A DNA stretch of 47,071 nucleotides, from positions 1 to 47,071 of the forward strand of contig JARYLV010000014.1 of the NCBI GenBank assembly GCA_029907465.1. Reading direction: 5' to 3'. This document shows, piece by piece, positions 1-47,071 of the stretch. This stretch comes from Methanomassiliicoccales archaeon (GTDB lineage: Archaea > Thermoplasmatota > Thermoplasmata > Methanomassiliicoccales > JACIVX01). A program made the position numbers and the translations under genes. Position 1 is the first letter of the stretch; each line of letters begins with the position of its first letter. The notes below the pieces were generated by a model. It saw only the letters and a program-made list of their open reading frames with translations, was not told where the DNA came from and ran no database searches.

Positions 1-259
1 CTACGGACGAGGGTACTGCGAATTCATGTCTAATTGAGAATTTTACTTATTATCTGAGACTATCTATTATTTGAAGAGAGAGAAGCCCCTACCCTAACGA
101 GCAAACTTCTTATCTGTGCAGGATTTACGGAACCCTCAAACCCAGTTTCATCTATAACATGAACATCGGCTTGCGGAACGGGAGCCTTCCTGATGCTTTG
201 AAACTACAATTTTCGAGTTCGAATCGAATTTCAAACAAAATCATTTTAATACAGGCGCT
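1..259. other. intergenic segment at window edge
   Basis: No convincing gene is seen here. It is A/T-rich. A TATA-like element (TTTTAATA, 244-251) lies near its right end and probably serves the following DUF1638 gene. Confidence 0.4.
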
Positions 260-1102
260 GTGATTCATATCCCCGTGAATTCCGTATCCGGCTCTCTTGG
301 CATTATCGGTTGCCCCATTCTTGAGGACGAAATCGTTCACGCCATCAAACGCGATAAGGATATCGCACGAGTCTTCGTCATCGAAAACGAGGATTCAAAG
401 AACCTGTTGAGGAAATTGAGAAGAGCGCAAGTCGAGGCAAAGATTTGTTCGATCAAACAAGACGCACTTGATCACTTCCCAGAAGATGGCTTTAACGTTC
501 TGATCCTCATGAAATCCATGGGACTACATGAAGACCCTCAGAGATTACGGAAGGAGGTTTTGGAATCTGTGAATCTCATTGCGCCGAAGTGCAGATCCAT
601 CCTTCTCTTTTATGGCCTCTGCGGCAATGCGTTCAAAGATATCTCTGAGATTGAGAAGGAGTGCGGACGAGACCTATTCATGCTCACGGATGATCAGGGT
701 CGACCAGTGGATGATTGCATTGCAGCAGTACTTGGCGGTACGGATGGTTATTATCGTTTGTTAAAACGCTATCCTGGAGTCTTTTATCTCACGCCTGCAT
801 GGGCAGAACACTGGCGTGAGCTTATTTATAAAATGGAATTGACAAGAGGAATCGACAAGAACGATCTGAGTATGCTTAAATGGCTTTTCGAAATAGCTGG
901 CTATAAGATGGCGCTGAAGCTGGACACGGGTCTCGGTGATCAAGAGGCTTTTGAGCGGCACGTCGATGATTTCGTGCGCGAGTTCAATTTTCAGAAGGCT
1001 TCGCTTGAAAAGGAATTCATAACTCTGGACGCGATCGAGCACTCGTACGATAGGGCGAAGAACAATATAATTAAACGTAATGATCAGACCGGAGATCCCT
1101 AA
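260..1102 (+). CDS. DUF1638 family protein
   Basis: This is a 280-residue soluble protein that resembles the DUF1638 family. The N-terminal beta-strand motif GSLGIIGCPIL, the central LLFYGLCGNAF segment and the later AVLGGTDGYYRLL are the recognisable parts. DUF1638 proteins are common in methylotrophic methanogens and related anaerobes, often near corrinoid methyltransferases, but no such gene is next to this one. The biochemical role is unknown. The longest frame opens at GTG 260. A second in-frame GTG at 275 sits about 28 bases after a TATA-like element (244-251), so a leaderless start at 275 is also possible. It stands alone, with a 557-base gap behind it. Confidence 0.75.
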   Translation: MIHIPVNSVSGSLGIIGCPILEDEIVHAIKRDKDIARVFVIENEDSKNLLRKLRRAQVEAKICSIKQDALDHFPEDGFNVLILMKSMGLHEDPQRLRKEVLESVNLIAPKCRSILLFYGLCGNAFKDISEIEKECGRDLFMLTDDQGRPVDDCIAAVLGGTDGYYRLLKRYPGVFYLTPAWAEHWRELIYKMELTRGIDKNDLSMLKWLFEIAGYKMALKLDTGLGDQEAFERHVDDFVREFNFQKASLEKEFITLDAIEHSYDRAKNNIIKRNDQTGDP

Positions 1103-1659
1103 GTAATTGCTAAAAGAGAACTGGCATTAAAAATCCCGGTTTCCACCAATATACCTCAACATTCTATTTGATTCGATTTCCATAGAGTAGACTTTTACTT
1201 GTTGATAAGGTGTTATTCACGAATTTGCTAGCTCTATAGCCATTAGTGAGATTCTTATACATCGAAGTTAGAATCTCTATGACACATTGAGGTCTCATTA
1301 ATTATGATAAGAGTGACGCGAAGATGCATTCTATTGTGAAAAAGTGAACGTACAAATCTGTCTTTTTGATCGAAAAAAAGGACTGTGCTCCGGAATATAA
1401 AAGAAATCGAGATACGAAGAATCGGTCTACGAGTATCTATTTGCCTAGACGTAGAAGTGATTAGACGTAGAAGTGATAAGTGATCTCATGATCCCTATCA
1501 AATTTGCAGAAACCCCATTGCGAAAAAAATCACTAGAATTTGCTATTAACCATTGATGAGCATCTGTATTCCTTTTTGGAGACTTTTTGTCTTTATGATA
1601 ACATCTCTCTTTCGATTATTTTGGAATGAATTTGCCAATTGTCAATCAATATTGAAAAT
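1103..1659. other. intergenic region without recognised gene
   Basis: This is 557 bases of A/T-rich DNA between a plus-strand and a minus-strand gene that converge on it. I see no coding frame with family resemblance and no tRNA. A perfect 16-bp tandem duplication lies at 1446-1477. Confidence 0.5.
1446..1477. repeat. 16-bp perfect tandem duplication
   Basis: The unit TAGACGTAGAAGTGAT occurs twice head to tail (1446-1461 and 1462-1477). It lies in non-coding DNA. Two similar 15-bp duplications occur elsewhere in intergenic DNA of this window. Confidence 0.85.
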
Positions 1660-2280
1660 TCAACCCAAACCATCAAAACTCACGATTAGAAAATAGATGC
1701 CCAGAATTAGGAGAAAGGCACCGAGGATCAATGTCAGCTGTCTCTGACGGGGATTGATGAATTCTTCATGCCGATGAATGATGAAAGAGACGAGTAAGTA
1801 ATAAGCAAAATCTGATAGCCAGTGTCCGAATGTGACGAGAATGACGCCGGCAATACCCAATACCTCCAATCCTGTTATCAATAAGGCAAGGCCAGCGGTT
1901 GCCCACCAGGCTGGTTGTGATGGGTTGAATGCTGTGTAGAAAATCCCGCCGACAAAAGAAGAGTCGACGCGGGAGCTCTTCATCCTGATTTCTCCTCCCT
2001 TTCCAAGTATCATTATTGTTCCCATGATCGCAAGAACAACTCCACCAATAAGAAAAACAATCCACTTGTTGTTGATCAGAAGGTAGCCGAAACCGACGAG
2101 AATGAGAAGGATGATTCCTAATTCCCAGACAACATGGCCGAAGATGATTATATGCGCCGTTATTTTCTGTTTCTTACTCGTGTCAAGTACAGTAAATGCA
2201 AGAAGTGGACCCGGGATTATGGCCCCACTGAGCCCGACAAGAAAACCGAGCGAGAGGAGACCGAGAACCTCAATCAACAC
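1660..2280 (-). CDS. LysE-family exporter-like membrane protein
   Basis: This 206-residue protein has about six hydrophobic segments and the N-terminal G-x-I-x-PGP motif (SGAIIPGPLLAF) of the LysE/RhtB exporter superfamily. A second family-like feature is the NPSQPAWW segment in the middle. LysE-type proteins export amino acids or other small metabolites across the cytoplasmic membrane; the substrate cannot be read from sequence. The start is GTG 2280, preceded by a GGTGA ribosome-binding site six bases upstream, followed at once by a TTG codon. It is monocistronic as far as can be seen. Confidence 0.75.
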   Translation of the reverse strand: MLIEVLGLLSLGFLVGLSGAIIPGPLLAFTVLDTSKKQKITAHIIIFGHVVWELGIILLILVGFGYLLINNKWIVFLIGGVVLAIMGTIMILGKGGEIRMKSSRVDSSFVGGIFYTAFNPSQPAWWATAGLALLITGLEVLGIAGVILVTFGHWLSDFAYYLLVSFIIHRHEEFINPRQRQLTLILGAFLLILGIYFLIVSFDGLG

Positions 2281-2789
2281 GTTTCTTCACCATTCCAGCG
2301 ATATGGCTCACAGTGCAAATTCTCACGAGATTCGTCATGTAAATAATGATTCGCCCGTTAATAAATTCGGGTTATTGAGTGGACGGTAAAGGAGTTTATT
2401 CAATTAATTAGAACTGGTACATGCGATATTGAGACAGTATTGCATTTTCTATGCAAAGGTAACCGAGGAGCGGAATGATGAGAATGGCATTAATTTTTGA
2501 TTTCAACATCTTTCCTACATATTGAACAATTTTATTCTTAAGCATCTTTTCACGGCGTCGCTTTCTGAAAGTCTTCACGTTGCAAACTCATGAATCTAAT
2601 TTCAATCAATTGCACAAAGCCTGAATACCGGTTTCTGGCAGAATTATACCTTTTCTGTCTGCAATTGATTGAGCTGACAACGAATTCATCACATCTCCTA
2701 GATCATGAGAAAGAGTCTAAAAGGGGTTTTTTTTATCACAAAAGAATTGGGGAGAGAAAGCATAATCTGTGGAATAGATATTCCCGATC
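2281..2789. other. intergenic region between divergent transporters
   Basis: This is 509 bases between the leftward LysE-like gene and the rightward SemiSWEET gene. It should carry both promoters. A small hairpin, TTGCAT-TTTCT-ATGCAA, lies at 2440-2456. The open frame from 2590 to 2820 lacks any family resemblance and overlaps the next gene in another frame, so I do not call it. Confidence 0.4.
2760..2767 (+). promoter_or_regulatory. TATA-like element for SemiSWEET gene
   Basis: The sequence GCATAATC lies about 26 bases before ATG 2790, and no ribosome-binding site precedes that codon. The spacing suits a leaderless archaeal transcript. Confidence 0.35.
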
Positions 2790-3056
2790 ATGGATAGTTG
2801 GACACTTCTGGGCTTATTAGCTGGTTTCCTCACGACTATGGGATTCGTTCCTCAGATTGTTAAGGGATTTAGAACAAAAAAGATGGAGGATGTCTCGTCA
2901 GGCATGCTTTTGCTCCTTGGCATTGGCATGTTTCTTTGGATGGTTTACGGCATCCTGATAGACAGTTTGCCTGTCATTTTCTGGAATGCCATCGCGTTAA
3001 GTCTGAACGTCGTGCTGATAGCACTAAAGATGAAATATCAGCGCACTCAATTTTGA
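2790..3056 (+). CDS. SemiSWEET-family small sugar transporter
   Basis: This 88-residue protein has three hydrophobic helices and the PQ-loop signature GFVPQIVKGFRTKKMEDVS at residues about 17-37. That is the size and layout of a SemiSWEET (MtN3/PQ-loop) half-transporter, which works as a dimer to move sugars or similar solutes down a gradient. The start ATG 2790 lacks a clear ribosome-binding site but is correctly spaced from a TATA-like element for leaderless expression. The true substrate is unknown. It stands alone between gaps of 509 and 223 bases. Confidence 0.8.
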   Translation: MDSWTLLGLLAGFLTTMGFVPQIVKGFRTKKMEDVSSGMLLLLGIGMFLWMVYGILIDSLPVIFWNAIALSLNVVLIALKMKYQRTQF

Positions 3057-3178
3057 ACATATTAATTAAGCTGTGAATGGGAATCTCTTCGACGATTTGA
3101 ATATTCTCGCTCATGAGGAATTCACTTGGATAGCGCTGATGTGATGATTCCGTGTTATCTTGGACATGCACCTCTAAC

Positions 3179-3208
3179 CTTGGGAGCTGAAAGCTTGGGA
3201 GCTGAAAG
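3179..3208. repeat. 15-bp perfect tandem duplication
   Basis: The unit CTTGGGAGCTGAAAG occurs twice head to tail (3179-3193 and 3194-3208) in the gap before the DUF72 gene, about 50 bases upstream of its TATA box. Confidence 0.85.
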
Positions 3209-3260
3209 ACTGTATTCTTTTCAAAACGATTTTGAATTCTGGCCAATCACAACATTCGAA

Positions 3261-3267
3261 TTTATAA
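3261..3267 (+). promoter_or_regulatory. TATA box of the DUF72 gene
   Basis: TTTATAA lies about 28 bases before ATG 3292. This distance would place the transcript start at or just before that ATG, which argues for a leaderless transcript and against the ATG at 3280. Confidence 0.5.
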
Positions 3268-3291
3268 GAACCATAGCGAATGATAATAGCG

Positions 3292-4038
3292 ATGTCCACT
3301 AAGAAGTACTACCTCGGCTGTAGCGGTTGGAGCTACAGAGACTGGATCGGCAAGCTCTATTCGCAGAACTGCCCGCCAGAAAAAATGCTTGAGGAATATG
3401 CAAAATATTTCGACTCGGTCGAGATCAACATGTCATTTTATAGGCTTCCGTACGAGGGCATGGTCAAGGGCTGGAAGGCTAGAACGCCCGAGCATTTTAT
3501 TTTTTGTCCTAAGATGAGTCGTAAGATCACCCATATCAAGCGTCTCGAAGGTGTCGAAGAGGACCTATCGGTTTTTATCGAGAGACTGGACTTGTTGGGC
3601 GAAAAACTCGGTCCCATTCTAATACAGCTACCACCTGCGATGAAACAGGACTTTGATAAGTTTGAGAGCTTCCTTGCCACACTTCCTAGTAATCATAAAT
3701 ACGCGATCGAGTTCAGAAATCAGAGCTGGATCACTTCGGAAACAAGATCTTTGATGGACAAATATAAGGTCGCAACGTGTCTCGTGGATTCCCCTAAAAT
3801 GATCATTCAGGATGTGATCACTGCTGGCTTCGCATACGTGAGATGGCATGGTCGCAAGTCATGGTACCGTTATGAATACAGCGAGAACGAGATCAAGGAA
3901 TGGGCTAAGATTCTGGAATCACTTGATGTTGAAGAGGTTTATGGATACTGGAACAACGATTACAATGCGTACGCCCCCAGAAATTGTCTCACACTGATGA
4001 GGAAGCTGGGATTAAGAAGTGATATGATCGATTTTTAG
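3292..4038 (+). CDS. DUF72 family protein
   Basis: This is a TIM-barrel-type protein of the DUF72 family (YecE-like). Diagnostic motifs are the opening YYLGCSGWSYRDW, the FDSVEINMSFYRLP strand, IEFRNQSW in the middle and VYGYWNNDYNAYAPRN near the end. About 248 residues is normal for the family. DUF72 proteins are widespread, but their reaction is not firmly known. The frame can open at ATG 3280, but ATG 3292 fits leaderless expression from the TATA box at 3261-3267. The downstream ABC genes start about 70 bases later, so read-through is possible. Confidence 0.85.
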   Translation: MSTKKYYLGCSGWSYRDWIGKLYSQNCPPEKMLEEYAKYFDSVEINMSFYRLPYEGMVKGWKARTPEHFIFCPKMSRKITHIKRLEGVEEDLSVFIERLDLLGEKLGPILIQLPPAMKQDFDKFESFLATLPSNHKYAIEFRNQSWITSETRSLMDKYKVATCLVDSPKMIIQDVITAGFAYVRWHGRKSWYRYEYSENEIKEWAKILESLDVEEVYGYWNNDYNAYAPRNCLTLMRKLGLRSDMIDF

Positions 4039-4106
4039 GCAGTCAATTTAATATCTAGATTAATTCGATCATGGAGTCGATCAAGGGATTCGAGGAGGTA
4101 TACCTA

Positions 4107-4829
4107 TTGAAGGCAATCGAGGTGAGCGACCTCGTCAAGATGTACGGAAAATTCACTGCAGTTAAGGGAATATCATTTTCCGTCGACGTGGGCGAGATCT
4201 TCGGCCTGATTGGCCCGAACGGTGCGGGTAAAACAACGACGCTCAGGATCCTCGCAACACTGTTGCAGATTTCTTCGGGCCGTGTGAGGATATTCGATAA
4301 GGATCTCGAGCGAGATCAGGATGAAATAAGGAAGATCATCAGCTACCTTCCTGAGGATGCTGGCGCTTACAAGAATCTGACGGGAAGGGAGTATCTGAAA
4401 TTCATTGCAGCTTTCTTCGATCCGTCGCTCGGAAAACGATATGAATCGATGGTGGAAAGAGGTATTAATATCGCAAATCTCGGTAAAAGAATTGACGATA
4501 AAGTGGAGACTTACAGCAAAGGGATGACACGTCGCCTTCTCGTCGGCCGCGCCCTCATGGTTGAGCCGAAAATTGCAATTCTCGATGAGCCTACCTCTGG
4601 TCTCGATGTGATCAATGCCAAGGAAATCAGAAACATCGTGAGGAAGGCTTCAGCCGAGGGGATGACAGTTCTCCTCTCATCGCACAACATGCTTGAAGTT
4701 GAATTCCTATGCGACCGCATCGCGCTCATCAACGATGGCAAGATCGTCGAAACTGGTTCTCCCAAGGAGCTGAAAGAGAGATACAGCGCTGAGAATATTG
4801 AAGATGTATTTGTCAAGGTGGTCTCATGA
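4107..4829 (+). CDS. ABC transporter ATP-binding protein (ABC-2 type)
   Basis: This ATPase drives the membrane partner encoded just downstream. It has Walker A GPNGAGKTT, a signature loop that reads YSKGMTRRL in place of LSGGQ, Walker B IAILDEPTSGLD and the H-loop SSH. The variant signature is usual in the drug/Na+ exporter (ABC-2, NatA-like) group. I prefer TTG 4107 as the start because GGAGGT (4094-4099) lies seven bases before it. The same frame also has an ATG at 4071, which would add 12 residues. The stop overlaps the permease start in an ATGA, showing translational coupling. Confidence 0.88.
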   Translation: MKAIEVSDLVKMYGKFTAVKGISFSVDVGEIFGLIGPNGAGKTTTLRILATLLQISSGRVRIFDKDLERDQDEIRKIISYLPEDAGAYKNLTGREYLKFIAAFFDPSLGKRYESMVERGINIANLGKRIDDKVETYSKGMTRRLLVGRALMVEPKIAILDEPTSGLDVINAKEIRNIVRKASAEGMTVLLSSHNMLEVEFLCDRIALINDGKIVETGSPKELKERYSAENIEDVFVKVVS

Positions 4830-6127
4830 GAGGATTTCTGAACATCACAAAGAAGGAGATTAGAGAACTTCTAACACCAGCGACGATTGTGCCGATCATC
4901 GTTATGGCCGTTATTTTCGGATCGCTAGGAAACATGATAGGCAGCGTTGGTGAAGAAGCTTCAAAACCCCCAATCATCGGCGTCATCGATCTCGACAAGA
5001 CGCCAGTTTCGGAGATCGCGGTATCATCGCTCACAAAGCTCGCTGAGGTTGTCTATAACGACTCCAATATAAATGAAGGGATTAGGACAGTTGAGGAAAA
5101 AGGTGGCACGGCGCTTATCATTTTCCCAGATAATTTCTCAGAGAACATTTTGAATAATAGGTCAGGCGAGATCCAAATCATTTGGATCATGAGGGGAAGT
5201 GGCGTTCTCGACAGTATTCCATCAGGCGTCGTTGAAGCGCTCATCCAGCAGATGAATTTTGCGATTGCAGAGCATCTCATTGGTAACGAATCGAAAGTGA
5301 ACCCGAAAACCATCCTTAACCCCACGGTCAAAAACGAGACGACGATGTTCAAGAACAGGCAATTGACGGGTGTATCCCCAACGACGATCATGGGCATTCT
5401 TTCACAACAGAGTTTCGTGATTCCTCTCGTAGTCGTTCTTGTCATTGTCATTTCTGGTGGAACGGTCATTTCTTCTATGGGAAGTGAAAAGGAAAACAAG
5501 ACGCTTGAAACGCTCCTCACATTGCCTGTGAAAAGGAGTTCGATCGTCTTCGGAAAACTTGTCGGTGCTGCGATTGTTGGACTGATTATGGCGGTCATCT
5601 ACATGATCGGCTTCGGATATTACATCTCTTCGATCCAGCAACAATCACCGGTAGATTTGGCGACTTATGGCTTCGAATTGGGTCTCTTCGATTACCTGTT
5701 AACAGGGATTACGCTCTTTCTCAGTCTTTTTGCGGCACTCGCACTTTGCATGCTGCTGGGCATTTTCGCAAAGAATATGAAATCCGCACAGACACTTACC
5801 ATGCCCATCACATTCCTGGCAATCATTCCGATGTTCATTCTCATTTTTGGCGACTTCGATACGCTACCTTTTGTTGTTCAGATCATACTGTTTGCAATTC
5901 CTTTTTCACATCCCATGTTGGCTATGCAGAATCTGATGCTAGACAACTATACCTTTGTCGCCGCAGGCATCGTTTACCAGGCGTTATTCGGACTGCTCAC
6001 AGTCTACATTGCTGTCTGGTTGTTTAAAAAAGATATCCTGATCACTGGAAAATCGAAAGGAGAGGGTGAAAAACTGAGTATCAACCTAATATGGCGTTTG
6101 GTCCAGTTAAAGCGTTCAAAGGAATAG
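4826..6127 (+). CDS. ABC-2 type exporter permease
   Basis: This 433-residue membrane protein has one N-terminal helix (about residues 14-35), a large extracytoplasmic domain to about residue 185, and then five or six helices in the C-terminal half. This is the layout of NatB-like/YhaP-like ABC-2 permeases. The extracytoplasmic part begins with the family-like IGVIDLDKTPVSE segment. It overlaps the ATPase gene by four bases and should form a 2+2 exporter with it. The exported compound (ions, peptide, lipid or drug) cannot be read from the sequence. Confidence 0.85.
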   Translation: MRGFLNITKKEIRELLTPATIVPIIVMAVIFGSLGNMIGSVGEEASKPPIIGVIDLDKTPVSEIAVSSLTKLAEVVYNDSNINEGIRTVEEKGGTALIIFPDNFSENILNNRSGEIQIIWIMRGSGVLDSIPSGVVEALIQQMNFAIAEHLIGNESKVNPKTILNPTVKNETTMFKNRQLTGVSPTTIMGILSQQSFVIPLVVVLVIVISGGTVISSMGSEKENKTLETLLTLPVKRSSIVFGKLVGAAIVGLIMAVIYMIGFGYYISSIQQQSPVDLATYGFELGLFDYLLTGITLFLSLFAALALCMLLGIFAKNMKSAQTLTMPITFLAIIPMFILIFGDFDTLPFVVQIILFAIPFSHPMLAMQNLMLDNYTFVAAGIVYQALFGLLTVYIAVWLFKKDILITGKSKGEGEKLSINLIWRLVQLKRSKE

Positions 6128-6144
6128 CAATAGATCGCTTATGA

Positions 6145-6918
6145 TCAGATAAGCTCGATGCCGACAGGGCAGTGATCACTGCCCTGCACTTCTTTCAAGA
6201 TGAAAGCTGTCTTCAAGCGATCTAACATGTTCCTGCTGATGAAGAAATAATCGATGCGCCATCCAACGTTTCTTTCTCTCGCCTTTGTCTTCATATCCCA
6301 CCAGGAGTACTGGCCAGGTGATTGGTTAAAGACTCGAAAAGTATCGAGGAAACCACTTTCAATTAAACGGTCGATCCATGCCCTCTCTTCCGGAAGAAAT
6401 CCTGAAACCTTCTCGTTTTCTTTCGGTCTTGCCAGATCGATTTCCTTGTGCGCGGTGTTAACATCCCCGCAGATGATAATCTTCTCATCTTTTTCCAAAA
6501 ACTTTTTCACATAATGCAAGAAATGATCATAGAATTCGAGTTTGTACCTTAGACGTTCCATCGATGCCTTCCCATTTGGAAAATAGACATTAAAAAGAAG
6601 GAAGTCTTCATATCGAGCAATCTGGATTCTTCCCTCCTTATCAAATTTCTCGATGCCGATGCCATTCTCAATTGAAATTGGTTCCCTCTTAGAAAAAAGT
6701 CCTACCCCGCTGTATCCCTTCTTCTCCTGCGATGACGAGAGGTAAATGTGATATCCCCTTACCCTACTCAGTGCCCGCGGCATTTGCCGATCCGAAATCT
6801 TCGTCTCCTGAATGCAAATTATATCTGGATTATCAGATCTAAGCCACTCAATGAATCCTTTTTGGAGGACTGCTCTGAGACCGTTGACATTCCAGGATAA
6901 AATCCTCAAATCCCTCAC
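6145..6918 (-). CDS. xth: exodeoxyribonuclease III / AP endonuclease
   Basis: This 257-residue enzyme of the exonuclease III (XthA) family cleaves DNA 5' to abasic sites and removes 3' blocking groups in base excision repair. All family motifs are visible: SWNVNGLRA, IQETKI, NVYFPNG, the GDVNTAH loop with catalytic Asp/Asn, NVGWRIDYFF, and the terminal GSDHCPVG with the catalytic Asp-His pair. Length is typical. The start is GTG 6918; an alternative TTG three codons in has a GGTGAGG just upstream. It converges with the ABC operon, leaving only 17 bases between the stops, and diverges from the DUF3795 gene. Confidence 0.93.
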   Translation of the reverse strand: MRDLRILSWNVNGLRAVLQKGFIEWLRSDNPDIICIQETKISDRQMPRALSRVRGYHIYLSSSQEKKGYSGVGLFSKREPISIENGIGIEKFDKEGRIQIARYEDFLLFNVYFPNGKASMERLRYKLEFYDHFLHYVKKFLEKDEKIIICGDVNTAHKEIDLARPKENEKVSGFLPEERAWIDRLIESGFLDTFRVFNQSPGQYSWWDMKTKARERNVGWRIDYFFISRNMLDRLKTAFILKEVQGSDHCPVGIELI

Positions 6919-7006
6919 CTTCTCGATTTATTTTCGGAGTCTCAGCAGAAATCAAGGAGTCTCATCGGATAAGAATATTCATCTATTATGCAAGAAATCA
7001 TGAGCC

Positions 7007-7282
7007 ATGGAAGAAAAAATAAAGGGTACGAGAATCGGTGTCTGCGGTATTGCTTGCGAAATTTGCCCATTGATGAAAATGGAAAAATGTCCGAACGGTA
7101 AGAAGGGTTGCATACCAAAGGAAAATCGCTTCTGCGGTATAGCAACATGTGCAAATCGAAAAAAAGTAGATTACTGCTTTGTGTGCCAAGAATTTCCGTG
7201 TGAGACGACGAAAAGTGGTCCGATTCACTACGATTACTGCATCTTCATTTCTGGAAAGGCAGGATTATTAAATCAACATTGA
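7007..7282 (+). CDS. DUF3795 cysteine-rich protein
   Basis: This 91-residue protein has ten cysteines arranged as in DUF3795: CGIACEICPLM at the N-terminus, then CPNGKKGC, CGIATC and CFVCQEFPC. Metal or iron-sulfur binding is likely from the cysteine pattern, but no reaction is established for the family. The N-terminal CGxxCxxC block is the family hallmark. It lies divergent from exonuclease III and 29 bases before a flavin-binding protein gene in the same direction, so the two may share a transcript. Confidence 0.8.
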   Translation: MEEKIKGTRIGVCGIACEICPLMKMEKCPNGKKGCIPKENRFCGIATCANRKKVDYCFVCQEFPCETTKSGPIHYDYCIFISGKAGLLNQH

Positions 7283-7311
7283 AACTCCCGTCACTAAAGG
7301 TGTGAAATATC

Positions 7312-7800
7312 ATGGTTATGAGAAGGAGCGCTCAAGAGATCAATGATCTTGGATTGATCGAGTCGGTTATCAACGAGGCGAAGGTCTGCAGAATTGCGTT
7401 GTGCAATGATGGTGAGCCGTACGTCGTCCCCTTGAGTTTTGGCTATAGCAATGGCCATATTTATCTCCATTCGGCTGAAGGGGGGAAGAAGGTTGAAATG
7501 ATGCGCAAGAACAACAGGGTCTGTTTTGAAATCGATGTCGATATTGAACTCATTGAAAGCAATAGACCCTGTGGATTTGAGATGAGTTACCTCAGCGTCA
7601 TCGGTTTTGGGACAGCGTCATTTATTACAGATGTTGAAAAAAAGAAAGAGGCTCTCCAGATCATCATGGAACACTACACAGGTCAAAAGGAATACGAGTT
7701 TGATCAGAAAGTTCTCGAAAAGACTCTCATTATTGCCATTAGTATCGAAAGGATGACTGGTAAAAGGTCAGAAAAAGTGACAATGAGACAGGGTTTATGA
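7312..7800 (+). CDS. NimA-like flavin/PNPOx-fold protein
   Basis: This 162-residue protein has the split beta-barrel pattern of the pyridoxamine-5'-phosphate-oxidase-like superfamily, closest to the NimA/flavin-nucleotide-binding group. Marks are CRIALCNDGEPYVVPLSFGY near the N-terminus, IYLHSAEGGKKVEMM, and SVIGFGTASFI with a later YTGQKEYEF. Members bind FMN or heme, and some reduce nitro compounds. Start ATG 7312 is preceded by AAGGTG; ATG 7318 is also possible. It follows the DUF3795 gene closely. Confidence 0.82.
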   Translation: MVMRRSAQEINDLGLIESVINEAKVCRIALCNDGEPYVVPLSFGYSNGHIYLHSAEGGKKVEMMRKNNRVCFEIDVDIELIESNRPCGFEMSYLSVIGFGTASFITDVEKKKEALQIIMEHYTGQKEYEFDQKVLEKTLIIAISIERMTGKRSEKVTMRQGL

Positions 7801-7884
7801 TATCTGGCCGTATCCTCTTACTACAATAACTGCAACCTCAACTTTGTAATTGCATGCATAATCGATATTTTATGAATAAAATTT

Positions 7885-7894
7885 AAAAAAAAAA
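7885..7894 (-). terminator. T-run terminator of the aldehyde oxidoreductase gene
   Basis: Ten A residues on the plus strand give a ten-T run on the minus strand, ten bases after the stop of the leftward gene ending at 7904. Poly-T tracts are the usual archaeal termination signal. Confidence 0.6.
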
Positions 7895-7903
7895 GGAAAG
7901 GGC

Positions 7904-9796
7904 TTATGCCCAGATCCACTTCTTGCCATCTGGAACTTTCTTGAGGTCCGGGATTGCGAAGTCCAATCCAAATTTCCTGAGCGTCTCTTCCGTCGGGATT
8001 CCGTTAACCCAGCCCCTCACCTCGTAATACTCTTTCAGCATCTTTTCGAGCGGGGGCACTTTGCCAGCGGCGCCGCCTTCTTTGAGAGGTTCGAACATCC
8101 TCGGCGGCAGCGTGTCGTTCCTCTTCGGGTCATATCCATGCTTCAAGGCAAACATCCTGCAGAGCTGGTTAATTCTCCCGCCGACCTCCTGGAAGAGTTG
8201 CTTTGTCGTGTAGTTCCAGCCAGTAATCGCGTTGAGTATGTCCGCCTTCATCTGATGCGTATAACCAGCGAAGTCATAGAAGAGACAGTAGCTCAATGCA
8301 TTATCGACCTGGCAGATGTCCTGCCACGCAACAGCAGCTTTCCCTTTCAACTTGTCATCGAACCTGTCCATCGGTGGAAGATCGTACTCAGGCACAGGAA
8401 TACCAAGCTCTGACCCCTCGGGGAATCCAGTTACATGGCACGGACCTCTCGGCCCCGTCGCGTAGTTAACAGCCATCGAGAAGAACGCTCTCGGGTCGTG
8501 CGCTGGGATTACTGCGTTGTCCTTTTCAACGGCGATTTGTGGACAGCCGAGTTTCTTCGCAGCTACCTTCAAACCTTCGCCAAGAAGTTTCGCCATCGGG
8601 TTCGACCTCATCGCGATCATCTTGGCAAGCTTGCACATCGCGACTCCGTCACCCCATTTGAGTTCGAATCCCAGATCCTCTTTCTTGATGTACCCCTTCT
8701 CGTAGGCTTCCATCGCAAAGCCCACGACACCACCGAATTCAATCGTGTCCATGCTGTACATGTTGCAGAGGTGACCAGCGTAGTTAATCGCCTTCAGGTT
8801 GTCCACGAGGCAATTGCTACCCATCATCCCCAGCGTCTCATACTCTGGACCGTAGCCGTCCATATCACAAGGTGTCCCTTCTTTGATCGTGACACGTCTG
8901 TGGCAACCCATGACGCAGTTTGAGCATGCATCTGGCCTTGGCTTGAGCACCTGGTTGAATTCACCACCAGCGGATCCAATCTTCCTCGCACCCTCGGGCC
9001 ACGATCCGAGTGAGAAGTTCTTCATCGGGAGAAGGCTGAGCTGTTCCCTCGGGATAACCGCCATTGCCTGCCCTTCTTCTCGGTTCTGCTTTGCAAATGG
9101 GTTGTCTTTGACGGCGGCTGCGACTTCCTTCTTCAGCGCCTTTAATTTCTCGGGATCCTTTGCGGTGTTTTTCTTGCTTCCCTTGAGCACAATCGCTTTC
9201 ACTTTCTTAGATCCCAAAACAGCGCCTCCACCCATCCGCCCAGCATTTCCATGACCATCGTATGTGACGAGTGCAGCATATCTGACGAGGTTCTCCGCTG
9301 CAGGACCGATCGGGATTACGACAGCATTCTTGTCACCGACTTCCTTCCACAGCGCCTCCTGCGTGTCGTGCACATCCTTGCCCCATAGCTTCGAGGCATC
9401 GTGAATTTCGACTTTGTCGTCCATTACTGAGATCCACACTGGTTTCTTTGCCGCGCCCTTAATTACCAATGCATCATATCCGCATTTCTTGAGCTCTTCG
9501 GCCACATATCCGCCTCCCGTCGACTGACCCCAGAAGCCAGTCAAAGGAGACTTGAACGAGATCGTGAATCTCCCAGAGCCGAGGATCCCGTGACCCTGGA
9601 TAGGACCTACCGCAAGGACGAAGACATTATCGGGGCCCAAAGGATCGGCGCCGGCTGGAATCTCATCATAACAGATCTTGATTCCGAAGCCAACTCCTCC
9701 GAGCCACTTTTTCGCAAATTCCTCGTCGAACTCCTGCGTGGAGACTTTATTGGTGTTCAGGTCTATTCTTAAAATTTTTCCCCAATAGCCATACAT
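7904..9796 (-). CDS. aor: aldehyde ferredoxin oxidoreductase (tungsten enzyme)
   Basis: This 630-residue enzyme oxidises aldehydes to carboxylic acids with ferredoxin as electron acceptor, using a tungsten bis-pterin centre and one [4Fe-4S] cluster. The N-terminus is family-typical (GKILRIDL, then KWLGGVGFG). Cofactor-binding segments GSGRFTISFKSPLTG, GGYVAEELKKCGYDALVIKG and GRMGGGAVLGSKKVKAI are present. The cluster ligands are C-x2-C-x3-C in ACSNCVMGCHRR, with the distant fourth Cys probably in DNALSYCLF. ATG 9796 is preceded by GAGGAGG with a ten-base spacer. The gene is monocistronic, and its neighbours are also redox proteins. Substrate range cannot be told from sequence. Confidence 0.93.
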   Translation of the reverse strand: MYGYWGKILRIDLNTNKVSTQEFDEEFAKKWLGGVGFGIKICYDEIPAGADPLGPDNVFVLAVGPIQGHGILGSGRFTISFKSPLTGFWGQSTGGGYVAEELKKCGYDALVIKGAAKKPVWISVMDDKVEIHDASKLWGKDVHDTQEALWKEVGDKNAVVIPIGPAAENLVRYAALVTYDGHGNAGRMGGGAVLGSKKVKAIVLKGSKKNTAKDPEKLKALKKEVAAAVKDNPFAKQNREEGQAMAVIPREQLSLLPMKNFSLGSWPEGARKIGSAGGEFNQVLKPRPDACSNCVMGCHRRVTIKEGTPCDMDGYGPEYETLGMMGSNCLVDNLKAINYAGHLCNMYSMDTIEFGGVVGFAMEAYEKGYIKKEDLGFELKWGDGVAMCKLAKMIAMRSNPMAKLLGEGLKVAAKKLGCPQIAVEKDNAVIPAHDPRAFFSMAVNYATGPRGPCHVTGFPEGSELGIPVPEYDLPPMDRFDDKLKGKAAVAWQDICQVDNALSYCLFYDFAGYTHQMKADILNAITGWNYTTKQLFQEVGGRINQLCRMFALKHGYDPKRNDTLPPRMFEPLKEGGAAGKVPPLEKMLKEYYEVRGWVNGIPTEETLRKFGLDFAIPDLKKVPDGKKWIWA

Positions 9797-10176
9797 AGAC
9801 TCGTTTCCTCCTCATCTTTGATTTTTTCAGGACGATCACGCAAACCGTCCCATTCTCCTCCTGCCTCCTCATTTCCAGCAAGTCTGGTGAGGAAAGATAC
9901 ACCTTGCTAGGGAGGCTTTCATGCTGCCCATAAAACCCCTTCAAGCGCTATAAGAATTTCGTTATGTCGGAATTTGCATTTCGAATCGCGAAATCCGATT
10001 TTGCACTTTCAATGAATCATCTTTTTTGAGATCTCTAAAAAGTTATAAATAATAATGAGCAACGATTGTTTCCTCGTAAGGAAAATTATGACGATTTGTG
10101 AGAACCCGGTAAAGATTGGAAAAACCGCAATTACTTTGGTAAATTCTGATTAATCGATACGGAGGGAGAAAAAGGG
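9797..10176. other. divergent promoter region, AOR / ferritin-like gene
   Basis: This is 380 bases between divergent genes. On the minus strand a CTTATAG element (9948-9954) could serve the aldehyde oxidoreductase gene. On the plus strand TTATAAAT (10043-10050) could serve the ferritin-like gene with a leader of roughly 100 bases. A 21-codon open frame with its own ATG (10088-10153) lies in that leader. Confidence 0.45.
10043..10050 (+). promoter_or_regulatory. TATA box upstream of ferritin-like gene
   Basis: TTATAAAT is a close match to the archaeal TATA consensus. It predicts a transcript start near 10072, about 105 bases before the GTG start at 10177. Confidence 0.45.
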
Positions 10177-10689
10177 GTGGACGAAGCAAGAGACAAGATT
10201 TCAATACTAGCAGCGGCAATTGAGATCGAGAGATTTGGATATGAGTATTACATGCAATTATCGAGATGTGTTAAAGATGAAAAGGGGTCTGCACTCTTTA
10301 GAGGTTTGGCAAGAGATGAAGAGATGCATAGATCGATGATCGAAAGTGAAATCTTTCGCATTCAACCAAGCGCGAAACTCTCAGAATTAAAACCTTCGAA
10401 GAGATATGCCAGCCTCATTCCTCGAAAGATTTTCACAGAAAACTTGGAAGAAGATTGCCGTTCAATTGAGGGCGAGATCAAAATCATCGAAGTTGGTGTT
10501 TCTATCGAGGATAATTCGATCAGAGTATATACCGATGCGGCCAATATTGCATCTGATTCAAATGTCAAAGCACTCCTCGAACGGCTGGCCAAATGGGAGG
10601 AAGGTCACAAAAAACTTCTTGAAGAGAATATCCACATGTTAAAACTCGAAGGCACCTGGTACGGATACGTCCCTATTCTTGAGGGTTGA
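10177..10689 (+). CDS. rubrerythrin-like ferritin-fold diiron protein
   Basis: This 170-residue protein has the four-helix diiron pattern of the rubrerythrin/ferritin-like superfamily: AIEIERFGYEYY in helix 1, ARDEEMHR (E-x-x-H) in helix 2, EIKIIEVGVSIEDNSIRVY in helix 3 and KWEEGHKKL (E-x-x-H) in helix 4. It lacks the C-terminal rubredoxin domain of full rubrerythrin. Such proteins reduce peroxide or store iron in anaerobes. The start is GTG 10177 with GGAGGGAGA upstream. It sits between an oxygen-sensitive tungsten enzyme and an iron-sulfur protein, so an oxidative-stress role is a reasonable inference. Confidence 0.83.
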   Translation: MDEARDKISILAAAIEIERFGYEYYMQLSRCVKDEKGSALFRGLARDEEMHRSMIESEIFRIQPSAKLSELKPSKRYASLIPRKIFTENLEEDCRSIEGEIKIIEVGVSIEDNSIRVYTDAANIASDSNVKALLERLAKWEEGHKKLLEENIHMLKLEGTWYGYVPILEG

Positions 10690-10916
10690 ACACCCTGATG
10701 TAAGAAAGATTCTCAAAATCCCCTTCGCATTTTCTGAGCAAAAAGATGCTGACTTTTAAATGAAAATTAATTGAGTAACCGCCACTATTAATCAATTGTT
10801 TCGAATCGGTGCGCTGCATTTGGAGAAAAAATAAATATTCAGTAATCATCCATAGCCCGGATTCGCCTTCAACTAAAGGCAGCTCCAGGATCTGACAAAT
10901 TGATTGAGGTGCGCAA

Positions 10917-12089
10917 ATGGTTAAACTACCAGATATTAAGAGAGATTTGCTTGCTTGCCTGCAATGCGGCTACTGCATCCGCGTTTGTGAAACCTGGAAG
11001 CAGACACCGTGGGAATCGATCACGCCTCGAGGTAAGATTTTTTACCTCAATCAATTGATGAAAAGATCACCAGTTGACAAACTTCTCGGCAGAAAAGTCG
11101 ACATTGACGATGAATTTGTCCAGGCATTATACATGTGTACAGGATGTGCTGCATGCTGGACCGTCTGCCACGTTCAGATCGAATTTGCGGAATTTTGGGA
11201 AAAAGTAAGAGAATGGGTTGTGGAGCAGGGCGCTGGCCCGCTACCCGCACACAAGAAATTCCACGAAAGGATAGAGAAAGTGAGAAATCCGTATGGAGAG
11301 CCTGTAGAGAAAAGAGACGCCTGGTTTCCAGCAGAAGTGCCGCGAGAGAGAACTCCAGAGGTCATCTTTTTCGCTGGATGCACCGCATCCTATCGAGTTC
11401 AGAATATCGCGAGGGCTGGCGTCATCGTCCTCCATCGTGCCGGCGTCAAGCTCGACGTTTTGGGAGCGGATGAATGGTGCTGCACATCACCTGCGCTGAG
11501 AACTGGTATGACCGACCTGACGCCGAGATTCGCAGAACATACAATCACGACGACTGAGAGGAGAGGCGCAAAAGCGATGGTAACGACATGCGCCGGTTGT
11601 TATAAGACAACGCTGAAGGACTATGGACGATTTTATTCGAATCCGACTTTCGAGGTCTATCATTTCTCGCAATACGTTCAAAAACTCATCAAGGAAAAGA
11701 AACTCAAATTCACCAAGGAGATCAAAGCGAAAGTGACGTATCACGATCCCTGTCACCTAGGTAGACATTCTGGTGTTTTCGAACCTCCTCGGGAAGTGCT
11801 CAAGGCGATTCCAGGCATCGAACTCGTTGAGATGGCGCACAACAGGATGAGTTCGATGTGTTGCGGGGCCGGTGGCGGATATAAATCGGCGTTCAACGAT
11901 TATGCAGTCAATATCGCTGCCGAGAGGGTTAAAGAGGCCCTGGATGTTGGAGCTGAGATGATCATTTCCTCATGCCCCTTCTGTGTCTTAAACCTCGAAC
12001 AGGGCGCGAAGAAAATCAATGCCAATATTCCAGTGAAAGACATATCTGAACTCCTACTTGAAGCAACAGAGCCGACTAAGGCATCGTAG
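10917..12089 (+). CDS. HdrD-like (Fe-S)-binding oxidoreductase subunit
   Basis: This 390-residue protein has two N-terminal ferredoxin-type cluster motifs (CLQCGYCIRVC and CTGCAACWTVC) followed by two CCG cysteine-rich domains. The first CCG reads FAGCTASY, EWCCTSP and TCAGC; the second reads CHLGRHSG, MCCGAGGG and CPFC. That is the architecture of HdrD, GlpC and related heterodisulfide-reductase-like subunits, which pass electrons to a disulfide or quinone-type acceptor. No HdrE cytochrome, HdrA flavoprotein or glycolate-oxidase-type partner lies beside it, so the acceptor is unclear. Start ATG 10917 follows GAGGTG with a good spacer. A TATA-like ATAAATAT lies at 10831-10838. Confidence 0.85.
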   Translation: MVKLPDIKRDLLACLQCGYCIRVCETWKQTPWESITPRGKIFYLNQLMKRSPVDKLLGRKVDIDDEFVQALYMCTGCAACWTVCHVQIEFAEFWEKVREWVVEQGAGPLPAHKKFHERIEKVRNPYGEPVEKRDAWFPAEVPRERTPEVIFFAGCTASYRVQNIARAGVIVLHRAGVKLDVLGADEWCCTSPALRTGMTDLTPRFAEHTITTTERRGAKAMVTTCAGCYKTTLKDYGRFYSNPTFEVYHFSQYVQKLIKEKKLKFTKEIKAKVTYHDPCHLGRHSGVFEPPREVLKAIPGIELVEMAHNRMSSMCCGAGGGYKSAFNDYAVNIAAERVKEALDVGAEMIISSCPFCVLNLEQGAKKINANIPVKDISELLLEATEPTKAS

Positions 12090-12211
12090 GATTGCGGTGA
12101 ATTAAAAAATAAGTGCAGACCATCTCGTTGTAGAATAGCCCGAATCAATTAATTCGATAACAGCTAGTAGATTTGAGTAAGCTATAAAACTCGGTTTGAT
12201 GCGAACTATCA

Positions 12212-12874
12212 TCAACTGTATTTCCCACAACTGTAACAAAACCAGGCATCATATTCCGGCATGTATGTGAGGACGTAACCGCAATTGGGACATCGTTTTA
12301 CGATATCGATCTTCGATGGGAGATTTCTTGATTCAATTGGACGAGGCTTTTTTGAGGAGATATCGATCCACTGAACGATCACACCAGAGATCGTAGTGAT
12401 GAAGAAAATGATCGCGACGATGATCCATTGGAATCCAAGAATATCGAGTCCCCAGGCAACCAACGTGGCACCGACGAGCGCCGTAAAGAGAGCGACGAGC
12501 CGATCATAGGTTAAGAAAACGATCACGAAAACCGCTGTGGCGATGATGAGGGAGATGATAAGACTAACTCCCAAAGCGTGAGCGAGCAGAAATACTGCAG
12601 CACCAGCAATGAGCGACATCGCAGTGGCAACGAGATAATAAAAAACGAGAGCGAGGAAAATTGCTCCAAGCGTTCCGAGTATATACGCGACAATGATCCC
12701 ACTAAACATCGAGCCAAGAGTGAACCCAATGACAAAGCCGAGGACCACACCGACAACCGCAAGAATGCTTTTGTAAATCCTGTGACCTACAAATGCGAGT
12801 ACAACACCGAAAACCAAAAGCAGTGCGACAATAACTAATTCGAATTCTCTCGGACTTACGAGCAATGGATTCAT
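12212..12874 (-). CDS. multi-pass membrane protein with C-terminal zinc ribbon
   Basis: This 220-residue protein has about six tightly packed hydrophobic helices (residues about 12-170), rich in Gly and Val and resembling the DUF4203/TM198-like class. A short linker then leads to a zinc ribbon, CPNCGYVL...CYSCGKYS, at the very C-terminus. The ribbon should face the cytoplasm. Function is unknown. Fusion of a membrane domain to a terminal zinc ribbon recurs in this genome window (see the 2084-residue surface protein). The start ATG 12874 has GAGGAAGG upstream, and the gene diverges from the Lhr helicase gene. Confidence 0.7.
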   Translation of the reverse strand: MNPLLVSPREFELVIVALLLVFGVVLAFVGHRIYKSILAVVGVVLGFVIGFTLGSMFSGIIVAYILGTLGAIFLALVFYYLVATAMSLIAGAAVFLLAHALGVSLIISLIIATAVFVIVFLTYDRLVALFTALVGATLVAWGLDILGFQWIIVAIIFFITTISGVIVQWIDISSKKPRPIESRNLPSKIDIVKRCPNCGYVLTYMPEYDAWFCYSCGKYS

Positions 12875-12980
12875 CGCGTTCCTTCCTCAAAATCTATTTG
12901 CCTTTTGCCAATGAGTGCTATGGGTTAATCTGACTTTTCAATGTTTCTGTAAGCCTCCTCGATTAAAAAATAACGAATCG

Positions 12981-12986
12981 ATATAT
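12981..12986 (+). promoter_or_regulatory. TATA box of the Lhr helicase gene
   Basis: ATATAT lies 45 bases before ATG 13026 and predicts a transcript start near 13008, giving a leader of under 20 bases. Confidence 0.4.
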
Positions 12987-13025
12987 TGAAATATTACAAT
13001 CTATTCGTTGCTGGCGCTTTCGGTT

Positions 13026-15767
13026 ATGGTATTCGAACTTCTTGATGAAAGAATTCAAAAGATTCTCGAGAAAAAAAGTATCCGAGAACCGACGGACCCC
13101 CAGAAAGATGCAATACCCCATATTCTGGAGGGGAAGCACGTGCTCCTCGTCGCCCCGACTGGAATTGGGAAGACGGAGGCAGCGATGCTTCCGATTTTCC
13201 ACAAAATCCTTCGAGCGGAGGGCGAGGGGATCATGTGCCTCTACATCACGCCGTTGAGAGCTCTCAACAGAGATATGCTACGCCGCTTTAGCGAGTTCGG
13301 AACAGATCTTGGCATCAGCGTTGCTGTAAGACATGGAGACACGGCGCAATCGGAAAGAGAGACGCAGGCAAGAATCGCACCAAAAGTGCTGATCACAACT
13401 CCAGAAACTCTCCAAATTCTCTTCACTGGGAAGAAGCTGAGAAGGCATCTTGAGAATGTTCAATGGGTCATCATTGATGAGATCCACGAGCTCGCTTCTG
13501 ATGAGAGAGGCGCGCAATTAGCAGTCGCGCTTGAACGACTGGTTGATCTTGCTGGCGAATTCCAGAGAATCGGACTTTCTGCGACTGTAGGCACCGCATC
13601 AGAGGTTGCGAAGTTTCTCGGAGGCGTAGGTCGGGAGGTTACCATCATCCAAACCGATGTGATCAAGACGCTCGACATTCGCGTACAGGGGCCTGAGATT
13701 ACCGAAGAGGACAAAGAACTGGCAGGCATCCTGCAAAGTGATCCTCAGCTTGTTGCATGCATGAGGAGGGGACGGGAGCTGATCGAATCCCATCGTTCGA
13801 CGCTCTTCTTTGTGAATACAAGAGATACAGCCGAAGCGCTTGCGGCAAGATATCACATTTGGGACGAAAACTTTCCGATCGGTGTTCATCATGGATCTCT
13901 CTCCAAAGAGATCAGGGAGGAGATGGAAGAGGCGTTCAGAAATGAAAAGATCAAAGCGCTGATCTGCACCTCTTCACTCGAGCTGGGCATCGACATCGGA
14001 AGCGCGGACTTTGCAATTCAGTACAATTCGCCGAGACAGGTCACGCGACTCGTCCAAAGAATCGGGAGGTCAGGGCACGGAGTTGGAAAGGTATCAAAGG
14101 GTATCATCATCGCCTCGACACCAGATGAAATCGCGGAAAGCCTTGTCATCGCAAGAAGGGCGCTAAACGGCGAATTAGAAGCGTCGATTGTACGGGAAAA
14201 GCCTCTGACAGTCCTTGCGAACCAAATCATTTCGATGGCAATGAGCGGAGACATCAAAATCGATGATGCGTACAGGATATTCACAAAAACATATCCCTTC
14301 AGAAATTTGACAAGAGACGAATTTATGAATGTGCTCAACCAGCTCGGCCAAATCGGGTTACTTAGGATCAGCATTGATTCTTTTAAACGATCAGGTAGAG
14401 GAATGCGGTATTTCTACGAAAACGTCTCCATGATTCCTGACGAAAAGACATATCGTGTGAGGGATATCGGCAGCAGAAAGGTTGTTGGTTCGCTTGATGA
14501 GAGTTTCGTCGTTTCATTCGCCGAACCTTACGCCACATTCATCACCCGAGGGAGGACCTGGCGTATCATCGAAATGAGGGAGGATGAGCTGCTTGTGGAA
14601 CAGGTCAGAGAGATCGGATCAATTCCATCCTGGGTGGGAGAGGAGATACCAGTTCCCTTCGAAGTCGCCCAAGAAGTCGGAGCCCTGAGATCAAAACAGG
14701 ATTTCGAAAGATACCCAGGTGATGAAGAGGCTTTCAGAAAATTGAAAGAGTATCTCGATAAACAAAATGAGCGATATCCGATGCCTACGGACAATTTTCT
14801 GACGCTCGATGTCGGCAAGAGAACCGTTGTTCTCAATGCCTGTTTTGGCTCGAGAGTCAACGAGACAATCGCAATTCTGGTATCACTCCTTCTCAGCGCG
14901 CGGCTTGGAGAGAGCGTTTCTGTACGAACCGATCCGTATAGAATCCTCATCGAATTACCGCGAGATATTGCTCCCTCGATGATCTTGGAAACAATCAAAT
15001 CGATTAAGTCTGAGAATGCACAGGAGCTCATCAAGAAAGCGATCAGGAATTCATCGTTCATGCGCTGGCGATTCATCTACGTTGCAAAGAAATTCGGTGT
15101 CATTGAGAAAGGTGCAGATTATAGATCAATCAATCTTTCTCGACTGATAGAGATTTTTGAAAATACCCCGCTGTATCAAGAGGCGATTAACAAGATCCTA
15201 TGGGAGGATCTTGATCTTGAAAGGACTATTGAGGTCCTCAGAAAAATTGAAAGAGGAGAGATCAGAATCGAGATATGTGGGATTTCCCCAATCGGGATGA
15301 GTGGACTTGAACATTCTAGAGATCTCATCATGCCGCAACGCGCCGATCATTCGATTCTTGTAGCGCTTAAGAATAGGCTCGAAGATGAAGTATCTTATCT
15401 CACTTGTCTTAACTGTCACAACCAGTGGCGCTCAACCCCTCGCAACCTGCCAAAGCATATCGCTTGCCCAAAATGCCATGGGGTCATGGTTGCAGCTTTA
15501 CATTCATACAATAAAGATCAGGCAAAATTACTGAAAAAGAAGCATCTGACGGAAGAAGAAAAAAAGGAAATCCATAAGATTTACAAGAATGCAAATCTCG
15601 TTAAAGAATACGGAAAAAAAGCAGTTCTTGTGCTTTCTGCACGAGGAGTTGGACCTGATACCGCAGCAAGGATTCTTTCAGGTTTCTATGAAAACGAAGA
15701 TGAATTTCTGAGAGGGATCCTCAGCGCCGAGATTCAATATGCGAGAACAAAACGATTCTGGGATTAG
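13026..15767 (+). CDS. lhr: Lhr-family superfamily 2 helicase
   Basis: This large DNA/RNA helicase of 913 residues has motif I APTGIGKTEAA, motif II IDEIHE, motif III LSATVG, then SSLELGIDIG and QRIGRSGHG in the second RecA domain. After the winged-helix and Lhr-specific region, the C-terminus holds a Cys4 zinc site (LTCLNCHN...ACPKCHG) and a short helix-hairpin-helix-like tail (ARGVGPDTAARILSG). Lhr proteins unwind 3' to 5' and are linked to DNA repair in archaea. The frame can open at TTG 13008, but ATG 13026 fits the promoter position better. Its stop overlaps the stop of the convergent FAH-family gene by four bases. Confidence 0.9.
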   Translation: MVFELLDERIQKILEKKSIREPTDPQKDAIPHILEGKHVLLVAPTGIGKTEAAMLPIFHKILRAEGEGIMCLYITPLRALNRDMLRRFSEFGTDLGISVAVRHGDTAQSERETQARIAPKVLITTPETLQILFTGKKLRRHLENVQWVIIDEIHELASDERGAQLAVALERLVDLAGEFQRIGLSATVGTASEVAKFLGGVGREVTIIQTDVIKTLDIRVQGPEITEEDKELAGILQSDPQLVACMRRGRELIESHRSTLFFVNTRDTAEALAARYHIWDENFPIGVHHGSLSKEIREEMEEAFRNEKIKALICTSSLELGIDIGSADFAIQYNSPRQVTRLVQRIGRSGHGVGKVSKGIIIASTPDEIAESLVIARRALNGELEASIVREKPLTVLANQIISMAMSGDIKIDDAYRIFTKTYPFRNLTRDEFMNVLNQLGQIGLLRISIDSFKRSGRGMRYFYENVSMIPDEKTYRVRDIGSRKVVGSLDESFVVSFAEPYATFITRGRTWRIIEMREDELLVEQVREIGSIPSWVGEEIPVPFEVAQEVGALRSKQDFERYPGDEEAFRKLKEYLDKQNERYPMPTDNFLTLDVGKRTVVLNACFGSRVNETIAILVSLLLSARLGESVSVRTDPYRILIELPRDIAPSMILETIKSIKSENAQELIKKAIRNSSFMRWRFIYVAKKFGVIEKGADYRSINLSRLIEIFENTPLYQEAINKILWEDLDLERTIEVLRKIERGEIRIEICGISPIGMSGLEHSRDLIMPQRADHSILVALKNRLEDEVSYLTCLNCHNQWRSTPRNLPKHIACPKCHGVMVAALHSYNKDQAKLLKKKHLTEEEKKEIHKIYKNANLVKEYGKKAVLVLSARGVGPDTAARILSGFYENEDEFLRGILSAEIQYARTKRFWD

Positions 15768-16435
15768 ATTCCGACGACTGGATTGCGAAGGTAAAGACAA
15801 TTTCCTATTGTGATTTCGACAACATCACCAGGGCTCATCGGTCCCACGCCTCCGGGTGTACCAGTAGCAATGATGTCTCCGGGCTCGAGGGTCATAAACT
15901 TCGAAATGAAAGAAATGAGATAATCGATTTTGTGGATCATCATTGATGTATTGCTGCTTTGGCGAATCTGGCCGTTCAGTTTGAGAGTGATCTCCATTTG
16001 ATCGATGTTACCAGCATCCTTCAACAAAACTGGTTTGGAAATTGGGGCAAATGTATCAAAGCTCTTACTGATCGCCCATGGCAAACCCTTCCTCTTCGCT
16101 TCCATCTGTATGTCCCTTGCTGTTACATCGTTGAACGCGGCCACAGCGAGAATATAATTCCTTGACTCATCGAGTGGTATATTCTTCCCCTTTTTCCCGA
16201 TAATAACAGCGAGTTCTGCTTCGTAATCAACCCGACCGATTGAATCAGGAATGAGAATAGGGCAACCATTTTCAGTAAGTGCGCTCGGTGCTTTCAAGAA
16301 GATCACTGGTTCCTCGGGTTCTTCAGCCCTCATTTCCTTGACATGCCCTAGATAATTGCGGGCAACACAGATGATCTTCTGACACCTTACTCGTTCCACT
16401 TTTCCTTCAACCTCGAGCGAAAAATCAGAGCTCAT
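15764..16435 (-). CDS. fumarylacetoacetate hydrolase (FAH) family protein
   Basis: This 223-residue protein is a single-domain FAH-family enzyme. It shows ARNYLGHVKEM, PVIFLKAPSAL, the metal-binding segments VDYEAELAVIIGK and FNDVTARDIQ, and the closing GTPGGVGPM. Relatives include acylpyruvases, oxaloacetate decarboxylases and 2-hydroxyhepta-2,4-diene-1,7-dioate isomerases. The acid residues that bind Mg2+ are all present, so it is probably active, but the substrate cannot be told. The start overlaps the end of the small upstream gene by 11 bases. With that gene and the FtsJ gene it forms a leftward operon. Confidence 0.88.
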   Translation of the reverse strand: MSSDFSLEVEGKVERVRCQKIICVARNYLGHVKEMRAEEPEEPVIFLKAPSALTENGCPILIPDSIGRVDYEAELAVIIGKKGKNIPLDESRNYILAVAAFNDVTARDIQMEAKRKGLPWAISKSFDTFAPISKPVLLKDAGNIDQMEITLKLNGQIRQSSNTSMMIHKIDYLISFISKFMTLEPGDIIATGTPGGVGPMSPGDVVEITIGNCLYLRNPVVGI

Positions 16436-16658
16436 CGCTGACCGTCTCTAACTTGAAAAGAACACCCATTCCCTTGAGAGTGGCGTGAACCTTGTCAGCA
16501 AGGTAAATCGCATCTTCCACCGTCGCTTTGCTGTCCCATCGATAGACGCAGTCGTAGGCGCCAGTCGTTGTCTCAAATCCAAGATTGTGCAGCGCATTCA
16601 GTACTTCGGACGGTCTCGAACCGTTGGAGCTGAAAATTATGGTCATATATGTGATCAT
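16425..16658 (-). CDS. conserved-looking small protein (77 aa), unknown function
   Basis: This 77-residue protein opens with a beta-strand (MITYMTIIFSS), continues through LNALHNLGFETTTGAYD and ends in a helix-strand unit (GMGVLFKLETV). The alternation suggests a small ferredoxin-like alpha/beta fold. I cannot name a family. It is likely real because it sits between FtsJ and FAH genes in the same direction, 60 bases after the first and overlapping the second by 11 bases. Cotranscription suggests a housekeeping role, but no reaction can be claimed. Confidence 0.65.
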   Translation of the reverse strand: MITYMTIIFSSNGSRPSEVLNALHNLGFETTTGAYDCVYRWDSKATVEDAIYLADKVHATLKGMGVLFKLETVSDEL

Positions 16659-16718
16659 TCGATCTACTCTCCGTTCTTTAATGGAACTCGATCATAAAAA
16701 CTTTGCAGTCAAAACGAC

Positions 16719-17363
16719 CTACTGGTTGATCGAATTGTCCACATCTTCTTCTTTCTTATCATTGCGAACAAAACCACGCGCTATGATATAGATTTCCGAG
16801 CTTGTGGGACGCGAGGCTTTCGGACTATGCAACCTTACATCCAAAAAGTTCTCCCTCATCTGCCTCAGATAATCTTTCAACAGATCCCCCTGGAAGATCT
16901 TGACAACCATACTTCCGCCATCTTTCAGACTCTTTTTCGCAAACTCGAGGGCATGCTCACAGAGCTCGACAGACCTTGCATGGTCGGTTGAATAGTTTCC
17001 ACTGATATTCGGCGACATGTCAGAAAGCACAACATCCGCGCGACCTCCGATCACCGAAAGCACCTTCTCCACAGTCTTTTCCGACCTGATATCCCCGCGA
17101 ATGGTCATGACGCCTTCGATCGGCAAGATTGGTTGCAGATCAACACCGACGACGAGACCCTTAGATCCTACCGATTCCTTTGCAACCTGAAGCCATCCGC
17201 CAGGTGCGGCGCCCAAATCAACAACGGTTGCCCCGCGTCTCAAAATTCCAAATCGCTGGTCGATCTGTTTCAGCTTGAAAGCGGCCCTGCTCCTGTAGTT
17301 CATTTCCTTCGCTTTCCGGTAATAAAAATCCCTGCGGCGCTCCACGACCCAGCGTCTCGACAT
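16719..17363 (-). CDS. rlmE: FtsJ/RlmE-type rRNA 2'-O-methyltransferase
   Basis: This 214-residue SAM-dependent enzyme should methylate the ribose 2'-OH of a uridine in the 23S rRNA peptidyl-transferase A-loop. It has the SAM motif VVDLGAAPGGWLQVA and the K-D-K-E catalytic set: Lys in SRAAFKLKQI (about residue 30), Asp in VLSDMSPNISG, Lys in MVVKIFQG and Glu in SSEIYIIARGF. Length matches the bacterial and archaeal family; the acidic tail after about residue 200 is extra. It heads the three-gene leftward operon. Some archaeal FtsJ proteins act on tRNA instead, so the target is inferred. Confidence 0.92.
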   Translation of the reverse strand: MSRRWVVERRRDFYYRKAKEMNYRSRAAFKLKQIDQRFGILRRGATVVDLGAAPGGWLQVAKESVGSKGLVVGVDLQPILPIEGVMTIRGDIRSEKTVEKVLSVIGGRADVVLSDMSPNISGNYSTDHARSVELCEHALEFAKKSLKDGGSMVVKIFQGDLLKDYLRQMRENFLDVRLHSPKASRPTSSEIYIIARGFVRNDKKEEDVDNSINQ

Positions 17364-17469
17364 CTCGATTCAATTATTTTCGCCGCCCAAATAAATGTTT
17401 GGTTTTTACGCATGAGGATGGCACATGAGAAGAATAAAAAAGGTTAATTCAATCGATGGGGATTACTAG

Positions 17470-18507
17470 ATGGCGTGCGCGATGAATCCAGAAGGATGGA
17501 CTTACAAAATGGCAGGCGTCGACATACATAAAAAATCGATGGCGATCGGTTCGCTTGTTGAAGAACTCAAGTATAAACGAAGGGGATTTGGTATGGCGCT
17601 GCCGATCAAAGGTCAATTCACCGGTTTAATCGATTTTGGTGACGTTGCCCTCACTCTTTGCACCGATGGCGTGGGGACAAAACTCCTCGTCGCCAAAAGA
17701 ATGAACAAATGGGATACTGTCGGGATCGATTGCATCGCGATGAATGTGAACGACACCATCTGCGTTGGCGCGGAGCCGCTCGCGATCGTCGATTACATTG
17801 CCATGGATCGACCTGATGAGAAAATCACCAAGGAAATTGGAAAAGGTCTCGAGAGCGGTGCCAAATTGGCTAATGTTGATATTGTGGGAGGAGAGATAGC
17901 GATAATGCCTGAAATCGTTAAGGAAATTGATCTCTCAGCGAGCTGCCTTGGATTTGTTGATAAGCGGAAAATCATCAATGGAAGCGAAGTAACGCCGGGC
18001 GACTTGATCATCGGATTGCCGAGTTCGGGAATTCATTCAAACGGACTGACATTGGCAAGAAAGGTGTTTGAGGAGAATAGAATTGACTACGACGAGGTCA
18101 TATCACCGCTCGATAAAACTGTCGGCGAAGAACTTCTCACACCAACTGAGATTTATGTGAAAAAGGTCATGAGATTGATCAAATCATGCAAAGTACACGG
18201 CATGGTCAACATTACCGGCGGAGGTCTCCGTAATTTTGTCAGAATTAAAGGTGATGTGAAATTCGAAATTGATGATCCTCTTCCTCCGAACCCAATTTTC
18301 GAGATCATCGCTGATCTGGGAAGAATCGATAATCATGAGATGTACCAGACGTTCAACATGGGAATGGGATTCGCCGTGATCTGCCCAGAGGAGGAGGAAA
18401 AAAATGCATTGAAAACACTTGGAAAAGGTGCAAAGGTTGTCGGCAGAGTCACGAAAGGAAAAGGCGTCGCCATTCCGTCACTGAAGATTTCTTATAAAAA
18501 ATACTAA
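17470..18507 (+). CDS. purM: phosphoribosylformylglycinamidine cyclo-ligase
   Basis: This 345-residue enzyme makes aminoimidazole ribonucleotide (AIR) from FGAM with ATP in purine synthesis. Family motifs are CTDGVGTKLLVA, AMNVNDTICVGAEPL, VGGEIAIMPE, the SGIHSNGLTL loop and NITGGGLRN. Length is normal. ATG 17470 is preceded by GGGGATT; ATG 17485 is an alternative. A TATA-like AATAAAAA lies near 17432-17439. The gene is monocistronic and ends against the leftward DUF531 operon. Confidence 0.94.
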   Translation: MACAMNPEGWTYKMAGVDIHKKSMAIGSLVEELKYKRRGFGMALPIKGQFTGLIDFGDVALTLCTDGVGTKLLVAKRMNKWDTVGIDCIAMNVNDTICVGAEPLAIVDYIAMDRPDEKITKEIGKGLESGAKLANVDIVGGEIAIMPEIVKEIDLSASCLGFVDKRKIINGSEVTPGDLIIGLPSSGIHSNGLTLARKVFEENRIDYDEVISPLDKTVGEELLTPTEIYVKKVMRLIKSCKVHGMVNITGGGLRNFVRIKGDVKFEIDDPLPPNPIFEIIADLGRIDNHEMYQTFNMGMGFAVICPEEEEKNALKTLGKGAKVVGRVTKGKGVAIPSLKISYKKY

Positions 18508-18513
18508 AAAAAA
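18506..18513 (-). terminator. T-run terminator of the DHS-DUF531 operon
   Basis: Eight A residues on the plus strand form an eight-T run for leftward transcripts, about 60 bases beyond the DUF531 stop. The run overlaps the purM stop codon. Confidence 0.45.
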
Positions 18514-18571
18514 TAGTGACGCAGTTGATTAAAGAGTAAAAAGTGCAAGAACAAAGGAGGGTATTATTGGA

Positions 18572-19210
18572 TCAAAGTGACTCTTGCGACTGCTCAGATT
18601 TCCTTTTCAATGTATGAGCGATGACCGCGACAACAGCACCAAGTGCCGTACACGTTTCAAGGGAGTGGCCTCCAAAAGTCACATCAAAATGATGATTTGT
18701 CGAATCAATGAGCTCCTTTGGTGTTCCTTTTGGCCCTGCCCCGAAAAGTAAACAAACGCTCCTGCCGCTCATAAGCATCGCGCAGATATCGTCAGCAGTT
18801 CTCTTTCGCTCTATGTCGGGACTGCTCGTCGTCAATATGATTTCGCCAAGCTGTGGCGGAAATCCTTTTCGAACGTATGGAAACATTTGAAAGCGTCCTC
18901 TCGATGCCAGTTCCTTGAGATAACGGCCTTCCTCACCAATCGTTGTCGTTGTCGCAACCCACTCCGCGACTTCAGACGGCTTCGAGAGCTCCGAAGGAAA
19001 AGGAAATCCAAAGGTCGCGAGGTTCATATCGAACGCAAATGCCAATGGACCCACGCGGGCGAGGAGGCGACGATGGGCTTCCCTGAAATGATGGGGATCG
19101 TAAGAATTCCAAAGACCGATTGTAGGACGTCCAATCATGCTCGCATCTTCGTCGTCTAAATCATAAAAGAATTCAATTAAAAGAGTCAAAAAGGATTCAT
19201 CGGAAATCAT
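18572..19210 (-). CDS. DUF531 family protein, SPOUT-like
   Basis: This 212-residue protein matches the archaeal DUF531 family: IGLWNSYDPHHFREAHRR near the N-terminus, MNLATFGFPFP, and the C-terminal LLFGAGPKGTPKEL with FGGHSLETCTALGA. The glycine-rich C-terminal end resembles the knotted cofactor-binding half of SPOUT RNA methyltransferases, so RNA methylation is a plausible but unproven role. Its start overlaps the stop of the deoxyhypusine synthase gene in an ATGA, so the two are translationally coupled. A link to translation is therefore reasonable. Confidence 0.78.
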   Translation of the reverse strand: MISDESFLTLLIEFFYDLDDEDASMIGRPTIGLWNSYDPHHFREAHRRLLARVGPLAFAFDMNLATFGFPFPSELSKPSEVAEWVATTTTIGEEGRYLKELASRGRFQMFPYVRKGFPPQLGEIILTTSSPDIERKRTADDICAMLMSGRSVCLLFGAGPKGTPKELIDSTNHHFDVTFGGHSLETCTALGAVVAVIAHTLKRKSEQSQESL

Positions 19211-20268
19211 TCGATTGCCAACGGAACCTTTTTGATCTCTTTCAGTGTGTCATTTTCCCAGATAAACTGCAAGCGCTTTCTTCCCTTCCATACGCCTTTT
19301 TGCAGGATATAACCGACCATGAGACTCATGCCGATAGACGCCTCGACGTATGCAACGGCCTTTGTCGCATGTTTGCTGATCTTTCCCCAAGACTGAGCTT
19401 CTTCGAAAGTGCAACCAGAGAGGCCACCCCAGTATGGGACATCGGTCGTGATTTGTATCGCATAATAATGACCGCCTTTATCATGGCCCAACGCATACGC
19501 GATAACCTCTGTTTGTTGTATGAAATTTTTCGGTACTCCGCCCCCAATATAAATGACGCCTGTCCTATCAGAATGAATCATGATCTGCGTCAGTTCATAA
19601 TCGTCCCGGATCGGATCGATTTTCATGAAGGGTTTGTTCTCCTGTCTTCTTTTCGCATACATTTCAGTCAAACCGATACCGATAGACGAGTCGTTGAGCG
19701 CTGGAACGAAAATGGGCACACCGTACTTTCGTGCATTATAAAGAATCGAGTTCTCATCTTTCGAATAATCTCCGAGAATATCGAGGAATTCTCTGCTGGA
19801 ATACGACCTCGGTTCGAGTCCGCTGGCAATTTCACCGATATATGCATCAGTTTCTTCGAATTTCTTTTCGTCGACAAGGGTATCGTATATCCTGTCAAGG
19901 AAAAGTTCTCTCAACTTAACATCATCGATATAAGGGGAACACTTGTAGTGCGCGTACCCTCTTGATTGATAGAAATCCTGATAAGGTATAGCCCCTGTTG
20001 ATACGATCACGTCGACAATACCATACTTGATCATGTCAGCGATGACTTTTCTTAATCCGGCTGCAATGAGTGGCCCAGCCAGACCTAGTACAATTGTCGG
20101 TCTGCTCGGATCTTTCAACGCATTCTCGTACACAGCAGCGCAGTTGGCCAGCGCTCTGCTTTGCACCGAGCTGTCCTTATAAGCTTCTACGAGATCCTTT
20201 ACCGTTTTGATCTTGTCGAAGTCTATCGCCTTGACTTTCTCCTTCAAGAGGTCTTTGCGGCTCACCAT
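19207..20268 (-). CDS. dys: deoxyhypusine synthase
   Basis: This 353-residue enzyme transfers the aminobutyl group of spermidine to a lysine of initiation factor aIF5A, the first step of hypusine formation. NAD-binding segments VLGLAGPLIAAGLR, VSTGAIPYQDF and IYIGGGVPKNF are present. The catalytic lysine is in QSWGKISKHA, as in the family's WGKI motif. The frame extends to ATG 20283, but GGAGG inside that extension lies eight bases before ATG 20268, so I take the latter. It is coupled to DUF531 downstream and lies behind a 56-residue gene upstream. Confidence 0.9.
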   Translation of the reverse strand: MVSRKDLLKEKVKAIDFDKIKTVKDLVEAYKDSSVQSRALANCAAVYENALKDPSRPTIVLGLAGPLIAAGLRKVIADMIKYGIVDVIVSTGAIPYQDFYQSRGYAHYKCSPYIDDVKLRELFLDRIYDTLVDEKKFEETDAYIGEIASGLEPRSYSSREFLDILGDYSKDENSILYNARKYGVPIFVPALNDSSIGIGLTEMYAKRRQENKPFMKIDPIRDDYELTQIMIHSDRTGVIYIGGGVPKNFIQQTEVIAYALGHDKGGHYYAIQITTDVPYWGGLSGCTFEEAQSWGKISKHATKAVAYVEASIGMSLMVGYILQKGVWKGRKRLQFIWENDTLKEIKKVPLAIE

Positions 20269-20317
20269 ATCCGTTTCCTCCATTCTCGTAATGCTGCCCG
20301 ATTAGAACTCAGGCAAT

Positions 20318-20488
20318 TTATTGGTCTTTTTCAGCTTTCTTCGGGCGGCTGCAGATGGCGTACTCGTCGCCATCAAAAAAAACATCCAACTCTGGATGTT
20401 CAGCCTGGATTTCCTCGATTTTTTTTAGAACTTCACGCAATGTCAAGTTGCTGTTCTTATCGATCCTGACGTGAATCCGCTTTTCCAT
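20318..20488 (-). CDS. small acidic/basic protein (56 aa) upstream of deoxyhypusine synthase
   Basis: This short frame starts at ATG 20488 and stops at TAA 20318-20320. The product runs MEKRIHVRIDKNSNL at its start and LDVFFDGDEYAICSR near its end, which suggests a beta-helix-beta unit with a Lys-rich tail. It reads in the same direction as deoxyhypusine synthase, 49 bases upstream of that gene's chosen start. Genome-like composition, a good start and a TATA element about 50 bases upstream support it. I do not recognise a family. Confidence 0.6.
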   Translation of the reverse strand: MEKRIHVRIDKNSNLTLREVLKKIEEIQAEHPELDVFFDGDEYAICSRPKKAEKDQ

Positions 20489-20907
20489 TTCAAAGCTCCT
20501 GGTCGAGGCCCGAATTTATCAAGATATTTCTGTCAGTATATATTTTTTTGTTCAGAAGCAATCAGATTTGGAATATGGATGGAGACCAGAAGTGATTAGC
20601 AAAAAAAAATCACCGAGTTTCAATTAAAACATAAGAAACCAGAACTGAATGAAAAATCTTCTAGACACTGAGCTGTTGTGTACAACAGCGCGTCATGAAA
20701 TCTCAAAGATTTCAATACCATCTGATTTCTACAGACTATCGTTTGTAAACGCAATTCATATTTGCACACTTTTATGTTAAGACAAGATAATAATACAATG
20801 ATACCTGTTGCCAAATTCATTTTTTGATGATGATGCCAAAATATTAAAATAATAATTAAGCGAGTAAAGTGAAATCAGTTAAGTTCCGAAAGAAAGCAGG
20901 TGTATAA
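20489..20907. other. divergent intergenic region
   Basis: This is 419 bases of A/T-rich DNA. On the minus strand ATATATAC (plus 20536-20543) is a likely TATA box for the small gene and deoxyhypusine synthase. On the plus strand ATTAAAATAATAATTAA (around 20840-20856) is a likely TATA region for the coiled-coil gene. A hairpin, GCTGTTG-TGTA-CAACAGC, lies at 20672-20689. Confidence 0.45.
20536..20543 (-). promoter_or_regulatory. TATA box of the small protein - deoxyhypusine synthase operon
   Basis: Read leftward the site is ATATATAC, followed about 50 bases later by the ATG of the 56-residue protein. Confidence 0.45.
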
Positions 20908-22848
20908 TTGCAGGAAAAGAAGATGAAAGAAGATCAAAAGCGCGATTATGCACAACTCGAGTTTACCGGTTTTAATGGTATTAACAATAGTACCGATGGT
21001 AATGCTTCTATAGAGAAAATTGAGGAAATTAAGAAGTGGCTCACAGATGAATTTGATTTGATTTCTTGGCTCGATGAATCGCCGCAAACATCTGCCGAGA
21101 CCACTCCCATCTCAGAAAAGGCGGAAGATCGGGGGGAATCGGTTGAAGAGATTATTGCTTCTTATGAAGCCGAGATCGCGAGATTGAAAGACGAGATCTG
21201 CGAAGTAAAAGAGGGGCGAGTAACGATAGTTGGCGGGGATAGTGAAGAAATCAAGCGGAAAGTTGAGAAGTTAACCGAAGAGAATGCGAAGCTGACAAAA
21301 GAATTGAAAGAAGCTGGGGAACAGCTGACATTCCTCAAAAAGCGACTTGAGGAAACCTTGGCAGGTCTGCCTATCGATCACGCTGAAATTATCAGGAAAG
21401 AACTCGAATTGAAAGAGAGGGAAAAGGCGCTCGATGAAAGAGAGAGACACTTAACAGAAAAAGAGGCGATGCTAAAAAGTCAGGAGACCGGGACAGCGGA
21501 GGAGGAAGCAAGACTTGAAGATCGTTTTCACGCGGAACTTCAGGAGAAGGAAAATGATTATCGACGAAGAGAGCAGGAATTAAAGACAAGAATAGAACAA
21601 CTCGAAGAAGAGCTCAAACAAAAATCCATCGAGATCAAGCTGCTGAAAGATGAACTCGAAATTGCGAAGATGAGTACTCCTGAGGCGAAAAAGGAAATCG
21701 AAAAAAGCATCAAGGAAATACAGCAAAGAGAGAAGACGCTTTTGTTAAAGGATGATGAAATCAAAAGGTTAAGGGAAGAGCTGCAAGAGAAAGATGAAGA
21801 GCTCCAAAAAATCAAGTCAATGATCTCCTATAAGGAAGAAGAGCTGATTAGAAGGGAGGAAGACATCCTCTACAGAGAAAAATTATTAGCGGAAGAAAGG
21901 AGAAGATTCGAAGAGGCGAAGAAGAGTGCGACTAGCATCGAAGAACATGAAATGGTTAAACGATTAGAAGATCTGAAAGCAGAAATTCAGAGAAAGGAGG
22001 AGGAGCTCAGAGCCAAAGAAAAATACCTCAATGCGAAGATGGAAGAGTTGCGGTTAAGAGAACAAGGCATCATAGAGGATGAAATTGCGGCGAGGGAGGA
22101 GCAACGTGCACTTGAGATGCAACAGGCCAAAGTCAAGACCGGAAATCCGCGCCTTGATGATCTTCTCCTCGGTGGCATTCCATTCGGATCGAATGTACTG
22201 ATTCACGGACCGCCGTTCATTGGAAAAGAAGTGATGGTCAATCAGTTTATCGCGGAGGGATTGAAAAAAGGCATACCGGCGATATGGGTTATCACAGACA
22301 AGACGCCAAGCGATATCAGGGAAGAGATGAAGTTTGTTTTGTCTGGCTACGAAGAATACGAACGCCTCGGACTCGTAAAGTATGTTGATTCGTATTCAAG
22401 AAGCATGGGTGATACGACCGTAGATCCGTATACGGTCTACATCGAAGAGCCAACGGATCATGATAAGATCATGGATGCAGTCGAAAAGATCACAAAGGAG
22501 TATAAGGAAAAACATGAATACTACCGCCTTGCCTTCAGAACAATATCAACCCTCATTGCGTACTCAGACATTAACTCGGCGTTTCGATTTCTCAGCCCCT
22601 TCTGCGGTCGCAGGAAGAGAGACAAGGCCGTATCACTCTATGTCGTCGAGAAGGGCATGCACAGTGAGCAGGAAATTCAAATGCTTGGATCGATCATGGA
22701 CGGGATGATCGACTTCAAAGTCGATCAGCTGAGGACGTATTTCGCCGTTATTGGCATCTGCGAAGTGCAGTCGAGGGCCTATATTCGTTACACAGCGAGC
22801 AAGCACGGCCTCACAATTGGTTCATTCGCACTCGAACACATCCGCTAA
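20908..22848 (+). CDS. long coiled-coil protein with degenerate KaiC/RAD55-like domain
   Basis: This 646-residue protein has an acidic N-terminal part (about 1-80), a long Glu/Lys/Arg-rich coiled coil (about 80-400) and a C-terminal RecA/KaiC-like domain (about 408-646). The domain opens with TGNPRLDDLLLGGIPFGS, typical of KaiC-like proteins. Walker A is altered to GPPFIGKE (434-441): it keeps Gly-Lys but has Glu where Ser/Thr should bind Mg-ATP. The Walker B strand reads LAFRTISTLI, with no Asp. It is therefore probably a non-hydrolysing relative. The start is TTG 20908 after AGGTG; ATG 20923 is possible. No partner overlaps it, but a type IV pilus-like operon follows 1 kb later. Confidence 0.78.
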   Translation: MQEKKMKEDQKRDYAQLEFTGFNGINNSTDGNASIEKIEEIKKWLTDEFDLISWLDESPQTSAETTPISEKAEDRGESVEEIIASYEAEIARLKDEICEVKEGRVTIVGGDSEEIKRKVEKLTEENAKLTKELKEAGEQLTFLKKRLEETLAGLPIDHAEIIRKELELKEREKALDERERHLTEKEAMLKSQETGTAEEEARLEDRFHAELQEKENDYRRREQELKTRIEQLEEELKQKSIEIKLLKDELEIAKMSTPEAKKEIEKSIKEIQQREKTLLLKDDEIKRLREELQEKDEELQKIKSMISYKEEELIRREEDILYREKLLAEERRRFEEAKKSATSIEEHEMVKRLEDLKAEIQRKEEELRAKEKYLNAKMEELRLREQGIIEDEIAAREEQRALEMQQAKVKTGNPRLDDLLLGGIPFGSNVLIHGPPFIGKEVMVNQFIAEGLKKGIPAIWVITDKTPSDIREEMKFVLSGYEEYERLGLVKYVDSYSRSMGDTTVDPYTVYIEEPTDHDKIMDAVEKITKEYKEKHEYYRLAFRTISTLIAYSDINSAFRFLSPFCGRRKRDKAVSLYVVEKGMHSEQEIQMLGSIMDGMIDFKVDQLRTYFAVIGICEVQSRAYIRYTASKHGLTIGSFALEHIR

Positions 22849-22880
22849 AGAATGTGCATTGGATGTAAGTTTCCAAGAGA

Positions 22881-23312
22881 TCACGCAACTTCGACACTCT
22901 CACCAGGACCGCGAGATCCTTTTCTTTGAATGTTGATCTTTGGGAGTGGAATTGGAGGGGGCAAACGAACATCTCTTGCCACGAGAAGCGCGATGGGGAT
23001 GCAGTTCGAAACGATGACGTTATGAACAATATTAGCAATCTCATCCGGCATCGAACCAGTTCTCGTCCATTCATCAACAAGATTGCCCGCGTCCCCTGAG
23101 AGAAAGACCTGCCCTTCGATCCTGATGTAACCAATACCAGCGTAATTTGTCGTGAAACGGAATTCGACCGATGCAGTATCATCATCGGAAGCCTTCGATA
23201 TTCGTGTAACGCTGCTGTTTTGATCGATCCTTATATTTACAAATCGTTCCCCCACCTTGGAAAACCTCTTTGCCTCGATACCATTCGCCTCAAAGCCTTT
23301 GACTTGCATCAT
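22881..23312 (-). CDS. conserved-looking archaeal protein with LPPPIPLP motif, unknown function
   Basis: This 143-residue protein has a beta-rich core (VEFRFTTNYAGIGYIRIEGQ), an acidic helix, then NVIVSNCIPIALLVARD and a terminal LPPPIPLPKI. The pattern of strands, followed by a helix and the proline motif, reminds me of an archaeal family with a SecB-like fold, but I cannot confirm this. The longest frame begins at TTG 23327. I choose ATG 23312 because GGAAGGA lies five bases before it; ATG 23309 follows directly. It lies just downstream of tRNA-Phe on the same strand. Confidence 0.62.
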   Translation of the reverse strand: MMQVKGFEANGIEAKRFSKVGERFVNIRIDQNSSVTRISKASDDDTASVEFRFTTNYAGIGYIRIEGQVFLSGDAGNLVDEWTRTGSMPDEIANIVHNVIVSNCIPIALLVARDVRLPPPIPLPKINIQRKGSRGPGESVEVA

Positions 23313-23403
23313 TTTAGTCCTTCCCAAATCTCTTCTAGTCGATTGTCAAACTCGATTAATAGATGTTTCGTCGCTTTATTATTTTAGATTTGCAAATAAA
23401 AGC

Positions 23404-23409
23404 AAAAAA
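23404..23409 (-). terminator. T-run terminator after tRNA-Phe
   Basis: Six A residues on the plus strand give a short T-run immediately after the tRNA 3' end, as usual for archaeal tRNA genes. Confidence 0.5.
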
Positions 23410-23410
23410 G

Positions 23411-23504
23411 TGCCGCGGGCCGGATTTGAACCAGCGACTTCAAGATTTCTGATCTCCAGATGGGCAACTTCAGTCTTGCACTCTCCCAGCTGAGTTACCG
23501 CGGC
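23411..23504 (-). tRNA. tRNA-Phe (GAA) with intron
   Basis: Read on the minus strand, the acceptor GCCGCGG pairs with CCGCGGC, followed by discriminator A. The D-stem is ACTC/GAGT, the anticodon stem CAAGA/TCTTG, the T-stem GCTGG/CCGGC with loop TTCAAAT. The anticodon loop is CTGAAGA once a 21-base intron is removed, giving anticodon GAA. The mature length is 73 bases. CCA is not encoded. A TATA box (TTTATTA, plus 23534-23540) lies about 30-36 bases upstream. Confidence 0.93.
23447..23467 (-). other. tRNA-Phe intron (21 bases, position 37/38)
   Basis: The intron sits at the canonical site after position 37. CTGA of the loop pairs with TCAG inside the intron to form the central four-pair helix, with bulges AGT and AAA on either side. 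Cutting two bases into each bulge gives exons that join as CTGAAG-A. This is the strict bulge-helix-bulge form used by the archaeal splicing endonuclease. Confidence 0.85.
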
Positions 23505-23533
23505 GTTGTTTTATCACCAAAAGGAGAAGGCTG

Positions 23534-23540
23534 TAATAAA
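23534..23540 (-). promoter_or_regulatory. TATA box of tRNA-Phe
   Basis: Read leftward the site is TTTATTA, 30-36 bases before the first base of the tRNA. This is the normal archaeal box A position. Confidence 0.5.
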
Positions 23541-23809
23541 TTTTGCCCAACCTTTGATTTGATCTATCGATCGGGGATGGACAATAAAATAGACGCAATT
23601 TTCAGGCGAGAGCAAAAGTTCCGACAGATAGCTCATCGGCCCGTTCGAATAGTTAATTACTGCGAGAAGGTATTCTTCTAGCCAATCCACGCACGAGACC
23701 AAAGAGGATTACATCAGATTCTCTCATACAGCAATTTTAATTTCAGACTCTCGGATCCCACTCGGGTTCGAGGAGCTCATTCTCAAAACAAGCCAGCATT
23801 CACGACATG

Positions 23810-23817
23810 TTTAAATA
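23810..23817 (+). promoter_or_regulatory. TATA box of the pilin-secretion operon
   Basis: TTTAAATA lies 50 bases before ATG 23864 and predicts a transcript start near 23838, so the leader is about 25 bases and contains the GGTGA ribosome-binding site. Confidence 0.5.
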
Positions 23818-23863
23818 GTAATATGCAGCTTTTTTCAAATCGAATCTGGCGCTTGGTGAGGAT

Positions 23864-24796
23864 ATGTGTAAGTCCCGCAAGGGAGCTGATTGTCTCAAAC
23901 TTAGGAGATCACGATTTTTGAAGCGCGACAGGGAAGCTGTGGCATCAACTGTCGGCACGATCATGGCGCTGCTCGTTTTCCTAACATTTCTTTCACTTTT
24001 CACGAATTCCTACATCCCAGTTTGGATGCAGGCGAATGAAAGGTCTCATATGAACGAGGTTCTGAATCAATTTGGTTACTTGAAAGGACAAATTGACATC
24101 ATGATAAAAAGTGCGAAAATCACGGGGGAATCAGATATCGTAATGTATTCGCCAATTACTTTAGGAGCTGACGGCATCCCCATATTTGCTTCCCCAACCG
24201 CGGGGCAACTCGTTTTCGTTCCGATGGGAAGTTCAAGCAGCAGTTTTTCTTTGAGATTCAATTACACTCTTTCTAACTCCAGGGTTGAAGTCTCGGAAAG
24301 CGGAGGCGGAATCATCCAGCTTTGGGCGCCGAATCGATACTACGTGCAACAATGGGTCGCATATGAAAATGGGGCCATTATTGTTAAGCAGCCTGACGGA
24401 CAGGTTATTAGAGCCGTTCCAGAAATTAGCCTCAAGAAAATCAATGATAAAGTGAACATTGTGATTACTCAGATTAATTTGGTTGGTTCAAATGCGACGA
24501 TCGGTGGAACCGGTTCAATCGGCCTTAACTTGAACTTAATCGGATCAGATTCTGACAGTTTTAGTGTAGGCTATGGGAACGATTATAATGTCACAATCAA
24601 AATAATAACCCGATTCGGAAATGCATGGGAACAATACCTCAGGGATCTTTGCTCAAAATCAAATCTCCTGCCTACAGATTATTCTATAAATAGTAGGGAA
24701 TCCGGAGATGGGTTGTCTGACATAGTATTTCAAATAAAAAACGCAGGAACGGTAAGATATGATCGATGCTATGTGGAGATTTCGATCCAGACATGA
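23864..24796 (+). CDS. type IV pilin-like surface protein
   Basis: This 310-residue protein has a basic N-terminus (KLRRSRFLKRDRE), then one hydrophobic helix (AVASTVGTIMALLVFLTFL) and a long Ser/Gly/Asn-rich extracellular part. The basic-then-hydrophobic start with D-R-E-A-V-A resembles archaeal type IV pilin N-termini, such as DUF7289-type proteins. The prepilin cleavage site is not canonical, so processing is uncertain. Its place as first gene of an operon with two secretion ATPases and two platform proteins supports a pilin or pseudopilin role. ATG 23864 follows GGTGAGG. Its stop overlaps the next frame's ATG 24793. Confidence 0.68.
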   Translation: MCKSRKGADCLKLRRSRFLKRDREAVASTVGTIMALLVFLTFLSLFTNSYIPVWMQANERSHMNEVLNQFGYLKGQIDIMIKSAKITGESDIVMYSPITLGADGIPIFASPTAGQLVFVPMGSSSSSFSLRFNYTLSNSRVEVSESGGGIIQLWAPNRYYVQQWVAYENGAIIVKQPDGQVIRAVPEISLKKINDKVNIVITQINLVGSNATIGGTGSIGLNLNLIGSDSDSFSVGYGNDYNVTIKIITRFGNAWEQYLRDLCSKSNLLPTDYSINSRESGDGLSDIVFQIKNAGTVRYDRCYVEISIQT

Positions 24797-24810
24797 TCCT
24801 TGGTGGTGAA

Positions 24811-26598
24811 ATGACACAAGATGTCGAAATAGTAAAACCAACCCTGTCGGATTCAACGGTTGAAGAGAAGATCACTAATGATGAGTTCGTTACCGAAATT
24901 CAGGGAGAAAGGAAAATAAAAGAGAAAATCAGAGATTCTTATTTGAAGTTTCTCCGAACCATTACTCCAGGTATAGCATCACGAGTAAGACTTCCTGTAA
25001 CTGAGGTGAAGCAACGGATCGAATGGTCGAAGTCGAGGGGGTCGATTATAACTGAAATCCCTCCCATTGATGATCCAAATATAGAGACTGTAGAGATATA
25101 TCCCGTCGTTGAACCTTACACTTATGTCCGGGTCACTTTTGACAAGCGAACAAATGAATACTTGCTCGAAGCGATTGAACCAAAACTAAATGAAAAAGAA
25201 TCGAGATTGCTTGACCTTATAAAAGATACACTTGGACGAACACTCAGTTACGAATGGGACAAATTCACGGAACTTGACAAGGAAGAATACCTCGCAGAGA
25301 GCGTTGAATCATACATAAAAACGAGAGGCATCAAAATTGATTCAATTGCAAAAAGGAAGATAAGATATTATATTTCAAGGGACTTTGTTGGCTACGGACC
25401 CATTGATCCTTTTATCAGAGATGAAAACGTCGAAGATATCTCTTGTGATGGCGTCGGTATCCCGATCTTCTTATTCCATAGAAAATACGAAAGTATTAAA
25501 ACGACACTTAAATTTGATAACGAAGAATTCCTAAACTCATATGTCGTTGGGCTGGGCCAGAGATGCGGAAAACAAATATCGGTTTCTACTCCTATACTCG
25601 ATGGTACGACGCCCGAAGGACACCGTGTCCAGGCAACTTATTCAAATGAAGTTACGACAAGAGGTTCGACCTTTACAATTCGCAGATTTAAGGAAAAGCC
25701 CTTCACGCCTGTTGAACTTATCAAATATGGGACTGCGAGTCCTGAAATGGTAGCATATTTCTGGCTTGGCGTTGAAAATGGAGAATCTGCGATTATCGCT
25801 GGCGGTACCGCTAGTGGTAAGACATCGACACTCAATGCAATCGCACTTTTCATTCCTCCAGGCGCAAAGATCGTCACGATGGAAGATACGAGAGAGATCA
25901 ATTTGCCTCATGAAAACTGGGTTCCCGGAACGACAAGAAGTGGTGTTGGGGAGCGGGGACCAGATGGCAAAGCACCTGGCGAGATCGATATGTACGATCT
26001 TGTGAGAGCTTCACTCAGACAGCGACCCAATTACATTATTGTTGGTGAGGTGAGAGGCAAGGAGACATACATCATGTTCCAGGCCATGGCAACTGGACAC
26101 ACTACATACTCGACAATGCATGCCGATTCTGTGAAATCAATGGTCAACAGACTTGAAAATCCCCCGATCAACTGCCCAAGAATCCTACTAACAGCGCTCA
26201 GGAATGTCATCATTCAAACGCATGCCAGGGTGGGAACGGACCTCGTGAGAAGAATCAAACAGGTCATCGAGATCGTTGGATTCGAGCCAGAAACAAACGA
26301 GCTCATCACCAATACCGTCTATGAATGGGATCAGGCAACAGACAAATTCGTTTTCAAAGGACATAGCTTTCTCTTTGATAAAATCATGGAAATGAAGAAC
26401 CTCACGCATGAAGAGATGGTCGAGGAGTTCAATCGCAGGGTCGATATCATCAAATACATGGTCATGAAAGATATCACAGATCACCGAAAAATCTGGTCGC
26501 TGATCAATGCATATTATAAAGATCCAGAAGCAACTATCAAAAGGGTGAGAAGGGAATTGGTCGAGGGAGGTGCGGACGCTGGCGCCCGAAGTCTCTGA
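24811..26598 (+). CDS. type II/IV secretion ATPase 1 (ArlI/TadA-like)
   Basis: This ~595-residue ATPase powers assembly of a pilus-like filament. After a charged N-terminal domain it has the KYESIKTTLKF and TFTIRRFKEKPFTP segments, Walker A GGTASGKTS, the Asp box MEDTREINLPHENW, Walker B PNYIIVGEVRG and the His box HTTYSTMHADS. All catalytic parts are intact. The frame is open from 24766. ATG 24793 overlaps the pilin stop as ATGA, and ATG 24811 lies after GGTGGTGA; I chose 24811, without certainty. A paralogue is encoded three genes later. The 3' end overlaps the next gene. Confidence 0.9.
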   Translation: MTQDVEIVKPTLSDSTVEEKITNDEFVTEIQGERKIKEKIRDSYLKFLRTITPGIASRVRLPVTEVKQRIEWSKSRGSIITEIPPIDDPNIETVEIYPVVEPYTYVRVTFDKRTNEYLLEAIEPKLNEKESRLLDLIKDTLGRTLSYEWDKFTELDKEEYLAESVESYIKTRGIKIDSIAKRKIRYYISRDFVGYGPIDPFIRDENVEDISCDGVGIPIFLFHRKYESIKTTLKFDNEEFLNSYVVGLGQRCGKQISVSTPILDGTTPEGHRVQATYSNEVTTRGSTFTIRRFKEKPFTPVELIKYGTASPEMVAYFWLGVENGESAIIAGGTASGKTSTLNAIALFIPPGAKIVTMEDTREINLPHENWVPGTTRSGVGERGPDGKAPGEIDMYDLVRASLRQRPNYIIVGEVRGKETYIMFQAMATGHTTYSTMHADSVKSMVNRLENPPINCPRILLTALRNVIIQTHARVGTDLVRRIKQVIEIVGFEPETNELITNTVYEWDQATDKFVFKGHSFLFDKIMEMKNLTHEEMVEEFNRRVDIIKYMVMKDITDHRKIWSLINAYYKDPEATIKRVRRELVEGGADAGARSL

Positions 26599-27619
26599 TA
26601 TCTTCGCACGACTCGAATCGATAAGGAAGTTCTACTTCAAAACCAAAAGAGCGGAGGAGGAGGAGGAAATTAAAGGGCCCCATATGGTGAAACTACCTAA
26701 GGGCGCTATTCCTGAGTACGTCAAGCTTACTAAATACCAGCAATTTTGCTGGCGTACCTTGGGTGCATTTGTCAGGTTGAAAGCAAAACCGAATCCGAAA
26801 CTCGAGCAGGCTCTTCTCCAGGCGCATATGAAGATGCGACCAGAGGAATACACAGCGTATGTCTGGATGACAACGATCCTTGTAGGCATCGCATCTGCCG
26901 TGATATCAATTCTATTTGGTGGATTAATACTCAGTTTCCTACACGTTGATGCTGCGCTTGTTCTCCTCGTGTCCGTCTTAATGATCGTGATTCCTCCACT
27001 TCTGACTTATGTGATGCTCATCTCTCAGCCAGCGTCCGTTGCAAAAAGGAGAGCAAGGGACATCGATAAAAGAATCGGGCCAGCTATGAGTTTCATATCT
27101 GCAATGGCGTCGGCCGATGTCAATGTCGATGTAATTTTCAAAGAATTATCGAGACAGCCGATATACGGCGAGATCAGGAATGAGGCAGAATGGATCACGA
27201 GGGACACCGAACTGCTCGGAATGGATATACTTACAGCAATCAGCAATGCAGCGCAGCGGACACCATCGAGAAAGTTTCAGGAATTTTTGCAGGGCGTTGT
27301 CACGACTTCGACTTCTGGTGGTCAGCTGAAGCCATACTTCCTGCAGAAAGCCGAGCAGTTCGAAAAGGAAGCAAAGCTTGAAATGAGATCAATGCTGGAA
27401 AATCTCGGCCTAATGGCGGAGTCGTTCGTAACGGTTGTCGTTGCCTTTCCGCTTTTCCTTGTCGTTATCATGGCGATCATGGCAATTGTCCCAGGCGGAG
27501 GTGGTGGATCCGAATCAACGCTTATGCTGCTTTACATAGTCGTCGGTCTCATGATTCCGCTTTCCCAGTTTGGATTCATTTTTTACATATGGAATATGAC
27601 GAAGGAGGCAAGTATTTGA
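26570..27619 (+). CDS. secretion platform membrane protein, TadB/GspF-like
   Basis: This ~349-residue protein has a cytoplasmic N-terminal part, paired helices at about 90-150, a cytoplasmic domain with the T2SSF pattern (RIGPAMSFISAMASADVNVD and TSTSGGQLKPYF), and a final hydrophobic pair. That is the half-size platform layout of TadB/TadC, not the fused ArlJ of about 550 residues. It should form the inner-membrane base with the next gene product. The start is uncertain: GTG 26570 lies inside a GGGAGGTG that would itself serve as a ribosome-binding site. The gene overlaps the end of ATPase 1 by 29 bases. Confidence 0.82.
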   Translation: MRTLAPEVSDIFARLESIRKFYFKTKRAEEEEEIKGPHMVKLPKGAIPEYVKLTKYQQFCWRTLGAFVRLKAKPNPKLEQALLQAHMKMRPEEYTAYVWMTTILVGIASAVISILFGGLILSFLHVDAALVLLVSVLMIVIPPLLTYVMLISQPASVAKRRARDIDKRIGPAMSFISAMASADVNVDVIFKELSRQPIYGEIRNEAEWITRDTELLGMDILTAISNAAQRTPSRKFQEFLQGVVTTSTSGGQLKPYFLQKAEQFEKEAKLEMRSMLENLGLMAESFVTVVVAFPLFLVVIMAIMAIVPGGGGGSESTLMLLYIVVGLMIPLSQFGFIFYIWNMTKEASI

Positions 27620-27630
27620 GGAGGGGCCCA

Positions 27631-28545
27631 ATGATTGATAAGAAGAAGGCGAAAGACGTCATCGATATTAAGCAGCTGACCGTGAAAAAGAGGGACCTCT
27701 CCAGGACAATCCTCGTCATCGGTGCTGTTTTCATGGTGATTTTCTTCTTCATCGGTTTCCTTGATGCAATCGGTGGACTCAAGACTGGATTAGAATGGAT
27801 TGATTTCGTAGCAATCGGATTGATGGCGATCACTGGTCCATACGGATTCTATACAACCTACAAACACAAACAGATCAAGGACATCGAATCAAGACTTCCA
27901 GACTTTCTCAGAGATGTTGCAGAAGCTGGCCGCTTCGGAATGACACTCGCAGAAGCTGTAAAGGCAGCGTCTGGTGGTCGATATGGAAAGCTCACGCCCG
28001 AGATCAAAAGAATGGCAGCACAGATCGAATGGGGAGTGCCTGCAGCAGATGCGATGAGATTGTTTGCTGAAAGGGTCAATACACCACTGGTTAACAGAAT
28101 GATGTCTATCATCATCAAAGCAAATGACGCCGGTGGGAGCGTTGCTGATGTCCTCACAATGGTTGCTCACGATGCCAGAGAGACTATGTTAAACGAAAAC
28201 GAACGGAAAATCGCGATGTCGACATACATGGTTGTAACATATATCGCCTTTGCAGTCTTCATCGCAACGATCTTTATCCTCAATTCAACATTTCTTCCGA
28301 AAATGGCGGAAGCCGGCCGACAGGTTGCTGAGGGAGCTGAGCAAGCGGGCATTACCAACATGCCAGCAACGATCAAGGCAGATGTGATACCGCAGATCCA
28401 GCTCATTTTTGTCATCGCAGTTGTCATCCATGCCTTCGGCGATGGAATTCTCGCGGGAGTGCTACAAGACGGTAGAATTACGAATGGAATGAGGCACAGC
28501 TTCATTATGCTGCTGATAGGTCTGATTGGAACAAGGTTGATTTAG
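27631..28545 (+). CDS. secretion platform membrane protein, TadC/GspF-like
   Basis: This 304-residue protein has two helices near the N-terminus, a T2SSF cytoplasmic domain (RLPDFLRDVAEAGRFGMTLAE, IIIKANDAGGSVADVL) and a C-terminal set of three helices. Together with the preceding gene product it would be the two-part Tad-type platform. The frame opens at ATG 27589 inside the previous gene, but ATG 27631 has GGAGGGG five bases upstream and follows the previous stop by 12 bases, so I take it as the start. The next ATPase begins 11 bases after its stop. Confidence 0.83.
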   Translation: MIDKKKAKDVIDIKQLTVKKRDLSRTILVIGAVFMVIFFFIGFLDAIGGLKTGLEWIDFVAIGLMAITGPYGFYTTYKHKQIKDIESRLPDFLRDVAEAGRFGMTLAEAVKAASGGRYGKLTPEIKRMAAQIEWGVPAADAMRLFAERVNTPLVNRMMSIIIKANDAGGSVADVLTMVAHDARETMLNENERKIAMSTYMVVTYIAFAVFIATIFILNSTFLPKMAEAGRQVAEGAEQAGITNMPATIKADVIPQIQLIFVIAVVIHAFGDGILAGVLQDGRITNGMRHSFIMLLIGLIGTRLI

Positions 28546-28556
28546 GAGGGTAGAAA

Positions 28557-30260
28557 ATGACTGATGTGGCCGATGTGGAGACGCTACCGCCCGAGATGAT
28601 GACCGCAGAAATTGAGGAGGGTAAAGAAAGAAAGCGAATTGGACGAATTTCGAGTAAATATCTTTCATTTCTTCTCAGGATTAAGGACAGACCTCTCAAG
28701 GTTCGAATTCCAGTTAGTGTTTCAAAAGGACCTCTTGACGTCATCACTGAAATTCCGAAGATTACGGACATCAATGTTGACGAAGTTGAATTAACGAAAA
28801 TCCTCGACCCATATTCTTTTGTGAGAATAAAATATGACAACGCTGCTGGTGAATATCTCTATGAAGTCATCGAACCAAGTCTTTCTGAAGATGAGAAGAA
28901 TCTCCTTGACGTTCTCAAGAATTCGCTCATATTGACACTCAATCTTACAGATGTGGAGACAGCTAAAGAGAAGGAAGAAATCTTGAGACTTGCAACAGAT
29001 TCCCTCTTAAAGAATTTCGGAATCTCCCTTCACCCAGTTTCTCGCGAAAGGATCCATTATTATTTGAGAAGGGACTTCATCGGATACGGCGTCATCGATG
29101 TCATAATGACAGACCCTAATGTTGAAGACTGTTCGTGCGATGGCGTCGGCATTCCATTGTACATTTTCCACAGGAAATATGGATCAATCAAGTCGAATAT
29201 CAGATTCGATAATGAGGTGGAACTTGACTCGTTCGTTGTCTGGCTCGCTCAGAAATGTGGAAAGCATATTTCTGTCGCCGATCCTATTCTTGACGCGACA
29301 ATTCCAGACGGTTCAAGACTCAATGCTACACTGGGAAAACATGTGACGAAACGAGGTTCGTCATTTACGATCAGACGATTCAAGGAAAATCCGTTCACGC
29401 CCATCGATCTTCTCAAATTCAAGACGATGAGCACAGACATGATGGCATATCTCTGGATTGCGACAGAATATGGTAGCTCAATGCTCGTCTGCGGCGGTAC
29501 TGCAAGTGGTAAAACGACAACACTGAACGCGATCCTTCTCTTCATTCCTCCACAGATGAAAATCGTGAGCATCGAGGATACAAGGGAACTCAATTTGCCG
29601 CATGAGAACTGGATTCCCGCGCTTACGAGAGAAGGATTCGGGGGGAAGGGAAGCACCAACAAAGCTGGGACAATTGACATGTTTGAGTTACTGACTGCGG
29701 CGCTGAGACAGAGACCGCAGTATCTCATGGTGGGCGAAGTGAGAGGAAAGGAAGCTTATGTGGTTTTCCAGGCAATGGCAACTGGTAAGACTGCTTACTC
29801 AACTTTCCACGCTGAGGACGTCCAGGCGATGGTTCACAGGATGGAAAATGATCCGATCAATCTACCGCGCGCGCTGCTGACCGCACTCGATATTGTGTTG
29901 CTCCAGGCACAGGTGAAAGTCGGTACGAAAATGACAAGGCGTGTTAAATCGCTCACGGAGATCGTCGGTATGGATCCTGAAACGGGCGAACTCATCACCA
30001 ACACGGTTCACAGTTGGAACCCCGCCGATGATACTTTCAGTTTCAGCGGTCACTCTTACGTGTTCGAAAAAGTGCGAACAATTCGAAACTGGTCTCCACG
30101 TGAAATGGAACGAGAGGTCAAGCGCAGAGTTGACATTCTCGAATACATGAAGAAGACGAATGTTGATAACTATAAGACCGTCGCGAAAATCGTCTCAGCG
30201 TATTATAGAGATCCTGAACGAGTCATTAAAGAGGTCAGAGAGAAACTTGCAGAAGGATAA
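28557..30260 (+). CDS. type II/IV secretion ATPase 2 (ArlI/TadA-like)
   Basis: This 567-residue ATPase is a paralogue of ATPase 1. Shared stretches are long, for example SCDGVGIP, FHRKYGSIKSN, SFTIRRFKENPFTP and NLPHENW. It also has Walker A GGTASGKTT, Asp box IEDTRELN, Walker B PQYLMVGEVRG and His box KTAYSTFHAED, so both copies look active. It differs in the His-box approach (GKTAYSTFH instead of GHTTYSTMH). ATG 28557 follows GGAGGGT with a good spacer. It ends the operon. A second ATPase could serve retraction or a second substrate, but this is inference. Confidence 0.9.
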   Translation: MTDVADVETLPPEMMTAEIEEGKERKRIGRISSKYLSFLLRIKDRPLKVRIPVSVSKGPLDVITEIPKITDINVDEVELTKILDPYSFVRIKYDNAAGEYLYEVIEPSLSEDEKNLLDVLKNSLILTLNLTDVETAKEKEEILRLATDSLLKNFGISLHPVSRERIHYYLRRDFIGYGVIDVIMTDPNVEDCSCDGVGIPLYIFHRKYGSIKSNIRFDNEVELDSFVVWLAQKCGKHISVADPILDATIPDGSRLNATLGKHVTKRGSSFTIRRFKENPFTPIDLLKFKTMSTDMMAYLWIATEYGSSMLVCGGTASGKTTTLNAILLFIPPQMKIVSIEDTRELNLPHENWIPALTREGFGGKGSTNKAGTIDMFELLTAALRQRPQYLMVGEVRGKEAYVVFQAMATGKTAYSTFHAEDVQAMVHRMENDPINLPRALLTALDIVLLQAQVKVGTKMTRRVKSLTEIVGMDPETGELITNTVHSWNPADDTFSFSGHSYVFEKVRTIRNWSPREMEREVKRRVDILEYMKKTNVDNYKTVAKIVSAYYRDPERVIKEVREKLAEG

Positions 30261-30264
30261 AATC

Positions 30265-30294
30265 AATTTATTCATTGTAAATTTATTCATTGTA
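30265..30294. repeat. 15-bp perfect tandem duplication
   Basis: The unit AATTTATTCATTGTA occurs twice head to tail (30265-30279 and 30280-30294), four bases after the stop of secretion ATPase 2. Confidence 0.85.
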
Positions 30295-30363
30295 GATAGA
30301 AATGAATGGTTTACTGAAAATGAACAGCCGAAAATAAAATAGAGAGAGTGGAAAGAACCTAGA

Positions 30364-33300
30364 TCACTGAGATTCTTTCGGCTCTTCCTTTTCTTCAGGT
30401 GATTGTGTCTGCTCGCCAGCTGATTCTTCTGGTTTCGCTTCCTCTGGTTTTTCTGCTCCCTCCTTGGGCACTGCTTTCTTCTCGACAGGTCGCCTGACAA
30501 TCCGACGGAGTGTTCTCGGTTTTTCTTCAGGAGTCGCGGGCGCTTCCTCTTTCACTTCTTTCTTCGCTTCAAAAACTGTACCGCACTTATGGCAAACGGT
30601 CGAACCTCTAGCGTTAAGGGTGCCGCAAACGGGACAAGCGAACGCTCCGAGCTTCCGGCGCTCCTCTTCCTGAGAGAGCCACTTCTCGAACGAGATGTAG
30701 GTTGGCTGCTTCTTCCACCATTGTTTGAACTTCTCTTCAGAATATTTCTTACCGAGTACACTTCTCGCCTGCTCTCTGTAGATTTCAATTGACTTTTCAT
30801 ACTGTTCCCGCATCTTCTTGATGTATTCGTCCTCTTCCTCGGGAATAGGCTCCGTGACGAACTTTGCGCCGCACTCAGGACATTCAGCCGAATTTGCTGG
30901 TATCCATGCTCCGCATTCGCTGCATTTGACCGTCCCAGGTTCAAACTCGACACCGCACTTGGGGCAACGACGTGATGATTCTGGGATTAATGCTCCGCAC
31001 TCACCGCACTCAACCATCTTTCCGAGTCCATACTTGTACAGATAAGCGGAGAATGCGATGATAATCGCAGCAACGATCGCAACGATCAATGCATAAATCC
31101 ACCAGTCAACACCAGTCTCAGTAAAGCCTTTTTCAATCGAAACAGCTGTATAATCACTTGTTTGATCACCTGAAATAATCGTTGTTGCTTTTACATTGCA
31201 AGAACCGATAACACCGAGTGGGATATAAACAACGGCATCGAAATAGCCCTCAGAATTTGTAGTAACCTCGTATGGACCGCTAACGACAACACCGCCTGCA
31301 TCAATAAGACTAACCGTAACCGCAACGCCTGCAAGAGCGTTCCCAGTGATTTCATTCGTGACACGTCCACTGACAGGAATGTTGTCTCCCGTCTTATACT
31401 TGTAAACATTACCAAGGTCAATTGAGATGATTGGCGATGGTCTGATTATTTCAAGAGACGTGTTCACATCATTATTATTGCGATTGCTTTCATCAATGAG
31501 TCCGTCTGGATCGATCTGAACAAAGATCGAATATGTTCCAACCGTCAAGTTGACCGGCCAGGTCAGATTTGCAACAACTGTAGCTCCCGGGGAAACATCT
31601 TTCGTGATAGATCCAAGGTATGTTAAGTTCGAGTGTTCGTCGATAGCATAAAAAGCAATCCTTGCCCCGAATGCTGACGTATACCCAATATTACGAATCT
31701 TAGCACCTATGACGACGGTCTCACCGACGTATGTCTGATTTACGATATGCCCTTTCAACGTGATCTCGGGGGCTCCCAAGAAACTCAGATCCGATCTGGT
31801 GTCGAAGACAACTAGCTGCTCACTTGCAAGATTATTGTCGTAACGGATCTCGGGGAGGATTTCATCCGGGTTCACAATTACGAAAATTGTCCTCGTCTGA
31901 ATGCTCAACCCTGGATCGATCTCGACATCCCACTCAGCCGAGACGGTACCAGTTTGACCAGGCCCGATGGTGCCTGTCAATTCCTCAGCTATGATTTTTC
32001 CCGTTCCAACGGCTCCAAGCCAGAATCGAACAACCGCACCAGAAATGCTACTTTCCCCAGCGTTCATGATGCTCAGATCCATCCGAATGTGTGTTCCAGC
32101 GCTAACTGGGCTCGCAGGGGTAAAGACGATCGACGTGGGCGTCAAATCAGCGTAATTCTTCACCGTAACACTCATAGAGGCGGTATTGTCCGTTTTCTTA
32201 TCTTCCTCAATCTCTCCATTCTCATCGATGATAACAGTGATTGTCCAAGAACCGGGATGATTCGGAATCCAGGAAATCGTCGCAATCCCAGTTCCACCAG
32301 GAAGAATCCTCGACACAACGCTATATCCTATCAGTGCCTGACCCGATCCAGATCTTGTCTGATAGAAACTCACATTAACGTCTTCAGCCTCGACGTCCCC
32401 TGTGTTAAGAACTCGAACGCTGACAGTCGCTGAACTGTTTGTAACAGGCGAATCGGGAGAGACTAAGAATCCTCCAGCAGCGACTGAAAGTTGCGCAATG
32501 CCTCGAACAAAAACAATCGTGTAATTCAAATTGTTCGACTTGTTCATCTCAGGGATCAGACCGTCAGGATCCACGACAACAGAAAGATTATGTTCACCCA
32601 GTGGCAAGGTGGCGGTCCAAGTAGCGCCCACACTCACTGTTTCGAAAGGATTTATGATTGGAATGATCGCATTCTTGATAACCGTACGCTTGAGGCGCGA
32701 CTCGTTATCATAAAAATTATCGTAGAATCTGACTTCAACATTTCTTGCTGGAACGACGCCTATGTTTGTGATGTTGGCAATGAGCGTAACAGCCTGTCCA
32801 CGGGCAGGCGAAGTATTAGAGACCCAGAAAGGTGGATCAAGATCGGGTAACGCACCTGGGATTTTTACGATAACAGATAGATCATCTCTGGAAAGTGGTG
32901 CAGGTGGTGAATATGGCTTTAATGAAGCTCCAATTGACCCGGGTGTGTTGTACGGTACGCCATTAAACCAATATGTCGCATTAATCTTGTAGTTCCCTAT
33001 GAACCAAATTGAAGTGGAATTAATCTTATCACAAGGAGCTCGGACAACTGTTTTTCCAGATTCTCCTGTCAAAGCGCCCGTGTACAATGTACCATTGAGG
33101 TAATAAGCAATGTTAACGAAAGCACCACGGAGAGGTTGATCAACCCCATCCAACACTGTTACAGACAGCCATCGATAATGCCAGGCTTCTGCGTTTTCAA
33201 TCGGGGAAATCGAAGGTATCGAAATGCTCGTCAAATGCGCTTTCGCATTGCCCCCAAACGAAGACCAACTTCTGTAAAACGTCGTATTGTCAGCAACGAT

Positions 33301-36300
33301 TGTAGCAGACGATGTAGTGGGAGTTATGATATCACAAGCTAGTGTTGAAGATGAAATCAATAATCTACTCTCGTCATCGGCTACGATGGTTATAACTGGT
33401 GGAACAGAAGATGCGCTGATGCTGAGAGTTCCGCTATCAAATAGGTAAACCTTCATGTTAAAGTCCGATGTCAATGTTGCCGAAGTAAGTATGATTGAGG
33501 CATTGTCACTAACGACGATAACAAATTCATCGGACCTTTGTTGCAGAATTGTTAGGGTACACTGGTCAAGAATCAAAGTACCATTATCCTTGACGATTAT
33601 GTTTCCTCCTTGATAATATGAGCCAGATAAGAACTCAACGATTCTATTATCGTCGATAACGAGATCTTTTATGTTCGGAGATAATTGAACGCTGACATTC
33701 TTGAATGCAAGATTATTGGCATAAGAATACTCGTTAATTCTTCGTTCAGGATTGATGTAAACATAGACTGGATAATTTCCTATTTGAGACGGAATCCAGT
33801 TGAAAGTGGTGTCATTCGATCCCCCCGCAGGTACGTTGATTATTGTTGACCCAAGAAGACTTCCGCCACTTAGGGGATTTCCTGCGTAAAACTCAACGGT
33901 GGCATTAATTGCATCTGATCTTCCCAGCATATTGTGGATAGTCACGTTAATGTACGATAAAGCACCGGTTGAAATCGGTTCTGGCCCTATTCTGATATCT
34001 GCTGATGTAATTGAAAGATCTGGTAGAAGAGGCGCCACATAGACTTGGGTTGAGAGATGGTTATTGTTTTCGTTTGATTCTGGGACGAGGTTAAGCTTGT
34101 CTACTTCAACGGTGATAATATGAACACCTGAGGTTGTTCCATTCCAGAGAATCGTTACATCAGTTGCTGATCCTGCAGAAAGGTATGCAATTGTCAGATT
34201 GCCAATTGGCCTAGACGACCCGTTGTAAAAATCTGAGAAGTCAATCTTAATATTCGAAGCTGCAGTCAGGCCATCGTTTGAAACCCTCACTGTGAACACG
34301 ACGAGATCCATTACATAGATTGTCACAGGCATGTAGGTGAAAGAAAGAATCGCCAGATCTGGTTTGTCTACAACTAAATTCGAGAGTACAATTGTTTTCG
34401 AAACAACTTGATCCCCTTCCCCAATTGCTGGATATGTCGGAAAGTCGACACCGCACGACCCGTAGAACATGCTCCCCGTCGTGTTTCTATATGTTATATT
34501 TACAGAGTATCCGCCTACGATCTGTTGTGCATTCGGCATTGTTGTTTCGTTGATAACCTCCCACAGCAGCGGTATCTTAACTTCTCCAAATTGTCCTGTC
34601 TGCTTGAAACTTGTTGCATCCTTTCCGAGATACTCAAGAACTACACTTGGCGGAATTGTATCGACACCGTCAGGAGAGACATAATATGCTGGAATGCCCG
34701 ACCCTGATACAGTGACGTTTACGATGGCATTGGCGACCGGTAGAGATTGAGAATCTAACAGCGTAAGATTGAGCCATTTATAAATGTAGATATTTGGTCT
34801 TAGAGTGATTTCGAGCCAGACTCTTTCGAAATAAACGATCCTCCCGCCACTATTATTGAAAATGATATTAAGTCTTTCCAATTTTTCAAAGGAATCTACA
34901 CCTGATGAAAATAGGTCATAAATTCCAAGTGTTTCATCGGCGCTATTTACTGGCCGAATTGATGAGTTTCTCGGAGTTTCTCCTGCCAAATACCACGTGA
35001 TATAATTACTAGTCGTATATCCAGGTTCGGTAAAGTAGATAACTTTCATAACGATTTCTGAGATATTCCCAGACAAGTCACTTACATTAAACCTAAATAT
35101 GTGCAATTTTTCTCCGTCACCCACCACGTAATATTGGTTATCGTCTGCTGTAAGGTTCGCGAACTGTTCCCCAGTATCATCATCTGCACCTCTAGAAAGG
35201 GGTAGCGCGGTTACGACTTTGTCAGCTGGAACGTAAGCCATCGAGCGATCTGGCAATCTGGCGATTCCTTGCTCAGTATCAACATAGACTCCATAGAGGT
35301 AAGCTCTCGAGCAGTCGAGAACAACCAATTGGTTATGCTCAGAAGCTTCGCTCGAAAAATCTACGCCGAGATACGAATTGACAGCGGTCAGTTGAGTCGA
35401 TCCAGCTAAAGTGATGTTCCTGTACGTGCTAAGAGACATTTCGACCGTGACCCAGATCCTGTTAAAGTACACTTTTTTGCCATTAGGATCATTGTTTTCG
35501 AAAGTGATGTTCAACTTGCTGAGGTCGGCGGAAGACATATCGGGAAGTATTGAGGCGGCAGTGACTTCATTGTTGATCGAAGGGTCATAAGGAGCTGCCG
35601 TGTCGCTAGGTACGATCGTTGACGACGATACACCACCGTTTCGGAAGGACCAGTTCAAAGCATTTGTCCCGGTGTATCCTGCATCGGTCTTGTACTTAGC
35701 GTATAGTGTAACCCTAACGCCCTCTCCTTTTTCAAAAACTAATCCCGCAATATCGATGCCCTCGATCGCGAGTTTCTCATGTGGGTCAACGGCGAAAAGC
35801 TTTCTATCGTCGATCGTCAAGTTAGAAAATTCTTCACCAGCTGCCGTGTTATCATCACCAGCTGCAAGAACATTCCGTGTGAGATTATAAATGACAGTTA
35901 CCTTCGATCCGTCGTCAGCGGCGAAACTGTAGCTGTGATCATACGCAGGGGAAGTCGAGTTTCTTTCGAGTAAACCAGTGATGCTCGAATCATAAAGATA
36001 AATATTTGATGAGACAAAGGCTAGCACTGCAAAGTCGTCGAAAAAGTCAGCTGGGAATTGCGTCTGATTGCAATACTTTGCGATGTCGGCCGAGGAATGT
36101 CCTTTCATCGTCGAATTTCGCATAATAAGTGTTGAGTCGTCAACAACCATGTGCCCCGGGAACTTCAGGACGGAATTGATCGCTTCGAGCACGCCGCCAT
36201 TCCTAACGATGACGCCGAGGCTCGGATAATCATTAATTTGATTAAGATTAGTCGTGAGGATCGAATTGTTGAGGATGAGCTTCCCGCCGTCCTCAACAAT

Positions 36301-36618
36301 TAAGGTATAAACATGATCGTCATCAGTTCCCGCAATCCCATCAGGACCTGTGTCCTGGTCGAAAACGAGGCCCCCGTTTACGACATTGACAATTCCACCA
36401 GATCGTATAATGAGATTACCCCGCATGTGATAGAGCGTATCCGTGATGTTCCAGTAACGTATTGAGTAATCCGCACCAACAATCATATCGTTCGATGGGG
36501 AAGCGGCTTCTCCTTTTTCGGGGATCGTAAAGACAAAGAATCCGGCCAGAGAGGAAAAAATCAAGCTCCACACAGTCAGGATACTAACTGATTTGCTCAC
36601 AAGATCTCGCCGTAACAT
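30364..36618 (-). CDS. giant CARDB-repeat surface protein with cytoplasmic zinc ribbons
   Basis: This 2084-residue protein has an N-terminal signal peptide (about 1-38, ending GEAAS). Two beta-helix-like zones follow (about 40-400 and 980-1250, with GGxLI/VxxGGV strand repeats). About six CARDB domains come next (near 750, 860, 1260, 1375, 1490 and 1610; each ends in a pattern like DGLIPEMNKSNN). An Ig-like domain lies near 1735. A membrane helix (about 1839-1861) leads to a cytoplasmic tail with three zinc ribbons (CGEC...CPKC near 1871-1888, CSEC...CPEC near 1899-1916, CPVC...CHKC near 1995-2012) and an acidic end. Many N-x-S/T sites suit a glycosylated surface protein. It faces the pilin operon. 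Confidence 0.85.
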   Translation of the reverse strand: MLRRDLVSKSVSILTVWSLIFSSLAGFFVFTIPEKGEAASPSNDMIVGADYSIRYWNITDTLYHMRGNLIIRSGGIVNVVNGGLVFDQDTGPDGIAGTDDDHVYTLIVEDGGKLILNNSILTTNLNQINDYPSLGVIVRNGGVLEAINSVLKFPGHMVVDDSTLIMRNSTMKGHSSADIAKYCNQTQFPADFFDDFAVLAFVSSNIYLYDSSITGLLERNSTSPAYDHSYSFAADDGSKVTVIYNLTRNVLAAGDDNTAAGEEFSNLTIDDRKLFAVDPHEKLAIEGIDIAGLVFEKGEGVRVTLYAKYKTDAGYTGTNALNWSFRNGGVSSSTIVPSDTAAPYDPSINNEVTAASILPDMSSADLSKLNITFENNDPNGKKVYFNRIWVTVEMSLSTYRNITLAGSTQLTAVNSYLGVDFSSEASEHNQLVVLDCSRAYLYGVYVDTEQGIARLPDRSMAYVPADKVVTALPLSRGADDDTGEQFANLTADDNQYYVVGDGEKLHIFRFNVSDLSGNISEIVMKVIYFTEPGYTTSNYITWYLAGETPRNSSIRPVNSADETLGIYDLFSSGVDSFEKLERLNIIFNNSGGRIVYFERVWLEITLRPNIYIYKWLNLTLLDSQSLPVANAIVNVTVSGSGIPAYYVSPDGVDTIPPSVVLEYLGKDATSFKQTGQFGEVKIPLLWEVINETTMPNAQQIVGGYSVNITYRNTTGSMFYGSCGVDFPTYPAIGEGDQVVSKTIVLSNLVVDKPDLAILSFTYMPVTIYVMDLVVFTVRVSNDGLTAASNIKIDFSDFYNGSSRPIGNLTIAYLSAGSATDVTILWNGTTSGVHIITVEVDKLNLVPESNENNNHLSTQVYVAPLLPDLSITSADIRIGPEPISTGALSYINVTIHNMLGRSDAINATVEFYAGNPLSGGSLLGSTIINVPAGGSNDTTFNWIPSQIGNYPVYVYINPERRINEYSYANNLAFKNVSVQLSPNIKDLVIDDNRIVEFLSGSYYQGGNIIVKDNGTLILDQCTLTILQQRSDEFVIVVSDNASIILTSATLTSDFNMKVYLFDSGTLSISASSVPPVITIVADDESRLLISSSTLACDIITPTTSSATIVADNTTFYRSWSSFGGNAKAHLTSISIPSISPIENAEAWHYRWLSVTVLDGVDQPLRGAFVNIAYYLNGTLYTGALTGESGKTVVRAPCDKINSTSIWFIGNYKINATYWFNGVPYNTPGSIGASLKPYSPPAPLSRDDLSVIVKIPGALPDLDPPFWVSNTSPARGQAVTLIANITNIGVVPARNVEVRFYDNFYDNESRLKRTVIKNAIIPIINPFETVSVGATWTATLPLGEHNLSVVVDPDGLIPEMNKSNNLNYTIVFVRGIAQLSVAAGGFLVSPDSPVTNSSATVSVRVLNTGDVEAEDVNVSFYQTRSGSGQALIGYSVVSRILPGGTGIATISWIPNHPGSWTITVIIDENGEIEEDKKTDNTASMSVTVKNYADLTPTSIVFTPASPVSAGTHIRMDLSIMNAGESSISGAVVRFWLGAVGTGKIIAEELTGTIGPGQTGTVSAEWDVEIDPGLSIQTRTIFVIVNPDEILPEIRYDNNLASEQLVVFDTRSDLSFLGAPEITLKGHIVNQTYVGETVVIGAKIRNIGYTSAFGARIAFYAIDEHSNLTYLGSITKDVSPGATVVANLTWPVNLTVGTYSIFVQIDPDGLIDESNRNNNDVNTSLEIIRPSPIISIDLGNVYKYKTGDNIPVSGRVTNEITGNALAGVAVTVSLIDAGGVVVSGPYEVTTNSEGYFDAVVYIPLGVIGSCNVKATTIISGDQTSDYTAVSIEKGFTETGVDWWIYALIVAIVAAIIIAFSAYLYKYGLGKMVECGECGALIPESSRRCPKCGVEFEPGTVKCSECGAWIPANSAECPECGAKFVTEPIPEEEDEYIKKMREQYEKSIEIYREQARSVLGKKYSEEKFKQWWKKQPTYISFEKWLSQEEERRKLGAFACPVCGTLNARGSTVCHKCGTVFEAKKEVKEEAPATPEEKPRTLRRIVRRPVEKKAVPKEGAEKPEEAKPEESAGEQTQSPEEKEEPKESQ

Positions 36619-37016
36619 TATCCCACCAAATACATTTCCGCCAGTTGAAGTAGCTATTAAACATTATAAATACATATCCATTCAGGTAATTTATCATGAT
36701 AATAAGGAAAAGACCTGATGAGTAGCCATCTTTAAATCAAGATGTGCTTCGTTTCATGAATCGATAATTGTGTTCCGATCCGTTGTGAGCTCATAAGAAC
36801 TCTGGTGGCTGGTAGCCACAAACTGATTTGACATCCAGAATTTGGCGTCTATTGATTAATTTTGCATACCAGATAGATATGTCCATTCTACTTGCGTCTT
36901 GATATTTGCAAGATTGCGAGACTGCTAACCCAACGAGATATCCTTTAAGGTACTTTTGGACGGAATAAAATATTGAAGAGAAAGGGCGATGAAGACTCTG
37001 ACTCTCAGAAATTGGT
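36619..37016. other. intergenic region upstream of the giant surface gene
   Basis: This is 398 bases between two leftward genes. It holds the promoter of the giant gene (TATA at 36663-36670) and a short hairpin, GTGGCT-GGT-AGCCAC, at 36805-36819. No coding frame is supported. Confidence 0.45.
36663..36670 (-). promoter_or_regulatory. TATA box of the giant surface protein gene
   Basis: Read leftward the site is TTTATAAT, about 45-52 bases before the ATG. GGTGGG, a ribosome-binding site, lies between it and the ATG. Confidence 0.5.
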
Positions 37017-38246
37017 TTATTTCTTCCTTATAATCTTTCTGATCGAAATCGAGCGCTTGACACTAGGTTCCTTCTTCTCTTCCGCGGCTTGAGTTTTTTC
37101 TTCAGTCTTTTCTTGTATTTCTTCTCCAGCTGGCTTTTCTTCGACCTTCTCTTCACGCTTCCTTTCTGCCTGAATTTCCTCTTTTTGCTTTGGCTCTTCC
37201 TTCTTCTCTTCCTTGAGAATCGCTCCACAGGCGTAACATCTCTCCGCATCTGCATCGACAATCGTCCGACAGTTCGGGCAGAATTTCTCCATCGGCCGCT
37301 CACTCGCCTTCTCCTCGATCTTTTCTTCCATTCTCGCTTCGGTTCCGCCCACACCTACCTCAGACATAGCTACAGTTTCCTGAGTCGCTGACGCAGAGCC
37401 CGCCTCTGCATGAGAAGGTTGACTTATAGCCTCACCTTGCGAGAATCTTTCAGATCCAATTTCTGATCCCGCCTGTACAGCCGAAACTTCGGGAGCTCCA
37501 GTTCCGGAGATCGATGGCGCTACCGAAGGCTCAGTTATCGGCGATACCTTAACTTCCTCAGTTTCTTCCGCTTCAGAAATCAGAGCTTCTCTCCTCGCAA
37601 GGATCTTTTCGCGCTCGCTGAGCGCCGCCTCTCTATCGTTAAGAATCTTTTCCCATTCAACCAATCTCTTCTGTTCATTCACCAAGATTGCCTTGCTTTC
37701 GGCAAGAAGTGTCTGTTGCTCCTCGAAAATCTTTACCTTCGCAAGGATCTCCTCTCTCTTCGCAGAAACTTCTTCGAGAATCTTTTTCAGATCCCTTTCC
37801 TCCGTGAGCAATCTTTCTTCGAGTTCTAGAATTCTACCAGCGGCCTGCCTGATCTTTTCCTCGTATCCCTTTACCTGTTCGCCGAGTTCAAGAATTTCAC
37901 TTTCTTGTTCGGTGATTTCTTTCTGGCGCTTTTCAAGGATAATACGCATCGAGTGGTTCTCCTCTTCACGAAGCTTGAGTTCCCTTTCTAATTCGAGTAA
38001 TTCCGCTTCCGTCTTCTTGACCGCCTCTTCACGCGGTACTAATTCTGATTCCCTTTTCAGTAACTCCTTTTCTTTTTCATCGAGTTTTCGTGCATATTCG
38101 TCAAGCTGCTGCCTCCGCTCCCTCAACTCCGCGTCTTTTCTATCAAGCTCTTCCTTTCGTCTTCTAATTTCGACTTCCTGCGCCTTGATTTTCTCCTTGA
38201 ATTCCTCAATGACCTGCCAAATTGGGATACTGTCCTCCGATGACAC
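37017..38246 (-). CDS. coiled-coil protein with zinc ribbon
   Basis: This 409-residue cytoplasmic protein has a long Glu/Lys/Arg coiled coil (about 10-225), a Ser/Glu/Ala-rich linker, one zinc ribbon (CPNC...CYAC, about 323-340) and a very acidic-basic tail ending ISIRKIIRKK. GTG 38246 is chosen because GGAGG lies seven bases upstream. It is 86 bases downstream of the KaiC-like ATPase gene on the same strand, probably one operon. The tail's basic end resembles the RTLRRIVRRP stretch in the tail of the giant surface protein. No enzymatic domain is seen; a scaffold or adaptor role is likely. Confidence 0.75.
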   Translation of the reverse strand: MSSEDSIPIWQVIEEFKEKIKAQEVEIRRRKEELDRKDAELRERRQQLDEYARKLDEKEKELLKRESELVPREEAVKKTEAELLELERELKLREEENHSMRIILEKRQKEITEQESEILELGEQVKGYEEKIRQAAGRILELEERLLTEERDLKKILEEVSAKREEILAKVKIFEEQQTLLAESKAILVNEQKRLVEWEKILNDREAALSEREKILARREALISEAEETEEVKVSPITEPSVAPSISGTGAPEVSAVQAGSEIGSERFSQGEAISQPSHAEAGSASATQETVAMSEVGVGGTEARMEEKIEEKASERPMEKFCPNCRTIVDADAERCYACGAILKEEKKEEPKQKEEIQAERKREEKVEEKPAGEEIQEKTEEKTQAAEEKKEPSVKRSISIRKIIRKK

Positions 38247-38332
38247 TGACCTTCCTCCTCACATCGCTACTTTCATTCATTAACTCCCTCTCAGGGATTT
38301 AATATCATTCCATCTGCGATTAATTAATTGTG

Positions 38333-39034
38333 CTACGCCAACGTAGGGCCAAGAACCATGAGACCGTTGCTTCCAATCTCAATCGTATGCTTTTCCATAC
38401 TGTGCTCACAGGCCCTCATTTTCTCAACTCGGATAAATCGGACAAGTTTGCCGCGTGTCCGATCGAGACCTAACTCAATGATTCCATCCGCAAGGAAAAC
38501 CTCGTTGCCAACGAAATCAACCGATCCTCCTTGGGAACGTTCCATAATGATGAAAGAGATGAGATTAAAATCGCGCAGCGTCTTGAAGAAATAGAACATC
38601 TTCTTTCGCATTCCTCTCATATCATCCATAAGCGAGTAGAGAGCACCCAGCGAATCGAGGGCGAAGACCGTGAACTTGTCCTGATGTTTTTTCTTGAAGT
38701 ATCCGATGACTTGCTCAACAAAGTGAAGATAATCTGTCGGCGCTTCGGATTCAATGATTTCATCGAGTTCTCTGAGGTCTGTAAAGTCGGATATCTCAAG
38801 ATTTGACGCTATCTTAATTCCCAGACTTCTCATATTCTTAACGTGACTTTCCGCCGATTCCTCAAGCGTTACATACAATCCATATTCGCCTGTCTTTTCG
38901 AGATATGTGGAAATCAGGGAATATGTGAAACTCGTCTTAAGAGAGCCCGGCGGTCCTGTGACGAGTACGACCTTCGGCGACTCGATATCTGTCCGGAAGA
39001 CCTTTTCGAGCCCCTGTATCGAATTCTTGAACAT
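38333..39034 (-). CDS. KaiC/RAD55-like RecA-superfamily ATPase
   Basis: This 233-residue protein is one RecA-fold domain. Walker A is GPPGSLKTS, a variant with Leu before the Lys but intact Lys-Thr-Ser. The Walker B strand TVFALDSLGALY keeps the Asp. A Glu-rich strand LYVTLEES follows the first helix as in KaiC-like proteins. These are the residues lost in the fused protein encoded at 20908-22848. ArlH, the archaellum regulator, is also a KaiC-like single domain, so a regulatory role beside the secretion ATPases is conceivable. It heads a two-gene operon with the coiled-coil/zinc-ribbon protein. Confidence 0.82.
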   Translation of the reverse strand: MFKNSIQGLEKVFRTDIESPKVVLVTGPPGSLKTSFTYSLISTYLEKTGEYGLYVTLEESAESHVKNMRSLGIKIASNLEISDFTDLRELDEIIESEAPTDYLHFVEQVIGYFKKKHQDKFTVFALDSLGALYSLMDDMRGMRKKMFYFFKTLRDFNLISFIIMERSQGGSVDFVGNEVFLADGIIELGLDRTRGKLVRFIRVEKMRACEHSMEKHTIEIGSNGLMVLGPTLA

Positions 39035-39380
39035 CTTTACGCACCAGTACCTGGGGGGAATTCATTGATATTGCCACTAATAAACCTTTGTGAATGAATT
39101 ATCGATTTTGATAATTTAATCAATGGTATCTGAAAACGATTGAAATCGACACAGATCTCGTGTACTTATCGAAAAGCAATGTTTTGTTTATAGATTGGCA
39201 TTACGATTTTGTGCGTATGATTGCAGGTAAGATTGCAAGCCAGCAACAGAAGGGGCCTCTTTCATCGATGCTCAATCCAATAGTCCCTATTTGATTTTCA
39301 TCCTTCATTTGTTCGAAAAAGCTTCAAAAAAGGTAAAAAAAATAAGGTAATGAAATTGAATGTTGGATTATACACGATCC
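39035..39380. other. intergenic region, KaiC-like gene / gyrA end
   Basis: This is 346 bases between two leftward genes. It includes the probable gyrA terminator (39316-39342) and the promoter of the KaiC-like gene. No gene is seen. Confidence 0.45.
39316..39342 (-). terminator. multi T-run terminator of the gyrase operon
   Basis: Three A-runs on the plus strand (five, six and eight A's) form successive T-runs on the minus strand, beginning about 40 bases after the gyrA stop. Confidence 0.55.
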
Positions 39381-42300
39381 TCAGAACTCATCGATAGAAT
39401 CGAAATCCTCGTCAGAGACCTCTTCCTCTGGTTCCCGCGGGATCATATCTTTGTCCTCGGTCACTTCCGCCATGTCGACCATTTTCTCTTCCTTCTCACC
39501 GATCAGGCGCGCGATGGCTGTAACCTTGTCGCCCTCGCGGAGCCGCATGATTTTCACGCCCATTGTCGCCCTTCCCATGACCCTGATGTCAGCAACGGGA
39601 ATCCTGATCACCATGCCTTGCGTGCTGGTCACAATGATTTCGTCGTTTTGAGCGACATCGAGAACTGAAACGACTTTGCCATTTCTTTCTCCAGTTTTAA
39701 TCGTAATGACGCCTTTACCCCCTCTCTTCGTCTTCCTGTATACAGACACTGGCGACAACTTGCCATAACCGTTTTCGGTGATCGAAAGAAGCATCGAGTC
39801 TGGCCTCACTGCCGCCATGCTGACGACCTCGTCGCCAGGGTAGAGTCTGATCCCGATGACACCTTTTGCAGGTCTTCCCATCGGCCTGACTTCTGTTTCG
39901 TTGAATCTGACTGCTTGGCCTCCCTTCGTTGCGATGACGATTTCCTTCGTGCCATCCGTCAGTCTCGTGTCGACGAGCTCGTCGCCAGGTTCGAGGCCTA
40001 GAGCGATGATACCAGACGATCGCACATGGGAATAAGCGGTGAGAGGTGTTTTCTTGATGATACCTTTTTTCGTCGAAAAAACAAGGTAATGATTTTCGTC
40101 AAATTCCTTGATGGGGATCGTGTCCAAAATCTTCTCCCCCTCCGAAAGCGCTGGTAAGAGGTTAACGATCGGTTTCCCTTTCGAGTGTCGACTGCCGACC
40201 GGCACTTGGTAAGCCTTCAGCCAGTAAGCTTTTCCCAAATTCGTGAAAAACATCAGGTAGTTGTGCGTAGATGTGACGAAGAGATTTGTCACGTAGTCCT
40301 CCTCCTTCGTCTCCATCCCGATCAGGCCGACCCCGCCCCTCCTCTGCTGCTTGTACATATCAAGGGGCACCCTCTTGATGTAGCCGTCATGCGTGATCAT
40401 GATGACCATTTCTTCATCCGGAATGAGATCTTCGAGATCCATTTCCAGCACGTCGTGAACGATTTCTGTTTTCCTTTCATCACCGTGTTTTTCTCTGATC
40501 TCGAGCATCTCTTTCTTGATAATATCCATGATCTTTCTTTCATCCGCCAGAATACTTTCTAGTTCCCGCACTTTCTTCTCGATCTCGATGAACTCGCTGC
40601 GCAGATTTTCGATTTCCAGACCTGTCAGGCGTTGTAATCTGATGTCAAGAATCGCCTTAGCCTGTTCTTCCGTGATTGCCAGACGCTGCATGAGTGCGAT
40701 CCTCGCCTCCTCAGGCGTCTTCGCCGCCCTGATCATCGCGATTGTATCATCGAGCGCGTCGACCGCTTTGATGAGACCTTGCAGAATGTGATCGCGCTTC
40801 TTCGCCTCTTCAAGCTCAAACCGCGTTCTCCTGATCACGACGCTCTTCCGGTAGTCGATGAAATGCTGGAGCGCTTCTTTTAACGTAAGAACTTTCGGCT
40901 CGTTGTTGACAAGTGCGAGGTTGATAACGCCAAAGGTCACTTCCATCTGGGTATGTGAAAAGAGTTGGTTGAGGACGATGTCCTCCATCACATCTTTGCG
41001 AAGCTCAATGACAATCCGCATGCCCTCGCGATCAGATTCATCTCGCAGATCGACAATGCCATCGATTCTCTTATCTTTGGCGAGTTCGGCGATCGATTCG
41101 ATGAGATTGGACTTATTGACCTGATAGGGAATCTCGGTGATCACGATTCTCTTCTTATTCTCTAACTCTTCAACCTTCGTCCGCGCTCTCACCTTTAGCT
41201 TTCCTTTACCCGTTGAATACGCTTCGAGGATGCCACTAATCCCGTAGATGATACCACCGGTCGGGAAATCGGGTCCCTTGATGTACTCCATCAGATCCTG
41301 CGTTTCCATTGATGGGTTATCAATCAGATGGACGATCGCATCGACGACTTCCCTGAGATTGTGAGGCGGGATATTCGTCGCCATGCCAACGGCGATCCCC
41401 GATGAGCCGTTGACGATGAGGTTCGGAAACTTGCCAGGGAGCACTGCCGGCTCCTTCAAACTCCCGTCAAAATTATCGACGAAATCGACCGTATCTTTCT
41501 CGATATCGGCCAACATTTCTTCCGCAATCGGCGAGAGACGGCACTCGGTGTACCTCATCGCCGCCGCTGAATCGCCGTCGACGCTACCAAAGTTACCCTG
41601 ACCATCGATCAATGGATACCGCATTGAGAAATCCTGCGCCATTCTCACAAGGGCGTCGTAAACTGCCATGTCGCCATGGGGATGATATTTACCGAGGCAG
41701 TTGTGCGAGACGATACCGTTTGCAACAAATTCATGCGGTCCTGCGACCTCGAGGTCATATGTCTTCTGAGGCTCAGCACTCTCTACGCAGTTTACGCGAA
41801 TGAAGAAGAGGTTGTACTGAAGAGCGTCCCCCAGCAATGGCAATTCTTCGCCGACCACATCGCCGATCAAATTGCAATCTGTTTCCTCATCAACCAACGA
41901 CAAGACCGATACTGGGAATTGCGATATTTGATCTGCGAGTTTGCAAGAAAGAGATTGATCAAGTTTACACCTTTCTCTTTGATCGATGAATTTGGCAATC
42001 TGAGAGCTAGACCACGCTACCTTATCGACGCTGGTCCTCGGAACCTTTTTCTTGATATATGCAAGAGGCGATTGTTCCGTGTCATTCCTGCCTTGACGTC
42101 GATGCCCAGTCAGTTTTAAAAGTCTTTCAGCGAACAGACCATTTACTTCGATTGCATATGCGGAATTGGCGTGAGTCTGATCACGCTCAACTGGCCTTTC
42201 GCTGGATTGTTTGTTAATTGGGGTTAGGGAAGCGATTACGCCCAGATGATGTAAAATCAGCTGGACATCGGCCGCCATTTTTCGCGATACAAAAGGTAAA

Positions 42301-43223
42301 CGGATTGATTCACTTTTAATAAGGGGATTGAGACCAGCATCAAGCATTCCTTTTAAAAGAGAAAGCAAGACATCACGAGGCGAGTGGAAAAGGGGCTCGG
42401 GAATGCCATCTTTTTCATGAATCAATTGAACGATCTGTTGAAGAAGTGAAGATGAGTCATCGGGAGAAATATGGGAAAGCGATCCATGACATAAGATAGA
42501 GGAGGTCGTGCCATCGGTACCTTTTCCGTTACAAGAAATCTGGTTCAGTGCTTTAGAGAGTTGTTCTTGAGTTGCATCATCACAAATGGTTAAAAACAGA
42601 TGATCTTTTTCCCTGGTCATCGAGTTCCGCATCAGGAGATAACCTAAAAGGTAGGCAATTTTCTCGTTGATTTCGATCTGCTTCCCGTCTTTCAATCGCA
42701 TGCTCGCATAACCAAGATTTTCTGGATAGATGCACCGTGCAACGACAAGATCTCCTTCCGTAAGATCTTTTGCAACCTTCCATTCGTAAGATAATGAAGA
42801 GTTGAGAATTTTAATCGGCTGCTCTGGTGTACAAACAATTTCTGCACCAGTTTCCAATCTTATTCTGACAAGCGGTTTCGGAGGCATCTCGTATAACTCG
42901 ATCACCGGTGCTCGTCCGCGGTGCGTGTAAACAATGTCACCGTGTTCAATCTCTTCAATCGGGATGAGACCACGATCAGTCAGCACCCGCGTTCCGGCAA
43001 CAAAACATTCACCAACAACACGCGCGCTCTTCTTGTGTGGTCTGTTCGAAAGGAGCCCCATATCGTACATCGCGTAAAGGATCCTTCTTTGAACTGGCTT
43101 GAGTCCGTCCCTGACATCCGGAAGAGCTCTGCCCACGATCACGCTCATCGCGTAATCGATGTAGGATTTCTTCATCTCGATCTCAATGGGGCGCTGGATA
43201 ATTCGCGTCGCTTTGTCTTCCAT
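39381..43223 (-). CDS. gyrA: DNA gyrase subunit A precursor with intein
   Basis: This 1280-residue precursor contains an 844-residue GyrA and a 436-residue intein (residues 73-508). The breakage-reunion domain has RPHKKSARVVGE before the intein and CLGKYHPHGD after it. The catalytic Tyr, in AAAMRYTECRL, is residue 122 of the spliced protein, the E. coli GyrA number. The GyrA box QRRGGVG is intact, which marks gyrase over topoisomerase IV, and the C-terminal beta-pinwheel follows. With GyrB it introduces negative supercoils. It starts eight bases after the gyrB stop, so the two form one operon. Confidence 0.95.
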   Translation of the reverse strand: MEDKATRIIQRPIEIEMKKSYIDYAMSVIVGRALPDVRDGLKPVQRRILYAMYDMGLLSNRPHKKSARVVGECFVAGTRVLTDRGLIPIEEIEHGDIVYTHRGRAPVIELYEMPPKPLVRIRLETGAEIVCTPEQPIKILNSSLSYEWKVAKDLTEGDLVVARCIYPENLGYASMRLKDGKQIEINEKIAYLLGYLLMRNSMTREKDHLFLTICDDATQEQLSKALNQISCNGKGTDGTTSSILCHGSLSHISPDDSSSLLQQIVQLIHEKDGIPEPLFHSPRDVLLSLLKGMLDAGLNPLIKSESIRLPFVSRKMAADVQLILHHLGVIASLTPINKQSSERPVERDQTHANSAYAIEVNGLFAERLLKLTGHRRQGRNDTEQSPLAYIKKKVPRTSVDKVAWSSSQIAKFIDQRERCKLDQSLSCKLADQISQFPVSVLSLVDEETDCNLIGDVVGEELPLLGDALQYNLFFIRVNCVESAEPQKTYDLEVAGPHEFVANGIVSHNCLGKYHPHGDMAVYDALVRMAQDFSMRYPLIDGQGNFGSVDGDSAAAMRYTECRLSPIAEEMLADIEKDTVDFVDNFDGSLKEPAVLPGKFPNLIVNGSSGIAVGMATNIPPHNLREVVDAIVHLIDNPSMETQDLMEYIKGPDFPTGGIIYGISGILEAYSTGKGKLKVRARTKVEELENKKRIVITEIPYQVNKSNLIESIAELAKDKRIDGIVDLRDESDREGMRIVIELRKDVMEDIVLNQLFSHTQMEVTFGVINLALVNNEPKVLTLKEALQHFIDYRKSVVIRRTRFELEEAKKRDHILQGLIKAVDALDDTIAMIRAAKTPEEARIALMQRLAITEEQAKAILDIRLQRLTGLEIENLRSEFIEIEKKVRELESILADERKIMDIIKKEMLEIREKHGDERKTEIVHDVLEMDLEDLIPDEEMVIMITHDGYIKRVPLDMYKQQRRGGVGLIGMETKEEDYVTNLFVTSTHNYLMFFTNLGKAYWLKAYQVPVGSRHSKGKPIVNLLPALSEGEKILDTIPIKEFDENHYLVFSTKKGIIKKTPLTAYSHVRSSGIIALGLEPGDELVDTRLTDGTKEIVIATKGGQAVRFNETEVRPMGRPAKGVIGIRLYPGDEVVSMAAVRPDSMLLSITENGYGKLSPVSVYRKTKRGGKGVITIKTGERNGKVVSVLDVAQNDEIIVTSTQGMVIRIPVADIRVMGRATMGVKIMRLREGDKVTAIARLIGEKEEKMVDMAEVTEDKDMIPREPEEEVSDEDFDSIDEF
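41700..43007 (-). mobile_element. GyrA intein (436 aa) with degenerate LAGLIDADG domain
   Basis: The intein begins with Cys (CFVAGTRVLTDRG, block A) and ends GIVSHN, followed by a +1 Cys. Block F is EVAGPHEFVAN. Block B reads CTPEQPI: the His of the usual T-x-x-H is Gln here. Two endonuclease-like helices are visible, AYLLGYLLMRNS and LLSLLKGMLDAGL, but the acidic metal-binding residue is gone or displaced in both. It therefore probably splices but no longer homes. It is inserted between Glu72 and the YHPHGD segment, the same site used by mycobacterial GyrA inteins. Confidence 0.92.
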
Positions 43224-43231
43224 GAAAACAC

Positions 43232-45139
<1,908 letters not shown>

Positions 45140-45190
45140 TCATGCCCTCAGGTTGAACTCTAGCGTGTCAAATAGACGTGTTTACAGTCT

Positions 45191-45219
45191 AAAGGGATGA
45201 TGTGCTCTCCCATCCCTTT
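45191..45219 (-). promoter_or_regulatory. 9-bp hairpin in the gyrB leader
   Basis: AAAGGGATG and CATCCCTTT are perfect inverted repeats separated by 11 bases. In the leftward transcript this lies about 65 bases before the gyrB ATG. It could be a protein-binding operator or an RNA structure that controls gyrase expression. Confidence 0.5.
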
Positions 45220-45273
45220 TCTGACGTTCTTACTAATGTACTCATAGTATTAATAATCTTCTAAATGTCTGGC

Positions 45274-45283
45274 TATTTAAATA
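45274..45283 (-). promoter_or_regulatory. palindromic TATA element upstream of gyrB
   Basis: TATTTAAATA is a strong TATA match on both strands. For gyrB it would give a leader of about 120 bases. For thiC the distance is about 220 bases, so gyrB is the likelier target. Confidence 0.45.
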
Positions 45284-45514
45284 AATGAACGAGATCACGA
45301 GGACAAAAAACCCCGCTTTTTTGGAAGCATAAGGTGCGGTTTCACTCCTTCCGATTTAACAACAAAAAACATCCTGAGGGCCGAAACGTAGAGATGGAAA
45401 TGATTTTTCACTTCACCGAAAGAAGTTGGAGCCCGCAAATTTGATATTGTAGCAGCGAAAACTAGATGTGATTGGGCACAAACACTAAAAACCGAGAATC
45501 TGTTGAACCCGGCA

Positions 45515-46795
45515 ATGGTAACAATTAAAGATGCAAGAAGAGGACTCACGGACGAAATCGTTAGCGTCGCACACCGTGAGGGTGTTGATCCAGAATTCGT
45601 AAGGAGGGGCATTGTTAACGGTCGAATCGTGATCCCCTCAAATCCCATACATTCACCAGAACCTTGCGGTATAGGTGAGGGTCTCACTGTCAAGGTCAAC
45701 GTCAATGTCGGTACCTCGAGGGATATGCCTCGTATGGAAGATGAGTTGGAAAAAGTGAGGGTCGCTCTCAGATATGGGACGGACACGATCATGGATCTGA
45801 GCACTGGTGGGGATATCGACCTCATCCGAAGGACAATCATCAAAGAAGTAAGAGTCCCTGTTGGCACCGTCCCGATTTATCAAACAGGCTTGAAGGCCGC
45901 GAGGGAGAGCGCCGTCGTGGACATGGACGAGGACGACATGTTCAATGGCATCATTAAGCATGCGAAGGACGGCGTTGACTTCATGACGATTCACTGCGGC
46001 GTTACAAAAGAAAGTGTCGAGTACCTAAGACGGTCAAAGAGGGTCACTGATGTCGTTTCGAGGGGGGGATCATTTCTCGTTGCATGGATCTTGCACAACG
46101 GAAAGGAAAACCCCCTCTATGAGAACTTTGACTATTTGCTAGAACTTGCGTCAGAATACGAATTCACAATCAGCTTGGGCGATGGGCTTCGCCCTGGCTG
46201 CATCCATGACGCGAGTGACGTCCCGCAGATTCAGGAGCTCATCATCCTCGGAGACCTCGTCAGGAGGGCGAGAGAGAAGGATGTCCAGGTCATTGTCGAG
46301 GGCCCTGGACATGTACCGATCGACCAGATCGAGGCAAACGTGAGAATTGAAAAAACGATTTGTGATGGTGCACCGTTTTATGTCCTCGGCCCTCTTGTTA
46401 CCGATATCGCGCCTGGTTATGACCATATTTCAGGTGCTATCGGCGGAGCACTCGCAGCTTACTACGGTGCAGATTTCCTTTGCTATGTCACACCAGCTGA
46501 GCACCTCTCCCTTCCTAGCGTTGAAGATGTAAAAGAGGGGCTGATCGCGGCGAAGCTCGCAGCACACGCTGCAGATGTCGCGAGGGGTAGGGGTCTGGAC
46601 AGAGATCTCAGGATGTCAAGAGCGAGGAAGGCACTTGACTGGGAAGGGATGTTCAGAGAGGCGCTCGACCCGGAAAAGGGTAGGGTGTATAGGGCGAGGG
46701 GGATTACCGAGGCGAGCGAAGGTTGCTCGATGTGCGGCGATGTGTGTGCGATCAAGATTCTGAGGGAGTACCTGAAAAAAGATGGTGTCTGCTGA
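45515..46795 (+). CDS. thiC: phosphomethylpyrimidine synthase (thiamine biosynthesis)
   Basis: This 426-residue radical-SAM enzyme rearranges aminoimidazole ribotide (the PurM product, AIR) to hydroxymethylpyrimidine phosphate for thiamine. It shows DLSTGGDIDLIRR, VGTVPIYQ, FMTIHCGV, VEGPGHVPIDQ and the C-terminal radical-SAM cluster CSMCGDVC (C-x2-C-x4-C form). The frame opens at TTG 45503; I use ATG 45515. No good ribosome-binding site precedes either codon. The TATA-like CTAAAAAC at 45484-45491 would suit a leaderless transcript at ATG 45515. No TPP riboswitch is seen. Confidence 0.93.
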   Translation: MVTIKDARRGLTDEIVSVAHREGVDPEFVRRGIVNGRIVIPSNPIHSPEPCGIGEGLTVKVNVNVGTSRDMPRMEDELEKVRVALRYGTDTIMDLSTGGDIDLIRRTIIKEVRVPVGTVPIYQTGLKAARESAVVDMDEDDMFNGIIKHAKDGVDFMTIHCGVTKESVEYLRRSKRVTDVVSRGGSFLVAWILHNGKENPLYENFDYLLELASEYEFTISLGDGLRPGCIHDASDVPQIQELIILGDLVRRAREKDVQVIVEGPGHVPIDQIEANVRIEKTICDGAPFYVLGPLVTDIAPGYDHISGAIGGALAAYYGADFLCYVTPAEHLSLPSVEDVKEGLIAAKLAAHAADVARGRGLDRDLRMSRARKALDWEGMFREALDPEKGRVYRARGITEASEGCSMCGDVCAIKILREYLKKDGVC

Positions 46796-46865
46796 GACCT
46801 CCCTCAGAATCTCTGATGGCTTAGCGCGAGCGCAAAACCCATAGGTTTCGATTGAGAGAAAAGGA

Positions 46866-46956
46866 TGGAGCCACTGGAGGGTTTCGAACCCCCGACCTAC
46901 GGTTTACGAAACCGTCGCTCTATAGCGATCACAGATTACCGCTAAGCTACAGTGGC
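46866..46956 (-). tRNA. tRNA-Thr (CGT) with D-loop intron
   Basis: On the minus strand the acceptor GCCACTG pairs with CAGTGGC, followed by T (discriminator) and a genomically encoded CCA. The anticodon arm is ACGGT-TTCGTAA-ACCGT, giving anticodon CGT (Thr). The T-arm is GGGGG-TTCGAAA-CCCTC. The D-arm becomes normal (GCTT-AGCGGTA-GAGC) only when a 16-base intron is removed. Mature length without CCA is 72 bases. A TATA-like TTTAAAA on the plus strand (46988-46994) lies about 35 bases upstream. Confidence 0.92.
46922..46937 (-). other. tRNA-Thr intron in the D-loop (16 bases)
   Basis: The insert folds as a complete bulge-helix-bulge. The D-stem GCTT/GAGC is the outer helix, AGCG pairs with CGCT as the central four-pair helix, the bulges are GTA and ATA, and ATC pairs with GAT inside the intron around a TGT loop. 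Cutting two bases into each bulge leaves the intron AATCTGTGATCGCTAT between tRNA positions 20 and 21. Confidence 0.85.
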
Positions 46957-46987
46957 AGCGATCAGGCACATCAAATCGTCACGTCGA

Positions 46988-46994
46988 TTTAAAA
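46988..46994 (-). promoter_or_regulatory. TATA box of tRNA-Thr
   Basis: An A/T element around TTTAAAA lies 32-38 bases before the tRNA 5' end, the expected box A position. Confidence 0.45.
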
Positions 46995-47071
46995 TTTTCT
47001 TATTTCTTTGAAAAGCCGGGAATACAGGCACCCAAGAAAAGGAATGAATCATTTCTTAAAATGTGTTAATT

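Follow-up and report, generated by a model that had tools for sequence, protein, structure and literature searches.

The window, i.e. the whole stretch of 47,071 nucleotides analyzed here, is contig C14 of a fragmented 1.72 Mb genome assembly and carries a tRNA-Thr(CGT) gene with an insert in its D-loop, only 115 bp from the contig end. The gene is composed of the following features:

46866–46956, minus strand: tRNA-Thr(CGT) gene with an encoded CCA at 46868–46866 (Rfam RF00005, 58.4 bits; same boundaries by ARAGORN)
46938–46956, minus strand: 5′ exon, tRNA positions 1–20 (bulge-helix-bulge (BHB) analysis; same junction in intronless orthologues)
46922–46937, minus strand: 16-nt noncanonical intron AATCTGTGATCGCTAT between positions 20 and 21 (strict BHB; covariation; absent in family f5)
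46869–46921, minus strand: 3′ exon, positions 21–73, anticodon CGT (Rfam match; ARAGORN call on the spliced form)
46917–46947, minus strand: BHB with outer helix GCTT/GAGC, central helix AGCG/CGCT, bulges GTA and ATA, inner helix ATC/GAT and loop TGT (BHB analysis)

The precursor thus reads GCCACTGTAGCTTAGCGGT, the intron AATCTGTGATCGCTAT and AGAGCGACGGTTTCGTAAACCGTAGGTCGGGGGTTCGAAACCCTCCAGTGGCTCCA, with the intron at a noncanonical position (20/21 instead of 37/38). The outer helix of 4 bp is the D-stem itself, the central helix likewise has 4 bp and both bulges have 3 nt. The initial annotation had proposed the 16-nt intron, its boundaries and a strict BHB with the D-stem as outer helix, and all three were borne out by the BHB analysis and by the orthologues. 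It had also warned that a standard search may miss or misfold the gene. ARAGORN indeed reports the right span with the wrong isotype, Ala(CGC), as long as the insert is present; the Rfam covariance model, however, finds the gene easily, spans it end to end and puts the insert in the D-loop. When AATCTGTGATCGCTAT is removed in silico, 72 nt remain, and ARAGORN calls this tRNA Thr(CGT). Archaeal EndA cuts after the second base of the bulge, which we assumed for the cut sites; their placement is uncertain by 1 nt (an A lies on either side), and the product is the same in both cases. A second intact tRNA-Thr(CGT), which the initial annotation had named as one part of the grounds for rejecting the intron, was not found in the 96%-complete genome, and neither was an intronless copy. 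Elsewhere in the window, positions 39381–43223 (minus strand) hold a gyrA reading frame of 1280 aa with an apparent intein of ∼400 aa after KKSARVVGE, which starts with CFVAGTRVLTDRG and ends with VANGIVSHNC.

A random 16-nt insert at this site would produce the identical BHB layout with a probability of about 8 × 10−4. Stronger evidence against chance comes from the orthologues: 56 distinct Thr(CGT) sequences keep one layout (in order, 4 bases of outer helix, 4 of central helix, a 3-nt bulge, the inner helix, 4 bases of central helix, a second 3-nt bulge and 4 bases of outer helix) while the sequence of the inner helix varies. For covariation, 36 distinct truncated sequences were scored. The three pairs of the inner helix were standard in 100% of cells compared with a mean of 68% when partners were shuffled, and none of 2000 shuffles reached 100%, a figure that is no strict probability as shuffling ignores relatedness. 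Pairing registers of the inner helix that had been slid gave only 11–36%. The central and outer helices contribute little covariation because they consist mostly of tRNA exon bases, which are nearly invariant. We found one compensatory change in the central pairs, C-G to T-A, and the outermost central pair is a non-standard A-G in 8 of the 36 sequences.

The tRNA-Thr(CGT) gene was read in 50 of 147 Methanomassiliicoccales genomes. The comparison with related genomes that the initial annotation had suggested gave a clear result: the intron is present in all 34 genomes checked from five families (f1, f2, f3, f4 and f6, our own genome included) and precisely missing in all 16 checked from f5, where the junction reads GGTAGAGC or its variants GGTGGAGC and GGTATAGC. 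The intronless orthologues of two f5 genomes (G075 and G119) score 68.7 and 71.0 bits with RF00005, compared with 58.4 bits for the intron-bearing gene. By elimination, f5 is probably Methanomethylophilaceae, since f4 has Methanomassiliicoccus records and f6 has UBA472. Matches with names put our genome in this order: the tRNAs of its own genus and family are identical to those of the MAGs LCB019-061, OWC_0006, OWC_0007 and DR5_59_6. A pattern scan over 84,980 species returned 50 matches, and 48 of these are genuine intron-bearing Thr-CGT genes on named contigs. Their records are labelled Methanomassiliicoccales or members thereof, Thermoplasmata/Thermoplasmatota or Euryarchaeota, with a single Methanomicrobia (DTU008). 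The two remaining matches were rejected as chance hits: one in Gaoshiqia (L135) is not a tRNA, and in the other, in Methanosaeta sp. (L130), the pattern spans upstream sequence into an ordinary tRNA. Sampling across class and phylum located the intron in two further Thermoplasmata lineages, f8 and f29, and intronless Thr-CGT genes in most other matching lineages; as the search pattern is strict, absences weigh less than presences. That noncanonical introns are uncommon in Thermoplasmatota agrees with what has been published, but the genomes show otherwise: most families of the order as well as neighbouring lineages carry the Thr(CGT) intron. In the f29 genome G244 (locus L151) the D-loop intron of Thr-CGT has 13 nt and lacks a real inner helix (bulge-helix-loop); EndA is likewise a single two-repeat gene there.

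Hand curation of the 44 tRNA matches in our genome revealed ten noncanonical introns in nine tRNA genes, nine more than initially annotated. Six reside in D-arms, namely those of Thr(CGT), Thr(GGT), Ala(CGC), Leu(CAA), Val(TAC) and Lys(TTT), and four in T-loops: Lys(TTT) (L143, contig C33), Arg(TCT) (L144, C27), Arg(CCG) (L145, C8) and Lys(CTT) (L146, C25). Lys(TTT) accordingly carries two of them, and Arg(TCT) and Arg(CCG) each bear a canonical intron in addition to the one in the T-loop. Together with ∼17 canonical introns this amounts to ∼0.6 introns per tRNA gene; the archaeal average is 0.21 and Thermoproteales reach 0.84 (PMC8450103). One of the canonical introns lies in the window, where tRNA-Phe(GAA) at positions 23411–23504 (minus strand) is interrupted at 37/38 by 21 nt. 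As BHB scoring of single tRNAs often ranks false motifs high, intron positions were set by the fit of the mature tRNA and by orthologues; the intron mode of ARAGORN was not trusted for L009, L033 and L036, for which it gave wrong isotypes. The spliced forms of all nine affected tRNAs (9/9) are assigned the expected isotype by ARAGORN. This is relevant for annotation: with the introns in place the program misses seven of the nine genes and mislabels the other two.

In the T-loop introns the T-stem serves as outer helix and the TTCR of the T-loop as one half of the central helix (TTCR/YGAA). The motif is strict in all four T-loop introns and, among the D-arm introns, in those of Thr(CGT) and Ala(CGC). 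The introns of Leu(CAA) and Val(TAC) have an adjacent outer helix of only 2 bp, and at least two further introns are not strict on the exon side: Thr(GGT) (L009) and the D-arm intron of Lys(TTT) (L143) have unpaired bases between the D-stem and the central helix. In this genome, then, the position of the introns is free and the motif mostly strict.

Several of these introns are shared across the order. In three families other than that of our genome, G001 has kept those of Thr(CGT), Val(TAC), Leu(CAA), Lys(CTT) and Arg(TCT), G018 those of Thr(CGT), Leu(CAA) and Arg(TCT), and G135 those of Thr(CGT) and Arg(TCT). The T-loop intron of Arg(TCT) is the second deeply conserved case in the order: its pattern matches 69 of the 147 genomes, many f5 genomes among them, and it forms a strict BHB whose inner helix is 97% paired compared with 72% after shuffling (0 of 2000 shuffles reach this value; 13 distinct arm pairs). 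An intronless Arg(TCT) copy in the f5 genome G075 shows the junction GGGTTCGAA-TCCCG. Besides the Arg/Trp cluster, G075 and G119 contain one long RF00005 match each, and nearly all noncanonical introns are gone from them. In the Arg/Trp cluster (L144, L239, L247, L252 and L293) tRNA-Arg(TCT) is followed in conserved order by a small basic reading frame, MKRSSRAWKKRG..., probably encoding ribosomal protein eL41, and by tRNA-Trp, which has a long intron with the box-like motifs TGATGA and CTGA.

We then turn to the enzyme. EndA of our genome is a single protein of 352 aa with two PF02778-PF01974 repeats. It is similar to the α′2 EndA of Archaeoglobus fulgidus across both repeats, and over its full length it also resembles a fused Methanopyrus construct. 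No separate gene for a second EndA subunit was found; the single gene contains two full repeats. The stretch in which broad-specificity enzymes carry an extra loop aligns nearly gap-free with the M. jannaschii α and the A. fulgidus enzyme, so that EndA appears to lack an insertion resembling CSL or ASL. At the sequence level the endonuclease is therefore of the α′2 type, and the simple homodimeric enzyme that the initial annotation had deduced from the strict motif holds to the same extent. Of 85 Methanomassiliicoccales genomes, 83 have a match to EndA, always with two PF01974 hits, and the f8 and f29 genomes are alike in this respect. The motifs FR(V/M/A/C)Y, H(S/A)xxL and GVKKE/GVRKE around the catalytic Tyr, His and Lys of the second repeat are conserved in 32 orthologues. 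EndA of f5 (L202, L203, L205, L206, L194, L196 and L198) reads RLSGGVKK or RIAGGVKK around the catalytic Lys, compared with an otherwise constant RLAHGVKK, and has a long branch; in a family that lost most introns this possibly reflects relaxed constraint.

The anatomy, covariation and conservation of the insert, its absence in f5 and the type of endonuclease are best explained by an archaeal BHB tRNA intron at D-loop position 20/21 that is ancestral, spliced by an α′2 EndA and lost in f5, and we hold this reading with high confidence. In the precursor the D-stem would act as the exon-side helix, and the D-loop AGCG (from position 14 on) would pair with the CGCT close to the 3′ end of the intron to a central helix of 4 bp, leaving two bulges of 3 nt. 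EndA, one two-repeat protein presumably working as a dimer, would cut inside both bulges, and an RNA ligase would join the exons to a normal, functional tRNA-Thr(CGU). Most likely the intron already existed in the ancestor that Methanomassiliicoccales share with one or more neighbouring orders, and it would have been lost at the base of f5.

Without splicing, the mature tRNA would carry the insert as an extended hairpin of the D-loop. This would fit the conserved hairpin of the inner helix and a D-stem that is still able to form around the insert. However, a retained hairpin does not account for the 3-nt spacing of the bulges in all 56 sequences or for f5 orthologues that lack exactly the predicted intron. 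Moreover, the genome encodes an intron endonuclease, and it has T-loop inserts that would ruin the T-loop if they stayed in place; these also have BHB form and are cleanly missing in a relative. We regard retention as very improbable. Even less credible is a decayed tRNA copy, one disrupted by an element or an assembly error. The contig end is close by and ARAGORN fails to call Thr, but the gene is the only Thr-CGT gene found, and its exons are constrained and its intron structure covaries over many independent assemblies. An artefact of the contig end is also disfavoured because orthologues occur in other assemblies.

A different question is whether a spliced intron owes its shared position to common ancestry or to repeated insertion into a hot spot, an alternative that concerns the history and not the mechanism. 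Position 20/21 could be such a hot spot because the D-loop AGCG supplies half of a BHB; other tRNAs of our genome with D-arm introns also use D-loop bases in the central helix, and the version in G244 is, with its 13 nt, much shorter. Against this, every genome checked in the five families has the intron, and its sequence is alignable within families. The EndA tree places f8 and f29 outside the order (97/89; the f29 branch is very long and the root is a midpoint root only) and nests f5 among intron-bearing families, so that a single gain preceding the order, followed by a loss in f5, is the simplest history. Repeated insertion hence appears unlikely, though less so than the two alternatives to splicing. 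Between orders, transfer or parallel gain of the intron is possible.

The Thr(CGT) intron itself is an ordinary case of a known kind of intron with a known mechanism; its interest lies in its conservation and its company, an order of Thermoplasmatota rich in noncanonical introns with an α′2-type endonuclease. Reviews link the architecture of the endonuclease to the possible positions of tRNA introns, and a methanogen order that combines an α′2 enzyme with up to ten noncanonical introns per genome is a natural test of their coevolution. A matched comparison inside the order is offered by f5, a family without the Thr(CGT) intron whose two surveyed genomes have also lost nearly all others. According to a review, euryarchaeal tRNA genes have one intron at the canonical position where the enzyme is of the α4 or α2 type (PMC4090602). 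We lean towards the view that α4 and α′2 enzymes limit the motif and not the position, so that the canonical-only rule would be half wrong. Introns in the D-arm and the T-loop would then have persisted in Methanomassiliicoccales and their neighbours from the common ancestor onwards, because the tRNA arms themselves provide the outer helix and one half of the central one, with AGCG coming from the D-loop and TTCG from the T-loop. A few introns whose exon side is relaxed, namely that of Thr(GGT) and the D-arm intron of Lys(TTT), suggest that this α′2 enzyme may be even broader than its class, without a CSL or ASL loop.

The main text of a comparative genomics study of Methanomassiliicoccales from 2014 is silent on tRNA introns (PMC4153887), and we found no description of tRNA introns of this order or of Thermoplasmatota in the literature searched, in which subscription journals were thinly covered. 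The lineage, the deep conservation and the coupling to an α′2 enzyme thus appear to be unreported in the searchable literature. Short BHB introns in D-arms and T-arms, several per genome and even two in one tRNA, are likewise known from Thermoproteota and Nitrososphaerota (Pyrobaculum, Thermofilum, Thaumarchaeota; PMC8450103, PMC3218864). However, these organisms have (αβ)2 endonucleases, and the breadth of the crenarchaeal enzymes is linked to the CSL loop, whereas the Thermoplasmatota enzyme described here is a single two-repeat chain that seems to lack the insertion. Methanopyrus kandleri and Methanothermobacter thermautotrophicus, listed as multi-intron exceptions, are also euryarchaeal methanogens with introns outside 37/38 (PMC4033280). 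There, few cases occur in single thermophilic species, while in Methanomassiliicoccales such introns are shared by most families and reach ten in our genome; in addition, EndA of M. kandleri is (αβ)2 (PMC6379350), unlike the putative α′2 type found here. ARMAN-2, likewise not a crenarchaeon, combines an ε2 EndA with introns whose positions vary (PMC12397907), but this EndA is a three-unit enzyme with a special loop and not a plain two-repeat protein. The closest counterparts are the α′2 enzymes of A. fulgidus (1R0V, 2GJW) and Thermoplasma acidophilum (2OHC), which like ours consist of one two-repeat chain with the triad in the second repeat and no CSL or ASL. Narrow specificity and a strict motif requirement have been ascribed to these enzymes, as to α′2 enzymes in general (PMC6379350, PMC12397907), whereas the predicted substrates of the EndA presented here extend over the D-arm, the anticodon loop and the T-loop.
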